IMG/VR virus record: IMGVR_UViG_3300021961_005701
Coordinates: 1 to 28,116 of that record
DNA: 28,116 nt
Direction: 5' to 3' (one strand)
From: a virus
Each line of letters begins with the position of its first letter. Positions within the stretch are counted from its first letter, which is position 1. The position numbers were made by a program, and so were the translations under genes. This document shows positions 1 through 28,116 of this stretch, in pieces. The notes beneath the pieces are model-generated. The model had not been told where the DNA came from and made no database searches. It saw only the letters and a list, made by a program, of their open reading frames with translations.

Positions 1-184
<184 letters not shown>

Positions 185-186
185 CT

Positions 187-723
187 ATGAGTAATAAATG
201 GGATGAGTTCATAGAAACTCCATCAAACATATTTGGATATCAAGTTCCATTATTTCAACCATCCGTATTTAGAGAATATAGAGGTGAAATATTTACAACC
301 TTTCATTCGAAAGAACATCCCGTAATGAATTATGTGAGCGAAGGATGTGAAATTCACGGAAGATTCTCTCGTTCATACAAAGGAGTATTAAGAGGATTGC
401 ATTGGGATACTAAAACTTGGAAATTGGTTCAAGCCGCAGTTGGTGATATTTACTTAGTTGTTTTGGATATGAGAAAAGATTCCCCTACTTATGGAGATTG
501 GGAATCTTATATAATTTCAGAAAGATTAAGAAATCAGGTATTAGTTCCACCGGGTTTTGCAAATGGACATTATGCATTAACTGATTGTATGTTTCATTAT
601 AATCTATTCTACAAAGATGGATATGTTGATGCAGATGAGCAAGGTGTTGTTAAATGGAATGACCCGGAATACCAAATGGAATGGCCAACTGATAAACCAA
701 TATTACAAAAACGAGATAGATAA
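187..723 (+). CDS. dTDP-4-dehydrorhamnose 3,5-epimerase-like (RmlC-type cupin)
   Basis: This 178-residue protein matches the RmlC family in length and motif order. RGLHWD holds the His used as general base, followed by KLVQAAVGDIYLVVLDMR and SPTYGDW. The cupin segment VPPGFANGHYAL follows, and the end has the KWNDPEYQMEWP signature. RmlC inverts C3 and C5 of a 4-keto-6-deoxy sugar nucleotide in the cytoplasm; related proteins are single 3- or 5-epimerases for other deoxysugars, so I do not assign rhamnose. The ATG at 187 follows the upstream epimerase stop by two bases, and the TAA overlaps the next ATG by one base. Both fit a translationally coupled operon. Family confidence is high; the true nucleotide-sugar substrate is open. 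Confidence 0.85.
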   Translation: MSNKWDEFIETPSNIFGYQVPLFQPSVFREYRGEIFTTFHSKEHPVMNYVSEGCEIHGRFSRSYKGVLRGLHWDTKTWKLVQAAVGDIYLVVLDMRKDSPTYGDWESYIISERLRNQVLVPPGFANGHYALTDCMFHYNLFYKDGYVDADEQGVVKWNDPEYQMEWPTDKPILQKRDR

Positions 724-1556
724 TGCCTACACTTTGGACATTTGGTGATTCATTTACAGCAGGGCATGGTATGAACGGAGAGATACCTGAATATCAACAT
801 GCTGATAAGAATTATAAATGGACGAAATTATTAGCTACTACATTGGATTATGATTTGAAAGATTGTAGTATGAATGGTAGTACAAATGAACTAATTTTAC
901 TTAGAGTAATAGAAAATTTAGAAAATTTTACTAAAGATGATATTGTTATCATTGGTAGCAGTACTATTACGCGATACGAATTTCCGTTTTATGATAAAAA
1001 GAAAGAAAAAAAGGAAGTTACGGATGGCTATATATATTTTTTAAACGAAATGGATTCTATATCATATGATATGATACGAAATGATTTTGAAACTTACGAT
1101 GGAAACCCCATAAGTGAGATTGAATATAAAGCTAGTAAAGATTTTATGCAATATATGTTACCATCTACATATTATTACAAAAGAAGTTTAATGAATTTGG
1201 TAAATATGGCAAAATATTTACATAAATCAAATATAGTAAAAAATACTATCTTTTGGAATTTAGAATCAATTAGAACCGATTATGTTCCAAATAAACAACC
1301 ATTGGTATTCAATATATTCGATGATTATTCCGAAATGTATGATTTTTCTTTATATGATACAGAGTATACTGGAGTAGATACATTCGATTATGGATGGCTC
1401 AATATATTTCGTAAATTAAAATTAACGATTTGGCACGATACCGAAGAATCAATATATGATTTCCATTTGTCAAAAAAAGGACACCTTTGGTTTGCAAATA
1501 TTATGTTAAATAGATTGAATATAAATAAAAAAATTAAACCCGACAATATAATATGA
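723..1556 (+). CDS. SGNH/GDSL hydrolase-like protein (paralogue 1 of 5)
   Basis: This 277-residue protein opens with a beta strand leading into FGDSFTAG, the SGNH block I with the nucleophile Ser10. A Gly/Asn block-II-like segment, NGSTNELI, lies at residues 51-58. Near the C-terminus DFHLSKKGH supplies Asp246 and His248 for the catalytic dyad. SGNH enzymes are esterases, deacetylases or O-acyltransferases on sugars. The usual block III GxND is replaced by GSSTITR (78-84), a form shared with four paralogues in this window. It starts on the last base of the preceding stop (TAATG) and overlaps the next gene by four bases. The fold call is solid; hydrolase versus acyltransferase cannot be decided. 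Confidence 0.7.
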   Translation: MPTLWTFGDSFTAGHGMNGEIPEYQHADKNYKWTKLLATTLDYDLKDCSMNGSTNELILLRVIENLENFTKDDIVIIGSSTITRYEFPFYDKKKEKKEVTDGYIYFLNEMDSISYDMIRNDFETYDGNPISEIEYKASKDFMQYMLPSTYYYKRSLMNLVNMAKYLHKSNIVKNTIFWNLESIRTDYVPNKQPLVFNIFDDYSEMYDFSLYDTEYTGVDTFDYGWLNIFRKLKLTIWHDTEESIYDFHLSKKGHLWFANIMLNRLNINKKIKPDNII

Positions 1557-2308
1557 ACTACGATTTAATAATAGGATTTGGATGTAGCTTTACCGAAGGT
1601 GGGGGATTGGATAATCCAAATGTTTATAAATTTATAAAAAATATAAACGATGATTCGATTGGATTCATGCACCCAGATGTACTAAATTTTAAATATAATA
1701 ATAATTTTATATCTTATTTATCAGAACTCTTTGAATGCAAATATATAAATTTTGGAGAATCGATGTCATCGAATGATTTGATTTTTCAAAAAATATACGA
1801 TTATTTTAAAGGAAATGTTGTAACTAAACGAATATTATTTATAGGGCAAGTTACGATGTTTACAAGACAGCATGTTTATTATGATTATGCAAAAAAGTTT
1901 ATAAAATTAAATAGAACGGAATTCGAAGAACCACCATTTTATGGTTCAGCCGAATTTAAACCATTACACGATTACTATACAAACTATTTATCATTTATTT
2001 ATAATGAAGATAATGTGGTTTCTAATTTAGAAAAAAATATTGAATTGTATGATAATTGGTTACGATATAAAGGAGTTGATACATTGTGGTTATCATACGA
2101 TGGCAATCCAATGCAGTTTACTGAATCCGATAAGTTTATAAAATTTAATGGAGATAATATGGGAGCTTGGGCTGAAAAAAATAAATTGAGAATTATGGAT
2201 ATACCCAATTGTCCCGTGCCAGACCCACATCTTAATTTAGAAGGTCATATGGAAGCTGCAAAACTTATGTATCAAAAAATAAAAAATAGAAAAACAAAAG
2301 TTATATGA
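1553..2308 (+). CDS. SGNH/GDSL hydrolase-like protein (paralogue 2 of 5)
   Basis: This 251-residue protein starts with IIGFGCSFTEGG, giving the presumed nucleophile Ser12 after Cys11. A block-II-like MSSNDLI (71-77) follows, and a C-terminal DPHLNLEGH gives Asp224 and His226. The middle strand carries QVTMFTR (99-105), the same [Q/G]x[S/T]xxxR element as its paralogues in place of GxND. It overlaps both neighbours by four bases (ATGA), so it is probably translated together with the previous SGNH gene and the TPP-enzyme gene after it. There is no signal peptide, so it is likely cytoplasmic, acting before export of a sugar or on a nucleotide- or protein-bound glycan. The acyl substrate is unknown. 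Confidence 0.68.
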   Translation: MNYDLIIGFGCSFTEGGGLDNPNVYKFIKNINDDSIGFMHPDVLNFKYNNNFISYLSELFECKYINFGESMSSNDLIFQKIYDYFKGNVVTKRILFIGQVTMFTRQHVYYDYAKKFIKLNRTEFEEPPFYGSAEFKPLHDYYTNYLSFIYNEDNVVSNLEKNIELYDNWLRYKGVDTLWLSYDGNPMQFTESDKFIKFNGDNMGAWAEKNKLRIMDIPNCPVPDPHLNLEGHMEAAKLMYQKIKNRKTKVI

Positions 2309-2934
2309 TAAAAAATTTAGAAAAATATCCAATTATAAGAGATATCAACCAAACTACACAATCTTTAATTGAATTTGAAGAACTAATAATAAAGCATTGG
2401 GAAGATGCCAAAATCAGAGGCCCAATACATTTATCAAATGGAAACGAAGAACAACTTATAGAAATATTCAAACGAATTAAAACAACGGATTGGATATTCA
2501 GTACATGGCGTTCTCATTATCATGCTTTATTAAAAGAAGTGTGTCCTGTTTGGATTGAAGAAGAAATTCTTAAAGGAAAATCTATAACTATTTGTAATTC
2601 GGATGAGAAATTTTATTCATCTGCTATTGTAGGTGGAACTTTATCTATTGCATTGGGTGTAGCAATGGGAATAAAAGAAAAAGGAAGCGATGAAAAGGTT
2701 TGGTGTTTCATAGGAGATATGAGTTTTGAAAGTGGTATATTCTATGAGGTTCACAAATACGCAAGAAACTTTGATTTACCACTTTATTTTGTAGTTGAAG
2801 ATAATGATGTTTCAACTTATACACCAACCAAAGCAACTTGGAATACAAAAAGAGAAGTACCTTCGGATGTAATTTATTACAAATACAAATCAAAATTTCC
2901 ACATTACGGAACGGGTAAGTGGATAGCATTTTAA
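2305..2934 (+). CDS. Thiamine-diphosphate enzyme, E1-alpha-like (PP-binding) half
   Basis: This 209-residue protein resembles the ThDP-binding half of 2-oxoacid dehydrogenase E1 alpha or transketolase. WIFSTWRSHYHALLK (63-77) matches the 'ST.R.H.HAL.KG' region. The ThDP/Mg site is GDMSFESG (137-144) followed by AxxxxLPLYFVVEDND, with Asn167 at the expected spacing of a GD...N motif. The third position is Met rather than Gly, a variation seen in divergent members. It ends in PHYGTGKWIAF, as a complete short member would, so it does not look truncated. A pyrimidine-binding partner is encoded at 13513-14052, about 10.6 kb downstream. Together they could form a two-carbon or acyl transfer enzyme used on a sugar. 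The substrate is unknown. Confidence 0.72.
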   Translation: MIKNLEKYPIIRDINQTTQSLIEFEELIIKHWEDAKIRGPIHLSNGNEEQLIEIFKRIKTTDWIFSTWRSHYHALLKEVCPVWIEEEILKGKSITICNSDEKFYSSAIVGGTLSIALGVAMGIKEKGSDEKVWCFIGDMSFESGIFYEVHKYARNFDLPLYFVVEDNDVSTYTPTKATWNTKREVPSDVIYYKYKSKFPHYGTGKWIAF

Positions 2935-2935
2935 T

Positions 2936-4141
2936 ATGTTATATAAAGATGAATTACATAATTTTGATAAGTTCGTTTCGGAGTGGAACTTAGATACCGA
3001 ATATGTTTTATTTGGTGCAAGTAAAGAATGCGTTCAATTCATTAGAAGTTTAGATTTATTATTGGGAGATAGGAAATTAAAAATTAAATACATAGTAGAC
3101 CATAGTATAAAAGATACTACAAATGTAGATGACATAAATGAAATCAGTTCCTTTTTTAGACAATCCAAAAATATTAAAATCGATAGAAGAAATATAAAGT
3201 TAATTCATATCGATGATTTCTCCGCTGAAATAGATGAAAAAGTTATTATAACAACCGATGTTTATAAACAACTTTATACAACATATTTAGATGAACATAA
3301 TATAAAATATACTTGGTATAAAAATATTGTATCAATTTGGCCTTTCAAATATGAAAATAAAGTTCATATATTTCAAACGGATGTTTTGGTAACGGAACGA
3401 TGTACATTGGCATGTTCTCATTGTAATATGTTTATGCCACATTTTGTATCACCAAATCATAGAGATTTTGAAATAATAAAATCGGATATTGATTTATTTT
3501 TTAATAAAGTAGATTATGTTAGTGTATTTCATTTGGTAGGTGGTGAACCATTTTTATATCCACATATAGAAGATGTTATTAGATATATTGTTTCAAACTA
3601 TTCATTCAAAATAGATAAATTAATAATAACAACAAATGGTACAATTCTTCCAAAGCAGAGTACATTGGATTTATTAAAAAGTAGTGATGTTATTTTGAGT
3701 GTAAGTGATTATACAGATAAATTAGAAAATATAAAAGTAAAAGTTTTAAAAGTAATAGAAACTTTAAAATCTCAAAATATCAACCATTATGTTAGAAATG
3801 AAATTGAATGGTATGATTTTGGCGATTTAAGAATTAAGAAAAATCTACCAACCGATAGACTAATCAAACATTTTGATAGTTGTACTGCACCATTTAGAGG
3901 ATTAAATGATGGTAAGTTTTATTATTGCCATCTTAATACTAGCGCTGTATTAACAAAGTTATTTCCATTAAATGAAAATGACTATGTGGATATAAACACA
4001 ATTTCAAAAGAAGAATTACTAAAGTTTGATTTGGGTTATACTGATTTAGGATACATCACATTTTGCGATAATTGCAACGGATGTAATACCGGAATTAAAG
4101 TACCAGTAAGTTACGAAAAACAAGGAATACGAGATTTATGA
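2936..4141 (+). CDS. Radical SAM protein with SPASM-like C-terminus and N-terminal Rossmann-like domain
   Basis: In this 401-residue protein, Cys156, Cys160 and Cys163 form the CX3CX2C motif (CTLACSHC) that binds the 4Fe-4S cluster for S-adenosylmethionine cleavage, and GGEP at 202-205 is the SAM-binding motif. The C-terminal part has further cysteines (SCTAPF, YYCH, then FCDNCNGC), like SPASM or twitch auxiliary-cluster domains. The first 140 residues begin with a strand-Gly segment, VLFGASKECVQF, and a later YIVD, resembling the nucleotide-type Rossmann domains found before sugar or peptide modifying enzymes. It follows the TPP half-enzyme by one base and overlaps the HAD gene by four. A radical reaction on a sugar, lipid or peptide is plausible; the substrate is not visible. 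Confidence 0.75.
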   Translation: MLYKDELHNFDKFVSEWNLDTEYVLFGASKECVQFIRSLDLLLGDRKLKIKYIVDHSIKDTTNVDDINEISSFFRQSKNIKIDRRNIKLIHIDDFSAEIDEKVIITTDVYKQLYTTYLDEHNIKYTWYKNIVSIWPFKYENKVHIFQTDVLVTERCTLACSHCNMFMPHFVSPNHRDFEIIKSDIDLFFNKVDYVSVFHLVGGEPFLYPHIEDVIRYIVSNYSFKIDKLIITTNGTILPKQSTLDLLKSSDVILSVSDYTDKLENIKVKVLKVIETLKSQNINHYVRNEIEWYDFGDLRIKKNLPTDRLIKHFDSCTAPFRGLNDGKFYYCHLNTSAVLTKLFPLNENDYVDINTISKEELLKFDLGYTDLGYITFCDNCNGCNTGIKVPVSYEKQGIRDL

Positions 4142-4578
4142 AAGTAATAATTGATATAGATAATACATTATGTAATAGTAACATAAGATTTGCATTGGCA
4201 ACAAAACCTAATGGAAAAATTGATTGGGAAGCTGCGCACATTCCTAACAATATTTTAATGGATGACCCATTTTATCCTATGATTGATTTAGCAAAAAAAT
4301 ATAAAAAAGATGGATTTGAAATTATATTGCTTACGGGTAGACCGGAATCGGTTAGAGAAGTTACAGAAGAATGGTTAAAAAAATATGAAATCCAATATGA
4401 CCAATTAATTATGAGAAGTTGGGAAGACAATTTTTTAAAAGCACCAAATTACAAAAAGAAAATGTATAAAACTTATATCAAAGAAGATGTATTTTGTGCA
4501 TACGATGATGACCAACGAATAATTGATATGTGGATTGAAATGGGAATACCTTGTTTTAAAGTTTATGTTATTGATTAA
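4138..4578 (+). CDS. HAD-superfamily phosphatase, polynucleotide kinase 3'-phosphatase-like
   Basis: This compact 146-residue HAD enzyme has motif I at DIDNT (Asp6 nucleophile, Asp8 general acid), motif II at LLTGRPE (Thr66) and motif IV at YDDDQRIIDMW (Asp123/Asp124). A cap-like segment with Lys107-109 lies between. The layout, especially the 'TGR...WL...YD.L.MR...F.DDD.R..DMW...G...F.V' order, closely follows the phosphatase domain of T4 polynucleotide kinase, but the kinase domain is absent. It could remove a phosphate from nucleic acid 3' ends, or from a sugar phosphate or nucleotide, which would suit its neighbours better. It overlaps its upstream gene by four bases and its downstream gene by 14. 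Confidence 0.72.
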   Translation: MKVIIDIDNTLCNSNIRFALATKPNGKIDWEAAHIPNNILMDDPFYPMIDLAKKYKKDGFEIILLTGRPESVREVTEEWLKKYEIQYDQLIMRSWEDNFLKAPNYKKKMYKTYIKEDVFCAYDDDQRIIDMWIEMGIPCFKVYVID

Positions 4579-5521
4579 TAGAAATCCGCAAACATTAGAA
4601 GAATTAGGTTCAACCTATATTGGTCCTCTAGTATTCAATTACTTTAAATGGTTAATTGATAATTTAAATGGTGCCGATTTGGTTTTATTTAATTCTAGAG
4701 AAGGATATTTCTTAAAACAAATTTGGGAAATCTATAAAAATGAATACGATTTACCAAAGAGTGTATATTTTAAAACATCTCGTAAATTGGCATCGATGAT
4801 ATCATTTACAAATGAAATTGAAATATATGATTCATTTAAGTTGCATAGATATGAGGGTGATATAAACGATTTATTATTTGATAGATTTGGTATTAAAACT
4901 AATACGGAAAATCAATGGATTGATACAAAGAAAGAATTGCCTGATTTGAATAAGTGGATTGAAACGATTATTATCAAATCAAATGAACTTAGAATTGAAT
5001 ATAAAAAATATATAGATGATGTAATTGGTTCTGCAAAAAAAATTGTAATGGTAGATAGTGGATTTCAGGGAACAACGCAATATTATTTGGAAAAAGTTTA
5101 TGGTTATAAGTTCATAGGAAAGTATTTTACATACAAAGGTAATTTGCCTATAAACGATGCGGAAGGATTATATCCATTTTATGAAACAAAATTTAAAGAT
5201 AATATAATATTTTTTGAATCCGTTTTTGTAGATAAAGTTGGAACGCATATTGATTTGATAAATGGCGAATTTATTAATGCTGATTGGGAAATCACCGAAT
5301 CCGATTTTGAAGATAAGAAAAAAATAATAGATGGAATAAAGCACTATATAAAATCCAATATATCACTTTCACATTTATATTCGCCACAAATAGAATTTGG
5401 CGACTTTATGTTTGATAAAATGTGTCAAAGGGGATACATACAAAATGAAACTCTATTCGATAGTTTTAAGCATGATAATAAATTTGTTAGAAATATTATT
5501 AAAAAAGTAGATAGAAGATAG
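4565..5521 (+). CDS. COG5610-like protein of polysaccharide loci
   Basis: From the ATG at 4565 this is 318 residues. An in-frame ATG at 4523 lies deep inside the HAD gene and would add 14 unconserved-looking residues, so 4565 is preferred. GPLVFNYFKWL followed by ADLVLFNSREGYFLKQIWE resembles the 'GP.l..f..Wl...a...g...l.FlaRdGyfl' region of COG5610-type proteins found in capsule and LPS clusters. KIVMVDSGFQGTTQYYLEK matches their second conserved 'ivDiG..GT.Q..l' element. In many relatives this region is fused to a HAD domain; here a HAD phosphatase is encoded just upstream as a separate polypeptide. The function of the family is unsettled, so I name only the resemblance. Confidence 0.5.
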   Translation: MLLINRNPQTLEELGSTYIGPLVFNYFKWLIDNLNGADLVLFNSREGYFLKQIWEIYKNEYDLPKSVYFKTSRKLASMISFTNEIEIYDSFKLHRYEGDINDLLFDRFGIKTNTENQWIDTKKELPDLNKWIETIIIKSNELRIEYKKYIDDVIGSAKKIVMVDSGFQGTTQYYLEKVYGYKFIGKYFTYKGNLPINDAEGLYPFYETKFKDNIIFFESVFVDKVGTHIDLINGEFINADWEITESDFEDKKKIIDGIKHYIKSNISLSHLYSPQIEFGDFMFDKMCQRGYIQNETLFDSFKHDNKFVRNIIKKVDRR

Positions 5522-5542
5522 TTATAATAAAGATAATTGGTT

Positions 5543-6859
5543 ATGATGCAAAATGAAGAAATTTCGTTTAAGTTCTATTTTGAGAATGTTGATAAATTTG
5601 GAAGAATATTACCAAATAATCTATCAAAGGATGAATTGAATCATTACAATACTTTGTGTTCCGAAAAATATGATTGGGATTCATTTATTCAAAATGGATA
5701 TTCTACCAAATCATTAAGTACATTTTATAGAGCATATGCTCATACTAAAAAATTATCCACAACAAATATAAATGATGATAATTTAATTTATCTATGTGAG
5801 AGTTACGAACCATCTCCTTATTTGGATACATTTATTCAAAATATGGATTCGAAGGTATTTGATAAATTAAAAAATAAAAATATAAAAGTTATATTCAATT
5901 GGGCAGGTGAAGCACTATATGATGATAGAATAAACTCAAGTTTAGAATCAGAATTCGAAAAACATAATTTAGATATTAATTTAGTTTTCATATTGACGAG
6001 TGCAAACAATATAAAAAACACATCAAAAATAAATTATATATCAGACCATTTTTTCTTACAAAATACAGCAAATTCTTTAAAATTATTTTTAACACATAAC
6101 ACTGCTAAAAATATGAACAATGATTTTGATTGGAGTTCTGAAATAGTTAATTACGATGCATTTAACAAATATAAATCTAAACATTTTATATCATTAAATA
6201 GACAGGTTAGTAGACCACATCGATACGCCTTTGGTTTGTTTTTAGAAAAACACAACTTATGGGATAAAGGTTATTTTAGTTTTTTACATATGATGGATGA
6301 TGTTAATCAATGTTTTGAAACTCTTTCTATGAATGATTTCAATTCATATGGCGAATTCCATACTTCTTTTAAATCAAAAATACCAATGCATGTTGATACT
6401 CGATATTTAAAGAATCAAAATAATCTACATGCATTTAGAGTATCTGAAATATATTATAAACCTGCATACGAAGATTCTGTAATTAATATTGTTACCGAAA
6501 CAACATTTTCAAATAACAAAGTATTCATATCCGAAAAAACATTTCATCCAATAATAAATTTACAACCATTTATTATATTTTCTTCAAACGGACATTTGCA
6601 GGAACTAAAAAGATTAGGATTTAGAACATTCGATGGATTGATTGATGAGAGTTATGATTTAGAAGAAAATTCTCAAAAAAGATTTAAAATGGTATGCGAT
6701 GAAATATTAAGATTATCACAAATGGATATTTCAGAATTAAATAAATTATATTTATCTTATAAAGAAGTGTATATACATAACAGGCAACATTTATTAAAAT
6801 TTACCAATTACGATTACTTCTACAATTGTTTACAAAAAATAAAAAACTATGGAATTTAA
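5543..6859 (+). CDS. Glycosyltransferase-like protein (paralogue 1 of 2)
   Basis: I start this at the first of two adjacent ATGs (5543, 438 residues); a TTG six bases upstream is less likely. The C-terminal third is the informative part. INIVTETTF leads to ISEKTFHPIINLQPFIIF and then LGFRTF and IDESYDLEEN. The 'E...SEK...P...PF' arrangement is that of nucleotide-sugar binding regions in GT-B glycosyltransferases, where Glu and Lys contact the donor. A close counterpart occurs in the protein at 14674-16113. A central SLNRQVSRPHRYAFGLFLE segment is also conserved-looking. There is no signal peptide or membrane segment. The donor and acceptor are unknown. It overlaps the next gene by 11 bases. 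Confidence 0.55.
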   Translation: MMQNEEISFKFYFENVDKFGRILPNNLSKDELNHYNTLCSEKYDWDSFIQNGYSTKSLSTFYRAYAHTKKLSTTNINDDNLIYLCESYEPSPYLDTFIQNMDSKVFDKLKNKNIKVIFNWAGEALYDDRINSSLESEFEKHNLDINLVFILTSANNIKNTSKINYISDHFFLQNTANSLKLFLTHNTAKNMNNDFDWSSEIVNYDAFNKYKSKHFISLNRQVSRPHRYAFGLFLEKHNLWDKGYFSFLHMMDDVNQCFETLSMNDFNSYGEFHTSFKSKIPMHVDTRYLKNQNNLHAFRVSEIYYKPAYEDSVINIVTETTFSNNKVFISEKTFHPIINLQPFIIFSSNGHLQELKRLGFRTFDGLIDESYDLEENSQKRFKMVCDEILRLSQMDISELNKLYLSYKEVYIHNRQHLLKFTNYDYFYNCLQKIKNYGI

Positions 6860-7850
6860 AGGAAAAAGAGTTTTAGTTACGGGTGCAAATGGTTTGGTAG
6901 GATTACCAACTATTGAAAAATGTTTAGAAGAAGGAGCCGATAAGGTGATAGCAGTTGATTTAAACATTGGAAAAAAATTAGAATCATTACAAATGAAGTA
7001 TGGTAGAGAAAAACTAATACTTGTTAAAACTGATTTAACATATTTATCGCATTGCGAAAATTTATTTCACGATTTTAAAATAGATATCGTTCTTCATATT
7101 GCCGGAGTAAAAGGTTCACCAGCCCGTTCATCACAAAATCCAGCTGATTATCTATTCCCAATGTTGATGTTCAATACTAATATGATTAAAGCATCATTTG
7201 ATGCAAAAGTTGATTGGTTCGTTTATCTTTCATCGGTAGGTGTATATAAACCAACGGATGTAATGAATGAAGAAGATATTTGGTCACAAGAAGAAACTTG
7301 GGCATCGACTCCATCTCGTTTAGATTGGCATCCAGGTTGGACAAAGAGAATGGGAGAACTCACATTGGATTCATTAAGAGTTCAGTATGGTTGGGATAAT
7401 TGGACTGTAATCAGACCTTCAAACATATATGGAACAAACGATAATTTCGCACAAGATGCAACTGTAATTAGTTCTAATATATGGAAGTTATTTAATGTAG
7501 AAGGAGATGATATGGTTTGCTGGGGAAATGGTTCTTCTAAACGAGATTTTGTATTTGGAGATGATGTAGCTCAAGCCACCATTGATGTTGTTAAGAAGGA
7601 AGTTAAAGATATTATTAACTTTGGGTGTGCGGAAGCAGTAACCATTAAAGAAACAATTGAAACTATTGTTGAATGTTATACCGAAATCACAGGTAAAACT
7701 AAAAATATTATTTGGGATGAAACTAAAACAAACGGAGACCCAATTAGATGTTTAGGTTCTAAAAAACAAAAACAATATGGAATCCTACCACAAACTACTT
7801 TAAAAGAAGGATTAAAAAAATCAATTTTAGAATATAAAAGCAGATTATAA
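6849..7850 (+). CDS. NAD-dependent epimerase/dehydratase-like protein with atypical active site
   Basis: This 333-residue protein is an extended SDR. GANGLVG (12-18) is the dinucleotide-binding glycine motif, VDLN ends the second strand (adenosine ribose contact), HIAGVKG follows strand 4, YLSSVGVY holds the Ser/Thr region, and RPSNIYG is the substrate-domain signature. At the catalytic YxxxK position it reads P162-G-W-T-K166, so the Lys is present but the Tyr is replaced by Pro. His161 lies beside it and could substitute, or the protein could be a binding or altered-chemistry member. It is likely part of nucleotide-sugar synthesis with the RmlC-like enzyme. Its stop overlaps the next ATG by one base. 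The SDR fold is certain; the reaction is not. Confidence 0.8.
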   Translation: MEFKGKRVLVTGANGLVGLPTIEKCLEEGADKVIAVDLNIGKKLESLQMKYGREKLILVKTDLTYLSHCENLFHDFKIDIVLHIAGVKGSPARSSQNPADYLFPMLMFNTNMIKASFDAKVDWFVYLSSVGVYKPTDVMNEEDIWSQEETWASTPSRLDWHPGWTKRMGELTLDSLRVQYGWDNWTVIRPSNIYGTNDNFAQDATVISSNIWKLFNVEGDDMVCWGNGSSKRDFVFGDDVAQATIDVVKKEVKDIINFGCAEAVTIKETIETIVECYTEITGKTKNIIWDETKTNGDPIRCLGSKKQKQYGILPQTTLKEGLKKSILEYKSRL

Positions 7851-8866
7851 TGAAACATTTAGTAGCGGCAGGATGTTCTTTTTCTAGTTTGGTAAAGCCA
7901 AATGTAGATATGCCAACCGAATATGATTTGGCAAAAAAAGACAAAACTACATGGACTTGGATAGAATGGATACAACATTACGAAGGAGATAAATATCAAA
8001 TTCATAATTACGGATGTCCTACCAATGATAATGATACTATTGTAGAAAGCGTATTATATGGTATTAATAAATTATTAAAAGAAGGTGTAGATAAATCGGA
8101 TATAGAAGTTATAATACAATGGTCTGCTGTAAGTAGGAATTCATTTTTTATTCCAAAAGGAATGGTGGATAGAAGTAAGATGGGCGTAACTACACATACT
8201 AACGATTTTATAACGGAAAAACGATACAAATACGAACACGGATTTAAATATTTAACAGGTGGATACAATCGAACAAATAATTTAGATGAACTTAATGATA
8301 TTGTATTCAATTATTTGGGTATGGAATATTCAAATGAAGAAAGAATAATAAGTTTTTTAAAAAATATAATTTTTATTTCAAGCTTTTGTAAATCAAATGG
8401 AATAAAATATAAATTTTTTACGATGGGAAATAATTTTTCATCGAACATATTTACAAAATACGAAGATATAAATAAAAAACTTAAAACACAGCAAGAGCCG
8501 CATATGGATATCAGACCTGATATTTTGGAAAAAAGACTTGTTGGGGATAACTGGAATGCATCGATATTAATCGATATACCTTACATTAATTATTTATTTG
8601 AATTAATCGATTTAAACGATTTTTGGTTTTATGAAATAGAAAATTATCATAAGTTTGGTGGTGCAATAGAATGGTCTATTGGAGAATGGGGGAGTGGTGT
8701 AAAAGATGATTCTGGATTTGGATTGAGTGAATTGGTATATTTTGAAATGGAAGGATTGAGTGAACAAGAAAAGGCAGATTATTTCAAACATCGTTCATAT
8801 GGCCACCCATCTGCATTGATGTGGAGAAAATTTTATTTTGAAGTTTTAAAACCTAATTTTTTATGA
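7850..8866 (+). CDS. SGNH/GDSL hydrolase-like protein (paralogue 3 of 5)
   Basis: This 338-residue protein begins KHLVAAGCSFSS, with block I Ser10. A block-II-like CPTNDNDTI (56-64) and QWSAVSR (90-96) follow, the latter replacing the standard GxND block III. It aligns along its whole length with the next protein: both share a WIxxE/L start, an 'FWFYE.EN.HKFGG..EW.I' segment and a C-terminal 'GH.SA...RKF' element. His319 in that element is the best candidate for the catalytic His, because no D-x-H block V is present. The two are therefore a tandem duplication forming a subgroup within the five. Probably a sugar esterase or acyltransferase; substrate unknown. Confidence 0.62.
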   Translation: MKHLVAAGCSFSSLVKPNVDMPTEYDLAKKDKTTWTWIEWIQHYEGDKYQIHNYGCPTNDNDTIVESVLYGINKLLKEGVDKSDIEVIIQWSAVSRNSFFIPKGMVDRSKMGVTTHTNDFITEKRYKYEHGFKYLTGGYNRTNNLDELNDIVFNYLGMEYSNEERIISFLKNIIFISSFCKSNGIKYKFFTMGNNFSSNIFTKYEDINKKLKTQQEPHMDIRPDILEKRLVGDNWNASILIDIPYINYLFELIDLNDFWFYEIENYHKFGGAIEWSIGEWGSGVKDDSGFGLSELVYFEMEGLSEQEKADYFKHRSYGHPSALMWRKFYFEVLKPNFL

Positions 8867-9948
8867 AATATGTAATTACAAACGGATGTTCTTTTACAAG
8901 AGCAGGTAGAATCAATATAGATGTTACAGATAGTAATTTTATAAAAGAAGATGATATGTCCGGTCACGGTGATTCATCTGAATTTAATTATTATCCACAC
9001 TGGATTCAATTGTTAAATTCTGAATTAAAAGTAATCAATTTAGGAAATGTCACAAATGATAATCAAGTTATAGCTAGAAATCTGATATACAAAATAGAAA
9101 AAATGAAAAAAGAAGGAATATCGCCTTCGAATATATCAGTAATAGTTCAATGGTCATCTTTTTATAGAAATGCATATTTTGTATCACCATCTAAACAAGA
9201 AGAAAATCCAAAATTAAAATTACCACAACATCGTAAGAGATGGGATGATGATTATGCACATATTAATGATTTTGTGGAAGAAAAAAATCAAATAGGTGAA
9301 AAAGGATATTATTTTCTTTCGGGTGGATTTGGTATGGACCACATAAAAAATCCTATGAAAGAATTTGCTTATCTTAATTTAGGACATTTACATTCGTATG
9401 AAGAACGTCTATTAGTATTTTTAGAAACAATTGTAATGCTACAAATGTATTTTAAATCAAATGGTATTAAATACAAAATGTTTAATATTGCTAATAACTT
9501 TTCAGATGAATATGTATTGAATTGTGTAAATGGAGGAGGATTTCCTATTTTTAAACCAAATGGTTCTAAGAATAATGAAATGTATGAACTAATTAAAAAT
9601 AAATATATACCAAATACTTGGAATTCTAAAATGGAATATTTTGAAAATCCATATTTGAATCATTATTACAATATGATTGATTGGGATTCGTTTTGGTTCT
9701 ATGAAGAAGAAAATTTACATAAATTTGGCGGAGTTACCGAATGGGCTATTAGAAATTTTGATATCAATTATAATGATGGTATAAGTGCTAATGTTTTATT
9801 TATGGAACAATATAGAAGAGGTGTAATACATACAGAAGAGAGTTTAATTGATATTTATAAAGATGGTAATTGCCCGTTAGGACATGTATCGGCTAGCTTA
9901 TATAGAAAATTTGTAAAAGAAATTGTATCTAAATGGAATCTTTATTAA
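8863..9948 (+). CDS. SGNH/GDSL hydrolase-like protein (paralogue 4 of 5)
   Basis: This 361-residue tandem paralogue of the preceding gene overlaps it by four bases. Block I is NGCSFTRAG (Ser10). NVTNDNQVI (62-70) resembles block II, and QWSSFYR (96-102) takes the place of block III. Shared segments include FWFYEEENLHKFGG and a C-terminal GHVSASLYRKF with His341. It is longer than its sister, mainly through insertions in the first half and around residues 195-240. Its last 16 bases also encode the start of the first 2OG oxygenase gene, so translation of the two is probably coupled. Two diverged copies kept intact side by side suggest distinct substrates or a heteromer; this is inference. Confidence 0.62.
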   Translation: MKYVITNGCSFTRAGRINIDVTDSNFIKEDDMSGHGDSSEFNYYPHWIQLLNSELKVINLGNVTNDNQVIARNLIYKIEKMKKEGISPSNISVIVQWSSFYRNAYFVSPSKQEENPKLKLPQHRKRWDDDYAHINDFVEEKNQIGEKGYYFLSGGFGMDHIKNPMKEFAYLNLGHLHSYEERLLVFLETIVMLQMYFKSNGIKYKMFNIANNFSDEYVLNCVNGGGFPIFKPNGSKNNEMYELIKNKYIPNTWNSKMEYFENPYLNHYYNMIDWDSFWFYEEENLHKFGGVTEWAIRNFDINYNDGISANVLFMEQYRRGVIHTEESLIDIYKDGNCPLGHVSASLYRKFVKEIVSKWNLY

Positions 9949-10595
9949 AAGAAGAATTATTAAATAATGGGTATATATCTTTTCATTTAAAAAATTTAGA
10001 TGAAAATATTTACAATAATTTTGAAAGTATATTTCCAATTGGTAATTTAAAACCGGAAATGTTTAAAAATTTAAAACACGCCATACCGGTAGATATTGGA
10101 TACCAATATAATAATCAATCTTTAATGAAGAAATCATTTGAAGAGCTTGATATTATAAAAAAAGATATCATAAATAATTATGAATCGGATTGTAATCAAG
10201 TTTGGTTTTACGATTGGCTATTCAATGTAAATACGGAAAATAATCCATTAGATAGAATAGTAAGACCCATATTTAATAAATTTTATGATAGTGAATTGGA
10301 AGCAGCTAATTCACAAGTTACATTGTATAATGATGGCTGTTATCTTAAAAATCATCGTGATGGCAATGGTGAATATAGTGGGTTTAGAAGATGTGCTATA
10401 TTATTTTATCTATCAACCGATTATGAAAAAGGAAAAGGTGGCGAATTGGTATTATCATCCCACAATGAAACTGAATTGATAGTAGAGCCAATATATGGTA
10501 ATGTTGCTATATTGGATTTTACAAAACATGATGTATGGCATAGAGTTGAAAAAGTAATTGGATATAACAGATATTGTTTTATAAGCTTTTGCTAA
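9933..10595 (+). CDS. 2-oxoglutarate/Fe(II)-dependent oxygenase, prolyl 4-hydroxylase-like (1 of 3)
   Basis: This 220-residue protein has the 2OG-Fe(II) double-stranded beta-helix core. His141 and Asp143 (NHRDG) with the distal His203 (VWHRVEKV) form the iron triad, and Arg213 (YNRYCF) is placed to bind the 2OG carboxylate. GGELVLSS and GNVAILDF are the expected core strands. Such enzymes hydroxylate small molecules, sugars or protein side chains. The start lies 16 bases inside the previous gene and the stop overlaps the next ATG by one base. The protein resembles its downstream neighbour in the core and in ending Phe-[Ile/Leu]-x-Phe-Cys, indicating duplication. All catalytic residues are intact. 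The substrate is unknown. Confidence 0.78.
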   Translation: MESLLKEELLNNGYISFHLKNLDENIYNNFESIFPIGNLKPEMFKNLKHAIPVDIGYQYNNQSLMKKSFEELDIIKKDIINNYESDCNQVWFYDWLFNVNTENNPLDRIVRPIFNKFYDSELEAANSQVTLYNDGCYLKNHRDGNGEYSGFRRCAILFYLSTDYEKGKGGELVLSSHNETELIVEPIYGNVAILDFTKHDVWHRVEKVIGYNRYCFISFC

Positions 10596-11206
10596 TGACT
10601 GAATTAAATAAAATAGAATTATTCGAAAAAGGATATACAACATTTAATTTATATGATATAGATGATGTTGAAATTCATAATTCATTGAATGAATTGTATT
10701 CTATGAGTAATGTTGAATTTAAAACTTTACGATATAAAAATATACATTCGGAAGAAGCTACATTTATAAAAGATTCATTTGAAAATTTAGAAGAAATAAA
10801 AAATTCTACTAAAAAAAATAATTTATACGAAATCTGGTATTACAATGATGTAAATAAAGATAAGTTTAAAAAACCATTATTAAATAAAATAAAGAATTTT
10901 TTTTATAACGAAGGAATTGATGAATTTTATCATAGTTCTTATATAACAATGTATAATGATGATTGCTTTCTAATAGAGCATTGTGATGGATTTAATCCAA
11001 ATTCAAAATATAAATGTGTTATATTAATTTATCTAAATAAAGAAGATGAAATCCAAACAGGTGGAGAGTTAATATTAAATGGTAATATTGAAGTTAAACC
11101 AATAATTGGCAATGTTGCTATAATGGATTTTACAAAAAATGATGTAAAGCATGGTGTTAAAAAAGTTAGTGGATATCAAAGAAAATGTTATCTAAATTTT
11201 TGTTAA
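10595..11206 (+). CDS. 2-oxoglutarate/Fe(II)-dependent oxygenase, prolyl 4-hydroxylase-like (2 of 3)
   Basis: I start this at the ATG that overlaps the previous stop (TAATG, 10595), giving 203 residues. A TTG 21 bases upstream would add a short tail lying wholly inside the previous gene. The iron triad is His129, Asp131 (EHCDG) and His186 (VKHGVKK), with Arg196 (YQRKCY) for 2OG. TGGELILNG and GNVAIMDFTKNDV match the upstream paralogue nearly residue for residue, and both end Phe-[Ile/Leu]-x-Phe-Cys. The N-terminal 75 residues are more divergent and probably set the substrate. The stop precedes a 43-base gap containing a promoter-like element, so this is likely the end of one translational unit. 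Confidence 0.76.
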   Translation: MTELNKIELFEKGYTTFNLYDIDDVEIHNSLNELYSMSNVEFKTLRYKNIHSEEATFIKDSFENLEEIKNSTKKNNLYEIWYYNDVNKDKFKKPLLNKIKNFFYNEGIDEFYHSSYITMYNDDCFLIEHCDGFNPNSKYKCVILIYLNKEDEIQTGGELILNGNIEVKPIIGNVAIMDFTKNDVKHGVKKVSGYQRKCYLNFC

Positions 11207-11230
11207 TATCAAAAAAAATTAGTATCTTTA
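11199..11230 (+). promoter_or_regulatory. Bacteroidota-type promoter (TTTG-N20-TATCTTTA)
   Basis: TTTG at 11199-11202 and TATCTTTA at 11223-11230 are separated by 20 bases. The Bacteroidota housekeeping sigma recognises TTTG near -33 and TAnnTTTG near -7; only the last base of the second box differs here. It lies in one of the few real gaps in this block and 19 bases before the ATG at 11250. It could restart transcription for the oxygenase-epimerase fusion and the genes after it. Confidence 0.5.
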
Positions 11231-11249
11231 TAGATTAATACCAAATAAT

Positions 11250-12857
11250 ATGAATCAACCATTTAAATTATATACTTTAGATTCTAATGACCAATCTATT
11301 TTAAAAAAGGTCTTAGAATTATCTACTAATATAGAGAATATACGAGCATCCGCTGAAGGTGTGGGTAATCAAAGTTATTCATTCCCAACTGGGTTTGATA
11401 AAACATTTGAAAATTCAGAAAAAGAAAAAGAAAGAATCTTAAATGAAAATACTAAATTAAGTCAAATTTGGTATACATTAAATAAGCCTGAAAATAGAGT
11501 TGAAGTTGAAAAAATGTTAGAAAGGCATTTTAAAACTTTATATCCGAATATAAATTATCCATTAGAAATTCTATGGAATGTTACAATGTATACAGAAGGA
11601 TGTTTTATAGAAGAACATATTGATGGTAGAGATTCCGACAGAATGGCTGGATTTTTATTTTACTTAAATGAAAATTATGATGTTGATAATGGTGGTCTAC
11701 TAAGAGTTATAGACCCAAATACAAATGAAATAATAGATGTTGCGCCTGAATTTGGACAAGCAATATGTATTGATTATATAAATAATGAGGTGTCGCATGA
11801 AGTCACACCAGTTACAAACGGAAAAAGATTAGCAATTTGCGCATTCATTCATAAACGAAATCATATGGGAAAAAGTTACAAAATTTTAGTTACAGGAGCA
11901 AGTGGATTTATTGGTTCACAATTAGTTAAGAGTTTAAAAGAAAAAGGATATTGGAATCTACGAACTACATCATTCAGTAGAGATTTGCCTGATACAATAG
12001 AAAATAAACAATCTATTGAGCATATTAAGGGTGATTTACGAGATGCTGAATTTTGTAAACAAATTACAAAAGATGTTGATGTTGTATTCCATTTAGCAGC
12101 AAATACTTCAAATGCATTGGATACGAAATTTAATCCATTGTTGCATGTAACTCCAAATGTTATAATGAATGTTAATATGATGGAGCAAAGTTGGGTAAAT
12201 AGTGTTAAGAAATTTATGTTTATTTCTTCAAACACAACATATCCTGATATGAAAAATGAATTTTGTACCGAAGATATTAATGTACATGCTACCCCATTAT
12301 TACCAATTTATAAAGCAGTTGGTGGTATGAAACGATATGGTGAAATGTTATGTGATTTCTTTTCTAATCAGATTGAAAATCCAATGCAATGTATAATTAT
12401 CAGACCTTCGAATGCATTCGGACCGAATGATAAGTTTGATTTCGAAAAGTGTCATGTTACTCCTGCAAACATTCGTAAAGTAGCAGATGGATTAGACCCA
12501 ATACCAGTATGGGGTGATGGAACTGAAATCCGAGATTTACTACATGTTGAAGATATGGCAGATGGTATGATATTTTTAGCAGAAATGGTGGATAGATATT
12601 CTATTTATAATCTTTGTTATGGTGAAGGATTTAGTGTAAATGAAGTTTTAGGTTGGATTAAAGAATTGGATAACAATGATAAACCAATCGATTATGTAAA
12701 TAACAAAGCACCTATGATTCCAGTTAGATTATTATCATCTAAAAAAATTAATGATTTAGGATGGAAACCAAAGAGAGATTTAAAACAAGCTCTTAAAGAA
12801 ACATTGGAATGGTATAAAGAACATAAACACTTATATAATCCTAATTCGAAGCCATAA
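11250..12857 (+). CDS. Fusion: 2OG-Fe(II) oxygenase domain + NAD-dependent nucleotide-sugar epimerase
   Basis: This 535-residue protein has two enzymes in one chain. Residues 1-203 are an oxygenase of the same type as the two upstream genes: His123 and Asp125 (EEHIDG), His183 (VSHEV), Arg193 (GKRLAI). Residues 207-525 are an extended SDR with GASGFIG (216-222), HLAANTS, FISSNTTYP, RPSNAFGPND and a GDGTEIRDLLHVEDMA stretch. At the YxxxK position it reads V357-G-G-M-K361; the Lys is kept but Tyr is missing, although Tyr354 lies three residues earlier. An in-frame Met206 sits exactly at the junction, so an independent SDR start or a recent fusion is possible. The pairing suggests oxidation and epimerisation of the same sugar nucleotide, as inference. 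Confidence 0.8.
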   Translation: MNQPFKLYTLDSNDQSILKKVLELSTNIENIRASAEGVGNQSYSFPTGFDKTFENSEKEKERILNENTKLSQIWYTLNKPENRVEVEKMLERHFKTLYPNINYPLEILWNVTMYTEGCFIEEHIDGRDSDRMAGFLFYLNENYDVDNGGLLRVIDPNTNEIIDVAPEFGQAICIDYINNEVSHEVTPVTNGKRLAICAFIHKRNHMGKSYKILVTGASGFIGSQLVKSLKEKGYWNLRTTSFSRDLPDTIENKQSIEHIKGDLRDAEFCKQITKDVDVVFHLAANTSNALDTKFNPLLHVTPNVIMNVNMMEQSWVNSVKKFMFISSNTTYPDMKNEFCTEDINVHATPLLPIYKAVGGMKRYGEMLCDFFSNQIENPMQCIIIRPSNAFGPNDKFDFEKCHVTPANIRKVADGLDPIPVWGDGTEIRDLLHVEDMADGMIFLAEMVDRYSIYNLCYGEGFSVNEVLGWIKELDNNDKPIDYVNNKAPMIPVRLLSSKKINDLGWKPKRDLKQALKETLEWYKEHKHLYNPNSKP

Positions 12858-13516
12858 TGGATAGTATATTATTTTCTGGTTGCTCATTTACATATGGAGA
12901 AGGATTGTGGCGAGAAACAAAAGATACACATCAAAATTCAATTAATCAGAAATATTTAATTGAAAATAGGTGGATAACCAAAGTATCAAACCATTTTAAT
13001 AAAAATTGTATTTCAAAACAATGGAATGGTGGAAATAATATCGGTTCTATAAAATATACTATGGATGAAATTGATGCTACGAGTTGGAATGAACATAATA
13101 TTAAATTGTTAATATTTCAAACTACTCAATTTGGTAGGCATATTATGAGTATAAATGAGCAAGTGGATGCTATTGAAAATATGGTAATCAACTTAGAAAA
13201 TAAAAATATACCTGTTAGATTTATCCATTGGATGTGGCCGGATGTTACTGAATCGGAGTTAAAACTTTTATCAGATAACAATATTGATAGTAAATTATCT
13301 TCAGAAATCGTAAGAGATAGAACTATTTATATTTTAAATAATTTTAATTTTGATACAATGACTGACCCTGGTAGTTATAAAAAAATCGGTAGTAATTCAA
13401 ACAAATATACATTAGCTGCAAAATTTAATTGTACCGATTTTCATATGAATCAAGAAGGACATGATGTTTTAGCAAATGAAATAATTAATTATATAGAAAA
13501 AAATAAGTTACTATGA
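12857..13516 (+). CDS. SGNH/GDSL hydrolase-like protein (paralogue 5 of 5)
   Basis: At 219 residues this is the shortest of the five SGNH-like proteins. Block I is FSGCSFTYGEG (Ser10). The block III position reads QTTQFGR (88-94). The end has TDFHMNQEGH, providing Asp194 and His196, followed by a helix, DVLANEIINYI. It therefore belongs with paralogues 1 and 2 (D-x-H type) rather than the tandem pair 3 and 4. It starts on the last base of the fusion gene's stop and overlaps the E1-beta-like gene by four bases, the same SGNH-then-TPP-half order seen at 1553-2934. That repeated pairing may reflect a functional link. Acyl substrate unknown. Confidence 0.68.
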   Translation: MDSILFSGCSFTYGEGLWRETKDTHQNSINQKYLIENRWITKVSNHFNKNCISKQWNGGNNIGSIKYTMDEIDATSWNEHNIKLLIFQTTQFGRHIMSINEQVDAIENMVINLENKNIPVRFIHWMWPDVTESELKLLSDNNIDSKLSSEIVRDRTIYILNNFNFDTMTDPGSYKKIGSNSNKYTLAAKFNCTDFHMNQEGHDVLANEIINYIEKNKLL

Positions 13517-14052
13517 GTTCACCTCAATATTCTCCTTACAAAGATGCATTAACAAATGCAATGTCGGATTTAGCAAAATTAGATGATACAATATTCATTG
13601 GTCAACAAATCATTTACGCCGGAAATCCTATGAGTACAACATTGGGAGGAGTTCCTAAAGAAAAGATGATTGAAGTTCCTGTTATGGAAGAAACGCAAAT
13701 GGGAATGAGTTTAGGATTGGCTATAACGGGTAAAAGAGTTATTACATTTTATCCTCGTTGGGATTTTATTATATCGGCAACCAACCAATTGGTTAATCAT
13801 TTAGATAAATACGAATTAATGACTGGTAAAAAAGTAAATATTATAATTCGTTTGGGTAAAGGAGCAGATACTCCATTAGACCCTGGTCATCAGCACAAAG
13901 GAAATTATTTTGAAGAATTTAAATCTATTTGTAAAAATATACAATTTCACGATTTAAAAACCCCATCTGATATTGAACTGGCATACAAATCGGCAATTAA
14001 TGATGGTGGTATACATTTATTAGTTGAATATCCTGAACTTTATTATAGTTAA
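13513..14052 (+). CDS. Thiamine-diphosphate enzyme, E1-beta-like (pyrimidine-binding) half
   Basis: This 179-residue protein matches the N-terminal domain of 2-oxoacid dehydrogenase E1 beta. VPVMEETQMGMSLGLAITG (55-73) contains the Glu (59 or 60) that activates the aminopyrimidine of ThDP. RWDF, NQLVNHLDKYELMTG and VNIIIRLGKG fit the 'DF...A.DQI.N..AK..Y..GG...P..IR...G' pattern, and PGHQHKGNYFEEF corresponds to the HSQS...W segment. The C-terminal transketolase domain of normal E1 beta (about 130 residues) is absent; the protein ends at EYPELYYS. The PP-binding half is at 2305-2934, so the active site would form only if the two proteins assemble. It overlaps its neighbours by four and one bases. 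Confidence 0.75.
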   Translation: MSSPQYSPYKDALTNAMSDLAKLDDTIFIGQQIIYAGNPMSTTLGGVPKEKMIEVPVMEETQMGMSLGLAITGKRVITFYPRWDFIISATNQLVNHLDKYELMTGKKVNIIIRLGKGADTPLDPGHQHKGNYFEEFKSICKNIQFHDLKTPSDIELAYKSAINDGGIHLLVEYPELYYS

Positions 14053-14681
14053 TGAAAGAGTTAATATTAGAAAATGGTAAAGTCATTTACGATGAAATTT
14101 ACGATGGTGGTGGTAGTTCGTTTGGCGTAAACTCTTTGCGAGATGAAAGAGTAAAATCAATTGTAAAAAAGGGTAACATATTAGAAATGTGTTCAGGCCC
14201 AGGTTTTATGGGATTTTATTTAAACTTTGAAGGATTTGCCGATTCTTTAGTTTTATCGGATATAAACGATGCACACAATTCATACATACGGCAAACCATT
14301 TTACAAAACAATTTAATGAACACCAAATTTATCCAATCGGATGGATTTAAATCATTTCAAATTCATAATATGTTTGATACCATAGTTATGAATGCACCAC
14401 ATTATGCATCTCCTAGAAATGGTGGATATGTTAGTATGGAAGAAGAATTAATATGTTTAGACCAAGATTTAGAATTTCATAAACATTTTTTTAAATATGC
14501 TAAAAATTATTTAAAAAAGGATGGAGTCATAATATTGGTAGGAAATATGGGTGGGATACAACCTGAAGAAATAATGCAAATAGGTGGAAATGATTATACT
14601 TATAGTTTAATTGCATGTGAGAGATATGGTTGGATTAGAGATTCTAGGTTTTATGTTTTAGAAATAAAAGTAAATGAATAG
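14052..14681 (+). CDS. Class I SAM-dependent methyltransferase
   Basis: This 209-residue protein has the Rossmann methyltransferase motif I as ILEMCSGPGFMGFYL (43-57), with the acidic residue Asp70 (LVLSDIN) ending the second strand to bind the SAM ribose. QSDGF gives motif III. FDTIVMNAPHYAS (108-120) is motif IV, of the N-[P/A]-P-[Y/H] kind used by N-methyltransferases such as those acting on exocyclic amines. YLKKDGVIILVGN is the later core strand. In this context it may methylate an amino sugar or a protein, though nucleic acid cannot be excluded. It overlaps the upstream stop by one base and the next gene by eight. Confidence 0.72.
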   Translation: MKELILENGKVIYDEIYDGGGSSFGVNSLRDERVKSIVKKGNILEMCSGPGFMGFYLNFEGFADSLVLSDINDAHNSYIRQTILQNNLMNTKFIQSDGFKSFQIHNMFDTIVMNAPHYASPRNGGYVSMEEELICLDQDLEFHKHFFKYAKNYLKKDGVIILVGNMGGIQPEEIMQIGGNDYTYSLIACERYGWIRDSRFYVLEIKVNE

Positions 14682-16113
14682 TAAAGAAAAAATAGTAATT
14701 GGATACGATATATTATTTCCATATAATGAAGTTCCAAATTGTTTAAATCCAAAATATTTGGAATTTGCTTACCATACTGATTGGACTTTTGATACATCGG
14801 AACATTATTTCAAAAACAAAATAAAAGCAATTTGGCCGGTATTTAATGCAAGATTTAATGTTCAATTGAATGATGAAGAGGGAAATCCTGGTTATTTTGG
14901 AATAGAGACTCGTTCGGTACATAGTATTATTAGAGAAAGAGAACGAGGTAATTGTTACGATTGGTATTATTTAATAGAACCATATGGTGACATTGCAAAT
15001 TTTTTAGGATTAGATAAATTTTCAAATAATATTCCATTTAACAAATTAATCCCATCCAAAACATTGGAAGAAATTAGAGAATGGGGTGGTAAATTAGTCA
15101 TCAACTATGTTATTGATGGGAATATCAGTAAATTTCAACTTATTAAATTATATAAGTGTTTACTGGATTTAAACATCCCATTTAAAAAAATAATAATATG
15201 CCACAATGATTTTAATTTGGAAAAAATGATGAAACCAATTTTTGGTGAACATATGCCTAAATTGATTCATTTTTGTTGGTCTTTAAATTCCAAAGCTGAA
15301 GAATATTTTAAAAAATTAAATCAAGACGATTATAATTTTTGGCAAGATGACCATAAAAAGGCATCGTATAATTTCTTATCAGAAGATGAAGTATCAAATT
15401 TTGATAATAAAATTCATAAGTTCAATAATTTCAATAGAAGAATCAGATTCCATAGAGCAGAAGTTTTATATTTTTTATGGAAAAATAATATGATTGAAAA
15501 TAACTTAATAAGTTATGATGCCGATTTATTCTTAGAAGGACCAATGGATGATATGAAACATAGATTGGGTGAACAAGAGTATAGTGAATTTATAAATTAC
15601 ATAAAGCAAACATCCCCTCGAATAATAGATTATGAAAATTTAGATAATGTATGGGGATATGGATTTGAAAATAAAGAAGTTTATTTAAATTCATTGATAT
15701 CAATTGTATCGGAAACTCTTTTTTACGAAGAGAGTGGGTATCTTTCTGAAAAGATTTGGAAACCAATAGTACATGGGCACCCATTTATATTAATAGGGCC
15801 CGCTAATTCTTTAAAATTTTTAAAAGAGGAATTTGGATTTAGAACATTTCATCCTATAATTGATGAGAGTTATGATTTGGAAGAAAATCCTAAAAAAAGA
15901 TTAGAACTAATTTTTAAAGAAATAAACAGATTAAATAGTTATTCAATAGATGAACTAACGGAAATAATTAAAGAATTATTACCAAACATCATACATAATA
16001 AAAAGTTGATGTATGAGATTGGAAGTAAACATATATCGTTAGACCATCATCACTTTTTAAAATTAACAGGCAGAGGTCATTTAGTACCAAAGCCAAAAAT
16101 ATCAATATTATGA
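14674..16113 (+). CDS. Glycosyltransferase-like protein (paralogue 2 of 2)
   Basis: This 479-residue protein shares its C-terminal third with the protein at 5543-6859. Around residues 340-415 there is SIVSETLF, then LSEKIWKPIVHGHPFILIG, then FGFRTF and IDESYDLEENPKKR. The Glu and the SEK...P...PF region resemble the donor site of GT-B type glycosyltransferases. The first half (for example INYVIDGNISKFQ and LIHFCWSLNS) is not similar to its paralogue, so the acceptor sides probably differ. There is no membrane segment. It is the last gene of the decoration block: its TGA (16111-16113) shares a base with the ATG of the next small gene. Family number and sugar are not assignable from sequence alone. 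Confidence 0.55.
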   Translation: MNSKEKIVIGYDILFPYNEVPNCLNPKYLEFAYHTDWTFDTSEHYFKNKIKAIWPVFNARFNVQLNDEEGNPGYFGIETRSVHSIIRERERGNCYDWYYLIEPYGDIANFLGLDKFSNNIPFNKLIPSKTLEEIREWGGKLVINYVIDGNISKFQLIKLYKCLLDLNIPFKKIIICHNDFNLEKMMKPIFGEHMPKLIHFCWSLNSKAEEYFKKLNQDDYNFWQDDHKKASYNFLSEDEVSNFDNKIHKFNNFNRRIRFHRAEVLYFLWKNNMIENNLISYDADLFLEGPMDDMKHRLGEQEYSEFINYIKQTSPRIIDYENLDNVWGYGFENKEVYLNSLISIVSETLFYEESGYLSEKIWKPIVHGHPFILIGPANSLKFLKEEFGFRTFHPIIDESYDLEENPKKRLELIFKEINRLNSYSIDELTEIIKELLPNIIHNKKLMYEIGSKHISLDHHHFLKLTGRGHLVPKPKISIL

Positions 16114-16229
16114 TGAATCCATTAAAGTATCTGAAAGAGTTGTATGAGCAATACAAAATGAAGAAAAGAATCAAAAAAAAGTTAGCAGAACTTAAAAAAA
16201 GAGACCCATTTGTTTATAAAAACTTCTAA
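16113..16229 (+). CDS. 38-residue basic microprotein
   Basis: The ATG at 16113 overlaps the previous TGA and the frame closes at TAA 16227-16229. The product begins MNPLKYLKELYEQYK and ends in KKRDPFVYKNF. It is highly basic (about 13 Lys/Arg in 38 residues) and predicted to be almost entirely helical. Short proteins with a lysine-rich helix and an R-D-P-[FY] tail occur in T4-like marine phage genomes, so I take it as real rather than chance. The start codon overlap and the lack of any competing frame support this. Function unknown; nucleic acid binding is possible. The promoter-like element for the next gene overlaps its 3' end. Confidence 0.55.
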   Translation: MNPLKYLKELYEQYKMKKRIKKKLAELKKRDPFVYKNF

Positions 16230-16240
16230 ACTTAACTTTT
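16209..16240 (+). promoter_or_regulatory. Bacteroidota-type promoter (TTTG-N20-TAACTTTT)
   Basis: TTTG at 16209-16212 and TAACTTTT at 16233-16240 are 20 bases apart; the last position of the -7 box differs from TAnnTTTG, but the next base is G, so a one-base-longer reading also ends in TTTG. The element straddles the end of the microprotein gene and ends 15 bases before the ATG at 16256. It would give the 1471-residue protein its own transcription start with a very short leader. Confidence 0.42.
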
Positions 16241-16255
16241 GGAATATTTATATGT

Positions 16256-19200
16256 ATGAATTTGAACGAAGTAGATAAACCAGTAGTTAGAAAGACCATA
16301 GTAGTATATTCGGGTCGTTTTCAACCATTCCATAAAGGACATTATCTTTCGTATTTAAAACTTTGTAAAAAGTTTGGTACAGACAATGTCTATATTGGTA
16401 CGTCTAATGATACCTCTGGTCCAAAATCCCCTTTTAATTTTAATGAGAAGGTAAAGATAATGACTACTATGTTTGGTATACCATCAAATAAAATAGTTCA
16501 AGTTCGTAATCCATATGCTCCAAAAGAAATACTATCTCAATTTGATGGTAAAACAACTCAATATATTGCAGCAGTTGGAGAGAAGGATGCAAATAGATTA
16601 CAAGGTAAGTATTTTAAACCATATAAAGGCAAAGCTGGATATGGATACGAAGAAATAGGTTATGTTTATCCCGTTCCTGCTGAAACAAATGCAATTAGTG
16701 GAACCGATGTTCGTAATTGGTTAGGCAAGGATAATAAAGATAAAGAAAAAGGATTTTTAAAAGCATATCCTAAATTTGATAAAGAAATTTTTAAAATGAT
16801 AACAGGCAAATTAAACGAATCGGTAAATACAAATCCATCTGATAAATTAAGACCAGAGCCACATCCAACAAGACACGAAACCGAACATCCATCTAACGAA
16901 CCTGATTGGCATAATACATCCGAATTATATGACCCAATTAGCGAAATATTGGGTAAAGCGGTAGCTGAAGATATGTTTGAGGAGTTTGTTAAAACATATT
17001 TTAAAGAAGAATCTGAAGGTGAAAAATTAGGATTAGTCCATTTGGGTGGCGGATACTATGGTAAAGATAAAGGACAACCTGCTACTCATAAATCGGAAAA
17101 TGGTAAATTGAGAGCATTAACTCCTGCTGAAGCAGCAGCTGAAAAGCAGAAGCATATGGCTAAAGGCCCATCCGATGCACCTGCGAACGAACCAAAACCA
17201 TCTCAACCAGGACAACCTGTAAATAAAGGAGCAACGGCTCAAGGTAAAGTAGATAAAGCAAAAGAAGAACCAACTACTGATAAAAAGGGTGGGGAAGAAT
17301 CTGGCCAACAAGCGCCTCCTCCTGAGCAAAAATTAAGTGGAGATGAATTAAAATCTTCTGCGGAGATGAGTGATTCCGAAAAGAATAAAATCAAAGTAAA
17401 AGAAGAATTAGATTCTGTTAGAAAAAATTTATCTAAAGAAGAAAATGATGTTATAGATACAACAAACGACCCTAATTCATCAACTAGAAAAGGATTTGTA
17501 GATAATATAAAATCAGGTTTACAGCAATTTGGTAATGGATTAAAACATTGGGCTGAGCATAAAAAGGAAATGATTGGCGGAACAATGGATGCCGTTAAAG
17601 CATTAGCTAGTGGGCAAAAGATTGGTTCTACAAAAAATAAAGAAACAGGTGAGTGGGAATATTCGGATGAAAAAAGAAAAGAACAATTACATCATGTAAA
17701 ACATTTTGCTATTGATACTGGATTAATATTAGGTTCAATGGCATTGGGTGGAGCAGGTGTAGCGGTAGCTAAGACTGTTATGGCAGGGCAAGGTTTAGCC
17801 GCAGCCGGAGGAGCCGCTGTGCATGGTGCCGTTGGTGCATTTACACATGGTGTAGGTGGATTTGGCGCTCACCTTATGAAAGATATTGCTAAACACGCTA
17901 CATTAGAATCTCTTGGATTGGGAGCAAGTCAGGCAGCTGGAGCAGGTGCTGGATTATCAACCGCAACAATGGGATTATTAGAAATCTCAAATGGCGATGA
18001 TTCTAATACATTTTTGAGTAATCTAATTGGTAGAGTTTCCAAAACAATGGAAACATATAAACTAAATGATGAGCAATTATTAAATTCAATTCAATCATAT
18101 AAAAAACAAGAGCCAATGGCTAAAGCGGCTGATTTGATGAAGGAAGATTTATCTGATACAAAAAAACAATCAATCAGTCATTTTGTGGAATATGCAACTA
18201 AAAGATTAAAATTGGCAGAAACTCCTAATATAACATTGGTTGGAGGAAATGAATATGGTAATGTAAAATCATCTTTAGGTGGATATAATCCAGCCGATAA
18301 AACAATATATGTTGCAACCGAAGGTAGATTAACTGCTGATATTTTAAGAACGATTGCACATGAAATGGTTCATAGAAAGCAAGATGAATTAGGATATATT
18401 AAAGATTCGGTACAAGATGGAGCCGATGGTTCTCCAATAGAAAACCAAGCTCATTCAGTTGCTGGAATTTTAATGAGAGAATATGGTAGAATTAATAAAC
18501 AAATTTATAATGAAGATGTTAATGTAGATGTTGATAAAGGTGATGAGATTTTAATGGGTAAGTTTAAAAACAAAAAAGTTACCGTTAAAGATATTGGAAC
18601 TGATGACCATGGAATGCCAACAATCAATGGTAAGCAAGCTACTACATTCCGAATCCCACGAGGTGAAAGTGTAAATGAAGTTGGTTCAAATGACTGGAGA
18701 TTCAAAGCAATTATGAATATGTGGGATAAGGGTGGTTCATTTGTTAGAAAGAAAATCGCAGCAGTAGTTTGTAAAAATCCAAAAGCAGATAGAAATGATG
18801 TAGCAAGAGAATTGAGAAGTTTTGGATATAGAGATATTACAGGTGTTGGCGATGAATTGGGATTAGACGAAAAAAAAAATCTTAAAGAGAAACTATCACA
18901 ATCCAATTTAAATAGTGTTGAAAAATACGCAGATAAAGAATTATCTCCTGCTGATATAGAATTTAGTAATCATTTTTTCGATAGAGTAAATGATGCTCGT
19001 AATGGAAAAGAAATATCAGAACCAGAATTAACTGGCTTCTTCAAAAGATTGGCTAGACACAAAAAAGAATTTTTAGATTTTTTAGATAAATACAATCAAA
19101 TCGTAGTTAAAGATACGAGAAGTGATATCAATATTCCATTTGTAAAAATGGCAAATAAAGTTATTGCTAAGACTATAATGAGAAAGGGTGAATTTCAAAC

Positions 19201-20671
19201 ATCATCTCATACGATTGTAAATGAAGCACAGGCCGTTAGTGGTGGTAAGGTTCATAAATTCATTACTGGTAAAAATTTAGGATTCAAAGGTAAGAAGTAT
19301 TCTGAAATTGAATTTGAAACATTGGGAATCGATAATAGAAATCAGACTGTTAGATTAAAAATCATAGCACCAAAAGAAATTGGTGGTAATGAAATGAGTT
19401 TAGATTTCAGAACAATTAGAAGAGGTCCTTTTTTCAAAACCGATACCCGTTCTCACTCAATAAATGAAGGATTAATATTAGAAGGTGGGGCATATGGACA
19501 TATGAGTCATCCATTTGATGATATGGGTTTAACTTTTGGTGATTTAAAGAAAATTATCAAAGGAGCATTGACGGGTAACTTAGAATTGACAAGAGAAAAA
19601 ACCGATGGACAAGCATTGGCAATTAGTTGGAAAAATGGTAGATTAATTGCAGCAAGAAACAAAGGACATTTACAAAACGCAGGAGCAAATGCTATGGGTA
19701 TTGAAGATGTTGCATCGAAATTTGCCGGTAGAGGTGGTTTAACCGATGCTTACAATTTTGCTATGAGAGATTTATCTGCAGCAATTAGTTCATTATCTGA
19801 AGCACAAAGAAATAAGATATTTAATGAAGGACAATGTTTTATGAATTTGGAAGTAATATGGCCAACTTCGGTAAATGTTATTCCTTACGGACAGGCTTTA
19901 TTGGTATTTCATAATACAACTTGTTATGATGAGAAGGGTGTTGCAGTTGGTGCAAATCAAGGAGCAGCAACTATGTTAGCAGGAATGATTAAGCAAGTAA
20001 ACGCTGATGTTCAATCGAAGTATACAATACAAGGCCCACCTGTAACAGAACTACCTAAAAATGAGGAGTTAAGTTCAAAGCAAACAAAATACCTTACTCA
20101 ATTACAAAAGCTACAATTTCAGTTCCAATTATCTGATAAGGATGGTGTATCTGAATATCATCAAGCATGGTGGGAAGATTTTGTAAATAAAAGCGGTGTT
20201 AAATTACAAAAATTAGAAAAAGAAGCATTAGTTAGAAGATGGGCATTTTATGATAAATCATTCCGTTTAAATACTATTGCCGATAAAGATGCTCAAAAAT
20301 GGGCAATCGAACACGATAAAGTAAATGTAGCAAAACAACAAAAAGATAATGTTAGACAATTTGAAGAAATATTTTTGGGTGTTGGGGCAGATGTTCTTTC
20401 ATTTATGGGTTCAGTTTTAACTGTAAATCCAGATGCGGCAGTTCGTAATATGAAGGATAGATTGAAATCAACCGCAGAAAAAGTTAGAGGAAGTGGTGAC
20501 CCATCTAAAATAGCTAAATTAAAAATGGAATTAGCTAGATTGGCTAGTATTGGTGGTAAAGATAAGATAGTTCCAAATGAGGGTATTGTATTTGTTTATA
20601 AAGGAAACACTTACAAACTTACGGGTACATTCGCACCATTGAATCAAATATTAGGTATTTTTTACGAATAA
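16256..20671 (+). CDS. 1471-residue multidomain protein: NMN adenylyltransferase-like, metalloprotease-like and ligase-type nucleotidyltransferase domains
   Basis: Domains in order. Residues 10-160 are a cytidylyltransferase-fold domain of NMN adenylyltransferase type: GRFQPFHKGH contains the HxGH motif (26-29) and ISGTDVR (147-153) is the ISxTxxR-type motif. Residues 195-380 are a Pro/Lys/Gln-rich linker. Residues 486-575 are Gly/Ala-rich and hydrophobic. Residues 690-745 are gluzincin-like, with HEMVH (702-706) and Glu729. Residues 895-985 form a small domain with HFFDRVNDARNGK and a TIMRK segment. Residues 1085-1471 are a covalent nucleotidyltransferase: KTDG (Lys1115), FMNLEVIW (Glu1199), EGIVF (Glu1442) and YKLTG (Lys1454) fit ligase motifs I, III, IV and V, with a long insertion before motif IV. 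[LIV]-N-E tripeptides end at 5, 188, 808, 990 and 1071. It is probably a virion-associated polyprotein; that role is inferred. Confidence 0.8.
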   Translation: MNLNEVDKPVVRKTIVVYSGRFQPFHKGHYLSYLKLCKKFGTDNVYIGTSNDTSGPKSPFNFNEKVKIMTTMFGIPSNKIVQVRNPYAPKEILSQFDGKTTQYIAAVGEKDANRLQGKYFKPYKGKAGYGYEEIGYVYPVPAETNAISGTDVRNWLGKDNKDKEKGFLKAYPKFDKEIFKMITGKLNESVNTNPSDKLRPEPHPTRHETEHPSNEPDWHNTSELYDPISEILGKAVAEDMFEEFVKTYFKEESEGEKLGLVHLGGGYYGKDKGQPATHKSENGKLRALTPAEAAAEKQKHMAKGPSDAPANEPKPSQPGQPVNKGATAQGKVDKAKEEPTTDKKGGEESGQQAPPPEQKLSGDELKSSAEMSDSEKNKIKVKEELDSVRKNLSKEENDVIDTTNDPNSSTRKGFVDNIKSGLQQFGNGLKHWAEHKKEMIGGTMDAVKALASGQKIGSTKNKETGEWEYSDEKRKEQLHHVKHFAIDTGLILGSMALGGAGVAVAKTVMAGQGLAAAGGAAVHGAVGAFTHGVGGFGAHLMKDIAKHATLESLGLGASQAAGAGAGLSTATMGLLEISNGDDSNTFLSNLIGRVSKTMETYKLNDEQLLNSIQSYKKQEPMAKAADLMKEDLSDTKKQSISHFVEYATKRLKLAETPNITLVGGNEYGNVKSSLGGYNPADKTIYVATEGRLTADILRTIAHEMVHRKQDELGYIKDSVQDGADGSPIENQAHSVAGILMREYGRINKQIYNEDVNVDVDKGDEILMGKFKNKKVTVKDIGTDDHGMPTINGKQATTFRIPRGESVNEVGSNDWRFKAIMNMWDKGGSFVRKKIAAVVCKNPKADRNDVARELRSFGYRDITGVGDELGLDEKKNLKEKLSQSNLNSVEKYADKELSPADIEFSNHFFDRVNDARNGKEISEPELTGFFKRLARHKKEFLDFLDKYNQIVVKDTRSDINIPFVKMANKVIAKTIMRKGEFQTSSHTIVNEAQAVSGGKVHKFITGKNLGFKGKKYSEIEFETLGIDNRNQTVRLKIIAPKEIGGNEMSLDFRTIRRGPFFKTDTRSHSINEGLILEGGAYGHMSHPFDDMGLTFGDLKKIIKGALTGNLELTREKTDGQALAISWKNGRLIAARNKGHLQNAGANAMGIEDVASKFAGRGGLTDAYNFAMRDLSAAISSLSEAQRNKIFNEGQCFMNLEVIWPTSVNVIPYGQALLVFHNTTCYDEKGVAVGANQGAATMLAGMIKQVNADVQSKYTIQGPPVTELPKNEELSSKQTKYLTQLQKLQFQFQLSDKDGVSEYHQAWWEDFVNKSGVKLQKLEKEALVRRWAFYDKSFRLNTIADKDAQKWAIEHDKVNVAKQQKDNVRQFEEIFLGVGADVLSFMGSVLTVNPDAAVRNMKDRLKSTAEKVRGSGDPSKIAKLKMELARLASIGGKDKIVPNEGIVFVYKGNTYKLTGTFAPLNQILGIFYE

Positions 20672-20678
20672 AAAATTA

Positions 20679-20694
20679 TATATATACATATATA
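20679..20694. repeat. AT-rich dyad in gap before the zinc-protein gene
   Basis: TATATAT (20679-20685) and ATATATA (20688-20694) form a 7-bp inverted repeat around a two-base centre. The 46-base gap between genes here has no good TAnnTTTG box. The dyad could be a weak hairpin, a processing site or a protein-binding site; nothing else marks it. Similar dyads occur in two later gaps of the head block. Confidence 0.35.
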
Positions 20695-20717
20695 CAAAGG
20701 TTATTAAATAGAATATT

Positions 20718-21386
20718 ATGGCAAAAAGAACAAGTTTTGAAGAAAAAAATAAACACATTCACAAATCTCGTAAATTAATCATAGACACTGTCTTTGGTAG
20801 AACGGATGATAATCAAAATGTATTTGGTTATGAAAAAGAAGCTGAGAAAAAGAGAGAAGTTGGTGAGAAGTGGGTAGATGGTGATGGTAAAGAGTGGGAG
20901 CAAAAAGAAGGATTTAAAATCAATACCACTAAAATGGATGAGGTTAGAGAATTCTTAAAAAAAGTAACTACTTGCTCAGGAGAAAATTGTAAAACTATAC
21001 AATATAGTAATGCTGATAAAAAGTTAATAGCTAAAACCGGATTATGTGCAACTTGCTTAGCTAAAAAAGAAACTCCTTTGAGAGCGGATGGTACTTGGCC
21101 TTTCTACGAAGATTATAAGATAACTTTGAATAAGTTAGATTATGCTAGAGATATGAAAGTTCAATACGAAGAAGCATTGAGTGGCATCAAACAGCAAATT
21201 GAAATGGTTAATGAGGATGGAACTTTTAGTAAATGGCAATGGGATATTGATATTGAAAAAGTTAAATCTGATTTACAAAATGATATTAATGAGGCATACG
21301 ATTCTATTGAAGCGTTATTAGAGCGTAAGTTAGCATTAGAAGATAAGTTACGTGAATTAAATCATCCAGAATTAATAAAAAACTAA
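20718..21386 (+). CDS. Zinc-binding coiled-coil phage protein of unknown function
   Basis: This 222-residue protein has four cysteines at 86, 91, 110 and 113 (CxxxxC and CxxC, 18 residues apart), which form a likely zinc ribbon in its middle. The N-terminal half is charged, with VFGRTDDNQNVFGYEKE and KWVDGDGKEWEQKEGF, a sequence style I associate with conserved hypothetical proteins of T4-like phages. From about residue 140 it is predicted helical and coiled coil (YARDMKVQYEEALSGIKQQ, then ALLERKLALEDKLREL). It lies two genes before TerL, where a small terminase subunit is often found, but no helix-turn-helix is visible, so that is only a weak possibility. It precedes the membrane protein by three bases. 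Confidence 0.65.
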   Translation: MAKRTSFEEKNKHIHKSRKLIIDTVFGRTDDNQNVFGYEKEAEKKREVGEKWVDGDGKEWEQKEGFKINTTKMDEVREFLKKVTTCSGENCKTIQYSNADKKLIAKTGLCATCLAKKETPLRADGTWPFYEDYKITLNKLDYARDMKVQYEEALSGIKQQIEMVNEDGTFSKWQWDIDIEKVKSDLQNDINEAYDSIEALLERKLALEDKLRELNHPELIKN

Positions 21387-21389
21387 ATT

Positions 21390-22037
21390 ATGAAAAAATT
21401 CTTAAACATTAAGAACATTGCAATTGCAGTATTAGTTGTAATTGTATTATTAGAACTTTGGAATCCAGGTGGAGTTATGCCAGGTAAAACTATCAGAATC
21501 GATGGTAAGAAATATGAAGTTATTAAACATGAAATTGATACAATCGATGTAATCAAAACTAAAGTAGTAACTAAGAAAGGTGAAGATATCTATCACGAAA
21601 CAATCGTTGAAAAGGAAGTACAAATTCCTGCAGTAGTAGATACTATGGCATTACTTAAAGATTACTATTCAAAAGTATTATATAAAGATGTGTTAGTATT
21701 ACCTGATTCGTTAGGAATTGTGGCTGTAACTGATACGATTTCACAAAACAAAATCTTAGGTAGAACTTTTAATGCAAATGTGAAACAAAGAACTATTAAA
21801 GAAACCACAATCGTAAAAGAATTACCTAAAACAAAAGTATTCTACGGATTCGAAGGTGGATTCAACAAACAAGATGTTGTATCTCACATTGGAGCAGGTG
21901 TTATATTAAACACTAAAAAGGATAAATTATTCCATTTAGGTGTTGGTGTTGCAAATAGAGTAGTAGATGGTACAAATGGTGGATTGACTCCTTACATCAA
22001 TGGTGGTGTTTATTGGAAAATCCGTTTAAGAAAATAA
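21390..22037 (+). CDS. Single-pass membrane-anchored protein, possible envelope-associated function
   Basis: This 215-residue protein starts with a Lys-rich MKKFLNIKN followed by a hydrophobic helix (about residues 9-24, IAIAVLVVIVLLEL). There is no signal peptidase or lipobox Cys, so it is an N-terminal anchor with the rest outside the cytoplasm. The middle is beta/coil with repeated Lys-Glu-Val patterns. The C-terminus (FYGFEGGFNKQDV onward, with IGAGVILNT, HLGVGVANRV and YINGGVYWKIRLRK) alternates polar and hydrophobic residues with glycine turns, like a few strands of an outer-membrane barrel. A unimolecular spanin linking inner and outer membranes during lysis is one possibility. It sits two bases before TerL, an unusual place for a lysis gene. 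Function not established. Confidence 0.55.
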   Translation: MKKFLNIKNIAIAVLVVIVLLELWNPGGVMPGKTIRIDGKKYEVIKHEIDTIDVIKTKVVTKKGEDIYHETIVEKEVQIPAVVDTMALLKDYYSKVLYKDVLVLPDSLGIVAVTDTISQNKILGRTFNANVKQRTIKETTIVKELPKTKVFYGFEGGFNKQDVVSHIGAGVILNTKKDKLFHLGVGVANRVVDGTNGGLTPYINGGVYWKIRLRK

Positions 22038-22038
22038 T

Positions 22039-23649
22039 ATGGCAGTTCAAGGGAAACCAACGAAAAGTCTAAAAGAAATAATTGCTGAAGAATATCGTAA
22101 ATGTGCGGCTGACCCCATTTACTTTATGAAGAAGTATTGTGTTATTCAACATCCGGTGAGGGGGAAAATTCCCTTTCACCTTTATCCTTTCCAGGAGGAT
22201 TGTTTAACGGACTTTAAGGAAAACCGATTTAATATCATCCTTAAATCTCGTCAATTGGGTTTATCAACTCTTTCGGCAGGATTTATTCTTTGGAAAATGA
22301 TATTCAATCAGGACTTCAACGCGTTGGTTATTGCAACAAAAGTGACGGTAGCTAAAAACCTTGTAGAAAAGGTTAGAGTTATGCACGATTTACTTCCAAT
22401 ATGGTTAAGAGATGGTGGAACGGCGGCAGCTGAAGATAACAAACTATCACTTAAATTAAAGAATGGTTCGCAAGTAAAAGCAATCGCATCATCTCCCGAT
22501 GCAGGTCGTTCTGAAGCCTTATCACTATTAGTTGTGGATGAGGCGGCATTCATTAGAGATATCGATGAAATTTGGTTATCAGCACAATCAACCCTATCAA
22601 CGGGTGGTTCTGCTATTATTCTTTCTACACCAAATGGTGTGGGTAACTTCTTCCATAAAACTTGGGTAGCCGGTGAAGCTGGGCAAAATGGTTTCAATTG
22701 TATTAATCTACATTGGACTGTACACCCTGAAAGAAATCAAGCATGGAGAGATGAACAAACTCGTATTTTGGGAGTTAAAGGAGCGGCACAAGAATGTGAT
22801 TGTGACTTTATTGGTTCAGGTGATACCGTAATTGAACCGGCATTATTGAGTTGGTATAAAGATACCTATGTAATGGAGCCGGTTGAAAAGAGAGGGTTTG
22901 ATAGTAATCTGTGGGTTTGGGAACATCCAAACTACAATAGACAATATATGGTATGTGCTGACGTTGCCCGTGGAGATGGAGCCGATTTTTCAACTGCGCA
23001 AGTAATTGATATTGAAGATAGTTCGCAAGTAGCAGAATATAGAGGTAAGATTGACACTAAGGATTTTGGTAATTTCTTAACTTCATTGGCAACCGAATAT
23101 AACAATGCATTACTTGTTGTGGAAAACTCAAATGTAGGTTGGGCATGCATTCAACAAATTATCAATAGAGGATATCCAAATTTATTCTATATGAGTAATG
23201 ATTTGAAATACATCGATACAGAAAGACAAATGAGTAACAAATATTATAGAGATGAAAAGCAAATGGTTGCAGGATTCTCCACAACATCAAAAACTCGTCC
23301 TCTTATCATATCAGCATTGGATACTTATATGAATGAGAAGGAAATTCTTATCCGTTCTAATAGATTAATAGATGAAATGTTTACATTTATTTGGAGTGGT
23401 GGTAGAGCCGAAGCTATGAAAGGATACAATGATGACTTGATTATGGCATTGGCAATCGGACTTTGGGTTCGTAATACTGCACTTCGTTTGAGACAAGAAG
23501 GCATTGATTTAACAAAGAGTATGTTGAGCTCGACTACGATACAAAATAACTCGGGAGTTTATGCTACAAACTGGCAACAGGGAAGAAATCCATATGAAAT
23601 GGAAATAGGAAAAGGGCAAACTGAAAACCTAACTTGGTTACTTCGTTAA
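22039..23649 (+). CDS. Terminase large subunit (T4 gp17-like DNA packaging ATPase/nuclease)
   Basis: This 536-residue protein is the DNA-packaging motor and headful nuclease. ATPase domain: an adenine-binding Q-like region (YPFQEDCL, 49-56), Walker A SRQLGLST (70-77), Walker B LLVVDEA (163-169) and the coupling motif ILSTPNG (194-200). RNase H-like nuclease domain: Asp308 in VCADVARGDGADFS, Glu362 in LLVVENSN, and Asp465/466 in GYNDDLIMALA. Order and length agree with T4 gp17 and its marine relatives. In infected cells it docks on the portal encoded at 24256-26004. The ATG follows the membrane-protein stop by one base. All catalytic residues are present. Confidence 0.95.
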   Translation: MAVQGKPTKSLKEIIAEEYRKCAADPIYFMKKYCVIQHPVRGKIPFHLYPFQEDCLTDFKENRFNIILKSRQLGLSTLSAGFILWKMIFNQDFNALVIATKVTVAKNLVEKVRVMHDLLPIWLRDGGTAAAEDNKLSLKLKNGSQVKAIASSPDAGRSEALSLLVVDEAAFIRDIDEIWLSAQSTLSTGGSAIILSTPNGVGNFFHKTWVAGEAGQNGFNCINLHWTVHPERNQAWRDEQTRILGVKGAAQECDCDFIGSGDTVIEPALLSWYKDTYVMEPVEKRGFDSNLWVWEHPNYNRQYMVCADVARGDGADFSTAQVIDIEDSSQVAEYRGKIDTKDFGNFLTSLATEYNNALLVVENSNVGWACIQQIINRGYPNLFYMSNDLKYIDTERQMSNKYYRDEKQMVAGFSTTSKTRPLIISALDTYMNEKEILIRSNRLIDEMFTFIWSGGRAEAMKGYNDDLIMALAIGLWVRNTALRLRQEGIDLTKSMLSSTTIQNNSGVYATNWQQGRNPYEMEIGKGQTENLTWLLR

Positions 23650-23654
23650 GTTTT

Positions 23655-23666
23655 ATATATTTATAT
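23655..23666. repeat. AT-rich dyad with TATTTATAT motif
   Basis: ATATA-TT-TATAT is a 5-bp inverted repeat in the 41-base gap after TerL. It contains TATTTATATG (23658-23667), a decamer also found at 16245-16254 before the 1471-residue gene and, with one change, at 26023-26032. Its position before a structural gene suggests regulation or RNA processing, but AT richness makes chance possible. Confidence 0.35.
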
Positions 23667-23690
23667 GTTGAAACTATTAAAATTAAAAAA

Positions 23691-24200
23691 ATGAAATTAA
23701 TAAATTTAATTAATCTAAGCGAAGAGCAAGGTCCTTGTTGGAAAGGATACCAACAAATCGGTATGAAAAACAAAGGTGGTAAAGAAGTTCCTAATTGTGT
23801 ACCTGTAAGTGAAGATATAAATAGTGATGATGATGTAAATTATGGAATAGTAGAACCTGAAGAGGAATACGATGTAGATAATTACGATGATTATGAAGAT
23901 TTCATCAAATTTATGAGAGGATACAATGAATCTTTGAATGAAGGATGTGCTTGTTTAAAAGAAGCTGAATATCAAGGTAGAAAAGTTCAATTGGGTAAAC
24001 CAATGGCCGGTGATGTTAAAAAATTCAAAGTTTATGTTAAAAATCCAGCGGGTAATGTTGTAAAGGTAAACTTTGGTCAAAAGGGAGTTAAAATTAAAAA
24101 GAATAACCCTGAAAGAAGAAAATCTTTTAGAGCAAGACATAATTGTGAAAACCCAGGACCAAGACACAAAGCAAGATATTGGTCGTGTAGAAAGTGGTAA
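23691..24200 (+). CDS. Cys-containing accessory virion-type protein (CWKGY...VPNCVP / RARHNC...WSC)
   Basis: I start this at 23691 (169 residues) rather than at an in-frame ATG at 23634, which lies inside TerL and reads through the AT-rich gap. Two conserved-looking ends flank an acidic middle. Residues 16-38 hold CWKGYQQIGMKNKGGK followed by VPNCVP, and residues 143-166 hold RKSFRARHNC then GPRHKARYWSC. Both motifs recur in proteins of marine T4-like phages, often near head genes; their function is not known. Cys16/Cys36 and Cys152/Cys166 could bind metal or pair. The centre has an FIKFMRGYNESLNEG stretch resembling a T4 capsid-targeting peptide with a possible prohead-protease site after Glu84. 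Possibly a capsid-packaged protein; inference. Confidence 0.65.
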   Translation: MKLINLINLSEEQGPCWKGYQQIGMKNKGGKEVPNCVPVSEDINSDDDVNYGIVEPEEEYDVDNYDDYEDFIKFMRGYNESLNEGCACLKEAEYQGRKVQLGKPMAGDVKKFKVYVKNPAGNVVKVNFGQKGVKIKKNNPERRKSFRARHNCENPGPRHKARYWSCRKW

Positions 24201-24202
24201 AA

Positions 24203-24234
24203 TTTGGAAATACAAAAAATTTTACTTATCTTTG
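24203..24234 (+). promoter_or_regulatory. Bacteroidota-type promoter (perfect TTTG-N20-TATCTTTG)
   Basis: TTTG (24203-24206), a 20-base spacer and TATCTTTG (24227-24234) match the Bacteroidota -33/-7 consensus exactly. The element begins three bases after the preceding stop and ends 21 bases before the portal ATG, leaving an A+T-only leader ending AAAAA-ATG, typical of Bacteroidota translation starts. It should let the host RNA polymerase transcribe the portal and downstream head genes. Confidence 0.65.
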
Positions 24235-24255
24235 TAAATTAATATAAATTAAAAA

Positions 24256-26004
24256 ATGGCAGATAAATCAATATTCGGTAGGTTACAAAAATTATTTTCA
24301 ACAAATACCATAGTTCGTAAAACGCAAAAAGGTGTTAAAGTAATTGATACAGATGAGTATCAAAATATGACAACAAACCTTGTTGACCGTTATATGAAAT
24401 TAAAAATCAGTAACTATGGGGTTGGTTCGTTGGAATCATCTTTAGCTTATCAACAAGTAAGAATAGATTTGTTTAGAGATTATGATTCAATGGATATGGA
24501 CCCGATTTTGGCATCCGCATTGGATATTTACGCAGATGAGTGTACTCCTACGAATGAACATGGTAATGTATTAAAGATACACCACGAAGATGATAATATT
24601 AAACAAATTTTAGAAAACTTATTTTATGATATTCTTAATGTAGAATTCAACTTATGGCCTTGGACAAGAAACTTGGTTAAATATGGTGATTTTTATTTAC
24701 AATTAGAAATTTCAGAGGGATTGGGTATTATAAATGTAATGCCGATGTCTACATATGAAATGAGTAGAGTTGAAGGATTCGATGCAGAAAATCCACAAAG
24801 AGTTAAATTTGTATATGCACCATATCAGAATCCATACACTGGAGCATATCAGGCAACTAAAACCGAATATGAGAATTATGAAATCGCTCACTTCCGTTTA
24901 AATGGTGATGCAAACTTCTTACCTTATGGAAAATCTATGATAGAAGGTGCTAGAAGAGTTTGGAAACAATTACAATTGATGGAAGATGCTATGTTAATTC
25001 ATAGAGTAATGAGAGCACCTGAAAAGAGAATCTTCAAAGTAGATGTTGGTAATATTCCACCAAATGAAGTGGATAACTACATGCAGAAGATTATCAACGC
25101 ATCGAAGAAAGTTCCATTCGTTGATGAAAAAACAGGTGAGTATAACTTAAAATACAATATCCAAAACCTTATTGAAGATTACTATATGCCAGTTCGTGGT
25201 AGTGATAATGGTACATCTATTGATACATTAAAAGGGTTGGAATATAATATGATTGATGACCTTAACTACTTAAAGAGTAAGTTAATGGCTGCATTAAAAA
25301 TTCCCAAAGCATATTTAGGATATGAAGAAGATACCAATGGTAAAGCAACATTGGCATCTATGGATATTCGTTTTGCAAAAACTATTGAAAGAATTCAAAA
25401 AGTATTAATTTCAGAATTAACAAAAATTGGAATTATTCATTTATATGCACAAGGAATAGATGATGATAGATTAACTAATTTTACATTAGAACTTACTATC
25501 CCATCTAAAATCTATGAGCAAGAACAAGTTGAACTATACACTTCAAAAGTAGCATTGATTCAACAAATGCAACAAACGAAGATGTTCTCTAAAGAATGGA
25601 TGTATGATTCTGTAATGAAGATGGCTAAGGATGAGCAAGATGAATTAACATTGCAAGTATTAGAAGATACAAAACAAATGTTCAGACTAACATCAATTGA
25701 AACGCAAGGTGTAGACCCTGCGAAAGAAACAGGAACTGAAGGTGGCCCAACAAATGTAGAAGAAGAATTGACTAGATTAAAATCGGAATTAGAAACCGAA
25801 GGAGAAGTTGGTAGACCTAAAGACCCGGTTAGATATGGTAAAGATGACCATCCGGAAGGAAGAGACCCGTTGGGAATAAAAACTCTAAAACAAAAAGAAG
25901 GTTCTGTTGCTTATAAACCAAGAAAGAGTTCATATTTTGAAATATTTAAAGATATGGATGGTAATAAAAAGAAGATTTTGACAGAAGATTTAATAAAAGA
26001 GTAA
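24256..26004 (+). CDS. Portal protein (T4 gp20-like)
   Basis: This 582-residue protein has the length and motif order of gp20-type portals. The early DRYMKLKISNYGVGSLESS and LFRDYDSMDMDPILASALD segments are followed by a wing/stem region with EIAHFRLNG and FLPYGKSMIEGARRVWKQL. The characteristic LKIPKAYLGYEED with LASMDIRFAKTIERIQK comes next. The portal is the dodecameric ring at the special vertex that nucleates head assembly and docks TerL. The last 100 residues are charged and probably disordered, ending KKKILTEDLIKE, where L-T-E resembles a T4 prohead protease site. One accessory gene lies between it and TerL; T4 has the tail sheath and tube genes there. Confidence 0.93.
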   Translation: MADKSIFGRLQKLFSTNTIVRKTQKGVKVIDTDEYQNMTTNLVDRYMKLKISNYGVGSLESSLAYQQVRIDLFRDYDSMDMDPILASALDIYADECTPTNEHGNVLKIHHEDDNIKQILENLFYDILNVEFNLWPWTRNLVKYGDFYLQLEISEGLGIINVMPMSTYEMSRVEGFDAENPQRVKFVYAPYQNPYTGAYQATKTEYENYEIAHFRLNGDANFLPYGKSMIEGARRVWKQLQLMEDAMLIHRVMRAPEKRIFKVDVGNIPPNEVDNYMQKIINASKKVPFVDEKTGEYNLKYNIQNLIEDYYMPVRGSDNGTSIDTLKGLEYNMIDDLNYLKSKLMAALKIPKAYLGYEEDTNGKATLASMDIRFAKTIERIQKVLISELTKIGIIHLYAQGIDDDRLTNFTLELTIPSKIYEQEQVELYTSKVALIQQMQQTKMFSKEWMYDSVMKMAKDEQDELTLQVLEDTKQMFRLTSIETQGVDPAKETGTEGGPTNVEEELTRLKSELETEGEVGRPKDPVRYGKDDHPEGRDPLGIKTLKQKEGSVAYKPRKSSYFEIFKDMDGNKKKILTEDLIKE

Positions 26005-26011
26005 TAAACCA

Positions 26012-26031
26012 ATATAAAAATATATTTATAT
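26012..26031. repeat. AT-rich inverted repeat in gap after portal
   Basis: ATATAAA (26012-26018) and TTTATAT (26025-26031) are perfect inverted copies around a six-base centre. An alternative palindrome, AAATATATTT, overlaps at 26018-26027. The right arm contains TATTTATAT, shared with two other gaps. There is no run of T after a GC-rich stem, so it is not a typical terminator; binding or processing are the alternatives. Confidence 0.38.
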
Positions 26032-26050
26032 CTGACAAATTATAAAATTG

Positions 26051-26923
26051 ATGAAAAAAATAAAACATTCGAAGTTTAAGAATACTGGATTTATATTTGA
26101 ATTACTTGTAAGACAAATTACATCAGAAATTATGTCCTCTAATAAATCAGTAGCGGAAGGTATTTTAAAAGAACACTTTAATTCGAAAAAAGAATTATCT
26201 AAAGAATTAAAATTATATCAATATTTGATTAATGAAAAATACAATTCAGAATCTAAAGCTGAAAAATTCATTGATACTATATTAGAAGCTCGTAAAAGAT
26301 TAGACGAGAAAAAACTTACAAAGGAAAAGTATAATCTTATCAAAGAGATTAAAGATACATATGGTTTAGATGAATTCATCAAATCTCCTATATCAAATTA
26401 TAAAACATTAGCATCTATATACAAAATATTTGAAGTAGCTACTACTGAAGAACAATACGAACCAACTGATATTGTAAATTCACGTTTTACTATTGCAGAA
26501 AGTATTATAAATTCCTCGATTCAAAATAAAGAATCAAAAGTTAAAGATGCAGTTTTAGAAGAATATAGAAAGCAAGATGAAGATTTAAGAGCAGTATCTT
26601 ATAAAATATTAGTAGAATCTTTTAATAACAAATACAAAAATTTATCAAAAGAACAAAAAGGATTATTGAAAGAATATATCAATAATATCAATAATACTGG
26701 TAAATTGAATGAATATGTTTCAAAGGAAGTAACTGATTTAGTTAATTCATTAAAAGAAGTTGGTTCTAAAATTTCTGATAAAGTAACTAAAATAAAATTA
26801 GCAGAAACGATATCTAATATTAGAAAGATAAAGTCTGTTAAGAAAATTAAAGAACAACATCTATCAGCGATGATGATGAGTTACGAATTATTAAAAGAAT
26901 TAAAAGATAGTTTAAATAAATAA
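26051..26923 (+). CDS. Conserved-type head-region protein, helical, function unknown
   Basis: I start this at the ATG at 26051 (290 residues); the TTG three bases earlier adds only one residue. The N-terminus KKIKHSKFKNTGFIFELLVRQIT is distinctive and familiar from proteins encoded beside portals in marine phages, but I know no function for it. The rest is lysine- and glutamate-rich and strongly helical with coiled-coil tendency, for example KAEKFIDTILEARKRLDEKK and ISNIRKIKSVKKIKEQHL. This fits a scaffold or prohead-core component, such as those T4 encodes just after gene 20 (67, 68), by position and composition only. It contains TGKLNE (about residues 215-220), identical to a stretch in the 1471-residue protein. 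The following gene begins three bases after its stop. Confidence 0.6.
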   Translation: MKKIKHSKFKNTGFIFELLVRQITSEIMSSNKSVAEGILKEHFNSKKELSKELKLYQYLINEKYNSESKAEKFIDTILEARKRLDEKKLTKEKYNLIKEIKDTYGLDEFIKSPISNYKTLASIYKIFEVATTEEQYEPTDIVNSRFTIAESIINSSIQNKESKVKDAVLEEYRKQDEDLRAVSYKILVESFNNKYKNLSKEQKGLLKEYINNINNTGKLNEYVSKEVTDLVNSLKEVGSKISDKVTKIKLAETISNIRKIKSVKKIKEQHLSAMMMSYELLKELKDSLNK

Positions 26924-26926
26924 AAA

Positions 26927-27205
26927 ATGACAAATTATAAAATTTTTAACGCAAAAGAATTCGTAGCAGCAGGAGCTGGTACATCTGGTTCGTTGGATAG
27001 AGCTTGGGGTGTAATGAGAGGAACGGCTGTATGTTCGGGTTCAGTAACATTGGAAGGCGTTGTAGATAATAATGTAAGTGGTACATTTGCACAAACAAAT
27101 AACCATTCTACAATAAAATTAGAATATTTGGCAGTAGGTGAACCAATTCCATGCTATGTTAGAAGTATTACAGTAACAGCAGGTTCAGCATATTTATTAG
27201 CATAA
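26927..27205 (+). CDS. Small beta-rich probable structural protein
   Basis: This 92-residue protein is Gly/Ser/Thr/Ala/Val rich with alternating hydrophobic residues, for example TAVCSGSVTLEGVVDNNVSG and VRSITVTAGSAYLLA. It has no signal peptide, charged coil or known motif that I recognise. The composition suggests a compact beta fold such as a head decoration or capping protein, and its place between head genes agrees. Start choice is clear: the ATG follows the upstream stop by three bases after an AAAAA leader, and no earlier in-frame start exists in the gap. A virion protein is a reasonable guess, but function is not shown by sequence. Confidence 0.55.
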   Translation: MTNYKIFNAKEFVAAGAGTSGSLDRAWGVMRGTAVCSGSVTLEGVVDNNVSGTFAQTNNHSTIKLEYLAVGEPIPCYVRSITVTAGSAYLLA

Positions 27206-27216
27206 ACATATAAACA

Positions 27217-27990
27217 ATGCCAGCACAATCAAAAGCACAACAAAGATTTATGGGTATGGTTCATGCAGCTCAAAAAGGTGATATGGAAAACCCATCTCCA
27301 GAAGTTTCTAAAGCAGCAGACTCAATGTCTGATAAAGATGCTAAAGATTTTGCTTCAACTAAGCATAAAGGATTGCCAGACCATGTTAAAGAAGTAGTAA
27401 TAAACGAATTGAGAGGAGTTAAATCCATTCAAAACGATTATATGAAAACCGTTGATGCAATTGCACAAACTTTGGAATTGTATAAAAAATCAAAAGGAAC
27501 TCCTAATGAAAAGAAAGCAGTAGAAAGATTAAAACAACTACAAACCTTAAAAAAGAAATTTGCAGATGAGTTAGATGCAAAAGTTAGTGGATTGTATAAG
27601 GATGTTGAACTAAAAGCCGATGTAGATGAGATGAACACATCAGGTGCAGCCGGTCCATATAATACTCCATTTGCATTTGGTAAACCCGAAAGTGAGGAAA
27701 AGAAAGGTAAAAGACAAGCAGATTTAACGGGATATAGTGTAGTTAAGGAAAATCGTTGGTTAGCATTAAAAAATGAAGAATCATCTGCACAAGCTAAAAT
27801 AGGTAAAGGTATATCTAATATCAATAAACAATTAGCAGAAATGGAACAATTTCTTAATTGGTACGGAAAAATTAAGAATGAAAGTGGTGTAGATAATAAA
27901 AGTTATTGGAAAAGAACAAATAGTCATATTTATAGTATAAAAGAAAGACTATTAAAGTTGGACCAAAAAATTAGACAAATTTCAGAATAA
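27217..27990 (+). CDS. DUF3008-like N-terminus plus coiled-coil phage protein
   Basis: The first 57 of 257 residues (MPAQSKAQQRFMGMVHAAQK, then SPEVSKAADSMS, then STKHKGLPDHV) match the short DUF3008-type module, which occurs both as a stand-alone small protein and as a phage protein N-terminus. INE (62-64) follows, a possible T4-type prohead protease site, so the module could be a removable leader. Next come a coiled coil (about 70-125), a MNTSGAAGPYNTPFAFG linker common in marine phage proteins, and a helical C-terminal domain (NRWLALKNEES to the end, with EQFLNWYGKIKNE and SYWKRTN). It probably belongs to the virion or prohead core. Its stop overlaps the next ATG by one base. Confidence 0.62.
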   Translation: MPAQSKAQQRFMGMVHAAQKGDMENPSPEVSKAADSMSDKDAKDFASTKHKGLPDHVKEVVINELRGVKSIQNDYMKTVDAIAQTLELYKKSKGTPNEKKAVERLKQLQTLKKKFADELDAKVSGLYKDVELKADVDEMNTSGAAGPYNTPFAFGKPESEEKKGKRQADLTGYSVVKENRWLALKNEESSAQAKIGKGISNINKQLAEMEQFLNWYGKIKNESGVDNKSYWKRTNSHIYSIKERLLKLDQKIRQISE

Positions 27991-28116
27991 TGAAAGTATC
28001 TCAATTAAAAGAACTTGTTAGACAAGTAGTAAAAGAAGAACAAGATTATCAGCAACTATTTAAACATATGTTGGATAAGACTGGTAAGGATATAAATTCT
28101 ATGAGCGATGATGATA
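27990..28116 (+). CDS. Start of an unidentified head-region gene (3' end outside window)
   Basis: The ATG at 27990 overlaps the preceding TAA (TAATG), and the frame stays open to the last base, giving 42 residues: MKVSQLKELVRQVVKEEQ, then a helical stretch ending in SMSDDD. Such 'MK.S.LK.L.R.V..EE' leaders are common at the N-termini of T4-like marine phage proteins from head regions and resemble the capsid-targeting peptide of T4 internal proteins (MKTYQEFIAE). Too little is visible to name a product. By position a prohead core, protease or internal protein is possible. Confidence 0.55.
   Translation, partial: MKVSQLKELVRQVVKEEQDYQQLFKHMLDKTGKDINSMSDDD

What the first reader, a model, noticed from the sequence alone, without database searches (positions are those of the whole stretch)
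16256..20671. Candidate capsid-packaged polyprotein with protease-like sites near module boundaries
The 1471-residue protein strings together unrelated modules: NMNAT-like, Gly/Ala hydrophobic plus HExxH, a small HFFDR domain, a beta-rich segment and a ligase-type nucleotidyltransferase. [LIV]-N-E tripeptides occur after residues 5, 188, 808, 990 and 1071 (next residues V, S, V, A, G), mostly in the linkers between these modules. T4 prohead protease gp21 cuts after [L/I]-x-E, often before A, G or S, and removes leaders from packaged internal proteins. Cutting here would release one recognisable enzyme per fragment, except 189-808. The idea is that enzymes for NAD metabolism and nucleic acid joining are packaged as one chain, then cut and injected with the DNA.
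Basis: partly seen in the sequence, partly recalled or inferred. Interest (0 to 1): 0.8.

Follow-up and report, generated by a model that had tools for sequence, protein, structure and literature searches.

The report
Phage head polyprotein with protease-site cassettes
A T4-like virus of bacteria appears to make several unrelated enzymes as one long protein whose parts are swapped between viruses at likely cutting sites of the virus's own head protease, as if the chain were packed into the virus head and cut there for delivery into the host.

Summary
Observation confirmed: ORF 16256-20671 (1471 aa) has [LIV]NE after residues 5, 188, 808, 990, 1071. In 80 related loci the protein is a mosaic: NMNAT-like start and ligase-type end near-constant, cassettes between them exchanged. 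Exchange points lie near [LIV]NE 11 times, and near [LIV]xE 4.7 times, more often than random places; [polar]xE, N[LIV]E and [LIV]EN are not enriched, but some look-alikes are. The ligase junction is [LIV]xE|GG in 37 of 37 distinct contexts. A T4-type prohead protease gene lies 8-10 kb downstream in 8 of 8 sister contigs searched. In one huge phage the ligase stands alone behind a T4-like capsid-targeting leader; 10 of 12 cyanophage NMNAT-like proteins read carry one. Eight of 43 members lack the HExxH domain yet keep the junction, so self-cutting by it cannot be general. Packaging, cutting and injection are unshown: no proteomics was available. Verdict: probably a head-packaged, protease-cut effector polyprotein; a new variant of T4 internal and polyvalent proteins.

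The parts
16256..20671 (+). ORF of the 1471-aa modular protein
   Evidence: homologues in 80 loci kept of 178 matching stretches
16256..16270 (+). 5-residue leader MNLNE, putative first cleavage site after residue 5
   Evidence: 24 of 29 distinct leaders (41 proteins) hold [LIV]xE in the first 20 residues; compare T4 Alt, cut after ITE-6 (PMC5694885 passage)
16271..16819 (+). NMNAT-like nucleotidyltransferase cassette, residues 6-188, ending KLNE|S
   Evidence: PF01467, phrog_395, Foldseek NMNAT E 5.4e-4; [LIV]xE at or within 4 residues of this end in 27 of 27 distinct contexts (counted by eye from the list)
16820..18679 (+). residues 189-808: low-confidence Pro-rich stretch, helical Gly/Ala-rich part, zincin with HEMVH at 702-706, small beta segment, ending SVNE|V
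18680..18889 (+).
   Evidence: same cassette in 40 proteins; E at P1 in 18 of 18 and [LIV] at P3 in 11 of 18 distinct upstream contexts
18890..19225 (+). HFFDR (weakly RegB-like) cassette, residues 879-990, ending IVNE|A
   Evidence: the domain also occurs in separate proteins of other phages
19226..19483 (+). beta-rich cassette, residues 991-1076, ending SINE|GLILE|GGAY
   Evidence: model strands
19484..20668 (+). ligase-type covalent nucleotidyltransferase cassette, residues 1077-1471
   Evidence: motif patterns present in 71 of 72 sequences, the exception being interrupted by an intein; junction [LIV]xE|GG in 37 of 37 distinct contexts; RNA ligase folds Z up to 4.9
22039..23649 (+). terminase large subunit, marks the head gene cluster
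   Evidence: PF03237, phrog_2
24256..26004 (+). T4-type portal protein gp20
   Evidence: PF07230 E 5e-72
27217..27990 (+). DUF3008 head-cluster protein; in one sister genome (L093) the protein in this place shares a cassette with a polyprotein

Best explanation
A head-packaged effector polyprotein of a T4-like phage lineage. It is made with the head proteins, enters the prohead core, and is cut in trans by the phage's gp21-type prohead protease after [LIV]-x-E at the borders between cassettes (188, 808, 878, 990, 1071/1076, and the leader at 5), freeing an NMNAT-like enzyme, a zincin, small domains and a ligase-type enzyme, which would then be ejected with the DNA to restore NAD and rejoin cut RNA or DNA early in infection. 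Because each cassette carries its own cut site, cassettes can be swapped without re-engineering the protein. Shown here: the cassette mosaic, the motif at exchange points, the protease gene nearby in sister contigs, T4-type leaders on relatives. Inferred: packaging, cutting, injection, enzyme functions.
For: Mosaic structure. Of 599 distinct exchange-point contexts 170 lie within 5 aa of an [LIV]NE cut position against 2.6% at random places (11x), and 386 near [LIV]xE against about 14% (4.7x), while [polar or small]xE is 1.2x (1.0x once [LIV]xE is masked), N[LIV]E 0.9x, [LIV]EN 0.7-0.8x. Ligase junction 37/37, TQG cassette 11/11. 70 [LIV]NE exchange contexts use 20 different 9-base words with near-background codon use, so selection looks to be on the protein, not on a DNA word. 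S77 protease in 8 of 8 sister contigs searched, out of 80 loci; in these genomes the coat protein, protease and scaffold hold LLDE|A, LLIE|T and LLKE|A near their N-termini. Free ligase of LR756500 begins MKFLKSYEEFLNE|NLILE|GGSYGH; T4 ipII/ipIII begin MKTYQEFIAE|A; 10 of 12 cyanophage NMNAT-like proteins read begin like MKSYKEFLSE|A. Cassettes shared with four other head-cluster proteins, two of which begin with like leaders. Literature: T4 gp21 cuts after L/I-X-E and leaders target proteins to the core (PMC9026906 passages).
Against: No virion proteomics. Some look-alike motifs are enriched at exchange points too: NE[LIV] 6.7x (3.2x after masking [LIV]NE), E[LIV]N 7x on small counts (25 of 599), EN[LIV] 3x, [LIV]NK 3.5x, [FMWY]NE 4.7x. 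At the ligase junction P4 is aliphatic or Met in 34 of 37 and P6 is E or K in 36 of 37 contexts, so part of the conserved stretch could be the start of the ligase cassette itself. 11 of 18 [LIV]xE in the window protein are not at exchange points, including a VTE inside the ligase part that recurs in many members. Four of 41 proteins (3 of 29 distinct leaders, MDKP...) start without any leader, and two more leaders lack [LIV]xE. The window leader is 5 residues, not the 10-residue T4 type. At the 809 cassette P3 is F or T in 7 of 18 contexts. A quarter to a third of all modelled residues have pLDDT under 50 (200 of 882 and 210 of 640), so sites falling there is modest evidence. The genomes are related, so counts are not independent.
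Confidence: 0.72

Rival explanations
1. The chain cuts itself with its own zincin (the polyvalent-protein model), and [LIV]xE is that zincin's site or is unrelated.
For: HExxH in 35 of the 43 members that passed my filter for near-complete ORFs; polyvalent proteins of phages and plasmids are proposed to be processed by embedded zincins (PMC5512222, peptidase section read).
Against: 8 of 43 (about four lineages) lack HExxH yet keep [LIV]xE|GGAY; the two-part Mel-JY01 protein and the free ligase of LR756500 have no HExxH but keep leader and junction; the same motif sits near the N-termini of coat, scaffold and protease.
Confidence: 0.1
2. An uncut multidomain virion or cytoplasmic protein: cassettes recombine at linkers, and [LIV]xE is a linker habit, or the conserved end or start of a cassette, with no cutting.
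For: The motif is short and also occurs inside domains; several look-alike motifs are also enriched at exchange points; P4 and P6 are conserved too at the ligase junction.
Against: Specificity for aliphatic P3 and Glu P1: [polar or small]xE 1.0-1.2x, N[LIV]E and [LIV]EN under 1x; P1 E and P3 aliphatic in 37 of 37 contexts while P2 varies; the same pattern before unrelated cassettes (TQG 11 of 11); T4-type leaders on relatives.
Confidence: 0.15
3. The exchange points are DNA-level recombination hot spots (microhomology), and the amino-acid motif is a by-product.
For: The window is AT-rich and the words TTAAATGAA and TTAAACGAA recur.
Against: 20 different 9-base words encode 70 [LIV]NE exchange contexts, and 21 words encode the 37 ligase junctions; codon use near background.
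Confidence: 0.03

Closest known systems
T4 internal proteins IPII, IPIII and Alt with gp21 processing
   Same: Head proteins with an N-terminal leader ending in L/I-x-E, cut by the S77 prohead protease; relatives of the ligase and NMNAT parts carry near-T4 leaders. Alt is cut near both ends (PMC5694885 passage).
   Different: T4 internal proteins are known to me as one mature product each (recalled); here 6-7 predicted cuts would give several unrelated enzymes from one chain.
Polyvalent proteins (Iyer et al. 2017, PMC5512222)
   Same: Many unrelated enzyme domains in one phage chain, predicted to be injected, often with a zincin; the authors liken them to RNA-virus polyproteins.
   Different: That model relies on embedded peptidases; here the borders carry a likely site of a prohead protease acting in trans, with or without a zincin. 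The term NMNAT does not occur in that text, and the ligase passage shown is about 2H domains not associating with RNA ligases.
Cyanophage cytidyltransferases (T4-GC 190, phrog_395)
   Same: NMNAT-like domain; 10 of 12 read begin with a T4-type leader.
   Different: Single enzyme without the cassette chain.
phiKZ/SPN3US ejection proteins
   Same: Several cuts by a prohead protease after a short x-x-E motif (PMC10052503 and PMC5694885 passages).
   Different: There the extra cuts chop propeptides; no release of several enzymes from one chain was described in the passages seen.

Membership tests
T4-type gp21 substrate / internal head protein | Encoded in a phage with an S77 prohead protease | tested here: met
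   8 of 8 sister contigs searched, one of them with a 100% identical protein (L001); the 28-kb window record itself gave no match
T4-type gp21 substrate / internal head protein | L/I-x-E site(s) at propeptide or product borders | tested here: met
   in the window at 5, 188, 808, 878, 990, 1071 and 1076; V occurs at P3 as well as L and I
T4-type gp21 substrate / internal head protein | N-terminal capsid-targeting leader | tested here: inconclusive
   Window leader is 5 residues; 10-residue T4-like leaders on distant members and relatives; four of 41 proteins have none
T4-type gp21 substrate / internal head protein | Found in the virion and cut there | not testable with these tools
   needs proteomics
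Polyvalent protein | Two or more domains of disparate activity in one phage chain | tested here: met
   (by sequence and fold; activities not tested)
Polyvalent protein | Injected with the DNA | not testable with these tools
   -
Polyvalent protein | Processing by an embedded peptidase (proposed theme, not required) | tested here: inconclusive
   HExxH in 35 of 43 members, absent in 8; no cleavage test possible
NMN adenylyltransferase | GxFxPxHxGH and ISxTxxR motifs (recalled) in a nucleotidyltransferase fold | tested here: met
   GRFQPFHKGHY 20-30, ISGTDVR 147-153; PF01467; Foldseek
NMN adenylyltransferase | NMN as substrate | not testable with these tools
   -
ATP-dependent polynucleotide ligase superfamily | Motifs I (KxDG), Ia, III, IV, V (names recalled) | tested here: met
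   in order in the window protein; each pattern present in 71 of 72 sequences
ATP-dependent polynucleotide ligase superfamily | Ligase fold | tested here: inconclusive
   RNA ligase chains top Foldseek at E 0.11, Z up to 4.9
RegB endoribonuclease | Match over the Pfam cut-off | tested here: not met
   16.7 bits against a cut-off of 27

The most novel reading that the evidence does not exclude
A phage analogue of the RNA-virus polyprotein: an open-ended, swappable cassette chain in which prohead-protease sites act as the joints, so that an enzyme inserted between two sites is packed into the head, cut free and delivered; other head-cluster proteins take part in the same cassette exchange.
Probability: 0.58. 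Interest if true: 0.88.

Novelty: new variant of a known kind. Interest (0 to 1): 0.77.

Why it matters
A chain whose joints are the head protease's own sites would explain how phages load many different early effectors into the head with one address, and would give a simple rule for finding injected anti-defence enzymes in uncultured phages: look for cassettes bounded by [LIV]xE near a gp21 gene. It also predicts that an NAD-making enzyme and a ligase are present at the moment of entry, when NAD-depleting and RNA-cutting defences would act.

Tried and rejected
Family-wide motif counts against shuffles gave [LIV]NE 3.2x, but also [AFMWY]NE 2.8x, [LIV]SE 2.4x and [LIV]NQ 2.2x, because homologous positions are counted again and again; I do not rest on that count and used exchange points and anchored junctions instead.

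Autocleavage by the zincin as the general mechanism: rejected because 8 of 43 members lack HExxH and all 8 keep [LIV]xE|GGAY (one, L044, has a single HExxxH-type word). A DNA-level hot spot: rejected on synonymous variety.

Pfam scans of 10 long homologues and one DUF3008-type protein named few middle cassettes (DUF5661; weak DUF6934 and FIMAH). Foldseek of residues 590-1471 gave no match below E 0.001. A by-eye likeness of residues 253-275 to the stretch after the leader of cyanophage cytidyltransferases (KLGLxHxGxGxY) found no support by tblastn. Papers on Mel-JY01 (none found), on immuto proteomics (listing only) and on cyanophage cytidyltransferase in virions (listings only) gave nothing used. 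Rfam found nothing around the intein of L010. Searches for a described prohead-cleaved phage polyprotein listed none that I recognised as this family; only open-licence papers are searched, and most were seen as listings only.

Row handling: one search kept the best 80 of 178 loci; one search used family proteins of 400 aa or more (72 of 76 unique) and sharp breakpoints only (457 unique inside-contexts of 2965, giving 599 two-sided contexts); head neighbours were read in 8 of 80 loci; the 43 members are ORFs not open at the 5' end, of 900 aa or more and holding GHM, and include two or three that are cut short (L010, L013, L017); cyanophage leaders were read in 12 of 534 matching records, chosen by me from a 60-row spread list plus S-SRM01.

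Change after checking: the first version gave the protease as 6-8 kb downstream (it is about 8-10 kb) and said that composition-matched motifs were not enriched; one search shows that some are.
Full report
What is there. The window is the head gene cluster of a T4-like phage: terminase at 22039-23649, portal at 24256-26004, a DUF3008 protein at 27217-27990, preceded by nucleotide-sugar genes among others. The ORF at 16256-20671 encodes 1471 residues with [LIV]NE at the five stated places and next residues V, S, V, A, G. A shuffled copy of the protein reaches five in 0.48% of 5000 trials. An IMG/VR contig of 198.5 kb carries a 100% identical protein (L001) and served as the sister genome.

Modules. 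Residues 6-188 are NMNAT-like (PF01467; NMNAT structures lead Foldseek; GRFQPFHKGHY and ISGTDVR). Residues 189-808 hold a low-confidence Pro-rich stretch, a helical Gly/Ala-rich part and a zincin (HEMVH 702; best fold matches Z 8.8 to a DPC-repair protease, 6mdx, and to YbeY, among many generic zincins). Residues 809-878 are a small helical cassette; 879-990 carry HFFDR, weakly RegB-like and below the Pfam cut-off; 991-1076 are beta-rich; 1077-1471 have the ligase-type motifs, each pattern being present in 71 of 72 sequences, and weak RNA ligase fold matches (Z up to 4.9; such Z values can mean only a common arrangement).

Mosaic. In 80 loci (best 80 of 178) the N-terminal and C-terminal parts are near-constant and the middle is exchanged: for example L070 joins residues 15-191 directly to 752-808, and L005, L006, L008, L012 and others lack most of 879-1068. 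Comparing 72 proteins pairwise gave 599 distinct contexts of sharp exchange points. 170 of 599 (28%) lie within 5 residues of an [LIV]NE cut position against 2.6% at random places in the same proteins; 386 of 599 (64%) lie near [LIV]xE against about 14%. Controls: [polar or small]xE 1.2x, falling to 1.0x when [LIV]xE residues are masked; N[LIV]E 0.9x; [LIV]EN 0.7-0.8x; [LIV]ND 0.3x; [LIV]xK 1.0x. Some look-alikes are enriched: NE[LIV] 6.7x (3.2x after masking [LIV]NE), E[LIV]N 7x on 25 of 599, EN[LIV] 3x, [LIV]NK 3.5x, [FMWY]NE 4.7x, FxE 1.8x. The last two fit a looser P3; the others I cannot explain fully.

Anchored junctions. To avoid choosing junctions by the motif, I anchored on the first residues of a cassette. 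Before GG[A/L][Y/G]GHM of the ligase cassette, P1 is E and P3 is L, I or V in 37 of 37 distinct contexts, while P2 takes five residues and P7-P10 vary; but P4 is aliphatic or Met in 34 and P6 is E or K in 36 of 37, so part of this stretch may belong to the ligase cassette itself. Before the [LI]TQG cassette [LIV]xE stands in 11 of 11. Before the 809 cassette P1 is E in 18 of 18, but P3 is [LIV] in 11 of 18 (F in six, T in one). After the NMNAT cassette, L[NST]E stands at the fixed place in 20 of 27 contexts, IKE one residue later in five, and LGE three residues later in two (list, counted by eye). In the window protein 7 of 18 [LIV]xE lie within 7 residues of an exchange point, a zone of 10% of the chain; the other 11, the leader site included, do not. 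At the DNA level 70 [LIV]NE exchange contexts use 20 different 9-base words, with codon use near the family background: the protein sequence, not a DNA word, is kept.

The protease and its other substrates. Peptidase_S77 is present in 8 of 8 sister contigs that I searched, on the same strand as the polyprotein and about 8-10 kb beyond its end (from the coordinates), past terminase and portal. In those 8 genomes the coat protein has LLDE|A (P1 at 59 in L089, 61 in L094), the protease begins with LLIE|T (T4 gp21 has LLIE|T at 9) and the scaffold with LLKE|A. T4 gp21 cuts after L/I-X-E, and 10-residue leaders target T4 internal proteins to the core (PMC9026906, passages). CTS-like N-termini, by a pattern of mine, are found in 30 of 123 head-cluster ORFs of the 8 related genomes, in 3 of 15 in the sister genome alone, against 3 of 78 ORFs in 80 kb of the rest of that genome; the control patterns give 0-2 per head cluster and 1-5 in the rest.

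Leaders. T4 ipII and ipIII begin MKTYQEFIAE|A. Distant members of this family begin MSTLSTFLAE, MNELSKYLME and MNELSKFLVE. In the 462-kb phage LR756500 the ligase stands alone and begins MKFLKSYEEFLNE|NLILE|GGSYGH, a leader placed directly before the same junction. A third relative, LR756508 (915 aa, NMNAT plus ligase), does not show the GGAY junction: its ligase part starts at HLRHPFED after a stretch without an adjacent [LIV]xE. Microcystis phage Mel-JY01 has NMNAT plus ligase, with LLSE at 11 and IIAE|GG at the border, upstream of its terminase and annotated prohead protease. Ten of 12 cyanophage NMNAT-like cytidyltransferases read begin like MKSYKEFLSE|A; Syn1 and S-PM2 do not. The Flavobacterium phage immuto protein (907 aa, annotated NMNAT, upstream of terminase) has no such leader at its start. 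The window protein has only MNLNE; T4 Alt is cut after six residues at ITE-6 (PMC5694885 passage). In the family 24 of 29 distinct leaders hold [LIV]xE; three (four of 41 proteins) have no leader at all.

Cassette traffic. Of 624 other ORFs in the loci, 7 match family proteins: one is a cut-off fragment of the family itself, and the other six are four distinct head-cluster proteins (two occur twice). Two of the four begin MTKLKDILNE and MKLLIRVLKE at the start of the shared stretch, and one is the 509-aa head protein of L093 in the DUF3008 position, where the shared stretch ends in LKESINE|G.

Structure. AlphaFold models put, among other stretches, residues 1-6, 190-241, 797-808, 876-920, 942-1006 and 1055-1082 under pLDDT 50 (the second model is offset by 589). 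Sites 5, 808, 878, 990, 1071 and 1076 fall in these and 188 lies two residues before one. Since 210 of 640 and 200 of 882 residues are this low, this is modest evidence: fair for 5, 188, 808 and 1071/1076, undecided for 878 and 990, where the model is poor overall.

Mechanism. Most likely: made with the head proteins, carried into the prohead core, cut in trans by the S77 protease at the borders, products kept in the head and ejected with the DNA. The rival of self-cutting by the zincin fails as a general rule because 8 of 43 members lack HExxH but keep the ligase junction. What the freed enzymes do is inference from their families: NMNAT would rebuild NAD, which several defence systems deplete; a ligase would rejoin cut RNA or DNA.

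Known relatives. Polyvalent proteins (PMC5512222; abstract, peptidase section and passages seen) are the nearest idea, and their authors compare them with RNA-virus polyproteins, but with embedded peptidases. Reviews of viral NAD systems and jumbo phages (passages) mention packaged ARTs and phage NAD synthesis but, in the passages seen, not this family. I therefore call it a new variant of a known kind, with a bolder reading given in the section on the most novel reading.

Noticed in passing
L010 7600-8600 (and L009): The ligase gene is broken directly after its catalytic lysine (K|TDG) by what looks like a split intein: intein-like N-half at the end of the first ORF (weak Hint/intein matches in L009), a separate frame of up to 249 codons that may be a homing endonuclease (by eye), then an ORF with an intein-like C-half and the rest of the ligase. 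This marks that lysine as probably important.
   Followed up: partly
L092 1462-4269: In the genome of L009 the terminase gene is also in two ORFs with a 247-aa ORF between, possibly a second gene of this fractured kind.
   Followed up: no
L101, L110-L113, L115-L119: Cyanophage cytidyltransferases (T4-GC 190) carry T4-type capsid-targeting leaders in 10 of 12 read, suggesting that this common cyanophage gene encodes a head-packaged protein.
   Followed up: partly
L106-L109 (rest of the sister genome): Three ORFs outside the head cluster begin MIKLKDLLN, MIKLKGLLNE and MIKLTDLISE, like the lineage's head-cluster leaders; candidates for further packaged proteins.
   Followed up: no
L093 6994-8523: A 509-aa head protein in the DUF3008 position contains several [SV]NE or [IV]NE words, and one stretch is shared with the polyprotein of L042.
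   Followed up: partly
window 16874-16888: A second HExxH word (HETEH, residue 207) lies in the low-confidence stretch and is probably not catalytic.
   Followed up: no
L057 polyprotein residues 973-1023; L044 polyprotein residues 414-735: Cassettes with paired CxxC, zinc-ribbon-like, bounded by the same kind of site.
   Followed up: no
window 11250-12857: One ORF joins a 2OG-Fe(II) oxygenase-type part to a nucleotide-sugar epimerase.
   Followed up: no
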